Origin: Eubacteriales bacterium
GTDB lineage: Bacteria > Bacillota > Clostridia > Tissierellales > Dethiosulfatibacteraceae
Assembly: GCA_030694905.1 (NCBI GenBank)
Contig: JAUYTY010000024.1
Coordinates: 1 to 41,448, forward strand
DNA length: 41,448 nt
Direction: 5' to 3'
Positions 1 through 41,448 of the stretch are shown here, in pieces. Both the position numbers and the translations under genes were made by a program. The notes beneath the pieces are model-generated. The model searched no databases and had not been told where the DNA came from. It saw nothing but the letters and a program-made list of their open reading frames with translations. Positions within the stretch are counted from its first letter, which is position 1. Each line of letters begins with the position of its first letter.

Positions 1-282
1 AGGAGCGTGCCGCTGAAAAGCCTTGAGAGCATCATGGTGAGGGAATCCATCGATGTTGTGGTGGTATCAGTGACCATGGATTTCAATCTGAGAAGCGCGG
101 AGCATCTGATCGACACAATAAGGGCATGGAGGCTCAACAAGCAACCGATTGTTATGGTTGGGGGCAATGCCTTAAAAAATGATTCGACAGCTAAGGACTT
201 TCTGAAAGCGGACATATTCGTCAACAGGATAGAGGATCTGGATACGGTGATTGACCAGTTGGAAAGCGATATGCAAAAATAA
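1..282 (+). CDS. C-terminal part of a B12-binding-domain protein (truncated by window edge)
   Basis: The frame is open to the left edge, so the gene starts outside the window; only about 93 C-terminal residues are seen. They resemble the second half of a cobalamin-binding Rossmann domain: a Pro-Leu-x-x-Leu helix, the strand VVVVSVTMDFN, a helix, then IVMVGGNAL and a final strand/helix with ADIFVNRIEDL. This order (SvT strand, GG loop, GAD-like strand) is typical of B12-binding domains in MerR-type light or B12 sensors and corrinoid proteins. The DxHxxG ligand motif would lie upstream and cannot be checked. A terminator follows the stop at once, so this is the last gene of its unit. The whole-protein role (regulator or methyltransferase corrinoid protein) is unknown. 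Confidence 0.6.
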   Translation, partial: RSVPLKSLESIMVRESIDVVVVSVTMDFNLRSAEHLIDTIRAWRLNKQPIVMVGGNALKNDSTAKDFLKADIFVNRIEDLDTVIDQLESDMQK

Positions 283-291
283 ACGATTTGA

Positions 292-328
292 AACAGGTTG
301 GTGTGTCGAATACCCGGCCTGTTTTTTA
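292..328 (+). terminator. Rho-independent terminator after the B12-binding gene
   Basis: AACAGG pairs with CCTGTT, with an inner GGTGT/ATACC helix, followed by TTTTTT. It lies 10 bp after the stop codon. Confidence 0.8.
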
Positions 329-428
329 TTGATTGAATTAAGAAGAGCGGGTAGGAATAATATTGCTTGCAATATTCTGCTGAAAGTATTACACTATAGT
401 TCGTACTTAAGAGAGGTAGGTTTAATAA

Positions 429-2240
429 ATGAGTAAAAAAATAATAAATATTGCAGTGATTGCACATGTAGATGCTGGAAAATCAACTCTGGTGGATGCA
501 TTTTTGAAACAAAGCAATGTTTTCAGAGAGAATCAGCAAGTTGTGGATTGTGTTATGGACAGCAATGATATTGAACGTGAAAGAGGCATAACCATCTATT
601 CGAAAAACTGTTCAGTCATGTATAAGGACATTAAAATCAACATTGTGGACACACCTGGACATGCTGATTTTTCATCTGAAGTTGAAAGAATCATAAAGAC
701 TGTCGATACAGTTATTTTGCTGGTTGATTCAAGTGAAGGTCCTATGCCCCAAACAAGATTTGTTCTTCAGAAATCTTTGGAAAGAGGATTGAAACCAATT
801 CTGCTTATCAATAAAATCGATAAAAAAGATCAAAGGGCTGAAGAAGTGGTTGACATGGTTTTTGATTTGTTTGTTGATTTAAATGCAGATGATGAACAAC
901 TCAATTTTCCAATTCTTTATGGCGTAGCTAGAGATGGTATTGTACAATTTGAATTTGAAGACAAAAAAGTTGACATATCAGCCTTATTTGAGACCATAGT
1001 TGAACATATACAACCATATCCCGACAAGAATGAGGAACCTTTGCAATTTCAAATTTCAGCTCTAGGCTATGATGATTATATTGGAAGACTGGGAATAGGT
1101 AGAATATACAGTGGCAAAATAAAAGAAAATCAAATGGTAGCTATTTCAAAAAGAGATGGCAGCATTGCCAAAAAGAAAATCTCTCAAATTTTTGTTTACG
1201 AGGGCATGCTAAGAACACCTGTGAAGGAAGCTTTCAGCGGTGATATAGTGGTTGTAACCGGGATTCCGGATATTTCAATCGGTGAAACCATTTGCTATGA
1301 GAATCAGGTAATTCCAATGGAACTGATCAACATAGAGGAACCGACCTTGTCCATGAACTTTTTAATCAACGCGTCACCTTTTGTAGGATTGAGCGGTAAA
1401 TATGTGACCACGAGACATCTAAAGGCGAGACTTGAGAAAGAGCTTGAGGTCAACGTGGGATTGCGTGTTGAGGCATTGGAGGATAGCATCGACGGTTTCA
1501 AAGTGTCTGGAAGGGGAGAGCTTCATTTGTCCATCCTGCTTGAGAATATGAGACGTGAAGGCTATGAGGTTGCAGTTTCTAAACCTGAGGTTATTTATCG
1601 GAGAGTTGACGGCAAGTTACAAGAACCTATTGAAAAAGTCATTACCAGCGTCCCGGAAGAGTACTCAGGAGTTGTAATATCGAAACTGAATATCAGAAAA
1701 GGGTTGATGGTAGGCATGTCTCCAGATGGTTCGTTTGTAAAGATGGAGTTTCTGGTACCTACCAGGGGATTGCTTGGTTATAGGACTGAATTCATCAATG
1801 ACACACGGGGCGAAGGTACTCTTGTAAGAAAGTTTGAAGGGTACGAGGGACATAAAGGCGATATACCTCAACGAATCAACGGTGCGCTCATATCTCAGGA
1901 ACAAGGAGAAGCTATGGCTTATTCCCTCGTTAATCTAAGCGAGAGGGGACAATTGTTTATAACACCTGGAACAAAGGTTTATGAAGGAATGATTATAGGA
2001 ATCAACGCTAGAAATGAAGACATGGTTGTCAATCCTTGTAAAAACAAGAAAATGACCAATATGAGAGCTTCTGGAACGGATGATTCACTCAAGTTGTCAC
2101 CCCCAAAGATAATGACGTTGGAAGAAGCCTTGGAATTTATCAACGATGATGAACTGGTGGAGGTTACACCTGATGACATCAGAATCAGAAAAAAGTATCT
2201 GAAAGAACTTGATCGTAAAAGGTCAGGAAAAAACCGATAA
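429..2240 (+). CDS. typA: TypA/BipA ribosome-associated GTPase
   Basis: This 603-residue translational GTPase of the EF-G superfamily binds the ribosome and assists assembly and stress adaptation. Visible motifs: P-loop AHVDAGKST (residues 12-20), switch I RGITIYSKN (52-60), G3 DTPGH (74-78), G4 NKID (128-131), then domain II, the EF-G III/V-like domains and the TypA C-terminal region with FRVSGRGELHLS-like (here FKVSGRGELHLS) and TNMRASGTD. Length matches the family (about 605). The ATG follows GAGAGGTAGG with normal spacing. One oddity: most TypA proteins have DHGKTT in the P-loop, while this one has DAGKST as in EF-G/TetM-like proteins. Full-length similarity to TypA, including the C-terminus, makes the assignment safe. 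It is a single-gene unit with its own terminator. Confidence 0.95.
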   Translation: MSKKIINIAVIAHVDAGKSTLVDAFLKQSNVFRENQQVVDCVMDSNDIERERGITIYSKNCSVMYKDIKINIVDTPGHADFSSEVERIIKTVDTVILLVDSSEGPMPQTRFVLQKSLERGLKPILLINKIDKKDQRAEEVVDMVFDLFVDLNADDEQLNFPILYGVARDGIVQFEFEDKKVDISALFETIVEHIQPYPDKNEEPLQFQISALGYDDYIGRLGIGRIYSGKIKENQMVAISKRDGSIAKKKISQIFVYEGMLRTPVKEAFSGDIVVVTGIPDISIGETICYENQVIPMELINIEEPTLSMNFLINASPFVGLSGKYVTTRHLKARLEKELEVNVGLRVEALEDSIDGFKVSGRGELHLSILLENMRREGYEVAVSKPEVIYRRVDGKLQEPIEKVITSVPEEYSGVVISKLNIRKGLMVGMSPDGSFVKMEFLVPTRGLLGYRTEFINDTRGEGTLVRKFEGYEGHKGDIPQRINGALISQEQGEAMAYSLVNLSERGQLFITPGTKVYEGMIIGINARNEDMVVNPCKNKKMTNMRASGTDDSLKLSPPKIMTLEEALEFINDDELVEVTPDDIRIRKKYLKELDRKRSGKNR

Positions 2241-2251
2241 TGAATAAAACA

Positions 2252-2286
2252 AAAGTGCCTGTAAGATTTCAGGCACTTTATTTTTG
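2252..2286. terminator. Bidirectional terminator between typA and the minus-strand operon
   Basis: AAAGTGCCTG and CAGGCACTTT form a 10-bp stem with an 8-nt loop, flanked by a T-run on the right and an A-run on the left. It can serve typA and the convergent operon ending at 2300. Confidence 0.85.
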
Positions 2287-2299
2287 ATTCAAAATATTT

Positions 2300-2650
2300 T
2301 TATTTAGAAGGCTTCACTCTTATTAACAATATCTCAATTCGTTCATTGTCAAAGTATACCGTTGCGTCATCGGTCATCATGCCAACCAAAGCCAACTCCT
2401 GATTTCTACCATGCTCTCCAGCAAGGCCCCAGAACGTATCTTCCATTTCTTCCTGTCTTTCCAGATGTAGACATTTGACCATCTGGTATATCAATTTCAT
2501 TTTTTCCTTGTCATAATCGCATTTAAATGTCAAGATATAACTATCGTCCATTTCCTGGTAATTCAGATCTATTTTTTTCGCGCCCATAGACTGGAGGTAG
2601 TGTATTATCTCATCAATTATTCTGATAACCTTGGTATTCTCCTTACTCAT
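2300..2650 (-). CDS. Conserved hypothetical protein, 116 aa, coupled to DUF1576 gene
   Basis: I do not recognise a family. The protein is soluble, charged, with an N-terminal helix (IRIIDEIIHYLQSMGAKKIDL), a beta-rich middle (YILTFKCDYD) and a helix KMKLIYQMVKCLHLERQEEMED, ending in a predicted strand IEILLIRVKP. No signal peptide or membrane segment is seen. Its ATG overlaps the stop of the upstream DUF1576 gene (ATGA), indicating translational coupling and probably a joint role with that membrane protein. It is the last gene of a MocR-regulator/DUF1576/unknown operon. The reading frame is supported by this coupling and by the following bidirectional terminator. Confidence 0.7.
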   Translation of the reverse strand: MSKENTKVIRIIDEIIHYLQSMGAKKIDLNYQEMDDSYILTFKCDYDKEKMKLIYQMVKCLHLERQEEMEDTFWGLAGEHGRNQELALVGMMTDDATVYFDNERIEILLIRVKPSK

Positions 2651-3900
2651 CTGGCATCATCATCCTTTCCAAACATTTCGATAATCGGTATTAATACTGC
2701 TGCTGCAAGACCAGCCGCAAAACCATTGTTATATAAATTAAGCCCACCATGAAGATAACCTACATTAAGCACCACTGACGAGTGAACAAATCCTGCAACC
2801 ACACCCCAGTGCCAACCATATTCTCCTGCGATAGGAGCGAGTGCTGTACCAAACAGCGCAGCCAATTGAATAGCTGGATCGTTTATAGAAAATACCTTGA
2901 GCAATGATCCGATAAACACACCTAGAAAAATAGGGAGAATATTTTTTGGATGTTTACCAAATGCACTGAAGCCTGCTATTGTAAAAATTCCACCAATAGT
3001 AGGACCGTTCAAATCACCCTTAATCAACAGGATGTACAATGTGGAAATTATACCGGTAACACCTATATTGATCAATGAAACAGAAAAGCCTTCCAGCTGA
3101 ACAAAATCAGTAATCAAACGACCGGAATAATCCAACAGATTCTTATAATTTTTGAAGGATTTGCCGTTTAGCAAGAATCCAACAAACAGAATAATTACAA
3201 AAAGACTTATAACATAGATACCCAATGTCAAATTGTTGCCACTGGTCCAGATGAATTGAGCAGTGGGTACATAACCGAAAGACCTGATGATTGAAACAAA
3301 TATCAAACCCGTCATACCTGCAGTGAATCCAATATTATAAAGATTGAATCCATGGTGTACATTAATCAGAGATGAGCCTAGCGGTGGTATGACAAATCCT
3401 AATAAGATACCACATATCATACCCAATGGCAAGCTTAATGTCAATGGGAGACTGCTTCCAAAAGCTATTTCTGATACAGCGGGAGCTATGGCTGTGCCAA
3501 ATAATGCCGGTATGAGGAATTTGTTGAATTTCTCTTTCTTGAATCTTGAATAGGCATAAGCACCTAAAATGACAAACCAAACATTGAACAGGTTTTTCCC
3601 AAATAATGCAAACCCTGATATGGTGAATATTGCAGCTATGAATGGACCATTTAGGACTTGCTTTAACTTATACAACAATAATGTGCATAACAGGGTAACC
3701 AATCCGGAATTGACAAAAGCCGCTCCCATGTTTCCCAATCCTATATAATCAGTCACAAGACTTGAAGGTTGGGTTATGATTGAAACCAAGCCGAAGAATA
3801 TTTCATTGAGGCTGTTTTGGGTAAGGCCAAATAGAATTTGGGCGGCAGAAAGTGCTATGACGAAAATGTACTTAGAGTCAAATACCATTTTTTTGTTCAT
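2647..3900 (-). CDS. DUF1576-family multi-pass membrane protein
   Basis: The 417-residue protein has about ten hydrophobic segments and an internal repeat: the pattern NGPFIAAIFTISGFALFGKN near residues 83-102 recurs as GPTIGGIFTIAGFSAFGKHP near 300, and two HHGFNLYNIGFTAG / HGGLNLYNNGFAAG motifs appear in the two halves. This two-fold internal duplication is the hallmark of the DUF1576 family, a transporter-like family without known substrate. It lies 38 bp after the MocR regulator gene and overlaps the 116-residue downstream gene by 4 bp, so the three form one unit. The ATG has an upstream GGAGGTAAC site (reverse strand). Function is inferred only as membrane transport. Confidence 0.85.
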   Translation of the reverse strand: MNKKMVFDSKYIFVIALSAAQILFGLTQNSLNEIFFGLVSIITQPSSLVTDYIGLGNMGAAFVNSGLVTLLCTLLLYKLKQVLNGPFIAAIFTISGFALFGKNLFNVWFVILGAYAYSRFKKEKFNKFLIPALFGTAIAPAVSEIAFGSSLPLTLSLPLGMICGILLGFVIPPLGSSLINVHHGFNLYNIGFTAGMTGLIFVSIIRSFGYVPTAQFIWTSGNNLTLGIYVISLFVIILFVGFLLNGKSFKNYKNLLDYSGRLITDFVQLEGFSVSLINIGVTGIISTLYILLIKGDLNGPTIGGIFTIAGFSAFGKHPKNILPIFLGVFIGSLLKVFSINDPAIQLAALFGTALAPIAGEYGWHWGVVAGFVHSSVVLNVGYLHGGLNLYNNGFAAGLAAAVLIPIIEMFGKDDDAR

Positions 3901-3938
3901 GTTACCTCCGTTGAGAATGATTATATTGAATGCATAGA

Positions 3939-5288
3939 CTAGATTAAGGCATCAAAGGGGATACCGCTATAGGATAATGATATTTCGAAATGCTGTTCAT
4001 GCTTTTTGATAACACTGATATGAAGTCCTTTTGACTTAAAGAAATCAACTATTTCCTGTGCATCACAGTTACTTCTTAATGAGATGACCGTGTGAAGTCC
4101 CGAGTCTGCACTTATTAATTCTATATCATCACCCCACATACTTTCAAGATAATTTTTTAACAAATCCCTTTTTTTACTGTAAATCCGCTTTATTTTTCTA
4201 AGATGCTTATCAATATGACCTTCACCGATGAATTGCGCCAGTGTCAGTTGTTCCAACTTGGAGGAAGACTGGGTGTATTTTTTGGATATTTTGATGTAAT
4301 CTTCCATAAGTCTCAAAGGCAATATCATATAAGATATTCTGAGTGCGGGGGTGAGGATCTTTGAAAATGAACCAAGATAGATGACCCTGTCGTTTTTATC
4401 AAGGCCTTGCAGGCAAGGAACAGGTCTGCTCTCAAATCTTATAAGGCTGTCGTAGTCGTCTTCCAGTATGTATCCTTTTCTGTTTTCGGCCCAGGATAAC
4501 AATTGAAGCCTCTTCTGGATAGGCATCAGCGAGCCGGTGGGATATTGGTGTGAAGGAGAGACGTAGACTATATCAGCATTGGATTTTTCCAAAGCCAAGA
4601 TATTGATGCCATTGTCAGAAACAGGAATATCGATGGTTTTAAATCCATAATCATCGAAAATATATTTAGCTTTTTCATAACCGGGGTATTCAATGGCCGC
4701 AGTGCTGACACTATGTTTCAGAACACCTGCCAATATACCTATGAGATATTGTATTCCTGCCCCCACAACGATTTGGTCAGGATGGGTATGGGCGCCGCGT
4801 GTTGAATTAACAAACCTTGAGACCTCATAACGGAGCTTGTATTCCCCTTGATGAGAGCCGGAACTATATACCTCATCTACAGAATAGAACAATATATTGT
4901 TGTACAATTTCTTCCAGATTTTAAAATCCATGCTGCCGGCATGCACGTTGTCATTGACATAATTGATTTCTTCATAAGATTGCAGATGCGTTGAATCTAA
5001 TAACGGTATTTCCTTCTGATCAGCTTTTCGAGGGAAGTAGTCCTTCAGATCAGTTGCATAATATCCTTTTTTGGGGATGCTTTCCAGATAACCCTCTGTC
5101 AACAACTGGAAATAAGAGTTTTCGACAGTTGTCTTGCTTAATTTAAGTGAAGATGAGGTTTCTCTGATTGATGGCAGCTTATCGCCGTTTTTAATATTTT
5201 GACCTTCAATCTCATCTCGGATGTATTCGTACAATTGGATATAGATAGGCTTTCGGGAAACCTTATCTGGTATGAAATTATAAATCAT
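3939..5288 (-). CDS. MocR/PdxR-type GntR regulator with aminotransferase domain
   Basis: The 449-residue protein has an N-terminal GntR winged helix (residues about 10-75, with LPSIRETSSSLKLSKTTVEN) and a class I aminotransferase-like domain from about 110. The PLP site is intact: SPSHQYPTG (244-252), EDDYDS (276-281) and the Schiff-base lysine in SFSK (K310). MocR proteins sense PLP or PLP-amino acid adducts and act as regulators, for example of vitamin B6, GABA or taurine genes. It is divergent from an ECF S component (102 bp between starts) and leads the operon with the DUF1576 gene, so both are candidate targets. A vitamin B6 link is inference from family behaviour and neighbourhood. Confidence 0.9.
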   Translation of the reverse strand: MIYNFIPDKVSRKPIYIQLYEYIRDEIEGQNIKNGDKLPSIRETSSSLKLSKTTVENSYFQLLTEGYLESIPKKGYYATDLKDYFPRKADQKEIPLLDSTHLQSYEEINYVNDNVHAGSMDFKIWKKLYNNILFYSVDEVYSSGSHQGEYKLRYEVSRFVNSTRGAHTHPDQIVVGAGIQYLIGILAGVLKHSVSTAAIEYPGYEKAKYIFDDYGFKTIDIPVSDNGINILALEKSNADIVYVSPSHQYPTGSLMPIQKRLQLLSWAENRKGYILEDDYDSLIRFESRPVPCLQGLDKNDRVIYLGSFSKILTPALRISYMILPLRLMEDYIKISKKYTQSSSKLEQLTLAQFIGEGHIDKHLRKIKRIYSKKRDLLKNYLESMWGDDIELISADSGLHTVISLRSNCDAQEIVDFFKSKGLHISVIKKHEQHFEISLSYSGIPFDALI

Positions 5289-5331
5289 AATATCACCTCT
5301 GACCTTATTAAAAATATAAAAACTGTATCTT

Positions 5332-5360
5332 TTGAAATGGACACATATGTATTATATTTT
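5332..5360 (+). promoter_or_regulatory. Candidate sigma-A promoter for the ECF S component
   Basis: TTGAAA and TATTTT are separated by 17 bp in the divergent MocR/ECF spacer. A MocR operator is expected here, but no clear repeat could be assigned. Confidence 0.4.
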
Positions 5361-5390
5361 ATTTATAAGATATTTGAAAGGAGTTTTTAC

Positions 5391-5870
5391 ATGAGAGATA
5401 ATAAATCCAGAATTTTAACCACATCGGCACTGATGACAGCCATAGTGTATATTGCAACTTATATCGGTACAGCACTACCTTTTTCGGGGTATGCTCATTT
5501 GGGCGATGCCGCGGTTTTCTTATCAGGTCTTATATTGGGACCTCATTACGGATTTATAGCCGCTGCATTGGGGTCGTCATTGGCAGACGGGTTGAAAAGC
5601 TACGTCATTTATATCCCGGCTACACTTATTCTTAAGGGACTGATGGCCTATCTGACAGGTCGCGTAAGGGACAAAGGGTCGAAAACCATTACGACAGCCA
5701 TGGTTGTTGGCGGATTGATTATGGTATTGGGATATTATCTTTACGAGACGGTTATTTACGGCAACATTCAAGCACCTATCATCAATATACCATGGAATAT
5801 AATCCAATTTGTTATTGGTATAATAGTTGCGAAAATTCTGATAAAACCTTTTACCAGGTTTAAGATATAA
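5391..5870 (+). CDS. ECF transporter S component (vitamin uptake, possibly vitamin B6)
   Basis: The 159-residue membrane protein has five to six hydrophobic segments. The pattern GDAAVFLSGLILGPHYG followed by GSSLADGLKSYVIYIP and ATLILKGLMAYLTG matches the riboflavin-type ECF S-component superfamily, in which a small substrate-binding membrane subunit docks on shared EcfAA'T modules. No EcfA or EcfT gene is nearby, consistent with a group II system. I set the start at the ATG preceded by GAAAGGAG, 64 codons downstream of the longest frame. It is divergent from a MocR/PdxR-like PLP sensor, which suggests pyridoxine or pyridoxamine as substrate; this is inference, and other vitamins remain possible. 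Confidence 0.8.
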   Translation: MRDNKSRILTTSALMTAIVYIATYIGTALPFSGYAHLGDAAVFLSGLILGPHYGFIAAALGSSLADGLKSYVIYIPATLILKGLMAYLTGRVRDKGSKTITTAMVVGGLIMVLGYYLYETVIYGNIQAPIINIPWNIIQFVIGIIVAKILIKPFTRFKI

Positions 5871-5876
5871 TAAGAT

Positions 5877-5905
5877 TTGTTCAAATCAATCCCAGCGTGT
5901 ATAAT
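5877..5905 (+). promoter_or_regulatory. Promoter of the UPF0178 gene
   Basis: TTGTTC, 17-bp spacer, TATAAT, followed by an ATG with GGAGG 31 bp downstream. Confidence 0.55.
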
Positions 5906-5936
5906 GTTTTAGTGATAATAGTTTTACGGAGGCATT

Positions 5937-6407
5937 ATGAAATTAATTGTAGATGGCGATGGATGCCCGCAGAACGCTAGGAAAATTTGCGAAGAATATG
6001 CATCATACTATAATATTGGTATGGTTGTTGTTTCGAGTTATGATCACAATATGCAGGGTGATTTTGAGACGATTATAGTGGATAAAGGCAAAGACTCTGC
6101 AGATTTCAAGGTTATAGAGCTGGCTAGTAAAGAAGATATAGTCATCACTCAAGACTACGGACTTGCCAGCCTGCTGTTGGCTAAAACATACGCCGTATTA
6201 AACCCTGTAGGATTTGAGTATACGGATTCAAATATAGATAAATTGCTGATGACAAGATATTTAGGACAAAAAACCAGAAGAAGCGGCGGCAGGACAAAAG
6301 GACTTAAAAAACGGAAAGCATCGGATGACATTCATTTTGAGGAAGTATTGATATCAACAATAACAAGAAGGATAAAAAACGCTGAAAATTTGAATGAATT
6401 AATATAA
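5937..6407 (+). CDS. UPF0178 (YaiI/YqxD) PIN-like protein
   Basis: The 156-residue protein starts MKLIVDGDGCP and has a second acidic strand VITQDYGLASLLL plus a basic RRSGGRTKGLKKR patch and a C-terminal helix. These are the conserved features of the YaiI/YqxD family (UPF0178), a NYN/PIN-like fold with clustered aspartates that suggest a metal-dependent nuclease; the biological role is not established. Length is normal (about 150). The ATG follows ACGGAGG. It has its own promoter and no clear terminator before the next gene, which also has its own promoter. Confidence 0.9.
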   Translation: MKLIVDGDGCPQNARKICEEYASYYNIGMVVVSSYDHNMQGDFETIIVDKGKDSADFKVIELASKEDIVITQDYGLASLLLAKTYAVLNPVGFEYTDSNIDKLLMTRYLGQKTRRSGGRTKGLKKRKASDDIHFEEVLISTITRRIKNAENLNELI

Positions 6408-6413
6408 TCCTAA

Positions 6414-6442
6414 TTGTATAGTATGAGTTTTTATTATATAAT
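6414..6442 (+). promoter_or_regulatory. Promoter of the zinc-ribbon gene
   Basis: TTGTAT, 17-bp spacer, TATAAT, then AGGAGG before the ATG at 6474. Confidence 0.65.
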
Positions 6443-6473
6443 ACATGTATAGTTTAACTTAGGAGGTATTGAT

Positions 6474-6881
6474 ATGTCAGATTTTTTTGGAAAATTCAAA
6501 AAAGGCTTAGATAAAAGCATCAGCATTGCTAGCCAGAAATCCGGGGAATTGATGGAAGCAGGCAAACTGCAGACACAAATCATATCGTTGAGAAATGATA
6601 AGAAAAATGCCATCAATGAGTTGGGAAAAATAACCTATGAAATGTTGAAGAGTGAAAGTTTTGAATTGGAGGTTCTCGAAGGAAAGTTTAAGGAGATACT
6701 CCAAATAGAAAAGGAACTGGAAGACAAAGAAGATGCAAAGAATAAAGAAGACAATAAAAACGAGAATAAATCCGACACCCCGGTTTCAGAAGAAACTCAT
6801 GTAATATGTCCAAACTGTGGAGCGGTAAATCCTGAAAGCGCAGTCTTTTGTGGAAAATGTGGAACTAAATTAAAAGAGTAA
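6474..6881 (+). CDS. Small zinc-ribbon protein with coiled-coil
   Basis: The 135-residue protein starts with a helix MSDFFGKFKKGLDKSISIAS, continues with a long charged coiled-coil region (about residues 25-85, EVLEGKFKEILQIEKELEDKE cut across heptads), a Lys/Glu/Asn-rich linker and a C-terminal zinc ribbon CPNCGAVN...CGKCGTKL (four cysteines, about residues 112-133). Such short helix plus zinc-ribbon proteins are common in Clostridia and have no defined role. No signal peptide or membrane segment is visible. It is monocistronic, with a strong promoter and terminator of its own. Confidence 0.75.
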   Translation: MSDFFGKFKKGLDKSISIASQKSGELMEAGKLQTQIISLRNDKKNAINELGKITYEMLKSESFELEVLEGKFKEILQIEKELEDKEDAKNKEDNKNENKSDTPVSEETHVICPNCGAVNPESAVFCGKCGTKLKE

Positions 6882-6890
6882 TGAATAGTG

Positions 6891-6925
6891 AAGGCTGTTG
6901 TCCACTTAGGACGACAGCCTTTTTG
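6891..6925. terminator. Bidirectional terminator
   Basis: A 13-bp stem, AAGGCTGTTGTCC with GGACGACAGCCTT (one G-T pair), has a 5-nt loop and a T-run. It sits between two convergent genes ending at 6881 and 6930. Confidence 0.85.
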
Positions 6926-6929
6926 ATTC

Positions 6930-7268
6930 TTATCGCAGCTCGCCATTTACAAGTAATAAACCCTCTTCAATAGGATGGGCATATCCAGTGACGCTATTTT
7001 CCGGTAGGTTTAACTGCCTTTCAACCAATTGAGTAGAAATCTGCAATAATTTCTGTATAAAAGCTTTTCCATTGCCAATACTAGCTTCAACATGAACTGC
7101 GGGATAATCACTGGCATTTCCTCTGAAGAACGTTTCTTTGTCCATGGTCATGAGTATCACATTGACTCTATTTATTTCGAGTGGTGTATGCGTTGAAATG
7201 TCATTTCCTAGTTTTTCAATATCTAGTTTAAACTTAGGGGTGGGTATTTTCACAGTGATAAACGGCAT
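6930..7268 (-). CDS. DUF1904-like tautomerase-fold protein
   Basis: The start is placed at 7268 because AAAGGAGG lies 8 bp upstream, whereas the longer frame (to 7295) has no ribosome site. The resulting 112-residue protein begins Met-Pro (MPFITVKIPT), which would expose an N-terminal proline as in the tautomerase/MIF superfamily. Predicted strand INRVNVILMTMDKETFF, strand AVHVEASIGN and helix KAFIQKLLQISTQLVERQ match the DUF1904 layout. Function is unknown in the family; tautomerase chemistry is an inference from the fold and Pro1. It is a single gene, convergent with the zinc-ribbon gene. Confidence 0.65.
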   Translation of the reverse strand: MPFITVKIPTPKFKLDIEKLGNDISTHTPLEINRVNVILMTMDKETFFRGNASDYPAVHVEASIGNGKAFIQKLLQISTQLVERQLNLPENSVTGYAHPIEEGLLLVNGELR

Positions 7269-7414
7269 AAATGGCCTCCTTTTATTGGTTGTCATGGGTA
7301 ATAAGTATCATGACTAGATTAATACAGTATATATTAAAGAGAAAAAATTTGCTATAATAGGAACAGAAAAAATAATTGCATCAAAAATTAAAGAAATGGA
7401 TATGTGATATATTT

Positions 7415-7990
7415 ATGTTAAAACAAAACATTAAACTGGACCCCAAAAGCTTGTATAGATTCAGTGATGAAAAGATGTGTTTTTTTATAGATGTTCAATT
7501 GGACGGGTATAGGGAGATTTACAATGAGTGGGACTTTTCGCCATTGTATAATAGAGACATAGATGAAGATTTGGCAAAATACCTCAATAATTGCTATATG
7601 GAAATACCATTCAAGGCCAAAACAATAATCAGTATTAGTGTGCCTAAGGAAGTAGAAGACAAGAACAGGGAAGAAAAAAGCATTGAGAGCTTCAAAAACT
7701 ATTTCATGTACCTGATCAGGCTGAAAAACAAAGACAAACAGACATTGAAGAAAAGAATGATTTATTATCTGATTCTAGGCATCGGATTGCTATCGTTGGC
7801 TAATTTTGTTGAAACCATTCAGGTTATGGGCAATTACATTAAAGTTTTATCCCAGGGGTTATTTGTGGGTGGATGGGTACTGTTTTGGGAACTGTTTTCA
7901 AATATTTTTTTTGAATTGAATGATATCAAGAAAGATCTAAAAACCTATTATAAGATGTATAATTCAGATATAGAGTACAATTACAGATAA
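7415..7990 (+). CDS. Hypothetical membrane protein with two C-terminal helices
   Basis: I do not recognise the family. The N-terminal 110 residues are hydrophilic and charged (predicted alpha/beta, cytoplasmic). Two hydrophobic segments follow, MIYYLILGIGLLSLANFVE and VLSQGLFVGGWVLFWELFS, and then a charged tail ending DIEYNYR. The longest frame starts with TTG at 7376, but a TATAAT box at 7363-7368 would put transcription start at about 7375, leaving that codon leaderless. I therefore prefer the ATG at 7415, although its ribosome site is weak (191 residues). No terminator is evident after it. It may act as a membrane-tethered cytoplasmic domain; nothing more can be said. Confidence 0.65.
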   Translation: MLKQNIKLDPKSLYRFSDEKMCFFIDVQLDGYREIYNEWDFSPLYNRDIDEDLAKYLNNCYMEIPFKAKTIISISVPKEVEDKNREEKSIESFKNYFMYLIRLKNKDKQTLKKRMIYYLILGIGLLSLANFVETIQVMGNYIKVLSQGLFVGGWVLFWELFSNIFFELNDIKKDLKTYYKMYNSDIEYNYR

Positions 7991-8023
7991 TTTCTTACAA
8001 AAAATTAATTGTTGAAAAAGCTA

Positions 8024-8051
8024 TTGTTTATAAGGTGTGATATGATATACT
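8024..8051 (+). promoter_or_regulatory. Extended -10 promoter of the lipoprotein gene
   Basis: TTGTTT, 16-bp spacer, TGATATACT (TGn extension plus TATACT). The transcript would start near 8058, 44 nt before the ATG. Confidence 0.6.
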
Positions 8052-8101
8052 AATCAATGGACAAAATTTTAGCATTTAGCAATATTAAACCAGGAGAATT
8101 T

Positions 8102-8482
8102 ATGAAACGGATAAGAAAAATTGGTTTCCTGACATTGATACTGATAACTGTTGTTTTAACAGCATGTGCTGGTGGAAGACATAAAATACAGAATGGGAAA
8201 ATATATGATGAGGCAGGTTTGCTTCAAGGAGACTACGGGCTGTTCAATGGCAGCTATTACAAGACGCTTGAACTAAAGGAAGGCAGCCGAATAATATTTG
8301 GGTATGCCGTTGGCACCATGGCCGGTGAGTTGACAGCTTATTTTGGAGATAAAAAAGGCGACAATAAAATCGAGATAGAAGATAGTCTGATTTATGAGAT
8401 TCAAGAGACGGGCTCTTATCGGATAGAAGTTGTCGGGAAGGATCATTCAGGTGCTTTTGCTATAGAATGGGAACTGGATTGA
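8102..8482 (+). CDS. Small lipoprotein, unknown function
   Basis: The ATG at 8102 has CAGGAGAATT upstream and gives a classic lipoprotein signal: MKRIRKIGF, a hydrophobic stretch and the lipobox LTAC (cysteine at residue 20). The longer frame from 8057 lacks a ribosome site and buries the signal. The mature part (about 107 residues) looks beta-rich: GSYYKTLELKEGSRIIFGY, ELTAYFGDKKG, SYRIEVVGKDHSGAFAIEWEL, reminiscent of small extracellular beta-sandwich domains found in clostridial lipoproteins. It is predicted to sit on the outer face of the cytoplasmic membrane. It is monocistronic with its own promoter and terminator. Confidence 0.8.
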   Translation: MKRIRKIGFLTLILITVVLTACAGGRHKIQNGKIYDEAGLLQGDYGLFNGSYYKTLELKEGSRIIFGYAVGTMAGELTAYFGDKKGDNKIEIEDSLIYEIQETGSYRIEVVGKDHSGAFAIEWELD

Positions 8483-8499
8483 TTGGATAAATCATATAT

Positions 8500-8534
8500 A
8501 AACGCTTATGCATTTTTGCATAGGCGTTTTATTA
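8500..8534 (+). terminator. Terminator after the lipoprotein gene
   Basis: AACGC/GCGTT and TATGCA/TGCATA stems around a TTTT loop, then TTTTATT. Confidence 0.8.
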
Positions 8535-8573
8535 TATTGAGTGTTTCTTTAACCTGTTATATAATCAGTTTAT

Positions 8574-8702
8574 AAGATGACTAACAGTGCTAAGACTCCC
8601 ACTTCTATAAAGTGGGAGACAAGCACTGTATAGTCCCTGGATAACGGTTTCTAAGGTTCAGATGGCGTTTCAAACACCACCTGAGCCAAGAACCCTGTTG
8701 AT
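8574..8702 (+). mobile_element. 129-bp palindromic element, copy A (divergent)
   Basis: This copy is preceded by TTTAT (8569-8573) and ends ...CCTGTTGAT. It has the same two hairpins as the other copies but the most changes: AAGATGAC instead of CCGATGAC at the left end, an extra A in the first hairpin, a missing base at ...GAGCCAAG, and several unpaired substitutions in the second stem. This points to an older insertion. It carries no ORF. Its right end lies 24 bp before the start codon of the SLC13 transporter, so it occupies that gene's upstream region. Confidence 0.85.
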
Positions 8703-8726
8703 AGAAGCATTGGGAGTGTGTTTGTT

Positions 8727-10517
8727 ATGACGATGGAAATTGGACTGACCTATGGTATTTTGGCAATAGCGATTGTGCTGTTTGTAACAGAGAAGTTGAG
8801 GACTGATTTGGTTGCTGTACTTATTATGCTCTTGTTGCCATGGGCAGGCATAATAACTGTAAATGAAGCATTCTCAGGGTTTGCCAGCAATGCGGTCATA
8901 TCCGTGATGGCTGTGATGATAATAGGTTATGGCATTGAGAAATCGGGTGTTATGAAATCTATTTCTAAAGGAATCATCAACATTGCTGGGCATAATGAAA
9001 AAAAGATACTTGTTTTCATAACCTCAACAGTGGGATTAGTATCGGCGTTCATGCAAAACATCGGCGCTGCGGCTTTGTTTTTACCCGCTATCAGAAGAAT
9101 CTCAAAAAGAACCGGAATCAATGCTTCAAAACTGATTATGCCCATGGGATTTGCAGCAATATTGGGAGGCACTTTAACGATGGTAGCATCAGGTCCGCTG
9201 ATTGTTCTCAATGATCTCATTGGTCAAGCGGATTTGGAGAGATTCAATCTTTTCAGCGTAACACCTATTGGAGCGGCATTGTTATTTGCAGGTATCCTAT
9301 GTTTTTATTTGTTTGGAAATGCGCTGCTTCCAAATCCCAAGCAAGAAGATAAACGTAATCACCAATCTTTTTTAAGAGAAACATTCAGTTTGCCGGATAA
9401 CGTTTATGAAGTCAGTGTTTTAAAGGCTAGCACACTTTCTGGAAAGTCGATTGAAGAGATTGATTTTTGGAATAAATACAATCTTCATATACTGGCACTT
9501 AACGAAACGGGCAGCACGGTATATGCCCCCTGGAGAAAAACACGATTTCAAGCTGGTCAGATACTGGCGATACTTGGACTGGAGGAAAGCGTCCATAATT
9601 TTGCCCAGGATTTTAATCTGCATGTGAAGGACGATGTGGATGTTTTCATAGATATCAAGAACGAAGAGTACGCTGGATTTGCGGAAATAATAGTACCCCC
9701 AAAATCAGAATACAAAGGTAAAAGTTTATGTGATATCGCTTTTCGAAAAAATTTAAACATAGAACCCATCACATTCATCAATAGAGAAGGTGAAAGAGTA
9801 GATTTTTTCCAGGAACCGCTGGAACCCGGTCAAGAATTGATAGTATTTGGCAGATGGGAAGATATCAAAAAAATAAAAGGCTCGCGGGACCTGGTTGTGG
9901 TGACTGATATCATCCCTAAAGAGGTTGAATCCAATGTTGATAAAAGCAAACAGGCTGTTTTTTCCTTGATTTTTTCACTTGTTCTTGTATTGATAGGTGT
10001 CAGACTATCCTTGAGCTTTTTTACCGGGGCGTTTTTGATGGTTCTACTGGGTGTTATACCTAAGGATGAGTTTTATCAGGCTATTGACTGGAAAACCGTA
10101 TTTTTGCTTGCTGGCCTTATTCCTCTTGGCATTGCCTTTGATAAAAGTGGTGCCGCCAGGCTGACAGCTGGTCAAATACTGCTAGTGATTGACCAATGGA
10201 GCACAATACCCGTGTTGTTTATCATCGGATTATTGGCAACTTTGTTTTCGCTATTCATGTCAAACGTTGCGGCTACTGTACTTTTGGTGCCATTGGTTAT
10301 CATAATGGGGGACAATTTGAACATTGATCCAAGAGCGCTGGCTCTACTGGTAGCTATATGTGCCTCAAACTCATTTATATTGCCGACGCATCAGGTTAAT
10401 GCCTTTTTGATGAATGCGGGAGGCTATAAGAATGCCGATTTTTTCAAAGCCGGAGGGGTCATGTCTATTTTATTTTTGGTTGTTGCGGTATTTATGATAT
10501 ACTTTATTTACATATAA
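8727..10517 (+). CDS. SLC13/DASS-type permease with two RCK_C domains
   Basis: The 596-residue membrane protein has two hydrophobic halves (about residues 1-200 and 410-596) separated by a cytoplasmic region with two TrkA-C/RCK_C domains (about 225-300 and 315-395; each ends in a GQ-L-A/V-G strand such as FQAGQILAILG and LEPGQELIVFG). Both halves carry the SNxA-type clamshell signature: SAFMQNIGAAALFLP and LFMSNVAATVLLVP. This architecture is typical of sulfate/divalent anion permeases. Clustering with persulfide and thiosulfate genes suggests a sulfur oxyanion as substrate, which is inference. I chose the ATG at 8727, 10 bp after GGGAG; GTG 8718 and ATG 8733 are alternatives. Confidence 0.85.
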   Translation: MTMEIGLTYGILAIAIVLFVTEKLRTDLVAVLIMLLLPWAGIITVNEAFSGFASNAVISVMAVMIIGYGIEKSGVMKSISKGIINIAGHNEKKILVFITSTVGLVSAFMQNIGAAALFLPAIRRISKRTGINASKLIMPMGFAAILGGTLTMVASGPLIVLNDLIGQADLERFNLFSVTPIGAALLFAGILCFYLFGNALLPNPKQEDKRNHQSFLRETFSLPDNVYEVSVLKASTLSGKSIEEIDFWNKYNLHILALNETGSTVYAPWRKTRFQAGQILAILGLEESVHNFAQDFNLHVKDDVDVFIDIKNEEYAGFAEIIVPPKSEYKGKSLCDIAFRKNLNIEPITFINREGERVDFFQEPLEPGQELIVFGRWEDIKKIKGSRDLVVVTDIIPKEVESNVDKSKQAVFSLIFSLVLVLIGVRLSLSFFTGAFLMVLLGVIPKDEFYQAIDWKTVFLLAGLIPLGIAFDKSGAARLTAGQILLVIDQWSTIPVLFIIGLLATLFSLFMSNVAATVLLVPLVIIMGDNLNIDPRALALLVAICASNSFILPTHQVNAFLMNAGGYKNADFFKAGGVMSILFLVVAVFMIYFIYI

Positions 10518-10536
10518 AAAAGGGGAGGATATTAAC

Positions 10537-11898
10537 ATGATTTTAAAGCATTATTTTGTCGAAAAGATTGCGCATAGCTCCTACATGCTGATGGGTGAAA
10601 AGATTTGCGCTGTGGTGGATCCCAGCAGAGACATTGATGTGTATCTGGAAGAGGCGAAAAAGAGAGGGCTCAGAATAACGCATATCCTGGAAACACATCT
10701 CCATGCTGATTTTGTCTCAGGCCATATGGAATTATCTAAAAAAACAGGCGCGAAAATCTACATGCCAAAATCAGCTGAAGCTGTTTTTACACATGCAAGT
10801 GTTGAAGAAGGGGATGAGTTCTATATTGAGGATATGAAAATCAATGTGATAGAAACCCCAGGTCATACACCGGAGCATGTCAGCTACGTGGTGACTGATA
10901 CCGGAAGAGGCGCTGATCCCATTGGCGTGTTTGTTGGAGATACACTCTTTGTCGGAGATGTCGGCAGGCCGGACTTGTTTCCTAATCGTGCCGATGAGTT
11001 GGCTAGAAAGCTGTACGACAGCCTATTCAACAAATTGATGAGCCTACCTGACTTTTGTGAGGTATATCCCGCTCATGGCGCTGGATCACTCTGCGGGAAA
11101 TCAATGGGCGCAAAATACATGACAACTATCGGATATGAGAGGAAGTACAACCCTGTACTTCAAGTGAAAGACATCAATCTTTTCATTAAATCTTTGACGG
11201 AAAACATGCCCGGTGCACCGGATCATTTTTCCAGGAGCAGCAGGATCAATGCTTTAGGGCCAGCTTCTATCAGTGCATTGCCCCAGATGAAGATTCTGAA
11301 ACCGGAAGAGTTTCAAAAGGCAAGCCAAAGCGCGGATTCGATAATAGTCGATGTTCGAAGTTATCATGCATTTGGTGGATTGCATATTCCTAATTCATTT
11401 AATCTGGACAGCACAGGAAATTTGCCTACCTTTGCGGGTTGGGTGCTGCCACCTGAAAAAGACATTTTATTGGTCGCGGAAACGCTTGAGACCGCAAAGG
11501 AAGCTGTACTATGGATGCAACGTGTCGGTATGGACAACACAATCGGATTTTTAGAGGGTGGTTTGCATAGTTGGGCCGCTTTAGGGTTGCCGGTTAGCTA
11601 TGTCAAGCAAGTTAGCCCTGAAGAATATGAGGCAATAAAGAACGACGGTGATGTTTTAATGATTGATGGTAGAGATAAGTTGGCTTTTGATGAGGGACAT
11701 ATTGAGAATTCCATTAATATTCCTTCGCCTGATTTAAGAAAAAGATATATGGAATTAGACAGGGATAAAAAAATAGTCATTATATGTAATTCAGGAGTCA
11801 GATCAAGCCTTGGAATCAGCATATTAAAACAGAAAGGATTCAAGGAAGTAATGAATCTATCAGGTGGTATGCAGGGCTATCAGGCGTATTTAGGTTAA
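10537..11898 (+). CDS. Persulfide dioxygenase-like metallo-beta-lactamase with two rhodanese domains
   Basis: The 453-residue protein has an ETHE1/CstB-like MBL domain (residues 1-250) with ETHLHADFVSGH (H54, H56, D58, H63), ETPGHTPEH (H110) and YPAHG (H180). ETHE1-type iron persulfide dioxygenases share this layout. Two rhodanese domains follow. The first (about 255-355) has no cysteine at the active loop (LLVAETLET), so it is degenerate; the second (about 360-453) has the loop CNSGVRS with C417 as the sulfur carrier. The expected role is oxidation of low-molecular-weight persulfides and sulfur transfer. AGGGGAGG precedes the ATG. Gaps of 19 and 12 bp to its neighbours indicate one sulfur operon. 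Confidence 0.88.
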   Translation: MILKHYFVEKIAHSSYMLMGEKICAVVDPSRDIDVYLEEAKKRGLRITHILETHLHADFVSGHMELSKKTGAKIYMPKSAEAVFTHASVEEGDEFYIEDMKINVIETPGHTPEHVSYVVTDTGRGADPIGVFVGDTLFVGDVGRPDLFPNRADELARKLYDSLFNKLMSLPDFCEVYPAHGAGSLCGKSMGAKYMTTIGYERKYNPVLQVKDINLFIKSLTENMPGAPDHFSRSSRINALGPASISALPQMKILKPEEFQKASQSADSIIVDVRSYHAFGGLHIPNSFNLDSTGNLPTFAGWVLPPEKDILLVAETLETAKEAVLWMQRVGMDNTIGFLEGGLHSWAALGLPVSYVKQVSPEEYEAIKNDGDVLMIDGRDKLAFDEGHIENSINIPSPDLRKRYMELDRDKKIVIICNSGVRSSLGISILKQKGFKEVMNLSGGMQGYQAYLG

Positions 11899-11910
11899 AG
11901 GGAGGTTCAT

Positions 11911-12423
11911 ATGAGAGTTTTTTCAATGGTACAATGGTCTCCATATGTTGTCGGTATATTAATTGGGGCGTTAAACTTGGTTGCCATGCTTCTTTCAGAT
12001 AAGGTTTTAGGTGCTTCGACAAGCTACGCGAAGGCCAGTGGTATGGTTAGAAATATTTTGGACAAGGAATATGTCAAGAAAAACGAGTTCTATTTGCAGA
12101 ATGCAATTAATATTGACTGGGGATTTATGCTGGTGGTGGGCATCATCATAGGGGCATTCATATCAGCAGGATTGTCGAATGATTTTAATCTGGTTCTAGT
12201 ACCACCTATGTGGGCAAATGAGATATCAAATAGTTTTTTTGTCAGATTTATCATTGCTGTTTTTGGTGGAATTGTATTGGGAATCGGCTCAAGATGGGCA
12301 GGCGGATGCACCAGCGGACATGGTATCAGTGGAACCAGTCAGTTGTCCATTCTCAGTTGGGTAGCTTCGATTTTCTTCTTCATAGGCGGCATTATAACGG
12401 CTTTTCTGATTTATGGATTATAG
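11911..12423 (+). CDS. YeeE/YedE-family membrane protein, first half
   Basis: The 170-residue protein has about five hydrophobic segments and the family signature GSRWAGGCTSGHGISG (about residues 130-145), with the conserved cysteine known from TsuA/YeeE thiosulfate channels to relay sulfur. The family also includes selenium-linked YedE. Full-length YeeE proteins are about 350 residues with two such halves; here they are separate genes (this one and the next), as in PmpA/PmpB-like pairs. GGGAGG lies 5 bp before the ATG. Directly downstream of the persulfide dioxygenase, it probably imports thiosulfate or another sulfane-sulfur compound; substrate is inferred. Confidence 0.88.
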   Translation: MRVFSMVQWSPYVVGILIGALNLVAMLLSDKVLGASTSYAKASGMVRNILDKEYVKKNEFYLQNAINIDWGFMLVVGIIIGAFISAGLSNDFNLVLVPPMWANEISNSFFVRFIIAVFGGIVLGIGSRWAGGCTSGHGISGTSQLSILSWVASIFFFIGGIITAFLIYGL

Positions 12424-12438
12424 GAGGTGAATTGATAG

Positions 12439-12996
12439 ATGACTAAATTACATGAAAACAAAAATATGCAATTGCTTTTTGGATTGTTGATGGGTATTGT
12501 CTTTGGATTTCTTCTACATAAAGGTGGCGTTTCCAAATATGATATTATTCTGGCTCAATTGAGATTGACAGATTTCACCGTACTTAAGATCATGCTTTCT
12601 GCGGTTATCATAACGATGCTGGGGATCAGTTACCTATATCCAAAGGGTAGGGTCAAGCTTCAGGTCAAGCCTGGATCCATCAAAAATTCGATCGTTGGTG
12701 GTCTTATCTTTGGCGTCGGATTTGCCACTTTGGGTTATTGCCCCGGGACCATAGCGGCAGCGGTTGGAAATGGCTATCTTGATGGTTTGATTGGCGGCAT
12801 GATAGGTATTATTATTGGGTCAGGCATTTACGCTTCTTTTTATAGCGACTTGAAAAAGAAAAAACTGATTACAGAAGACAGATTTAGCGGGCGGTCATTG
12901 TTTGATTCTTTCAAAGGACATCCGTTCAGATACACATTACCTTTTTCAGCTATTCTTGTTTTAGTAATGATAGTAGCTGAGATTGCAGGGCTCTAG
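12439..12996 (+). CDS. YeeE/YedE-family membrane protein, second half
   Basis: The 185-residue partner of the previous gene has the second cysteine signature FATLGYCPGTIAAAVGNG (about residues 94-111), a GGMIGIIIGSGIYA helix and about five hydrophobic segments. It starts 15 bp after the first half, with TAGGAGGTGAA as ribosome site. The pair together should form one YeeE-like channel with two cysteine-containing hairpins. The last segments (RYTLPFSAILVLVMIVAEIA) are typical for the family. Thiosulfate or related sulfur transport is the most likely function given the context. Confidence 0.88.
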   Translation: MTKLHENKNMQLLFGLLMGIVFGFLLHKGGVSKYDIILAQLRLTDFTVLKIMLSAVIITMLGISYLYPKGRVKLQVKPGSIKNSIVGGLIFGVGFATLGYCPGTIAAAVGNGYLDGLIGGMIGIIIGSGIYASFYSDLKKKKLITEDRFSGRSLFDSFKGHPFRYTLPFSAILVLVMIVAEIAGL

Positions 12997-13004
12997 GAGG
13001 AATC

Positions 13005-13355
13005 ATGCTGGAATATCCACATGGATTGTTGCACAATTTATCTGTTATTATGGCTTTGGTAGCTATGGTCATCATGGTTTATGGTGTAATTGTCGCTGTT
13101 GTTAAACTCGTTTATTCAGAACTGCGAAGGAAAGAAAGATTCATATGCTATGATGACAGAGAGGAACTTAGGGTCAATCTGGGTTCGTATATATTGCTTG
13201 CCCTTGAAATATTGATTGTGGCGGATGTCATCGAGTCGATATCCAACAGAACATATGAGGATTTGATCATTTTGGCTGGAATCGTTGTTATCAGAACCAT
13301 GATGGGTTATTTTCTGGATAAGGAATTAGCTTCTCATATAAAGCATAAAAAATAG
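13005..13355 (+). CDS. DUF1622-family membrane protein
   Basis: The 116-residue protein has three hydrophobic segments; the C-terminal part YILLALEILIVADVIESI and LAGIVVIRTMMGYFLDKEL matches the DUF1622 family, small inner-membrane proteins of unknown function. The stop of the preceding gene overlaps the ribosome site (TAGGAGG) of this one, showing tight coupling. A terminator follows immediately, so it closes the sulfur operon. A supporting role in sulfur transport is suggested by position only. Confidence 0.8.
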   Translation: MLEYPHGLLHNLSVIMALVAMVIMVYGVIVAVVKLVYSELRRKERFICYDDREELRVNLGSYILLALEILIVADVIESISNRTYEDLIILAGIVVIRTMMGYFLDKELASHIKHKK

Positions 13356-13385
13356 AGTGCGGAATCTTCGCACTCTGGTTTTTTC
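13354..13385 (+). terminator. Terminator closing the sulfur operon
   Basis: AGAGTGCG and CGCACTCT form an 8-bp stem, followed by GG and a T6 run; the stem overlaps the stop codon of the DUF1622 gene by 2 bp. Confidence 0.85.
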
Positions 13386-13392
13386 TATAAGA

Positions 13393-13728
13393 TTACCACT
13401 TGCCTTTTCCCACGTGTCCGGCAATTTCCGCCTTACACATCTGCTTTAGCTGCCATGCCATATCTTGGGCTTTTTTGAATATGCCAACGCATGCCGGATC
13501 CAGATCCAATTCTTCTCCTTCGTCTGCCAATCCTTCAATTGCCATACAAAGATTAATGATATCCATGTGAATGTCGTTAGTTCTGTCAGAGTTTATAATT
13601 TTGTCTGCAGCTTCATCACTCAATACCTCAAACTTCTCTCTGGCAGCACCGCACTTGGGACATTTATCCCCTAATTTACTCTCTTCCGATACATATCCGC
13701 ACATTGAACATTTTAATAGTTTCTCCAT
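13393..13728 (-). CDS. Rubredoxin-like zinc/iron-ribbon protein with helical domain
   Basis: The 111-residue protein has an N-terminal CSMCGYV...CPKCGAAREKF metal-binding ribbon (two CxxC pairs, about residues 7-30) like the rubredoxin-like part of rubrerythrins, followed by about 75 residues of mostly helical sequence (INLCMAIEGLADEGEELD, FKKAQDMAWQLKQMCKAEIAG). It lacks the ExxH diiron helices of rubrerythrin, so it is not a full rubrerythrin. A role in redox or oxygen stress defence is possible but not shown. GGAGGTAAC precedes the ATG on the minus strand. It is convergent with the sulfur operon. Confidence 0.7.
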   Translation of the reverse strand: MEKLLKCSMCGYVSEESKLGDKCPKCGAAREKFEVLSDEAADKIINSDRTNDIHMDIINLCMAIEGLADEGEELDLDPACVGIFKKAQDMAWQLKQMCKAEIAGHVGKGKW

Positions 13729-13884
13729 ATATGTTACCTCCTTGGAATTTTATTTTATAGTGCATACATACATTTTAACATTTATCCATCAAAAAACAAT
13801 ATAATAAGTTCAAATTTATAATAAAACTAAAAATTTTGACGGTTTCAATCGTTTAAATCATCCAATTAATGTTGATTAAATTAA

Positions 13885-13913
13885 TTGAATTGCATGGGAT
13901 TATATGCTATTAT
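13885..13913 (+). promoter_or_regulatory. Promoter of the RND efflux operon
   Basis: TTGAAT, 17-bp spacer, TATTAT; predicted transcription start near 13920, at the first base of the palindromic operator. Confidence 0.6.
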
Positions 13914-13919
13914 TTAGGA

Positions 13920-13933
13920 ACCGACTGGTCGGT
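13920..13933 (+). promoter_or_regulatory. TetR-type operator palindrome
   Basis: ACCGAC-TG-GTCGGT is a perfect inverted repeat directly downstream of the -10 box, continued by CGGGT. The TetR gene in the same operon (18175) is the likely binder, giving autorepression. Confidence 0.65.
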
Positions 13934-13959
13934 CGGGTCTAAAATGACGGAGGTGTATT

Positions 13960-15072
13960 TTGAAAAAAAGACTTGGAACAGTATTATTGATGAGTTTGCT
14001 GGTTGTAGCTATTACAGCATGTTCAACCAATCAGACGGCAGAAGAACCGGAGCAGAGTTTTATTGCCGTTGAAATAGAAATTTTGCAGAGATCTCAGTTG
14101 TATATAGAGAATAACTTCACCGGTAGGGTTAACCCGGGCAACGATGCTTATGTGCTGCCTACTTTCATTGCGAAAGTGGAGGAGGTTTATGTGTCAGTAG
14201 GAGATCTGGTAAAAAAAGATGATGCTTTGTTTAAACTTGATAATAGCAACATACAAAACCAGGTGGATCAGGCAAACGCGGCTTATCAGGCTGCTTTGGC
14301 CAATCTTGCCATGACTACTGAGCAAATCAATGCCGCTAAAGATGCACTGATTAGAACAAAGTCTCTTTATGAAGCGGGTGTTGTCTCGAAAGCGCAATAC
14401 GATCAAGCTGAATTAGCGGCGTCGGAAAAACCACTGAACACGATTGCAAAAGGTGTAGAGCAGGCAAGGCTTGCCTATAGGCAAGCAGTTGATGCTCTTG
14501 ATAACACGTTGATCAAAGCCCCTATTGAAGGGACAGTGACCTCAGTAGATGTAAAAGAAGGTCAGATTGCTCTGAATTCGCAACCTGCTATAGTTATTAT
14601 GGATCTTGATCAAATGACTGTTAAGATAAACGTTACGGAGGGAATTGTCAACAATTTGTTTGTTGGGCAGTCCGTCGAGCTTAAGATTGATTCAGCAGAC
14701 ATTGAGATGAAAGCGGAGATCATCTCGATTGGCAATACTGTTGATCCGTTGACAAATCTTTTCAATGTGGAAATTTCACTCGAAAACAATGGATTCTTAA
14801 AAGCTGGGATGTTTGCCCAGGTCACAATCAATACCGATATCAGAGAAGACAGATTGTCAGTGCCTGGCAACGCGGTGCTGGAGAAAAGTGGCGTAAGCAT
14901 AGTCTATGTTGAAGTCGACGGAATTGCACATGAAAAAAATATCACAACAGGGCTCGATACAGGTCAAAGGGTTGAAATCATCTCTGGGTTGGAAGAGGGA
15001 CAGAGAATAATCATAAAAGGGCAGAACTACATCAGTGACGGAAGCATCGTTAAAGTCGTAAGGGGTGAATAA
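13960..15072 (+). CDS. RND efflux membrane-fusion lipoprotein (HlyD/AcrA family)
   Basis: The 370-residue protein starts with TTG after ACGGAGG. The N-terminus is a lipoprotein signal with lipobox ITAC (C21), so the adaptor is anchored on the outer side of the cytoplasmic membrane. The sequence then shows the adaptor order: beta-barrel/lipoyl half (NFTGRVNPGNDAYVLP, VYVSVGDLVKKDD), an alpha-hairpin (about residues 85-175), second lipoyl half (APIEGTVTSVDVKEGQIA), beta-barrel (VGQSVELKID) and a membrane-proximal domain ending GLEEGQRIIIKGQNYI. It is the first gene of the efflux operon, 2 bp from the pump gene. Confidence 0.9.
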   Translation: MKKRLGTVLLMSLLVVAITACSTNQTAEEPEQSFIAVEIEILQRSQLYIENNFTGRVNPGNDAYVLPTFIAKVEEVYVSVGDLVKKDDALFKLDNSNIQNQVDQANAAYQAALANLAMTTEQINAAKDALIRTKSLYEAGVVSKAQYDQAELAASEKPLNTIAKGVEQARLAYRQAVDALDNTLIKAPIEGTVTSVDVKEGQIALNSQPAIVIMDLDQMTVKINVTEGIVNNLFVGQSVELKIDSADIEMKAEIISIGNTVDPLTNLFNVEISLENNGFLKAGMFAQVTINTDIREDRLSVPGNAVLEKSGVSIVYVEVDGIAHEKNITTGLDTGQRVEIISGLEEGQRIIIKGQNYISDGSIVKVVRGE

Positions 15073-15074
15073 AC

Positions 15075-18000
15075 ATGTTGTCAAGATTTTCAGTCAAAAG
15101 ACCTGTCACGATCGTTATGATGGTACTGATAGTTGTATTGATCGGATCAGTCTCACTTTCTAAATTACCCATTGATCTGCTGCCTTCCATTGAGTATCCT
15201 GTTGCTGTCGTATCCACATCATATTCCGGTGTAGGCCCTGAAGAAATCGAGACTCTTGTTACCCGACCATTGGAAGATGTGCTGACAACAGTCGAGAACA
15301 TTGATTCCATAAGATCAATTTCATCAGAAGGAAACTCTTTGATTATTCTTCAATTCAACTTTGGCACTGATATGGAGTTTGCAGCACTCGAAATGCGTGA
15401 AAAGATAGATCTGGTGAAAGGGTTTCTACCTGAAGACGCCAGAAATCCAACTGTATTCAAATTTGATCCCAACGCGATTCCTATTATGTATCTGACAATT
15501 GAGAGCCAAGGGGATCTGTTCACCACACAAAACCTGGCAGAAGATATCGTTAAAACCAGGCTTGAACGGATTCAAGGGGTTGCCTCAGTTGAAGTAAGCG
15601 GCGGGTACACTAAAGAGGTCCAAGTTAGATTGATTGACAGTAAAGTCAAGGGATATGGATTGACTGGTGAATATATTTCGCAAATTTTAAAAGCAGAAAA
15701 TCTCAACCTGCCAGGGGGAGAGGTATATAAGGGCAACAACACACTAACTGTGAGAACTATCGGGGAATTTCAGAATGTTGAGGAACTCAGCAATGCAAAT
15801 ATTCCCCTGCCAAGAGGGGGTACGGTAAGACTTAAGGATTTATCCAGCGTTGAGCTAGTCAATACTGAGAGAAAAAGTATCGCCAAATACAATGGAGAAG
15901 ACACACTCGAACTGACCATAATGAAGCAATCAGGCGTCAATACAGTTGGTGTCAGTCAACAGATAAAACAACAAATAACCACGCTTGAAGCAGAGTATCC
16001 CAACATTGACATTAAAGTGGTCTTTGATCAGGCTTCATTTATCAATCTGGCAATATTTCAGATGATAAGGAGTGCTTTATTTGGCGGAGCGCTTGCTATT
16101 GTAGTGCTTTTGTTATTTTTGAGAAACATCCGATCAACGGTCATCATAGCGATTGCCATACCGACATCTGTCATTGCAACATTTATATTGATGTATTTTG
16201 TGAATGTCACCATGAATATCATGACTCTGGGAGGTTTGGCTCTGGGCGTGGGGATGCTGGTAGACAATTCTATTGTTGTCCTTGAAAATATATTTAGGCA
16301 CAGAAATGAGGGCTTTGACAAGGAAGAAGCCTCGGTTCTCGGTGCCAATGAGGTATCCACAGCAGTTTCCGCATCAACGTTGACTACAATTGCGGTTTTT
16401 TTACCCATCGTCTTTGTTCAGGGTATCACATCAACCATTTTCAAGGAATTAGCCATGACCATTACTTTTGCATTGATAAGTTCACTGGTGATTGCGCTTA
16501 CATTGATACCAATGATGGCTTCTAAGCTTTTAACAATGAAGAATATAAAATTGGATTCTGGAAAAGATGAAGAGCTTCGCAATGAGAAAGGATTTATGAA
16601 TCAAGTTAAAAAGCACTATAGAAAAACGCTTGACGTCAGTCTTAATCATAGGTTTTTTGTGTTTATGGTGAGTATTGTCATTTTTGTAGGCAGTTTAAGT
16701 ACATTACTGACAATAGGCTCATCGTTTTTCCCAGCTACCGATGAGGGACAGCTGGATATCAGCATCAGATTGCCAATTGGAGCTGAACTAAAGGAAACCG
16801 AGATGATAGCCACCGATGTGGAAAGCATACTTTATCAGATTCCTGAAGTTGAATACCTTTTCACCAGCATTGGAACAGGCGGAGGATTTGGGGGTATGAC
16901 AGGAAGCTCCAGCAATAGAGCAAGTGTATCGGTTACTCTCGTCGGTTTATCTGACAGAGATAGAAATACAATGGAAGTTGCTGATGAAGTCAGAAATCTG
17001 ACAAAGGAAATCCCAGGCGCTGAGATTGGCGTAACCTCCTCATCAAGAATGATGGCCGTTGGATTTGGAGGGGGAGGCATCAGCATTGGTATCAGAGGCG
17101 ATGATATCTCCATACTAGAGCAGATAAGTTTAGATATAAGGGATATTATGGAAAAAGTAGAGGGTACTAGAGAAATCTCCGTTTCGCTGGAAGAAGGTAT
17201 ACCCGAGATACAGGTTAAAGTAGATAAGGATAGGGCATCGCAATATGGATTGAACTCGTTTACAATTGCAAATACAGTCAGAAACACCCTATCAGGCAAC
17301 ATAGCAACAAGACTGAAAATGGAAGGGGAAGAAATCAACGTGGTGATAGTGGGAGATGAAGTGTACTCCCAAAGCATTTCAAGTCTTGAAATGCTGCCAT
17401 TGACTACGCCAATGGGTAGCACTGTACCTCTTTCCCAGGTAGCTGAAGTGTTTATGGCCAGAGGTCCTATCAGCATTCAACGGGAGGATCAAGCCAGGGT
17501 GGTTTCTGTCAGCGCAGAGACATACGGCAGAGATGTTCAGAGTGTGATGGATGATATAATCACAGCTCTCGATGATTACAGCATACCTCAAGGGTATATG
17601 CTTTCATTCGGTGGCGAGACACAGTTGATTGAGGATGCCTATAATGACCTGACCATGGTGCTTATATTGGCGATTATACTTGTCTATATGATTTTAGCGG
17701 CTCAGTTTGAGTCTTTGATACAGCCATTGTCGATAATGTTCACCGTTCCACTGGCATTATCCGGTGGATTTCTAGGGTTGTTTGTAACAGGGGTTGATTT
17801 GAGCGTACCGGCTATCATCGGCTTCATTGTGTTGGTTGGAATTGTGGTAAATAATGCTATAGTCCTGGTAGACTATATCAACACAAGAAGAAAAGCGGGT
17901 GAGGACAGGAGAGAGGCGATATTGAACGCAGGTCCAATAAGATTAAGACCTATTCTTATGACTGCTATGACCACCATACTGGGTCTATTGCCTCTGTCAT

Positions 18001-18182
18001 TAGGGATAGGAGAAGGCGCAGAACTTCAAATGTCTCTGGCGATAGTTGTTATTGGGGGCTTGCTGTTGTCAACCGTTCTGACGCTGGTTTACGTACCTGT
18101 TATCTATACGGTAATAGATGATATTGCAGAGTATTTCAAGAAAAAAATAGCCGGAGAATCGGAGGTGCAAGCAAATGAGTGA
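15075..18182 (+). CDS. RND-family efflux pump (SwrC/AcrB-like)
   Basis: The 1035-residue pump has 12 predicted membrane helices in the RND order: one N-terminal helix, a large outer domain (about 35-330), helices 2-6, helix 7 near 530, a second outer domain, and five C-terminal helices. The proton-relay helix 4 reads ALGVGMLVDNSIVVLENI (D397, N398); AcrB has two aspartates here, while many Gram-positive SwrC-like pumps have Asp-Asn. Neighbouring genes encode an adaptor, a TetR repressor and a TolC-like protein. The exported compound is unknown; drugs, lipopeptides or metabolites are possible. The C-terminus overlaps the tetR start by 8 bp. Confidence 0.93.
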   Translation: MLSRFSVKRPVTIVMMVLIVVLIGSVSLSKLPIDLLPSIEYPVAVVSTSYSGVGPEEIETLVTRPLEDVLTTVENIDSIRSISSEGNSLIILQFNFGTDMEFAALEMREKIDLVKGFLPEDARNPTVFKFDPNAIPIMYLTIESQGDLFTTQNLAEDIVKTRLERIQGVASVEVSGGYTKEVQVRLIDSKVKGYGLTGEYISQILKAENLNLPGGEVYKGNNTLTVRTIGEFQNVEELSNANIPLPRGGTVRLKDLSSVELVNTERKSIAKYNGEDTLELTIMKQSGVNTVGVSQQIKQQITTLEAEYPNIDIKVVFDQASFINLAIFQMIRSALFGGALAIVVLLLFLRNIRSTVIIAIAIPTSVIATFILMYFVNVTMNIMTLGGLALGVGMLVDNSIVVLENIFRHRNEGFDKEEASVLGANEVSTAVSASTLTTIAVFLPIVFVQGITSTIFKELAMTITFALISSLVIALTLIPMMASKLLTMKNIKLDSGKDEELRNEKGFMNQVKKHYRKTLDVSLNHRFFVFMVSIVIFVGSLSTLLTIGSSFFPATDEGQLDISIRLPIGAELKETEMIATDVESILYQIPEVEYLFTSIGTGGGFGGMTGSSSNRASVSVTLVGLSDRDRNTMEVADEVRNLTKEIPGAEIGVTSSSRMMAVGFGGGGISIGIRGDDISILEQISLDIRDIMEKVEGTREISVSLEEGIPEIQVKVDKDRASQYGLNSFTIANTVRNTLSGNIATRLKMEGEEINVVIVGDEVYSQSISSLEMLPLTTPMGSTVPLSQVAEVFMARGPISIQREDQARVVSVSAETYGRDVQSVMDDIITALDDYSIPQGYMLSFGGETQLIEDAYNDLTMVLILAIILVYMILAAQFESLIQPLSIMFTVPLALSGGFLGLFVTGVDLSVPAIIGFIVLVGIVVNNAIVLVDYINTRRKAGEDRREAILNAGPIRLRPILMTAMTTILGLLPLSLGIGEGAELQMSLAIVVIGGLLLSTVLTLVYVPVIYTVIDDIAEYFKKKIAGESEVQANE

Positions 18183-18747
18183 AATTGACAAACGACAGGT
18201 CATACTGGACTCCGCATTTCAGGTTTTTATGAAAAAGGGATTTCACAACGCCAAGATGGCAGACGTTGCTGAGAATGCAGGCATTGGCAAAGGAACAATC
18301 TATGAATACTTTGACAGCAAAAAATCATTATTTGAAGAATCTTTTATCAATAACCTTGAATTAGGTTATAATGATATCAGGTCCATCTTTGAATCGGATA
18401 TTTGTTTCAAAGATAAGCTTACCAATTATCTGAAATTTAAATACAATTATTTGAGCGTACAAAGCAGTCTTGCCGAGAACTTTCTAGCCCATGGGGAGCT
18501 GGTGTCAAAAAGAATCAAAGACAGCTTCATGCTATATATGGCGAAGTATTATAATCACTTGAACCTACTGGTAGAGCAGGGGATTAGAGAAATGGTGCTC
18601 AAAGATGAAGTGGATGCCGAAATCATGGTTTCTTGTATTATGGGCATATCCAATAATTATTTAGGAATTAAAGTTTTGTTCAAAAAAGAAAATGAAATAG
18701 ATTATGAAAAAATAATAAATTCGCTTTTATGCGGCTTTGGAAAATGA
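18175..18747 (+). CDS. TetR/AcrR-family repressor of the efflux operon
   Basis: The 190-residue protein has a canonical TetR helix-turn-helix at residues about 8-55 (VILDSAFQVFMKKGFHNAKM, then IGKGTIYEYFDSKKSLFEE) and a helical ligand-binding C-terminal domain. Its ATG overlaps the end of the pump gene and it is read in the same operon, between pump and TolC-like gene. The palindrome at 13920-13933 next to the operon promoter is its probable operator, so the operon would be induced by a pump substrate. Confidence 0.9.
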   Translation: MSEIDKRQVILDSAFQVFMKKGFHNAKMADVAENAGIGKGTIYEYFDSKKSLFEESFINNLELGYNDIRSIFESDICFKDKLTNYLKFKYNYLSVQSSLAENFLAHGELVSKRIKDSFMLYMAKYYNHLNLLVEQGIREMVLKDEVDAEIMVSCIMGISNNYLGIKVLFKKENEIDYEKIINSLLCGFGK

Positions 18748-18758
18748 GGAGGATTAAA

Positions 18759-19949
18759 ATGAAAAAACGAATACTGATATTGATGATGATAGTTGTATTG
18801 GTTGCTGCATTTCCAATCTACGCCAATGATTTGCAGCCTGTAGACGTAACAGTGGTTACAACAACGGAAACAACTGAATCGGAAGAAAGTGCTTTGACAA
18901 TGACTTTGGCAGAGGCTCAGGCATTGGCCATCGAGAACAGCTATGCCATTTCTAATTTGAATAGAAGATTGGAAGACACAAAAGACTTGATCAGCAATCA
19001 AAAGGATCTGCAAAGCACGATGAGTGATCTGCTAAAACTACCTCTTCAATTCATACCGAGCGATATAACGAATGACTATGTGAATGCCTTTATGATAGAG
19101 AAAGGCTATGGTGTCAAGGGGGCTCAGGTACAGCTGACAATTCTGGAGAATACCCTTAACCAAACCATAGAGGCACTGAAAATCGGTGCTGCGTCAGCCT
19201 ACTACAATGTCTTGTTGGCACAAAAAACTGTGGAGCTGAACAATGCGCTTTACGAAAATGCACAGGGGCATCTTAAAACAGCAAATATAAGATTTGAGAA
19301 TGGTGTCATTACCAAACTGGAACTGCTTAAGGCTGAGATGGCTGTCAATTCAGCCAAGACAATTTTATTCAACGCTGAGGATGATTTAAAAATCAAACAG
19401 CTTGAATTCAACAACACCATTGGCTTGGATTTAGATAGGGAAGTTCAATTGGTTTCAGCTGTTGAATGGGTTGAAATGCCAAGTGCCAGCCTGGAGGAGT
19501 CAATTACTGCATCATTGGAAACAAGACCGGAAATCGAGAATAAAAAGGCTGAATTTGAGCTTAAAGGAATAGAAGTCAGTGCAATTACTTCATATTACAC
19601 ACCTAATTTGAGACAACATAAATTCGCTTTGGAAGAACTGGAAGAAGCGGAATATAATTATAAACAAACATTTCGTGATATTGAACTTGATGTGAGAAGC
19701 AAGTATTTCGATCTGGTCAAATCTGAAAGAGCCATCATCAATATTAATGAAACAATAGAACTATCCAGGGAAGCCCTGAGAGTCACAAATCTGTTGTATG
19801 AATATGACCTGGCCACACTGCAGGACATTTCAGATGCTGAAGTTGCTTTGACGCAAACGGAAATTGGGAAATACCAAATGCTCATTGGCTATAATATAAC
19901 TAGGATGCTGTTTGACAATTCAATTGGATTTGGCATGCCGACATATTAG
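18759..19949 (+). CDS. TolC/OEP-family protein
   Basis: I place the start at the ATG after GAGGAGG (396 residues). A signal peptide (KKRILILMMIVVLVAAFPIYA) is followed by a Thr/Glu-rich linker (to about residue 45) and then TolC-type repeats: TLAEAQALAIENSYAISNLN, a long coiled coil, a second TMTL-like unit ENTLNQTIEALKIGAASAYY, and a C-terminal half with AEVALTQTEIGKYQMLIGYN. In diderms this family forms the outer-membrane channel. The rest of the window looks like a monoderm Firmicute, where TolC-like proteins act, if at all, in the cell wall; the membrane type cannot be settled here. It completes the adaptor-pump-TolC set. Confidence 0.85.
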   Translation: MKKRILILMMIVVLVAAFPIYANDLQPVDVTVVTTTETTESEESALTMTLAEAQALAIENSYAISNLNRRLEDTKDLISNQKDLQSTMSDLLKLPLQFIPSDITNDYVNAFMIEKGYGVKGAQVQLTILENTLNQTIEALKIGAASAYYNVLLAQKTVELNNALYENAQGHLKTANIRFENGVITKLELLKAEMAVNSAKTILFNAEDDLKIKQLEFNNTIGLDLDREVQLVSAVEWVEMPSASLEESITASLETRPEIENKKAEFELKGIEVSAITSYYTPNLRQHKFALEELEEAEYNYKQTFRDIELDVRSKYFDLVKSERAIININETIELSREALRVTNLLYEYDLATLQDISDAEVALTQTEIGKYQMLIGYNITRMLFDNSIGFGMPTY

Positions 19950-19976
19950 AAGGCGAGATTGAAAGGAGAAAAATAC

Positions 19977-21164
19977 ATGATGCTACCCTTGGAAAACATT
20001 AAAATACTGGATCTGACCAGAGTATTGGCAGGCCCTTACTGCACTATGACATTGGCTGATTTGGGTGCGGAGGTCATTAAAATTGAAATGCCTGGACAAG
20101 GTGATGATTCGAGGGCTTTTGGGCCTTACATCGAAAACGAGAGTGCTTATTTTATGAGCTTGAACAGAAACAAGGAAAGTATCACCTTGAATCTAAAAAA
20201 GGATAAGGCTAAGGAGATTTTAAAACAACTGGTTGAAAAAGTTGATGTCATCGTTGAAAATTTCAAGCCGGGAACAATGGAAAAATTAGGGCTGGGGTAT
20301 GACGTGTTAAGAGAAATTAACCCAAAAATCATCTATGCAGCTTCTTCAGGGTTTGGCCACTATGGCCCTTATAGCGAAAGACCTGCCTATGATGGCGTTG
20401 TTCAGGCTATGGGTGGTATTATGAGCATTACAGGTCAAAAGGACGGTGAACCTACAAGGGTCGGTCCGTCTGTAGGAGATATATTTGCCGGATTATTCAC
20501 CTCTATTGGCATACTTGCAGCAATCAACAGACGAAATATTGATGGCAAAGGGGCTAAAATCGATGTATCAATGCTGGATTGCCAAGTTGCTATACTCGAG
20601 AATGCACTGGCCAGATACTTCGTCACTGGAGAATCACCCAAGCCGGAGGGAAACAGACACGCATCGATTGTCCCTTTCGAGCCCTTCGAAACAAGCGACG
20701 GGAAAATAATGATCGCTGCCGGCAACGACAATCTCTGGCTCAAGTTATGCAAAGCAGTAGAAAAAATTGACTTAGCCATGGATGAGCGTTTTATGACCAA
20801 TCCACTTAGAAACAAAAATTATGTTGATTTAAGACCTCTGCTGGCAATCGAAATCAAAAAGAAAACCACTGATGAATGGCAGAGAATTTTTATCGATAGC
20901 GGCGTGCCAAGTGGGCCGATTAACAATATGGAAATGGTAGTCAAGGATGAGCAGGTGATTGCTAGAAATATGATACAAGAAATACTTCATCCTGTTGCAG
21001 GATTGATTCATTTGCCGGGAATTCCTATCAAAATCAGTGATTGCGATGATAATATAAGATTTTCCGCACCAACACTCGGACAGCATACAGATGCTATACT
21101 AAGCAGATACCTGGGATATACAAATGATGAAATTGAAAAACTAAGACTTGAAGACATCTTATAA
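19977..21164 (+). CDS. Class III CoA-transferase (CaiB/BaiF family)
   Basis: The 395-residue protein has the family N-terminus LDLTRVLAGPYCTMTLADLG, the ENFKPGTMEKLGLGYD block (95-109), and the conserved aspartate in VGDIFAG (D168), which forms the acyl-CoA/anhydride intermediate in formyl-CoA transferase. The ATG is chosen because GAAAGGAG precedes it; the longer TTG frame starts inside this ribosome site. It transfers CoA between carboxylic acids; the substrates are unknown. It lies 27 bp after the TolC gene with no terminator between, so it is likely part of the efflux transcript, an odd pairing that hints at export of an organic acid or shared induction. Confidence 0.9.
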   Translation: MMLPLENIKILDLTRVLAGPYCTMTLADLGAEVIKIEMPGQGDDSRAFGPYIENESAYFMSLNRNKESITLNLKKDKAKEILKQLVEKVDVIVENFKPGTMEKLGLGYDVLREINPKIIYAASSGFGHYGPYSERPAYDGVVQAMGGIMSITGQKDGEPTRVGPSVGDIFAGLFTSIGILAAINRRNIDGKGAKIDVSMLDCQVAILENALARYFVTGESPKPEGNRHASIVPFEPFETSDGKIMIAAGNDNLWLKLCKAVEKIDLAMDERFMTNPLRNKNYVDLRPLLAIEIKKKTTDEWQRIFIDSGVPSGPINNMEMVVKDEQVIARNMIQEILHPVAGLIHLPGIPIKISDCDDNIRFSAPTLGQHTDAILSRYLGYTNDEIEKLRLEDIL

Positions 21165-21174
21165 AAGAAAAAAG

Positions 21175-21213
21175 AGTGGCTTGTCCAGATTATTAACTGG
21201 CAAGCCACTTTGT
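21175..21213. terminator. Bidirectional terminator between CoA-transferase and gdhA
   Basis: AGTGGCTTG...CAAGCCACT plus CCAG/CTGG stem with one bulged T; A-rich on the left, T-rich on the right. Confidence 0.75.
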
Positions 21214-21225
21214 TGATTTCATCAT

Positions 21226-22491
21226 TTATTTTACAATGCCCCTTGCTCTCATGGCATCGGCAACACGTTTGATTGCCATCATAAATGCCGCTACTCTCAT
21301 AGACACGTTATGTTTTTCTTTCAGGTAGAAAATGTCATTGAATGCTTTGACCATCTTGACTTCCTGCTTCTGCTGAACCTCTTCGAAAGACCAATAGTAG
21401 TTCTGAAGATTTTGAACCCATTCAAAGTATGAAACCATAACGCCGCCACCATTGGCAAGAATATCAGGAACGAGGAAAATACCTTTTTCATTGATTATTC
21501 TATCTGCCTCTGGTGTAGTTGGTCCGTTAGCTCCTTCGACGATGATGGATGCTTTTATACTGTTCACGTTTTCTGAAGTGATTGCGTTTTCAAGGGCACA
21601 TGGCGCCAGAAGATCAACATCAAATTCGAAAACCTTATTCCTATCAAATTCCTGTTCCGCACCTTTAAATCCCTGAATCATATTTTTGCTTTCAGGAAGA
21701 TTGACATAATCATACAACTTCTTAACATTAAGACCATTCTCATTGTAAAGGCAACATGATACATCTGAAATCGCAGTGACTTTCGCACCCATCTCTTCCG
21801 CATAGATTGCCGCGAATCTGCCAACATTACCAAATCCTTGAATCGAAACCTTTGAACCTCTAATATCTTTTCCTTTAGCCCTAAATGCTTCTCTCATCAT
21901 GAGCGCGACACCGTAACCAGTCGCTTCAAAGCGAGCGAGCGAGCCCCCAAAAGCAACTGGTTTCCCAGTTACAATACCCAGAGTATTTTTTCCTTGCAGC
22001 TTTGAGTACTCATCTACCATCCAGCCCATAATCTGTGGTGTCGTATTGACATCTGGAGCTGGTATATCTATCTGCTCGCCGACAACAGGCGCTATAGCTC
22101 TAATATAGGCTCGTGAAAGTCTTTCTATTTCATCAATGGACAACGTTCTCGGATCAACTATTATGCCGCCCTTGCCGCCGCCGTAAGGTATTCCCGCAAC
22201 ACCGCATTTAAAAGTCATCCAGGCAGATAGAGCCTTGACTTCATCAATACACACATCCTGATGGTATCTGATGCCACCTTTTCCAGGGCCGATTGCATCG
22301 TTGTGCAGTGAACGATAGCCCATGAAAACTTTGGTTTCGCCATTATCCATCTTAATGGGCAATGCTACCTCAATGCAGCTTTTGGGTTGCTTCAGAATCT
22401 CAAAAACCTCTTGTGTCTCACCTAAAGCCGTACATGCATCTTTAATCTGTTGCTGTACAATTTCAAATGTGTTTAGAGTCTTTTCACTCAT
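21226..22491 (-). CDS. gdhA: NAD(P)-dependent glutamate dehydrogenase
   Basis: The 421-residue enzyme catalyses oxidative deamination of glutamate to 2-oxoglutarate and ammonia in the cytoplasm. The three catalytic-site lysines are present: PGKGGIRYH (K71), WMTFKCG (K95) and GGGKGG (K107), with the same 24 and 12 residue spacings as K89/K113/K125 of the Clostridium symbiosum enzyme. The NAD domain shows KVSIQGFGNVGRFAA with an acidic strand end (AISDVS). Length fits the small hexameric family. GGAGG precedes the ATG. In amino-acid fermenters this is usually the NAD-dependent catabolic enzyme; cofactor choice cannot be proved from sequence. Confidence 0.95.
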   Translation of the reverse strand: MSEKTLNTFEIVQQQIKDACTALGETQEVFEILKQPKSCIEVALPIKMDNGETKVFMGYRSLHNDAIGPGKGGIRYHQDVCIDEVKALSAWMTFKCGVAGIPYGGGKGGIIVDPRTLSIDEIERLSRAYIRAIAPVVGEQIDIPAPDVNTTPQIMGWMVDEYSKLQGKNTLGIVTGKPVAFGGSLARFEATGYGVALMMREAFRAKGKDIRGSKVSIQGFGNVGRFAAIYAEEMGAKVTAISDVSCCLYNENGLNVKKLYDYVNLPESKNMIQGFKGAEQEFDRNKVFEFDVDLLAPCALENAITSENVNSIKASIIVEGANGPTTPEADRIINEKGIFLVPDILANGGGVMVSYFEWVQNLQNYYWSFEEVQQKQEVKMVKAFNDIFYLKEKHNVSMRVAAFMMAIKRVADAMRARGIVK

Positions 22492-22555
22492 AAAAAAATA
22501 CCTCCAATGATACTTGATTTATTTTATGTTTCAATTAGTTTATTAAACATACCCG

Positions 22556-22584
22556 ATGATATCACTTAAAATCGGCTTTGTAAA
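22556..22584 (-). promoter_or_regulatory. gdhA promoter
   Basis: Read on the minus strand: TTTACA (22584-22579), 17-bp spacer, TATCAT (22561-22556), 65 bp upstream of the ATG. Confidence 0.55.
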
Positions 22585-22594
22585 CGTTTTGACA
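22579..22594. promoter_or_regulatory. cre-like palindrome at the gdhA -35 region
   Basis: TGTAAACGTTTTGACA has a central AAACGTTT palindrome and TGT/ACA ends, resembling catabolite-responsive elements, but with one extra base in one half. It overlaps the -35 box, so a bound CcpA would block gdhA. Confidence 0.3.
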
Positions 22595-22652
22595 ATGAAA
22601 AATATGACAGTTTTGTAACAAATACAAGAAATGAACAAGATATGAAAATTCT

Positions 22653-22802
22653 CTAAGAGATTCCTAATTCCTTCATTCTTCTCCACAAGGTTGTTGAACT
22701 TATGCCTAGTTTCTTTGAAGCTTTGATTCTGGAATTATTACAATTCTGCAATGTTTGATTATATAAAGAATGTATAGGTAATGACATTTCTAAATAAATA
22801 TG
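22653..22802 (-). pseudogene. 3' remnant of a sigma-54-dependent activator (Fis-type HTH)
   Basis: On the minus strand, 49 codons and a stop encode a Fis-type C-terminal DNA-binding helix-turn-helix: SRIKASKKLGISSTTLWRRM followed by KELGIS and the stop. This is the usual end of RocR/PrdR-like sigma-54 activators. No AAA+ domain lies upstream; an in-frame stop precedes the fragment within 3 codons. It is therefore a gene fragment left after deletion, not a full regulator. An internal ATG (giving 44 residues or fewer) exists, but no ribosome site is evident. Confidence 0.6.
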
Positions 22803-22915
22803 TTATGATTTTATCTAAATAATTCAGCCGATGAGATTGAGGGAAAGGAACAATACTCTGGCGATGCAAAATGATTTAAGTATTTTGAAGACTCTAAGGG
22901 TATAGGAGAAGATTG
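22803..22915 (+). other. Leader region of the PTS-like gene; no clear promoter or riboswitch
   Basis: Between the regulator remnant and the membrane gene there is an AATACT...AGTATT inverted repeat (about 22851-22886) and a 24-codon frame (22831-22905) whose stop overlaps the AGGAG ribosome site. The frame has no ribosome site, and I match no known riboswitch. The 424-bp gap 22492-22915 otherwise holds only the gdhA promoter and the remnant. Confidence 0.3.
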
Positions 22916-23965
22916 ATGGTTAAAGAGAATGATATCACCGAGAAAGAAAGTTTTTTAAAAAGAAAGAACATTGAGATTTCAGTCCAAAGATATCTAATAG
23001 ACACATTAAGTTATATGGCATTGGGTCTATTTGGAACTTTGATCATCGGAAGTATACTGAATACTATCGGTGGAAAACTGGGAATAACATTTTTAACAGA
23101 AACAGTTTGGCCATTAGCCAGAAACATGACAGGACCTGGAATCGCAGTTGCAGTTGCTTATGGATTGAAAGCGCCGCCATTGGTTCTTTTCGCTTCAACA
23201 ATCACAGGCGCTGCAGGTAATGCATTAGGTGGTCCGGTTGGTGCCCTGGTTGCAGGACTGGTTGGTGCTGAGTTTGGAAAAATGGTATCAAAAGAAACCA
23301 AGGTCGATATTATTGTGACACCGGCTGTGACGATCTTAACAGGTGTTATAGTCGGTACATTGGTTGGTCCTGGAATCAGTGCTTTTATGACTGGATTCGG
23401 AAATCTGATTAACGCAGCTACAGAGTTACAGCCATTACCTATGGGTATTTTGGTTTCTGTGTTAATGGGTATGGCACTGACACTTCCAATTAGTAGTGCT
23501 GCTATCGCCATTATGTTGGGATTGTCTGGATTGGCGGCAGGAGCATCTGTTGCTGGTTGTGCAGCCAACATGGTTGTGTTTGCTGTAATCAGCTATGAAG
23601 TGAATGGATTCGGTGGACTTTTATCCCAAGGATTGGGAACATCAATGCTCCAGGTTCCAAATATAATCAAGAATTGGAAAATTTGGATTCCGGCTATTGT
23701 AACTTCAGCCATAACAGGCCCGATTTCAACTGTCTTGTTCAAGATGGAAAATACACCAATGGGCGCTGGTATGGGAACATCCGGACTGGTTGGTCAGTTT
23801 GGAGCTATAGATGCCATGGAAGCAGTGGGTAAAGGTGGCGGAATGATGTACGTGTCAATATTGCTGGTACATTTTGTACTCCCTGCCATTATTGGATTGG
23901 TTGTCTATCAGATAATGAAAAAAGCTAATCTTATCAAACCGGAAGATCTGAAATTAGACATATAA
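22916..23965 (+). CDS. PTS_EIIC_2-type membrane protein
   Basis: The 349-residue protein has about nine or ten hydrophobic, Gly/Ala-rich segments. Patterns such as TGPGIAVAVAYGLKAPPLVL, TGAAGNALGGPVGALVAGLV and GMGTSGLVGQFGAIDAM match the family annotated as PTS_EIIC_2 (a PTS IIC-like permease). No IIA, IIB or HPr domain is attached or adjacent, so phosphotransfer is doubtful and it may be a PTS-independent transporter; the substrate is unknown. I choose ATG 22916, 7 bp after GGAG, over the TTG one codon earlier. A strong terminator follows. Confidence 0.8.
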   Translation: MVKENDITEKESFLKRKNIEISVQRYLIDTLSYMALGLFGTLIIGSILNTIGGKLGITFLTETVWPLARNMTGPGIAVAVAYGLKAPPLVLFASTITGAAGNALGGPVGALVAGLVGAEFGKMVSKETKVDIIVTPAVTILTGVIVGTLVGPGISAFMTGFGNLINAATELQPLPMGILVSVLMGMALTLPISSAAIAIMLGLSGLAAGASVAGCAANMVVFAVISYEVNGFGGLLSQGLGTSMLQVPNIIKNWKIWIPAIVTSAITGPISTVLFKMENTPMGAGMGTSGLVGQFGAIDAMEAVGKGGGMMYVSILLVHFVLPAIIGLVVYQIMKKANLIKPEDLKLDI

Positions 23966-24035
23966 CACACTTCTATTCATAAATTCAGTCATATGAATAA
24001 TGAGTAAGGTTTTGAATAGTTATTATAGATTGAGG

Positions 24036-24058
24036 CCTTCCTTCGGGAAGGTTTTTTT
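24036..24058 (+). terminator. Terminator after the PTS-like gene
   Basis: CCTTCC-TTCG-GGAAGG hairpin with a stable TTCG loop and T7. Confidence 0.9.
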
Positions 24059-24084
24059 AGGGAAATAAATTATAATAAAGGTTA

Positions 24085-24112
24085 AATCAGATTGAAAGCA
24101 ATTAGTTTTGAT
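24085..24112 (+). repeat. 28-bp direct repeat, copy 1
   Basis: Identical to 24172-24199 over 28 bp; starts AATCAGATTGAAAGC and ends AGTTTTGAT. Each unit contains an ATTG-AAAG-CAAT mini-hairpin. Confidence 0.9.
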
Positions 24113-24171
24113 GATATTCAACATTGATACAAAGTGATAGAATATAAGCAGACAGTTGATTGGATACAAAT

Positions 24172-24199
24172 AATCAGATTGAAAGCAATTAGTTTTGAT
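24172..24199 (+). repeat. 28-bp direct repeat, copy 2
   Basis: Second identical unit, 87 bp downstream of the first (59 bp between units), just before the yqeB ribosome site. Confidence 0.9.
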
Positions 24200-24218
24200 A
24201 ACCTTTATGGAGGGAATC

Positions 24219-25025
24219 ATGAAGTATAGGGAGTGTGTAATCGTAAGAGGTGGAGGAGACATCGCCACAGGTACCATTTATAGGTTGCATCAGGCAGGTT
24301 TTAAAGTTATAATATTAGAAATCAAAAATCCGACAGCTATAAGAAGAACTGTCTCATTTTCACAAGCAATATTTGATGGCGAGATGGCGGTTGAGGGAGT
24401 CAGGAGCAGATTATGTGCAAATGTTGAACAAATAAAACAGGCACATATAGATCATGTGATACCTATTGTTATAGATCCAGAAGGTGTTTTAATTGATCAG
24501 TACAAACCGTTAGCGGTTATAGATGCTGTTTTGGCCAAGAAGAATCTTGGTACCAGTAAGGATATGGCAGATATAGTCATTGCATTGGGACCTGGTTTTT
24601 TAGCAGGTGTAGATTCTCACGCGGTCATTGAAACTAACAGGGGACATAATCTAGGCAGAGTCATTTATAATGGAGAAGCGGAAGAGAACACAGGCATACC
24701 AGGCAGCATTGACGCAATTACCTGGGATAGGGTTGTTTATTCACCCGATGAAGGTCCCATAAATGTCTACAAGGATATTGAATCCATAGTTGAAGTCGGC
24801 GACTTGCTGGCTGAAGTCAATGGTAATATAGTTGTTTCCAACATCTCGGGCTTGGTAAGAGGCATGATTCAACAGGGAACGTCTGTATTTAAAGGGATGA
24901 AAATAGCTGACGTTGACCCCAGAGGCTCCAAGGTTGATTGCCATACCATATCTGATAAGGCAAGATCCATCGGAGGCGCTGTACTGGAGGCTATTTTGCA
25001 TTTGGAGATGGCTATTAAAGAATAA
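24219..25025 (+). CDS. yqeB: YqeB, selenium-dependent molybdenum hydroxylase accessory protein
   Basis: The 268-residue protein starts IVRGGGDIATGTIYRLHQAG (after MKYRECV), a Rossmann-like loop, and carries IALGPGFLAGVDSHAVIETN, NTGIPG and a C-terminal biotinyl-like region (VEVGDLLAEVNG, NISGLVRGMIQQGTSVFKGM). This is the EF2563/YqeB family, a genomic marker of selenium-dependent molybdenum hydroxylases (purine or nicotinate-type), probably involved in cofactor selenium maturation. No hydroxylase, selD or yqeC gene is seen here. I set the start at the ATG 5 bp after GGAGG; the longer frame from TTG 24195 lies inside the direct repeat. It is followed, 67 bp later, by the NuoE-like operon. Confidence 0.9.
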   Translation: MKYRECVIVRGGGDIATGTIYRLHQAGFKVIILEIKNPTAIRRTVSFSQAIFDGEMAVEGVRSRLCANVEQIKQAHIDHVIPIVIDPEGVLIDQYKPLAVIDAVLAKKNLGTSKDMADIVIALGPGFLAGVDSHAVIETNRGHNLGRVIYNGEAEENTGIPGSIDAITWDRVVYSPDEGPINVYKDIESIVEVGDLLAEVNGNIVVSNISGLVRGMIQQGTSVFKGMKIADVDPRGSKVDCHTISDKARSIGGAVLEAILHLEMAIKE

Positions 25026-25092
25026 TGAAAAATACTTAGAGTCCATTGGATGATTAAGATAATATCAAAATTCATGTGAAGGGGAAATGAAA

Positions 25093-25632
25093 ATGTGTGA
25101 ACACTGCAACGAAACGCAAATACAGTTGACTGATACGGGTACAGCGATTGATCTGAAACTTATGGAACCGATCATTGAAAAATATGGCAAAATCAAGGGC
25201 AGCCTGATTAATATTCTACAGGAGGTTCAAAATGTTTACGGCTATTTGCCACAACAGGCTATGGAATACGTGGCTGAGACAACCGAAAATAAAAAGGCAA
25301 CAATTTACGGTGTGGCCACTTTTTACACACAGTTCAGACTGCATCCCATTGGCAAGTACCTGATACTTCAGTGCCAAGGAACTGCTTGCCATGTCAATGG
25401 TTCAAAAGATGTTTCGAAAGCTATTTGTGAACATTTAAAGATCAATGCCGGTGAAACCACTAAGGATCTTCTGTTTACAGTCGAGAATGTGGCGTGCCTT
25501 GGATGTTGCAGTCTTGCGCCTGTCATTATGATTAACGGAGAGGCTTATGGCAATCTGACGCCCAAAAAGGCTGTCCAGATTATCAAGGATATCAAGAAGC
25601 AGGAAGACAGAGGTGATAGCAATGAAAATTAG
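25093..25632 (+). CDS. NuoE-like [2Fe-2S] subunit of a soluble flavin complex
   Basis: The 179-residue thioredoxin-fold ferredoxin has the NuoE order: an N-terminal helical region (IIEKYGKIKGSLINILQEVQ, YLPQQAMEYVAE), then cysteines C94-x4-C99 (CQGTAC) and C135-x3-C139 (CLGCC) for the [2Fe-2S] cluster. Such subunits pass electrons to or from NuoF/HydB-type flavoproteins in bifurcating hydrogenases, formate dehydrogenases and Stn transhydrogenases. ATG 25093 has GGGG 8 bp upstream; ATG 25087 would be too close. Its end overlaps the next gene by 11 bp. In an Stn-type complex this would be the small subunit; that assignment is inferred. Confidence 0.88.
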   Translation: MCEHCNETQIQLTDTGTAIDLKLMEPIIEKYGKIKGSLINILQEVQNVYGYLPQQAMEYVAETTENKKATIYGVATFYTQFRLHPIGKYLILQCQGTACHVNGSKDVSKAICEHLKINAGETTKDLLFTVENVACLGCCSLAPVIMINGEAYGNLTPKKAVQIIKDIKKQEDRGDSNEN

Positions 25633-27376
25633 AGTTGGTTTAGGGAGTTGTGGCATAGCGGCTGGAGGCAGAAAAGTGCTGGAAGTTCTGCGTCATGAAG
25701 TTAAGGCCAATAATCTGGAGTTGATTGTCGAACCTACTGGATGCATAGGCATGTGTTTTTATGAGCCGATTATAGATGTTGTCACTGATGGCAATGTATT
25801 CTCCTACGGGTTTGTTGATGGTAAAAAGGCTAAAGAGATTTTGGACAGCCATCTGAATGATCACCAGCCTTTGGAAGAATATTTGCTGTACAAGCTTGAT
25901 CAACCTGCTGATTATACCAAAAAGCAGGTGAAAATAGCCTTGGAGAATTGTGGAATCATCAATCCGGAAAAAATTGAGGATTATATTCAGAAGGGTGGCT
26001 ATAAGGCAATCTCTAAAATACTAAACAATATGAGTCAAGAAGAGGTCATCGAGGAAATCAAGAAATCCGGACTGCGTGGGAGAGGTGGTGCTGGATTTCC
26101 AACCTGGTTCAAGTGGGATGCCGCCTTAAAGCAAAAAAAAGACAAAAAATATATGGTTTGCAATGCCGATGAGGGAGACCCGGGAGCCTTCATGGATCGA
26201 AGCATTCTGGAGGGAGATCCGCACAGAATCATAGAGGGTATGATGATTGGCGGATATGCCATCGGGGCTGATGAAGGCATCATATATTGCAGAGCGGAGT
26301 ATCCTCTGGCAATTGAAAGACTGGAAGGCGCCATTGCTCAGGCGAAGGAGAAAAGCTTTCTCGGCAAAAAGATACTTGGAAAGAATTTCAATTTTGAAAT
26401 ACGCATAAAAAAGGGAGCAGGCGCTTTTGTTTGTGGTGAAGAAACCGCTCTAATAGAGTCATTGGAAGGAAAAAGAGGAATGCCAAGACTCAAGCCTCCA
26501 TTCCCGGCAGAATCCGGCTATTGGCAGCAGCCCACAAACATCAACAATGTTGAGACGTTGGCCAATGTTCCTTGGATTATTTCGAACGGAGCCGATAGAT
26601 TTGCATCTGTAGGTACCGAGAAAAGCAAAGGCACAAAGGTTTTTGCACTGTCTGGGAAAATCAAAAACGGTGGTCTGGTCGAGGTAGCTATGGGTATGAA
26701 GCTAAGTGAGGTCATATTCGATATCGGCGGTGGCATTAAAGAGGATAAAAAATTCAAAGCCGTTCAACTTGGAGGACCTTCAGGTGGCTGTATACCTGCG
26801 GCGTTGATGGATACGCTGGTTACATATGAGGATATCAATGCAACAGGCGCCATAATGGGTTCAGGTGGCATGGTCGTAATGGATGAAACCACATGCATGG
26901 TGGACATTGCCAAGTTTTTCCTTGATTTTACCTGCAAGGAATCCTGTGGGAAATGCTTGTATTGTAGAATCGGCACAAAAAGAATGCTTGAGATATTAGA
27001 TCGAATCACCAAGGGAAAAGGAAAGCCTGAAGATTTGGATGAATTGGAGGCATTGGGAGATAGCATCAAGGATGCTTCCCTTTGCGGTCTTGGACAGACG
27101 GCTCCCAATCCTGTATTAACCGGGTTGAAGTATTTTAGAAAAGAGTATGAGGCTCACATTTTTGACAAAAAATGTCCAGCTAAACAATGCCAGGAGTTGT
27201 TGACTTATACTATATCGGAAGATAAATGCACCGGATGCACCTTATGTGCCAGAAATTGTCCAACCGATGCCATAACAGGCACAGTTAAGAAGCTGCATCA
27301 CATCAACCAGGAATTATGTATTAAATGCGGTAATTGCAAAAGCGTGTGCAATTTCAATGCAGTAAATGTTGATTAG
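25622..27376 (+). CDS. NuoF/HydB-like FMN, NAD(H)-binding subunit with ferredoxin domain
   Basis: The 584-residue protein has an N-terminal thioredoxin-like [2Fe-2S] domain (1-90; GSCGIAAGG and PTGCIGMCFYEP), the NuoF FMN/NADH core (about 145-350; RGRGGAGFPTWFKW, CNADEGDPGAFMDRS, FVCGEETALIES), an SLBB domain, the four-helix 4Fe-4S region ESCGKCLYCRIGTKRM (about 445-460) and two C-terminal [4Fe-4S] motifs CTGCTLCARNC and CIKCGNCKSVC. This is the layout of HydB and StnB, the NADH-oxidising and proposed bifurcating flavin subunit. GAGGTGATAGC precedes ATG 25622, which is preferred over GTG 25613. Confidence 0.9.
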   Translation: MKIRVGLGSCGIAAGGRKVLEVLRHEVKANNLELIVEPTGCIGMCFYEPIIDVVTDGNVFSYGFVDGKKAKEILDSHLNDHQPLEEYLLYKLDQPADYTKKQVKIALENCGIINPEKIEDYIQKGGYKAISKILNNMSQEEVIEEIKKSGLRGRGGAGFPTWFKWDAALKQKKDKKYMVCNADEGDPGAFMDRSILEGDPHRIIEGMMIGGYAIGADEGIIYCRAEYPLAIERLEGAIAQAKEKSFLGKKILGKNFNFEIRIKKGAGAFVCGEETALIESLEGKRGMPRLKPPFPAESGYWQQPTNINNVETLANVPWIISNGADRFASVGTEKSKGTKVFALSGKIKNGGLVEVAMGMKLSEVIFDIGGGIKEDKKFKAVQLGGPSGGCIPAALMDTLVTYEDINATGAIMGSGGMVVMDETTCMVDIAKFFLDFTCKESCGKCLYCRIGTKRMLEILDRITKGKGKPEDLDELEALGDSIKDASLCGLGQTAPNPVLTGLKYFRKEYEAHIFDKKCPAKQCQELLTYTISEDKCTGCTLCARNCPTDAITGTVKKLHHINQELCIKCGNCKSVCNFNAVNVD

Positions 27377-27390
27377 AAGGGAGATTGAAT

Positions 27391-30300
27391 ATGCCTAAAA
27401 TAAGATTGAATATCAATGACATGGAAATAATCACGACGGACGATAAAAATATACTTCAGGCGGCCCTGGAAAACAACATTGAAATACCTCACCTTTGCTT
27501 TGATGAAAGAATGGAAGCATATGGCGGCTGTGGCATGTGTGTCGTTGAATTGGAAGGTATGCCAAAACTGGTTAGAGCGTGCGCGACGCCAGTCAGGAAT
27601 GGAATGGTGATCAGAACCAATACCGAGCGCACATCGGCAACAAGAAAAACGGCTCTGAAGCTCCTTGTTTCAGATCATAGAGGGGATTGCAGACCACCTT
27701 GCATGATGGCTTGCCCTGCTCATACAGACGTGCAAGGATATGCCGGATTGATAGCAAACGGACAGTATAAGGAAGCCGTTAAACTAATAAAGGAAGATCT
27801 GCCTATTCCTGCAAGCATCGGTAGGGTTTGTCCCCATCCATGCGAGACCGACTGCAGACGAAACTCTGTCGAGAAGCCAGTCTCTATAGCCGCCTTGAAA
27901 GCCTATGCGGCTGATTACGATTTGTTCGATGAAAGAGAAGAGACCTATATGCCAGAAATGCAGCCTAAAACCGGCAAAAAGATAGCAATAATCGGTGCAG
28001 GGCCCGCAGGTTTATCAGCAGCCTATTTTCTATCAAAGAACGGACATGCCGTTGAGGTTTTCGAGTCCATGGATAAGCCTGGTGGCATGATGCGATACGG
28101 CATTCCTCAGTATAGATTGCCCAAGCATGTCATAGACGCTGAAGTAAAACTGATTGAAAATATGGGCGTCAGATTCAACTATAATATGAGACTTGGCGAG
28201 GACATCACACTGAGTTACCTTCAAAAGCATTATGATGCTTCCTTTGTCGCTATCGGCGCGTGGGAAAGCTCTGCAATGAGATGCGAGGGTGAGCATGCAG
28301 AGGGTGTGATAGGGGGAATAGATTTTTTAAGACAGGTGACACAGAACGAACCCTTAAAATTGGGAGAAAAGGTTTTGGTAGTTGGTGGTGGAAACACTGC
28401 CATGGACGTTGCCAGAACGTGTGTAAGGCTTGGTGCAAAAGAAGTTAGGATCGTCTATCGCAGAACCGAAGAGGAAATGCCTGCCGAAAAGATTGAAATT
28501 AAGGAAGCAAAGGAAGAGGGTGTGGTTTTCAGCTTCTTGTCAGCTCCTATCAATGTAATGGAAGAGAACGGAAAAGCGACTGGACTCTTGTGCCAGAAGA
28601 TGAGACTTGGAGAACCGGACGAATCAGGTAGAAGAAAGCCCGAGCCAATCGAAGGCGAAATTGAGATGTTGCAATCAGAGACGATTATTGCCGCCATTGG
28701 CCAGAATGTCAGCATGGGGAAAAATTCTGAGATTCAAACGACAAAATGGGGTACGATACAGGTCAAGGAAGGAACATTTGAGACCAATATAGAGGGTGTT
28801 TTTGCCGGTGGAGATGCTGTGACAGGCCCTAAAATAGCGATTCAGGCGGTTGCAGACGGTAAAAACGCAGCTAAAGTCATCCATAGCTACTTGAATGGTT
28901 TCATCATACCTCACAGAGAACCCATCATCGTAAGACAGAAGGACCTGACTGAAAAGGACTTTGAAAAATACAAAAGCGAAGAAAGAATGCCACTTAAACA
29001 CATGGAAGCCGATCTCAGGAAGCATAATTTTGAAGAGATTGTGACATATTATTCCGAGAGCGACGCCAGGAAAGAAGGGTCAAGATGTCTGGAGTGTGGC
29101 TGCAAGGATTATTTTGAGTGTCAGTTAATAGATTATATCGAAGCGGAAGATATAGATACAGATAAGGAGCTCGGTCAAAATCATAAGCGTTATGCACCAC
29201 AGACCCATGAGTTTATCGACAGAAACCCGGATAAATGTATCCAATGCGGTCTTTGTGTCAGAACCTGCGATGAGTTCATGGGCATCACAGCTTTAGGTAT
29301 TGTAGACAGAGGTTTTGATGCATTGATAGCACCAGAGTTTAATAGACCTTTGGAAGAAACAGAGTGCATATCATGCGGTCAATGTATTGATGTATGTCCA
29401 GTTGGAGCCATTCAGGAGAAAATAAGAACGCACAAGGAAATACCTTTGAACCTGGAAAAGACGGAGGGAGTTTGTTCCAATTGCTCTCTCGGGTGCAACG
29501 TGATCTATCAGCATGAAGGCAAGCTGATTTACAAGGTGACGCCAAACAGGCTCAAAGATGACGGCGTTCTGTGCAAGAAAGGCAAATTTGAGTTTGATTA
29601 TATCAACAAAACAAATAGAATCACTAGACCAGCCATGCGAGTAAAGGGCATTGCTACCGATATAAGCTTTGAGGATGCAAAAATTGAATTTGTGTCGAAG
29701 CTTAAATCCACTAAGTATTTGCATGGCAAGGACAGTATAGGATTTCTTGTTTCTCAGAGACTGACCAATGAAGAATTGGGATTGGTCAAAAGTCTCAGCA
29801 GACATCTTGACACGGAAATGATTGGATCATTCAATAATACAGGCAGCGATATCCAATCCACTGTTAAGTATGAGGAATTGAACAATGCGGAACTGATACT
29901 TGCGGTTGGGAATGTCTATGAGAGCTTCGCACCTATAGGTGTGAAGATAAAGAACCTGAACAGACCCTTGATATCGATATCAGAAAAAGGAACCAGATTG
30001 GATCATTTCTCCATTGCTTCTTATCAGACACAGGATCTGGAGACTTTGTTCGAGAATGTTCTTAAAAATTTGTCAGGGAAAAACAAAGACATGGCATTGA
30101 ACGCTGATAGTCAAGCTGAACAAATAGCTGAGGCTTATAGCAAGGTCAATAAACCTGTTATTGTGATTGATGAGTTGACCATTTTACCGGCAATTCAGAA
30201 GCTGCTTCAAGAAATAGCCATGATAACCGGAAAAATCAACAAACCGCACAGAGGATTGCTCACCCTTAAAAAGGAAGCTAATGCTCAAGGTGCTTTAAAC

Positions 30301-30621
30301 CTTGGATTCACGAAATCAGGATATGAAATATTGTCTAAAGCGAAAGATGGAAGCATTAAAGCCTTGGTGGTCATTGGTGACGAAGAGATGAATACAGCTG
30401 AAATAGAAGTGGAATATATGGCAGTCATGAGTATGTTTCCAAGTGATCTAACGGAGAAGGCCAATCTGGTATTGCCACTCGTAAGCCTTGCTGAAAGCTC
30501 AGGAACATTGACCAGAACCGATGGAACTGAACAAAAGACAAACATTGCGATCAGGCCAAAGACAGGAAGATCCAATTATGAAATGTTTGATGAATTCATC
30601 AAATATCTGGTGCCACAATAA
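27391..30621 (+). CDS. Fused [2Fe-2S]-GltD/NfnB-ferredoxin-Mop subunit (Stn-type candidate)
   Basis: The 1076-residue fusion has, in order: a [2Fe-2S] domain (C36, C47, C50, C64); a GltD/NfnB-like part with [4Fe-4S] cysteines (C100, C104, C108, C147, C151, C155), FAD motif IIGAGPAGLSAAYF (200-213), NAD(P) motif VVGGGNTAMDVA (330-341), YRRTEEEMPA (356-365) and FAGGDA; two [4Fe-4S] ferredoxin motifs (616-670); a molybdopterin-type [4Fe-4S] motif (C695, C698, C702, C728); and a Mop-like C-terminal domain. The usual Cys/Sec molybdenum ligand is missing (LTNEELGLVKSLSRHL then FNNTGSD), so this domain is probably structural, as in NuoG. The NADPH-type GltD module with NuoE/NuoF fits the Sporomusa-type transhydrogenase. 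Confidence 0.85.
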   Translation: MPKIRLNINDMEIITTDDKNILQAALENNIEIPHLCFDERMEAYGGCGMCVVELEGMPKLVRACATPVRNGMVIRTNTERTSATRKTALKLLVSDHRGDCRPPCMMACPAHTDVQGYAGLIANGQYKEAVKLIKEDLPIPASIGRVCPHPCETDCRRNSVEKPVSIAALKAYAADYDLFDEREETYMPEMQPKTGKKIAIIGAGPAGLSAAYFLSKNGHAVEVFESMDKPGGMMRYGIPQYRLPKHVIDAEVKLIENMGVRFNYNMRLGEDITLSYLQKHYDASFVAIGAWESSAMRCEGEHAEGVIGGIDFLRQVTQNEPLKLGEKVLVVGGGNTAMDVARTCVRLGAKEVRIVYRRTEEEMPAEKIEIKEAKEEGVVFSFLSAPINVMEENGKATGLLCQKMRLGEPDESGRRKPEPIEGEIEMLQSETIIAAIGQNVSMGKNSEIQTTKWGTIQVKEGTFETNIEGVFAGGDAVTGPKIAIQAVADGKNAAKVIHSYLNGFIIPHREPIIVRQKDLTEKDFEKYKSEERMPLKHMEADLRKHNFEEIVTYYSESDARKEGSRCLECGCKDYFECQLIDYIEAEDIDTDKELGQNHKRYAPQTHEFIDRNPDKCIQCGLCVRTCDEFMGITALGIVDRGFDALIAPEFNRPLEETECISCGQCIDVCPVGAIQEKIRTHKEIPLNLEKTEGVCSNCSLGCNVIYQHEGKLIYKVTPNRLKDDGVLCKKGKFEFDYINKTNRITRPAMRVKGIATDISFEDAKIEFVSKLKSTKYLHGKDSIGFLVSQRLTNEELGLVKSLSRHLDTEMIGSFNNTGSDIQSTVKYEELNNAELILAVGNVYESFAPIGVKIKNLNRPLISISEKGTRLDHFSIASYQTQDLETLFENVLKNLSGKNKDMALNADSQAEQIAEAYSKVNKPVIVIDELTILPAIQKLLQEIAMITGKINKPHRGLLTLKKEANAQGALNLGFTKSGYEILSKAKDGSIKALVVIGDEEMNTAEIEVEYMAVMSMFPSDLTEKANLVLPLVSLAESSGTLTRTDGTEQKTNIAIRPKTGRSNYEMFDEFIKYLVPQ

Positions 30622-30632
30622 CAATAAACATC

Positions 30633-30662
30633 GAGCGGGAGTAAAGACTCCCGCTCTTATTT
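30633..30662 (+). terminator. Terminator of the flavin-complex operon
   Basis: GAGCGGGAGT-AAAG-ACTCCCGCTC, a perfect 10-bp stem, then TTATTT. Confidence 0.9.
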
Positions 30663-30700
30663 ATTCAAAAGCTTAATCAACTCGAAATCAGATCTTTTAT

Positions 30701-30829
30701 CCGATGACTAACAGTGCTAAGACTCCCACTTCTATAAGTGGGAGATAAGCACTGTAGAGTCCCTGGATAACGGTCTCTAAGGTTCAGGTGGTGTTTCAAA
30801 CACCATCTGAACCCAAGAACCCTGTTGAT
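30701..30829 (+). mobile_element. 129-bp palindromic element, copy B
   Basis: Preceded by TTTAT (30696-30700), starting CCGATGACTAACAGTGCT and ending CCCTGTTGAT. Hairpin 1: ACAGTGCT/AGCACTGT outside CTCCCACTT/AAGTGGGAG with a CTAT loop. Hairpin 2: GGTTCAG/CTGAACC outside TGGTGTT/AACACCA. ATAACGG can pair with the 3' end CCTGTTGAT around hairpin 2. No ORF belongs to the element, but on the minus strand its right part encodes the last residues of the neighbouring flavoprotein. The left end follows the upstream operon terminator by about 40 bp. Confidence 0.92.
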
Positions 30830-32315
30830 AAACGAAATTACCTAAATAATTGTCATCTTCAAGAGGATAATCCGATCTGAAATGTGCGCCTCGGCTTTCC
30901 TTTCGAAGTAATGAAGATTCCGTCATGACGTCTGCCAAGATCAGCATATTGTAGGTTTCAATCCAATCTTTGAGACTGGAGGGCTGGGTTTTTTCAAGTT
31001 TAGCTTTCAGTTCTATGATGACAGATTTAGCCTCCAACAAGCCCTCTTCGCTTTTGACAATTCCCACTTTTTTCCACATCATATCCCTAAGTTGGCGCTT
31101 TATTGCCTTAATGTCGTCCTGGCCTGCCTGGGGTAAGAAAGGCGCTTCCGGAATGATATCCCCATGAATCCTATTTTGAGCGTATAACGCTGCATTTCTG
31201 CCAGCAATAGGACCAAAAACAGCCGTTTCCGTCAAGGCATAGCCTGCAAGGCGATTGGCGCCGTGAAGACCTCCAGTCACTTCGCCACAGGCAAAAAGGC
31301 CATCTAAATCAGTTGAGCAGTCTGATTGAATTCGCATCCCGCCCATTGTAAAATGAGCTTTTGGCACCACTTTTAGCGGCTTTCCCGGATGATTTTTTAC
31401 TATTTCAAGCAGTTCGGGCGACTCTTTCAAAAGATATGAGGTAGAACACATATCAAGATTTAGAAAAACCTCCTTCTGCTTGAAAATCTCTCGGGCCAAA
31501 ATATCCCTGTTTTCCAGTTCTTTCTTAGGAAAGTTCTCCATGAATCTTTCGTTTTTCTCATTCACAAAGATGGCACCCTCACTGAAAAGATTGGGAAATA
31601 TATCATGAATAGCAGGGAATACAACGCGATAGGGATAGAATTGGACAAACTCCATGTCAACCGTAGATAGACCTTTTCTCAACGCCATAGCGATTCCATC
31701 GCCTGTTTCATCATTTGTTGTGCTAGTCTCTTTATAGATGTAGGCATAGCCGCCTGTGGCCAAAATGATGGATTTGGCTGAGAAGTATTGGAGATCATTG
31801 TTTTTTTCTACAATAAGGCCACAGACAGAATCATTTCTTGTCATTATTTCCACACCTGTAAAGCCATCAAAAATAGATATACATGTATGTTTGTCTATAT
31901 ATTCTCTAATTTTTGAGGTTATGAAAAATCCTTTTTTAGGGTTGTGGTAGGCAATATTGCTGTATAGAATTCCATCAGAATTTTTTTTATTCAAATATAG
32001 ATTCGGTAAATATGACAATAGATTTTCAACTGAATCGGAACCATTGTCTATCAGAACTGTCATCAGTGCCTTGTCATTGATAAATCTGCCGGCCCCAATA
32101 GCTTTATTGAAATAATCAATTTTTAGAGAAGAATCTTTTGATGAAAATCTGTGGATTGATTTTGAGACGACAGAAGAGCCTGATTTTCCGGTCTTTTTCT
32201 TTGATATGATGGCGACCGTTGCGCCGTATTTGCTGGCTTCGATAGCCGCGTACATTCCTGACAGACCACCCCCTACCACAACCACATCGTACTGACCTGC
32301 TTTTTTGATTAACAT
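30777..32315 (-). CDS. FAD-dependent fumarate reductase/aspartate oxidase-like flavoprotein
   Basis: The 512-residue protein has the FAD fold VVVVGGGLSGMYAAIEAS at the N-terminus, ILATGGYAYIY, the FrdA/SdhA/NadB signatures GDGIAMALRKG, MEFVQFYP, ENRDILAREI, HFTMGGMRI, GLFACGEVTGGLHGANRLAG, and a C-terminal helical capping domain. It should oxidise or reduce a dicarboxylate or related substrate. No partner FrdB/FrdC genes are adjacent. I start at 32315, where GGAGGT lies 7 bp upstream. The last 17 codons or so (YQQGSWVQMVFETPPEP) read through element copy B, so the native C-terminus has been replaced; the true end was near LGNFV. Confidence 0.85.
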   Translation of the reverse strand: MLIKKAGQYDVVVVGGGLSGMYAAIEASKYGATVAIISKKKTGKSGSSVVSKSIHRFSSKDSSLKIDYFNKAIGAGRFINDKALMTVLIDNGSDSVENLLSYLPNLYLNKKNSDGILYSNIAYHNPKKGFFITSKIREYIDKHTCISIFDGFTGVEIMTRNDSVCGLIVEKNNDLQYFSAKSIILATGGYAYIYKETSTTNDETGDGIAMALRKGLSTVDMEFVQFYPYRVVFPAIHDIFPNLFSEGAIFVNEKNERFMENFPKKELENRDILAREIFKQKEVFLNLDMCSTSYLLKESPELLEIVKNHPGKPLKVVPKAHFTMGGMRIQSDCSTDLDGLFACGEVTGGLHGANRLAGYALTETAVFGPIAGRNAALYAQNRIHGDIIPEAPFLPQAGQDDIKAIKRQLRDMMWKKVGIVKSEEGLLEAKSVIIELKAKLEKTQPSSLKDWIETYNMLILADVMTESSLLRKESRGAHFRSDYPLEDDNYLGNFVYQQGSWVQMVFETPPEP

Positions 32316-32411
32316 TTGTAGACCTCCGATTCTTTTATTGCTAAGCAACTTCTGCTATTCATATTATCAAAATTCTAGAATAAAGTAAATTGTCGCAAAA
32401 GAGCAAAGCTA

Positions 32412-32440
32412 TGGAAATAAAAACTTTTTTATGGTAAAAT
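32412..32440 (+). promoter_or_regulatory. Promoter of the glutaredoxin operon
   Basis: TGGAAA, 17-bp spacer, TAAAAT, 21 bp before the ATG with AAAGGAGG. Confidence 0.45.
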
Positions 32441-32461
32441 AAACAAAAAAGGAGGTGCATC

Positions 32462-32692
32462 ATGTCAAAAATAGTTGTATATTCAAGTAATACTTGCCCT
32501 CATTGTATTACTGCCAAAGATTATTTGAAATCCAAGGGTATTGAATTCACAGAAAAAAATGTGTCTACAGATATGGGAGCCAGAAAAGAACTGATGGATA
32601 TGGGTTATATGGGCGTTCCAATAATCTTGGTAGATGATGAAGTCATAGAAGGATTCAATAAAGCAAAATTAGATGAATTGATTAAGGAGTAA
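32462..32692 (+). CDS. Glutaredoxin-like (NrdH/Grx family) protein
   Basis: This 76-residue thioredoxin-fold protein has the active site CPHC (C12, C15), the cis-proline strand MGVPIILVDDEVIEGF and a C-terminal helix KAKLDELIKE. It is a thiol-disulfide exchange or electron-donor protein of the cytoplasm. AAAGGAGG precedes the ATG. It opens a three-gene unit with 2-bp and 1-bp junctions to the FlK-like thioesterase and the DUF3870 gene, so it may serve the same pathway. Confidence 0.9.
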   Translation: MSKIVVYSSNTCPHCITAKDYLKSKGIEFTEKNVSTDMGARKELMDMGYMGVPIILVDDEVIEGFNKAKLDELIKE

Positions 32693-32694
32693 CT

Positions 32695-33069
32695 ATGGAT
32701 TTTGATTTGAAAACAGGACTCAAGCATAGCGTGGAGAGAATTGTTGCATATAAGGATACCGCCGCTTCTTTTGGCAGCGGTTTGGTAGAGGTTTTAGCCA
32801 CACCAGTTATGATTGGAGTGATGGAGGGTACTTGTGCAGCTTGTGTTCAGCCATATCTACCTGAAGGTTACAGCACAGTGGGAACACACGTCAATATTTC
32901 ACATCGTGCGGCCGTTGCCGTAGATGGAACTTATTGCACCGAGTGCGAACTGATAGCCATTGACAGAAAAAAACTGACTTTTAGCGTAAGAACATACACT
33001 GATGAAAAAACAATCGGAGAAGGAACTCATGAGAGGTTCATCATTGATGTTTCTAAATTTATCAAGTAA
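32695..33069 (+). CDS. FlK-like hot-dog thioesterase
   Basis: The 124-residue protein resembles fluoroacetyl-CoA thioesterase FlK. The FlK catalytic triad spacing is kept exactly: T36, E44 and H70 correspond to T42, E50 and H76 (8 and 26 residues apart), in ATPVMIGVMEG and STVGTHVNISHRAAV. Members hydrolyse small acyl-CoAs; this one probably acts on a short-chain acyl-CoA or removes a toxic CoA ester rather than on fluoroacetyl-CoA specifically. It sits between glutaredoxin and DUF3870, near the methylmalonyl-CoA genes. Its stop overlaps the next start (TAATG). Confidence 0.85.
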   Translation: MDFDLKTGLKHSVERIVAYKDTAASFGSGLVEVLATPVMIGVMEGTCAACVQPYLPEGYSTVGTHVNISHRAAVAVDGTYCTECELIAIDRKKLTFSVRTYTDEKTIGEGTHERFIIDVSKFIK

Positions 33070-33419
33070 TGACCGGCAAGGACATGAATCAGATGCTAGC
33101 CGAAGAAATTTTCGTAACAGGTTATGCAAAGCTTCCTACAAACATCACTGCCAGCAAGATGTATGAAGTGATCGCGGTTGGACTTCTAATCAAATCGGAA
33201 ACAGGAGAGATATTGGAAGCGGAGTGCACTTTGTCCACCCAACTGGCCAATAAGTTTGTATCACGTATGCTGGTGGGAAAGAATATCAACCAGATGGACG
33301 AAATAGAAAATGTGATTGACATTTCCTATTTCGGATCGGCAAAAAAAGCAATCAAGACAGCTGTTCAGAACTGCAAAAAGAAATTTGATACGATTTTTAT
33401 TTCAGAAGAAGAAATTTGA
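33069..33419 (+). CDS. DUF3870-family protein
   Basis: The 116-residue protein has the family pattern FVTGYAKLPTNITASKMYEV, VGLLIKSETGEILEAECTLS, LANKFVSRMLVGKNI and a C-terminal YFGSAKKAIKTAVQNCKKKF helix, matching DUF3870. Function is unknown; proteins of this family often lie beside thioesterases and acyl-CoA or amino-acid catabolic genes. Its ATG overlaps the stop of the FlK-like gene by one base, so the two are translationally coupled. Confidence 0.8.
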   Translation: MTGKDMNQMLAEEIFVTGYAKLPTNITASKMYEVIAVGLLIKSETGEILEAECTLSTQLANKFVSRMLVGKNINQMDEIENVIDISYFGSAKKAIKTAVQNCKKKFDTIFISEEEI

Positions 33420-33456
33420 AAAACTTAAGTAAGCAATACATAAATGGCAATTTTTC

Positions 33457-33485
33457 TTGACAGATGACATATATTGTTTTATCAT
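33457..33485 (+). promoter_or_regulatory. Strong promoter of an ncRNA candidate
   Basis: TTGACA (consensus), 17-bp spacer, TATCAT. The start would be near 33492 and the next protein-coding start is at 33786, beyond a terminator. Confidence 0.65.
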
Positions 33486-33491
33486 GGCTTC

Positions 33492-33600
33492 AGATAAATT
33501 AATATGCCTATTGTTCGCAGTAGTGAGGTATCCCCTTATTTTGAAGCGAATGATGCACGGTCAGCGACATAAATCGAAGTCGTTTTTCGTGCATTTTTTA
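33492..33600 (+). ncRNA. Candidate short structured RNA (about 105 nt)
   Basis: A consensus promoter and a T-run-tailed hairpin bracket this segment. Inside, TTCGC (33514-33518) pairs with GCGAA (33546-33550) around a smaller TGAGG/CCTTA hairpin. The terminator TGCACG/CGTGCA encloses CGAC/GTCG. I cannot match it to a known riboswitch or sRNA. It may be a stand-alone sRNA or a leader that terminates before the CoA-transferase. A 42-codon frame overlaps it (33484-33612) but starts at the -10 box, so it is probably not translated from this transcript. Confidence 0.5.
33554..33600 (+). terminator. Terminator of the ncRNA candidate
   Basis: TGCACG (33554-33559) with CGTGCA (33588-33593), inner CGAC/GTCG, then TTTTTT. 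Confidence 0.7.
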
Positions 33601-33605
33601 TTTAT

Positions 33606-33734
33606 CCGATGACTAACAGTGCTAAGACTCCCACTTCTATAAGTGGGAGATAAGCACTGTAGAGTCCCTGGATAACGGTCTCTAAGGTTCAGGTGGTGTT
33701 TCAAACACCATCTGAACCCAAGAACCCTGTTGAT
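33606..33734 (+). mobile_element. 129-bp palindromic element, copy C
   Basis: Almost identical to copy B across 129 bp and preceded by TTTAT (33601-33605), right after the T-run of the ncRNA terminator. It ends CCTGTTGAT at 33734, 52 bp before the CoA-transferase start, so the element would be part of that gene's 5' region if transcription comes from upstream. Confidence 0.92.
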
Positions 33735-33759
33735 CCGAACCCAAGAATTCTGTTGAATA
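33735..33759 (+). mobile_element. Partial right end of a second palindromic element
   Basis: CCGAACCCAAGAATTCTGTT then GAATA repeats the last 25 bases of the element (CTGAACCCAAGAACCCTGTT...) with a few changes. It is a remnant of an older, mostly deleted copy directly after copy C. Confidence 0.7.
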
Positions 33760-33785
33760 ATTAAACACTTTGGAGGTACAGATAC

Positions 33786-35261
33786 ATGCTGGATGGAAGA
33801 ATCAGATGCAAGGCCTTGAACCACAAAATAATGACAGCAAAAGAAGCCGCGGAACTGATAAAGGATGGTATGATAGTAGGCGCCAGTGGATTTACACCGG
33901 CAGGTTATCCTAAAGCGGTCCCGTTGGCCTTGGCCCAAAGAGCTGAAGACGGAGAAGAAATCAAGATAACCTTGATTACAGGCGCATCTGTCGGAGACGA
34001 GCTTGATGGTGCACTGGTCAGGTCAGGTGTGATAGCAAGAAGATACCCCTATCAAACAGATGCTTCAATGAGGGATGCCATCAATAACGGGTCTGTCAAA
34101 TATTCGGATATGCATTTAAGTCATGTACCGCAATGGATAAAATATGGTTTTTTTGGGAAAATAGACGTGGCGATCATTGAAGCTGTGGGAATAACAGAAG
34201 AAGGGGGAATAATACCATCAACCTCTATTGGCAATTCAAATGTATTGGTTGAAATGGCTGAGATGGTGATTGTTGAAATAAACACATCCCAACCGGAAGA
34301 ACTGGAGGGAATCCATGATATATATAGTGTGGAAAAACCACCGAATAGAAAAGCGATACCTATTTACAAGCCCGAAGATAGAATAGGAACTACCTATATT
34401 CCCTGCAATCCTGAAAAAATCAAAGCGGTTGTCTATTCAGATATCATTGATAAGACTAGAGATGTGGCGCCAATCGATGACGATTCAAGAAAAATTTCCA
34501 GTCATATCATCAAATTCCTATATGATGAAAAGATGGCAGGTAGAATTCCAGAAGAACTGCTACCATTGCAGTCTGGAGTTGGTAGCGTTGCCAATGCCAT
34601 ACTCGGCGGATTATGTGAATGTGATTTTAAAAATCTGACAATATACTCGGAGGTTTTACAGGATTCGGTACTTGATCTGATAGACGCTGGAAAGGTTGAT
34701 TTCGCTTCAGCAACATCACTGACCATTTCACCCTCGAGATTGGATGACTTCTATAAGAATTTTGGAAAGTACAGAGACAAAATAATTCTAAGGCCACAGG
34801 AAATCAGCAACAACCCGGAGGTTATCAGAAGGCTTGGCGTCATAGCGATGAACACCGCAATAGAATTCGATATCTACGGAAATGTAAACTCCACCAACAT
34901 TGGTGGCACAAGAATGATGAACGGCATCGGAGGCTCGGGTGATTTTACTCGCAACGGTTATATCTCGATATTCACAACAGTTTCCACAGCAAAAAATGGC
35001 AAGATCTCCAGTATTGTGCCATTCGTCAGGCATGTGGACCACACAGAGCATGATGTTCAAGTCGTGGTAACGGAACAAGGCCTGGCTGATTTAAGAGGTC
35101 TTAGTCCATCTGAGAGAGCAGATCTGATTATTGAGAAGTGCGTCCATCCGGATTTTAAGGATCAATTGAGGGATTACGTCGCAAGAGCAAAAAATACATC
35201 TAAATACCTACACACCCCTCATGATTTCGAAACAGTTTTTTTAGATTTCTCCGATGACTAA
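33786..35261 (+). CDS. Acetyl-CoA hydrolase/transferase family, succinyl-CoA:acetate-type CoA-transferase
   Basis: The 491-residue class I CoA-transferase has the N-terminal GASGFTPAGYPKAVPLAL domain, the catalytic glutamate in IYSEVLQD (E289; E294 in Acetobacter AarC), the FDIYGNVNSTNIGGTRMMNG and GSGDFTRNGY glycine loops, and VVTEQGLADLRGLSP. It resembles Cat1/ScpC/AarC, moving CoA between succinyl- or propionyl-CoA and acetate; exact donor is inferred. Position before the methylmalonyl-CoA mutase genes supports a propionate/succinate route. TTTGGAGGT precedes the ATG. The last residues SDD and the stop codon lie at the first bases of element copy D, so the original C-terminus was altered. 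Confidence 0.9.
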   Translation: MLDGRIRCKALNHKIMTAKEAAELIKDGMIVGASGFTPAGYPKAVPLALAQRAEDGEEIKITLITGASVGDELDGALVRSGVIARRYPYQTDASMRDAINNGSVKYSDMHLSHVPQWIKYGFFGKIDVAIIEAVGITEEGGIIPSTSIGNSNVLVEMAEMVIVEINTSQPEELEGIHDIYSVEKPPNRKAIPIYKPEDRIGTTYIPCNPEKIKAVVYSDIIDKTRDVAPIDDDSRKISSHIIKFLYDEKMAGRIPEELLPLQSGVGSVANAILGGLCECDFKNLTIYSEVLQDSVLDLIDAGKVDFASATSLTISPSRLDDFYKNFGKYRDKIILRPQEISNNPEVIRRLGVIAMNTAIEFDIYGNVNSTNIGGTRMMNGIGGSGDFTRNGYISIFTTVSTAKNGKISSIVPFVRHVDHTEHDVQVVVTEQGLADLRGLSPSERADLIIEKCVHPDFKDQLRDYVARAKNTSKYLHTPHDFETVFLDFSDD

Positions 35262-35379
35262 CAGTGCTAAGACTCCCACTTCTATAAGTGGGAGATACGC
35301 ACTGTACTGTCTCTGGATAACGGTCTCTAAGGTTCAGGTGGTGTTTCAAACACCATCTGAACCCAAGAACCCTGTTGAT
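35251..35379 (+). mobile_element. 129-bp palindromic element, copy D
   Basis: Starts CCGATGACTAACAGTGCT after TTTCT (a variant of the TTTAT target) and ends CCTGTTGAT. It overlaps the end of the CoA-transferase gene: GATGACTAA supplies Asp-Asp and the stop. A few changes lie between the two hairpins (GATACGC, CTGTCTCTGG), one of which breaks a base pair in the outer stem of hairpin 1. It separates the CoA-transferase from the mutase operon. Confidence 0.92.
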
Positions 35380-35388
35380 AAGCAACTC

Positions 35389-35431
35389 GCAAGATTTAAA
35401 ATAAATAAATCATTTTTGCATTAAATCTTGC
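35389..35431 (+). repeat. 11-bp inverted repeat at the mutase promoter
   Basis: GCAAGATTTAA (35389-35399) and TTAAATCTTGC (35421-35431) are perfect inverted arms with a 21-bp spacer. The right arm overlaps the -35 hexamer of the predicted mutase promoter, which suggests an operator or a regulatory hairpin. Confidence 0.6.
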
Positions 35432-35456
35432 ATTTCAAAGGCTTTTAATATAGATT
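35428..35456 (+). promoter_or_regulatory. Candidate promoter of the mutase operon
   Basis: TTGCAT, 17-bp spacer, TAGATT; ATG with GGAGGT follows 35 bp later. Confidence 0.45.
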
Positions 35457-35490
35457 AAATATGATAAATGTACATTTGGAGGTATAATTG

Positions 35491-37170
35491 ATGTTTGACA
35501 AAGAGAAATTTGAGCAATTAAAAGTGGCTAGAAAAAATTGGGAAGATAAGGACCTGAACAAATCACTTGCCAGATCACCTGAGAGAAAAGAAGCGTTTAA
35601 AACTGGATCAGGCGATATAGTTGAAAGATTGTATACACCTGAAGATATTAATGATTTGGATTATATGGAGGAAATTGGTTTACCGGGTCAATATCCTTAT
35701 ACACGTGGCTATCAACCTACGATGTATAGAGGCAGATTGTGGACAATGAGAATGTATGCCGGTTTCTCAACGGCAGAAGAATCAAATAAACGTTACAAAT
35801 TCCTGGTTGATCAGGGATCAACAGGACTGTCAGTCGCTTTTGACCTTCCTACCCAGATCGGCTATGACTCGGATCATCCACTGGCTGAGGGAGAAGTTGG
35901 CAAGGTGGGTGTCGCCATAGATTCTTTAGCGGATATGGAGATTCTCTTTGACGGCATAAATCTGGAGAAAGTCAGCACATCCATGACGATAAACTCTCCC
36001 GCATCTGTTCTGTTGGCGATGTATATTGCTGTTGCTGATAAGCAAGGCGTATCTCCTGAGAAACTAAGAGGGACTATTCAGAATGATATCCTCAAGGAAT
36101 ACATAGCGAGGGGAACATATATCTACCCCACAGAAGAATCAATGAGACTCATAACAGACATATTTGAATACTGCTCAAAAAACGTTCCTCAGTGGAACAC
36201 TATCAGCATTTCCGGATACCATATTAGGGAAGCAGGCTCCACAGCCGCTCAAGAAGTCGGATTTACTTTGGCTGACGGTATAGCTTATGTGGAAGCTGCA
36301 ATCAAAGCCGGACTTGATGTGGATTCCTTTGCACCAAGATTGTCATTTTTCTTTAATGCGCATAACGATTTATTGGAAGAAGTCTCTAAATATAGAGCAG
36401 CCAGAAGACTGTGGGCGAAAATCATGAAAGAAAGGTTCAAGGCTAAGAACCCACAATCCATGATGCTAAAATTCCATACGCAGACAGGCGGATCAACCTT
36501 GACAGCACAGCAACCGGACAATAATATCGTTAGGGTTGCGATCCAGACGCTGGCAGCTGTGTTGGGAGGAACCCAATCTCTGCATACAAACTCCAAGGAT
36601 GAGGCGCTGGCCTTACCGACTGAGGACTCTGTTAGAATCGCGTTGAGAACACAACAAATTGTAGCCCATGAAAGTGGTGTCACCAATACAGTGGATCCAT
36701 TGGCCGGCTCATACTACATAGAAGCCAAAACTAAAGAGATTGAAGACAAGGCTATGGAATACATCACCAAAATAGACGAACTGGGCGGAGCGCCAAGGGC
36801 AATTGATGCCGGTTACATTCAAAAGGAAATCACAGACGCAGCCTATAAGTACCAGATGGATGTTGAAAAAGGTGACGTTGTGGTCGTTGGTATGAATAAA
36901 TTCAAGGTTGCTGAAAAAGCGCCGCAAGGCCTATTGAAGGTTGATCCGATGGTTGGAGAGATGCAGAAGAAGAAATTGGTTGAACTTAAAGCAAAAAGAG
37001 ATAATCAGGCAGTTACGGAAAAATTGACCGCCCTGAAGAAGGCATGTAAAGGCACTGAAAATCTTATGCCTTATATTGTGGAAGCCGTCAGGGAATATGC
37101 CACTTTAGGCGAGATATGCGATGTCATGAGAGAAGTTTTCGGCGAATACGAACAAAGCGTAATGCTTTAA
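35491..37170 (+). CDS. mcmA1: Methylmalonyl-CoA mutase, large (catalytic) subunit
   Basis: The 559-residue TIM-barrel subunit catalyses the B12-dependent rearrangement of methylmalonyl-CoA and succinyl-CoA. Key residues fall at the same numbers as in Propionibacterium: Y89 (in MRMYAGFST), R207 (in [10 protein letters not shown]) and H244 (in [11 protein letters not shown]). Tyr89 rather than Phe argues against isobutyryl-CoA mutase. There is no B12-binding domain at the C-terminus; it is supplied by the next gene, as in archaeal and many clostridial mutases. GGAGGT lies 7 bp before ATG 35491. The chaperone MeaB and the epimerase follow, making a complete succinyl-CoA/methylmalonyl-CoA module. 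Confidence 0.95.
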
Positions 37171-37203
37171 TATAAGTTGAGATTGATTCATTAGGAGGAA
37201 AAA

Positions 37204-37599
37204 ATGGACAAACCAATAAGAGTTTTAGTTGCTAAACCTGGTCTTGACGGACATGACAGAGGAGCGAAAATGATAGCCAGGGCATTAAGGGATGCAGGAA
37301 TGGAAGTCATTTATACAGGTTTAAGGCAAACGCCTGAACAAATAGTAGCAGCAGCGATTCAAGAGGACGTCGACATAATTGGCATGAGTATTTTATCCGG
37401 CGCGCATAATCATTTGTTTCCAAAGGTCATAGGATTATTAAAAGATCAAGACGCGGATGACATAATGGTTATAGCGGGTGGTGTAATACCTGAGGATGAC
37501 ATACCGGCATTGAAAGCAGCGGGAGTGGCTGCCATATTTACACCAGGTGCCTTGACAACTGAGATTGTTCAATTCATCAGAGACAATGTTAAACGATAA
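37204..37599 (+). CDS. mcmA2: Methylmalonyl-CoA mutase, small B12-binding subunit
   Basis: The 131-residue Rossmann domain has the base-off/His-on B12 motif DGHDRG (15-20; H17 is the cobalt ligand), the SILSGAHNH loop and IAGGVIP plus [10 protein letters not shown] for the nucleotide tail. It associates with the large subunit encoded 33 bp upstream to form the active mutase. GGAGG precedes the ATG. Length and motifs are normal for the separate B12 subunit. Confidence 0.95.
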
Positions 37600-37620
37600 A
37601 GACATTAAGGCGATGATTCA

Positions 37621-38553
37621 ATGGAATTGATTAATAAGATGCTTAAAGGGGATAAGAGAGCCTGTGCCCGCCTTATCTCCATCGTTGAGAATGACGAAAA
37701 AGAATCAGAAAAGCTGATAAAAAAAATATATAGATTCACAGGAAAAGCACATATCGTAGGGATAACAGGACCTCCCGGTGCTGGCAAAAGCACGCTGACC
37801 GACAAATATGTCAAGCTATTAAGAAAAAGCGATTACAAAGTGGGTGTCATAGCTGTTGATCCAACCAGCCCTTATACCGGTGGCGCTATTCTTGGTGATA
37901 GGATCAGAATGAACGATCTGGCCCTCGATCCCGGCGTTTTTATCAGAAGTATGGGAACGAGAGGTTATCTGGGTGGCTTGGCAAAGGCTACCAGAAATGC
38001 CGTTAAAATTCTGGATGCATATGGATGTGACTATATCATCATAGAAACCGTTGGCGTGGGGCAATCTGAGGTTGATATCGTAAAAGCCGCGGATACGGTC
38101 GTATTGGTGATGGTTCCAGGCCTTGGAGACGATATTCAATCCATCAAGGCTGGCATTATGGAAATAGGCGATTTGTTCGTTGTGAATAAGAGCGATCTTT
38201 TTGGCGCCCAAAGAACAGCGACAGAAATCAATATGATGCTGGATATGAGCCCAAAAACAGATAGAAGGCCACCTGTCGTGATGGTTACTGCAAATCAGAA
38301 CAAGAATATTGAGCAGATGGAACTGGAAATTCAGAAACATTATCATTACCTGGTTGACAATGGTCTCTTGGAAGAAAGAAGAAAAAAGAACATCAAAAGA
38401 GAGCTTCTTGAGTTGGTTGAAGAAGAGCTGAAAAAGCTTGTGATAAGAGAGACGGAAAACAACGGGGAATTGGACAGTATGACAGAAAGCCTCTTTAACA
38501 AGGAGACAGATCCTTTTACGTTAAGGGATACGTTGCTGTCAAGAATAAAATAA
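37621..38553 (+). CDS. meaB: MeaB/ArgK-type mutase chaperone GTPase
   Basis: The 310-residue G3E GTPase has Walker A GPPGAGKS (50-57), the base-recognition motif NKSD and a C-terminal helical dimerisation region (LLEERRKKNIKRELLELVEE). MeaB gates B12 loading and protects methylmalonyl-CoA mutase from inactivation. It lies 21 bp after the small subunit gene. All motifs expected for a functional GTPase are intact, including the IVDVDPSSP-like switch seen as VDPTSPYTGGAILGDR. Confidence 0.95.
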   Translation: MELINKMLKGDKRACARLISIVENDEKESEKLIKKIYRFTGKAHIVGITGPPGAGKSTLTDKYVKLLRKSDYKVGVIAVDPTSPYTGGAILGDRIRMNDLALDPGVFIRSMGTRGYLGGLAKATRNAVKILDAYGCDYIIIETVGVGQSEVDIVKAADTVVLVMVPGLGDDIQSIKAGIMEIGDLFVVNKSDLFGAQRTATEINMMLDMSPKTDRRPPVVMVTANQNKNIEQMELEIQKHYHYLVDNGLLEERRKKNIKRELLELVEEELKKLVIRETENNGELDSMTESLFNKETDPFTLRDTLLSRIK

Positions 38554-38567
38554 ACAAAGGAGAACAC

Positions 38568-38969
38568 ATGGTTACGAAAATTGATCACATAGGCGTTGCG
38601 GTAAAAAACCTGGAAGAATCGCTGAAATTTTATCGGGAAACTCTCGGATTGGACCTGCAAGGTGTTGAAATTGTAGAAGAACAAAAGGTAAAGGTAGCGT
38701 TTTTACCTATAGGTGATACAGAAATAGAACTGCTCGAATCAACTGATCCTGACGGTCCTATTGCAAAGTATATTGATAAAAAGGGCGAAGGGGTTCAACA
38801 CATCGCCTATAGGGTTGATGATATAGAGATGGCTATCGCTGACATGCTATCAAAGGGTGTCAAGATGATTGATGAAAAACCACGATACGGAGCAGGCGGG
38901 GCGAAGATAGCCTTTTGCCATCCCAAAAGCACCAATGGTGTTTTGGTTGAGCTTTGCCAGAGAGATTAA
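38568..38969 (+). CDS. mce: Methylmalonyl-CoA epimerase
   Basis: The 133-residue vicinal-oxygen-chelate protein has the metal ligands at the expected places: KIDHIGVAV (H7), IELLES, GEGVQHIAYRVDD and a final LVELCQ. It interconverts the S and R forms of methylmalonyl-CoA, linking the mutase to carboxyl transfer or decarboxylation. AAAGGAG precedes the ATG, 14 bp after meaB. It ends the operon, just before a strong terminator. Confidence 0.95.
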   Translation: MVTKIDHIGVAVKNLEESLKFYRETLGLDLQGVEIVEEQKVKVAFLPIGDTEIELLESTDPDGPIAKYIDKKGEGVQHIAYRVDDIEMAIADMLSKGVKMIDEKPRYGAGGAKIAFCHPKSTNGVLVELCQRD

Positions 38970-38984
38970 GAAGAAAGAAAATAA

Positions 38985-39026
38985 AAAACGCCGGATCAGT
39001 TTAGTTCTGATAACCGGCGTTTTTAG
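38985..39026 (+). terminator. Terminator of the mutase operon
   Basis: AAAACGCCGG with CCGGCGTTTT, plus TCAG/CTGA inside, then T-run. Its left A-run also allows use by the convergent DUF1858 gene. Confidence 0.9.
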
Positions 39027-39034
39027 TTGTCATA

Positions 39035-39220
39035 TTATGCGTTCAAGCTCTTTAATAACTCGTCAAGATCTAATCCATGAACAGCAGCTGCCTGCTCTAA
39101 TGTTTCCATTTGAGATGATGGACAGCCAATGCAACCCATACCATATTGAAACAATATCTCTGCAGATTCTGGTTTTTCTCTGAGAACTTGTCCTATATAC
39201 ATATCTTTACTAATAGTCAT
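39035..39220 (-). CDS. DUF1858 redox-disulfide domain protein
   Basis: The 61-residue protein matches the DUF1858 (hybrid-cluster-protein-associated redox disulfide) domain: VLREKPESAEILFQYGMGC, the CIGC pair (C30, C33) and an ALxxAAxxHGLDLDELLKSLN-type helix (here LEQAAAVHGLDLDELLKSLN). It is a small cytoplasmic protein found in anaerobes, probably a redox or metal-sensing partner; the exact role is unknown. GGAGGTAAC precedes the ATG. It is convergent with the epimerase gene and divergent from the PucR-type regulator. Confidence 0.85.
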   Translation of the reverse strand: MTISKDMYIGQVLREKPESAEILFQYGMGCIGCPSSQMETLEQAAAVHGLDLDELLKSLNA

Positions 39221-39249
39221 AAGTTACCTCCTTTATTGTATTCTATGAT

Positions 39250-39278
39250 ATTATAATACAGAGGTTATTATAAGTCAA
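39250..39278 (-). promoter_or_regulatory. Promoter of the DUF1858 gene
   Basis: Minus strand: TTGACT (39278-39273), 17-bp spacer, TATAAT (39255-39250), about 30 bp upstream of the ATG. Confidence 0.7.
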
Positions 39279-39346
39279 AATATTTAGAAAATGATATTCG
39301 GGAAAATGATGTTATTTTAAATCATATTTAACAATGCGTCATATTA

Positions 39347-39371
39347 ATCCTAATTCATTTTTGAATAGGAT
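39347..39371. repeat. Inverted repeat in the DUF1858/PucR spacer
   Basis: ATCCTA-A-TTCA-TTTT-TGAA-TAGGAT: 10 paired bases with one bulged A. It could be an operator. The 334-bp spacer 39221-39554 otherwise shows only the two promoters. Confidence 0.4.
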
Positions 39372-39452
39372 AATGCAATTTTTAAACCCTTTTTAAAGCG
39401 TTTGTGTGTTGTGATTTTTCATACACTTGTCGTTTAAGTTGCCGAATTGATG

Positions 39453-39481
39453 TTGATGGTAACTAATTAGTATGCTAAAAT
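39453..39481 (+). promoter_or_regulatory. Candidate promoter of the PucR-type regulator
   Basis: TTGATG, 17-bp spacer, TAAAAT, 73 bp before the ATG. Confidence 0.4.
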
Positions 39482-39554
39482 TATTACATATAGTTCTTTG
39501 CTTTTCCATGAAATGAAAAAGTTTTTGACACTATTCAATTAAGGAGATGAACGA

Positions 39555-41153
39555 ATGAGCACTTCAGTTAAAAGCATATTAGAGTTGCCTATTATGCAAG
39601 AAAACAGTAGATTACTCACTAACACAGGCGAAAACAACGACGTTCAGTTCGTTACAGTCATGGAGTCACCTGACTTTCGCTTGGCTAGCCTTGGTGAACA
39701 TATTTTTGTTTTAACAACACTATCTGCTCATCATAGTTCTTTAGAAGAGATTAACAGCATAGTTCGTGGCTTATGCGAGGTAAAGATTGCTGCCATTGGG
39801 ATAAAGATTGGTCGATATATTAAATGTATAGATGAATCAACGATACAAATAGCCAATGATCATAACGTAGCACTTATTGAATTGGATAACAACGTTTATT
39901 TTCGCGAAATTTTAAGAGAAACCCTTTCTGTTATTACTGGTAACCAACGCTTGAATCTTATCCGTATAAATGACGTTAATAAAGCTCTAATTGATTCTAT
40001 TTTACAGAATCGCACAATACAGGATTTTCTGAATCTTCTTTGTGCGCAAATAGACTGCTATTGCTGCTGCAATGATCAATCAGGCAAAAAAATAGCCGAA
40101 GCCTCGTCTCTGAGACTAGATTACGATACAAAGAAAGTAGACAATGCCATAAAACATTATTTCGAGAATTTCTCCGAAAAGGATAAATCGATTTACCAAG
40201 AAGAGAATATAATCATTTCCCCTTGCATTGTGCAGGAGAAAAGACTCGCAACAATTTGTATTGTTACGTTTGAAGTGCAAATTGACCTTGTTTATCTTTT
40301 TACGCAATCCATTATTAACGGAATAAGCATAAAATTTCTTGAGAAAAATCTGCAAGTACAGGCTGAACGAGAGCTAGAATTTTCAATTTTAAATGATATA
40401 CTTTTTTCCAAAAATTCTAATGCTGAGGTCATTGCAGACCGCCTTGATCTTTTAAACTTTACCCTTTACGAAAATAAATTAATGGTCATCCTGTCGCGTT
40501 TAGATTCAAAAAATGACAAATTTGGCTTTTATTCAACAGTTGATAATCTTAAAAAAATATTTACAGCGCAATTCGGTTCTGCAATCGCTTTTAAGAGAAA
40601 AAATGAGCATGTAATTCTCGTTTCTCATGAAACAATTAGCAATGCCAATAGCTTAAAAGACAGGTTGTATTTGTGTAAATCAGCAATTTCACGAACGGAA
40701 AGAGGTAAGTTTGATTTAGGGTGTAGCACGTCAGTTACGGAGTTGACGAAGATACCTGAATGCTATGACCAAGCCAAAAAAGCCATTAAATTCGGTCGTC
40801 AGATTGATACTGACGAGCATTTATACTTATATGATGATTATTTTGAATTAGGGTTAATATCATGCGGAATTGGTAGCAGTGATGCTAATATGTTTTTTCA
40901 ACGCATTGTTAATCCCATTCAAGAATACGATAAGAAGTTCAATTCTGAACTTTGGAGTACGCTTGAGATTAGTTTAATACAGGATAGACTTGAATTAATA
41001 GCAAGCACTCTTCACATTCATATTAGTACCCTTCGGTACAGGTTGCAGAAAATTGAAACAATTACTGGTTATAATTATTTCAAAACAAATGATCGTCTGA
41101 CACTTTACCTAGCATATCTCTTGTATAAGGTTTCTAATGTAAGCAAACAATAA
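39555..41153 (+). CDS. PucR-family transcriptional regulator
   Basis: The 532-residue protein has an N-terminal PucR domain (about 1-125; SVKSILELPIMQENSRLLTN, IAAIGIKIGRYI), a middle GGDEF-like/CdaR-type region (about 280-400) and a C-terminal PucR helix-turn-helix (HTH_30, about 470-525: LELIASTLHIHISTLRYRLQ). Members regulate purine, amino-acid or other nitrogen and carbon catabolic genes. Codon use is unusual: about 15 of 23 Arg codons are CGN, whereas neighbours such as meaB use almost only AGA/AGG. This suggests horizontal acquisition. AAGGAG precedes the ATG. No target gene is evident; the nearest are on the other side of a mobile element or divergent. Confidence 0.85.
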   Translation: MSTSVKSILELPIMQENSRLLTNTGENNDVQFVTVMESPDFRLASLGEHIFVLTTLSAHHSSLEEINSIVRGLCEVKIAAIGIKIGRYIKCIDESTIQIANDHNVALIELDNNVYFREILRETLSVITGNQRLNLIRINDVNKALIDSILQNRTIQDFLNLLCAQIDCYCCCNDQSGKKIAEASSLRLDYDTKKVDNAIKHYFENFSEKDKSIYQEENIIISPCIVQEKRLATICIVTFEVQIDLVYLFTQSIINGISIKFLEKNLQVQAERELEFSILNDILFSKNSNAEVIADRLDLLNFTLYENKLMVILSRLDSKNDKFGFYSTVDNLKKIFTAQFGSAIAFKRKNEHVILVSHETISNANSLKDRLYLCKSAISRTERGKFDLGCSTSVTELTKIPECYDQAKKAIKFGRQIDTDEHLYLYDDYFELGLISCGIGSSDANMFFQRIVNPIQEYDKKFNSELWSTLEISLIQDRLELIASTLHIHISTLRYRLQKIETITGYNYFKTNDRLTLYLAYLLYKVSNVSKQ

Positions 41154-41170
41154 TTGATGGGTTATAAGAT

Positions 41171-41200
41171 TAATGGAGATGATATCATCTCCATTAGCTT
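41171..41200 (+). terminator. Perfect 26-bp palindrome after the pucR-type gene
   Basis: TAATGGAGATGAT directly followed by ATCATCTCCATTA. It lies 18 bp after the stop. The following bases GCTTTAAC are only weakly T-rich, so it is a probable but not typical terminator. Confidence 0.5.
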
Positions 41201-41226
41201 TAACAATCAATCGAAATAAAATTTAT

Positions 41227-41261
41227 CCGATGACTAACAGTGCTAAGACTCCCACTTCTAT
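41227..41261 (+). mobile_element. Palindromic element, outer copy E, left part (interrupted)
   Basis: The first 35 bases of the element (CCGATGACTAACAGTGCT to CACTTCTAT), preceded by TTTAT. The element is interrupted exactly at the loop/stem border of hairpin 1 by a complete copy; its continuation is at 41391. Confidence 0.9.
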
Positions 41262-41390
41262 CCGATGACTAGCAGTGCTAAGACTCCCACTTCTATAAGT
41301 GGGAGATAAGCACTGTAGAGCCCCTGGATAACGGTTTCTAAGGTTCAGATGGCGTATGAAACGCTAACTGAATCCAAGAACCCTGTTGAT
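41262..41390 (+). mobile_element. 129-bp palindromic element, inner copy E (nested insertion)
   Basis: Complete copy from CCGATGACTAGCAGTGCT to CCCTGTTGAT, inserted after TTCTAT of the outer copy. Removing 129 bp restores the outer copy perfectly, so no target duplication was made. Its second hairpin has several changes (GGCGTATGAAACGCTAA, GAATCC) compared with the other copies. Confidence 0.92.
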
Positions 41391-41448
41391 AAGTGGGAGA
41401 TAAGCACTGTAGAGTCCCTGGATAACGGTTTCTAAGGTTCAGATGGCG
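41391..41448 (+). mobile_element. Palindromic element, outer copy E, right part (truncated by window edge)
   Basis: Continues the outer copy from AAGTGGGAGATAAGCACTGT through GGTTCAGATGGCG; the rest lies outside the window. Confidence 0.9.

What the first reader, a model, noticed from the sequence alone, without database searches (positions are those of the whole stretch)
41227..41448. Nested copy fixes the element ends and carries a self-family 'guide'
A complete copy sits inside another copy at the loop/stem border of hairpin 1. The host copy is restored exactly when 129 bp are removed, proving ends and absence of target duplication. The bases that follow the inner copy's right end are AAGTGGGAGATAAGCACTGT, a segment present in copies B and C and, with one change, D, each time directly after TTCTAT. 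If the right end acts as a guide-RNA scaffold, this copy would have a guide directed at the rest of its own family, with the same flanking motif.
Basis: partly seen in the sequence, partly recalled or inferred. Interest (0 to 1): 0.75.

Follow-up and report, generated by a model that had tools for sequence, protein, structure and literature searches.

The report
Hairpin mini-transposon nested in itself
A 129-base hairpin transposon without genes, scattered through this bacterium's genome, has jumped into the loop of another copy of itself, as it appears to have done at several other places; the proposed RNA-guide role has no support, because no guide-using enzyme was found in this genome.

Summary
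The nesting is in the sequence: TTTAT, host L (35 bp), a complete 129-bp copy (41262-41390), then 58 of 94 bp of host R. The window is a whole draft contig and ends there, so the host's last 36 bp are unseen.

In 52 sites the element sits 3' of a TTTAT-like motif and ends in (nearly always) TTGAT or a close variant, with no duplication. It has two hairpins; hairpin 1 matches the left end of a complete IS605 (tnpA+tnpB) in the same order. It is best filed as a PATE: a gene-less IS200/IS605 derivative moved in trans.

It is not unique: of 84 clusters, 18 carry two or three L in a row, 7 a second R, and 5 show insert plus host L and host R. The loop holds TTCTAT, close to the target; five nested cases are about 24-fold (TTTAT rate) or 177-fold (TTCTAT rate) above expectation.

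The guide reading is not supported: in a nested copy the flank is the host's right half by necessity, and no TnpB or Y1 TnpA was found in this 99%-complete draft. How L-L-R arrays form is open. An un-nested relative of any nested site was not found.

The parts
41222..41226 (+). target TTTAT before the outer copy
   Evidence: motif from 52 sites
41227..41261 (+). left unit L of the outer (host) copy, ends TTCTAT
41256..41261 (+). TTCTAT of the host's hairpin-1 loop, used as target by the inner copy
41262..41390 (+). complete inner copy, 129 bp (L 41262-41296, R 41297-41390)
41273..41315 (+). hairpin 1 of the inner copy
41333..41383 (+). hairpin 2 of the inner copy
41391..41448 (+).
8574..8702 (+). 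another copy of the family (changed first bases, one extra A after the loop)
30701..30829 (+). another copy; G001 keeps only about 14 bases of R here
33606..33734 (+). another copy, followed by a short R-end remnant to 33757; the G001 site is empty
35251..35379 (+). another copy, shared with G001 (L154)

Best explanation
A gene-less IS200/IS605-derived element (PATE) of 129 bp, moved in trans by a Y1 (HUH) TnpA as single-stranded DNA and pasted 3' of TTTAT without duplication. The loop of its left-end hairpin carries TTCTAT, near the preferred target, so new copies land in loops of resident copies more often than at other such sites. At 41227-41448 a copy did so and split the host into L and R; the 'guide' is the host's R. 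Shown here: ends, target motif, lack of duplication, hairpins, several nested copies. Inferred: TnpA as mover (from signature and left-end similarity), loop preference. Open: the origin of L-L-R arrays; nesting followed by loss of one of two adjacent R units is slightly favoured.
For: Ends and target: 52 sites in G000, -5 to -1 = T42 T41 T42 A41 T51 of 52, and 17 in G001. Empty sites in G001 for L096 and L003 without duplication. Hairpins: DNA fold -28.2 kcal/mol, z -7.5, 0 of 200 shuffles as good. Hairpin 1 matches 45 bp (87%) of the left end of an IS605 with tnpA and tnpB in G044, and 45 bp (89%) beside a tnpA fragment in G030. Nesting: 5 of 84 clusters show host L, insert and host R (L001, L004, L025, L117, L125). 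Rate: 5 nested against 0.2 expected at the TTTAT rate or 0.03 at the TTCTAT rate.
Against: No Y1 TnpA found in this genome. The R end has no recognised partner in the IS605 of G044 or G004 (seen by blastn). The window's outer copy is cut by the contig end. No un-nested relative of a nested site was found: the 1668 bp upstream of this locus gave no match in G001 or G002 (uninformative by its own note), and L169, which I first took for such a relative of L117, is in opposite orientation. Background rates are scaled from one 41-kb window and rest on one TTCTAT insertion. RNA covariation term is about zero.
Confidence: 0.75

Rival explanations
1. Tandem duplication: L and R multiply separately by slippage (short repeats TAT...TAT bound each L), so L-L-R-R is a double duplication and not an insertion.
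For: L-L-R with a single R is more common than nested L-L-R-R (18 clusters with several L, 7 with a second R). L005 is L-L-R in G000 and L-R in G001 with both flanks shared. Neighbouring Ls are slightly more alike than shuffled pairs, though not significantly (p 0.15 for 13 arrays, 0.09 for the 11 without deletions).
Against: The junction is always at the TAT that is also the insertion target; at L005 the R also changed from an older to a younger type; in L125 and L004 the inner and outer units differ in sequence.
Confidence: 0.25
2. L-L-R and L-L-L-R move as units: an enlarged element, using its outermost left end.
For: The L-L-L-R site L003 is empty in G001; several L goes with the young R type (7 of 13 young against 11 of 71 other clusters, p 0.005, rule chosen after seeing the data); L001, L003, L007 and L010 share a TAGCA variant in the L next to R.
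Against: The outer L lacks its own right arm; does not explain second R units.
Confidence: 0.3
3. The right end is a guide-RNA scaffold and the nested copy guides a TnpB against its own family.
For: Geometry would fit: the ISDra2 TnpB RNA ends with about 16 nt of flank and needs the insertion motif beside the target (PMC8612924, passages).
Against: No TnpB found; the match follows from nesting alone; R is 94 bp while the ISDra2 RNA is about 150 nt and includes the end of tnpB; no Rfam hit; 27 of 84 clusters still hold the exact target CCCACTTCTATAAGTGGGAG.
Confidence: 0.03
4. The junctions at contig 19's end are an assembly error between repeat copies.
For: The contig ends inside a repeat; contigs 19 and 3 share 82 bp, contigs 75 and 160 share 141 bp at their ends.
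Against: R-R junctions recur inside contigs (L004, L008, L125).
Confidence: 0.1

Closest known systems
PATEs (palindrome-associated transposable elements) of Haloquadratum walsbyi, PMC3119063 (passages)
   Same: No terminal inverted repeats, near-terminal palindromes, no target duplication, too short for a transposase; related to IS605 ends; core deletions; PATE-in-PATE insertions (6 counted there); recent movement where no intact IS200-type transposase was seen.
   Different: Here the nested insertions share one place, the hairpin-1 loop, which resembles the target, and arrays of several L before one R occur. No loop preference was seen in the passages I read.
IS605 of G044 and G004 (same order, same family)
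   Same: Left-end hairpin of G044 similar over 45 bp; tnpA and tnpB present.
   Different: Full elements with genes; right ends not recognisably alike.
BOX elements of Streptococcus pneumoniae, PMC3049150 (passages)
   Same: Modular short repeats with a variable number of one module; numbers differ between strains.
   Different: BOX has terminal inverted repeats and makes target duplications.
REP/REPIN and RAYT systems, e.g. PMC2817692 (search listing only)
   Same: Gene-less palindromes tied to a Y1-type transposase, sometimes in arrays.
   Different: Longer element with defined insertion ends. The long-frame Y1 genes fetched from G001 and G002 (L083, L084, L186) have no significant element match nearby; none found in G000.

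Membership tests
PATE / IS200-IS605-derived MITE | no target duplication | tested here: met
   52 + 17 sites share no base downstream; empty sites L096, L003
PATE / IS200-IS605-derived MITE | insertion 3' of a fixed tetra- or pentanucleotide | tested here: met
   TTTAT consensus; exact in 36 of 76 first-L flanks
PATE / IS200-IS605-derived MITE | near-terminal palindromes | tested here: met
   two hairpins
PATE / IS200-IS605-derived MITE | no terminal inverted repeats, too short for a transposase | tested here: met
   read from the 129-bp sequence
PATE / IS200-IS605-derived MITE | ends related to those of an IS605-type element | tested here: inconclusive
   left end similar; right end not recognised
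PATE / IS200-IS605-derived MITE | mobilised by a Y1 TnpA | not testable with these tools
   no TnpA found in this genome; needs an assay
TnpB guide-RNA (omega/reRNA) locus | TnpB in the genome | tested here: not met
TnpB guide-RNA (omega/reRNA) locus | RNA made from the right end into the flank and bound by TnpB | not testable with these tools
   needs RNA sequencing; no Rfam match
Classical MITE | terminal inverted repeats with target duplication | tested here: not met
BOX element | terminal inverted repeats and target duplication | tested here: not met

The most novel reading that the evidence does not exclude
The family once had a TnpB partner, now lost. A nested copy then carried a guide against every un-nested family member; cutting those, with a nested copy as repair template, copied the nested form from site to site (homing, akin to the plasmid gene drive of IS200/605 in PMC11870625). 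This would explain why nested and multi-L forms are common, why four share a variant inner L, and why the L-R site of G001 is L-L-R with a young R in G000 (L005).
Probability: 0.03. Interest if true: 0.85.

Novelty: new member of a known kind. Interest (0 to 1): 0.35.

Why it matters
An element whose left-end hairpin loop doubles as its own target offers a natural test of how IS200/IS605-type transposases choose targets (single-stranded loops, resident ends, base pairing), and of how gene-less repeats grow into modular arrays. It also warns against reading the flank of a nested copy as a guide: nesting alone makes flank and family match.

Tried and rejected
Rfam: nothing at gathering score in the window; in 9 loci at E up to 5, five hits, all below their families' gathering scores. 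Phage and plasmid records: no match to the 129-bp copy. Viral contigs: no exact 33-base hairpin. Orthologue of this locus: none found in G001 or G002. For L002 the G001 matches lie on different contigs, none spanning the site. Decayed tnpA of G001 C54: no significant element match beside it. L095 looked like an empty site in G001, but G001 keeps about 14 bases of R, so it was not counted. L117/L169: I first noted that L169 of G001 is the un-nested relative of nested L117; one search shows the two elements in opposite orientation in the same stretch, so that claim is withdrawn. Joining contigs 19 and 3 by their 82-bp overlap (which would give L-L-R-R-R) was considered and not claimed: a shared repeat explains it. 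Solo L with intact TTCTAT followed at once by flank was looked for by eye in the odd sites printed and not seen. Possible double counts in the 84 clusters: L092 and L105 share an identical 40-base flank; L009 and L021 may be two sides of one site; two of the three L119 units are a tandem duplication with flank.

Full report
What was checked. The window is the whole of contig 19 (41448 bp) of a 2.81-Mb draft in 221 contigs, 99.0% complete, 2.3% contamination. The finding lies at the contig's end: TTTAT, L (35 bp, 41227-41261, ending TTCTAT), a complete copy L-R (41262-41390), then 58 of 94 bp of a second R. Taking out 129 bp leaves L joined to R as in ordinary copies.

The family. Pattern searches in this genome (G000) found 90 L and 68 R matches with up to 3 mismatches and none for the reversed controls. 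From these and the blast hits I read 84 clusters. The census is not complete: one search scored 40 of 129 candidates, and more decayed copies are missed by the patterns. Two clusters (L092, L105) share a flank and may be one site. In 52 clusters with distinct flanks the bases -5 to -1 read T42 T41 T42 A41 T51, and no position after the element is dominated by one base; in three of the 52 the 5' flank is itself an L. Seventeen G001 sites agree. G001 is very probably MAG Clostridiales bacterium 38_11: its contig 35 and record LGGM01000076.1 have the same length and carry the element at the same place. In a search of 60 relatives only the three genomes of the genus have full-length copies; six others of the order match part of the left end. 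Two of those parts, in G044, begin with TTTAT-CCGAT like ours.

Type of element. Two hairpins fold strongly as single-stranded DNA (-28.2 kcal/mol, z -7.5, 0 of 200 shuffles as good). In 35 copies chosen by me from those fetched, 5 of 31 consensus pairs show a compensatory change, but the covariation term is about zero, so structure rests on conservation more than on covariation. Hairpin 1 matches 45 bp at 87% of the left end of an element in G044 that has tnpA and tnpB, and 45 bp at 89% beside a tnpA fragment in G030. Right ends are not recognisably related. Insertion 3' of a penta-nucleotide, hairpins and lack of duplication are the marks of IS200/IS605 elements (PMC7290912, passages) and of PATEs (PMC3119063, passages). 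No Y1 TnpA and no TnpB was found in G000, although 45 of 60 genomes have Y1 matches. The mover may be lost, or missing from the draft.

Nesting and arrays. Of 84 clusters 18 have two or three L in a row and 7 a second R (listed by hand; several are cut by contig ends). Five show an insert between host L and host R: this one, L004 (outer R internally deleted), L025 (inner copy internally deleted, outer R cut short), L125 (inner copy internally deleted, outer R complete) and L117 (inner remnant of 26-28 bases, outer R shortened). I found no un-nested relative of any of the five. L169 of G001, which I first took for one, lies in the same stretch as L117 but in opposite orientation. The upstream 1668 bp of the window's own locus gave no match in G001 or G002.

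Self-targeting. TTTAT precedes 36 of 76 first Ls; TTCTAT outside the family precedes one, L109. Scaled from the masked window there are about 14477 TTTAT and 2978 TTCTAT sites in the genome. Five nested cases in 84 clusters compare with 0.2 expected at the TTTAT rate (24-fold) or 0.03 at the TTCTAT rate (177-fold). The second figure rests on a single insertion. Tolerance of insertions in non-coding DNA might give some of this (inference). A preference for the loop is likely, not proven.

How L-L-R arises is open. For nesting with later loss of R: adjacent 94-bp R units should recombine more often than 35-bp L units (inference); at L005 G000 has L-L-R with a young R where G001 has L-R with an older R and the same flanks. 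For movement as a unit: the L-L-L-R site L003 is empty in G001, and several L goes with the young R type (7 of 13 against 11 of 71, p 0.005, rule chosen after seeing the data). For slippage: neighbouring Ls are a little more alike than shuffled pairs, not significantly (p 0.15 for 13 arrays; 0.09 for the 11 without deletions).

The guide. The ISDra2 TnpB RNA is about 150 nt, covers the end of tnpB and the right end, and finishes with about 16 nt of flank; the motif beside its target is the insertion motif (PMC8612924, passages). For any copy nested in its own family, flank and motif must therefore match the family. The observation follows from the nesting and is not evidence for a guide, and without TnpB in the genome the idea has no agent. 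Its bold form, past TnpB-driven homing of nested copies, is kept at 3%; a gene drive of this kind is reported for IS200/605 on plasmids (PMC11870625, abstract).

In print. Eight literature searches ran. None of the titles and abstracts listed describes insertion of an IS605-type PATE into its own hairpin loop; PMC3119063 counts 6 PATE-in-PATE insertions. The library holds open-licence PMC papers only and the lists were capped, so this is weak evidence.

Noticed in passing
G032 loci L034, L042, L047, L052, L056 (matches at 1501-1535): Another repeat with the same hairpin core (TAAGACTCCCACTTCTATAAGTGGGAG) at 14 listed places of a genome in another family of the order; four of the five loci fetched end within about 20 bases of the match, i.e. 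at contig ends.
   Followed up: no
G000:C197 about 7991-8452 (L119, L188): Three neighbouring units, each a deleted element; the second and third come with the same flank, a tandem duplication of element plus flank.
   Followed up: no
G001:C37 (L149, 268-410): A copy sits directly after an R remnant ending TTGAT, as if the right-end motif had served as target.
   Followed up: no
L117 (G000:C169) and L169 (G001:C57): The same intergenic stretch holds a copy in each genome, in opposite orientation: two independent insertions or an inversion.
   Followed up: partly
ends of contigs C75 and C160: Exact 141-bp overlap at two contig ends in an L-L-L-R array; 141 may be the assembler's word length (inference).
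   Followed up: partly
window 33786-41153: Neighbouring genes: acetyl-CoA hydrolase/transferase, methylmalonyl-CoA mutase, MeaB, a glyoxalase-like protein and a PucR regulator.
   Followed up: no
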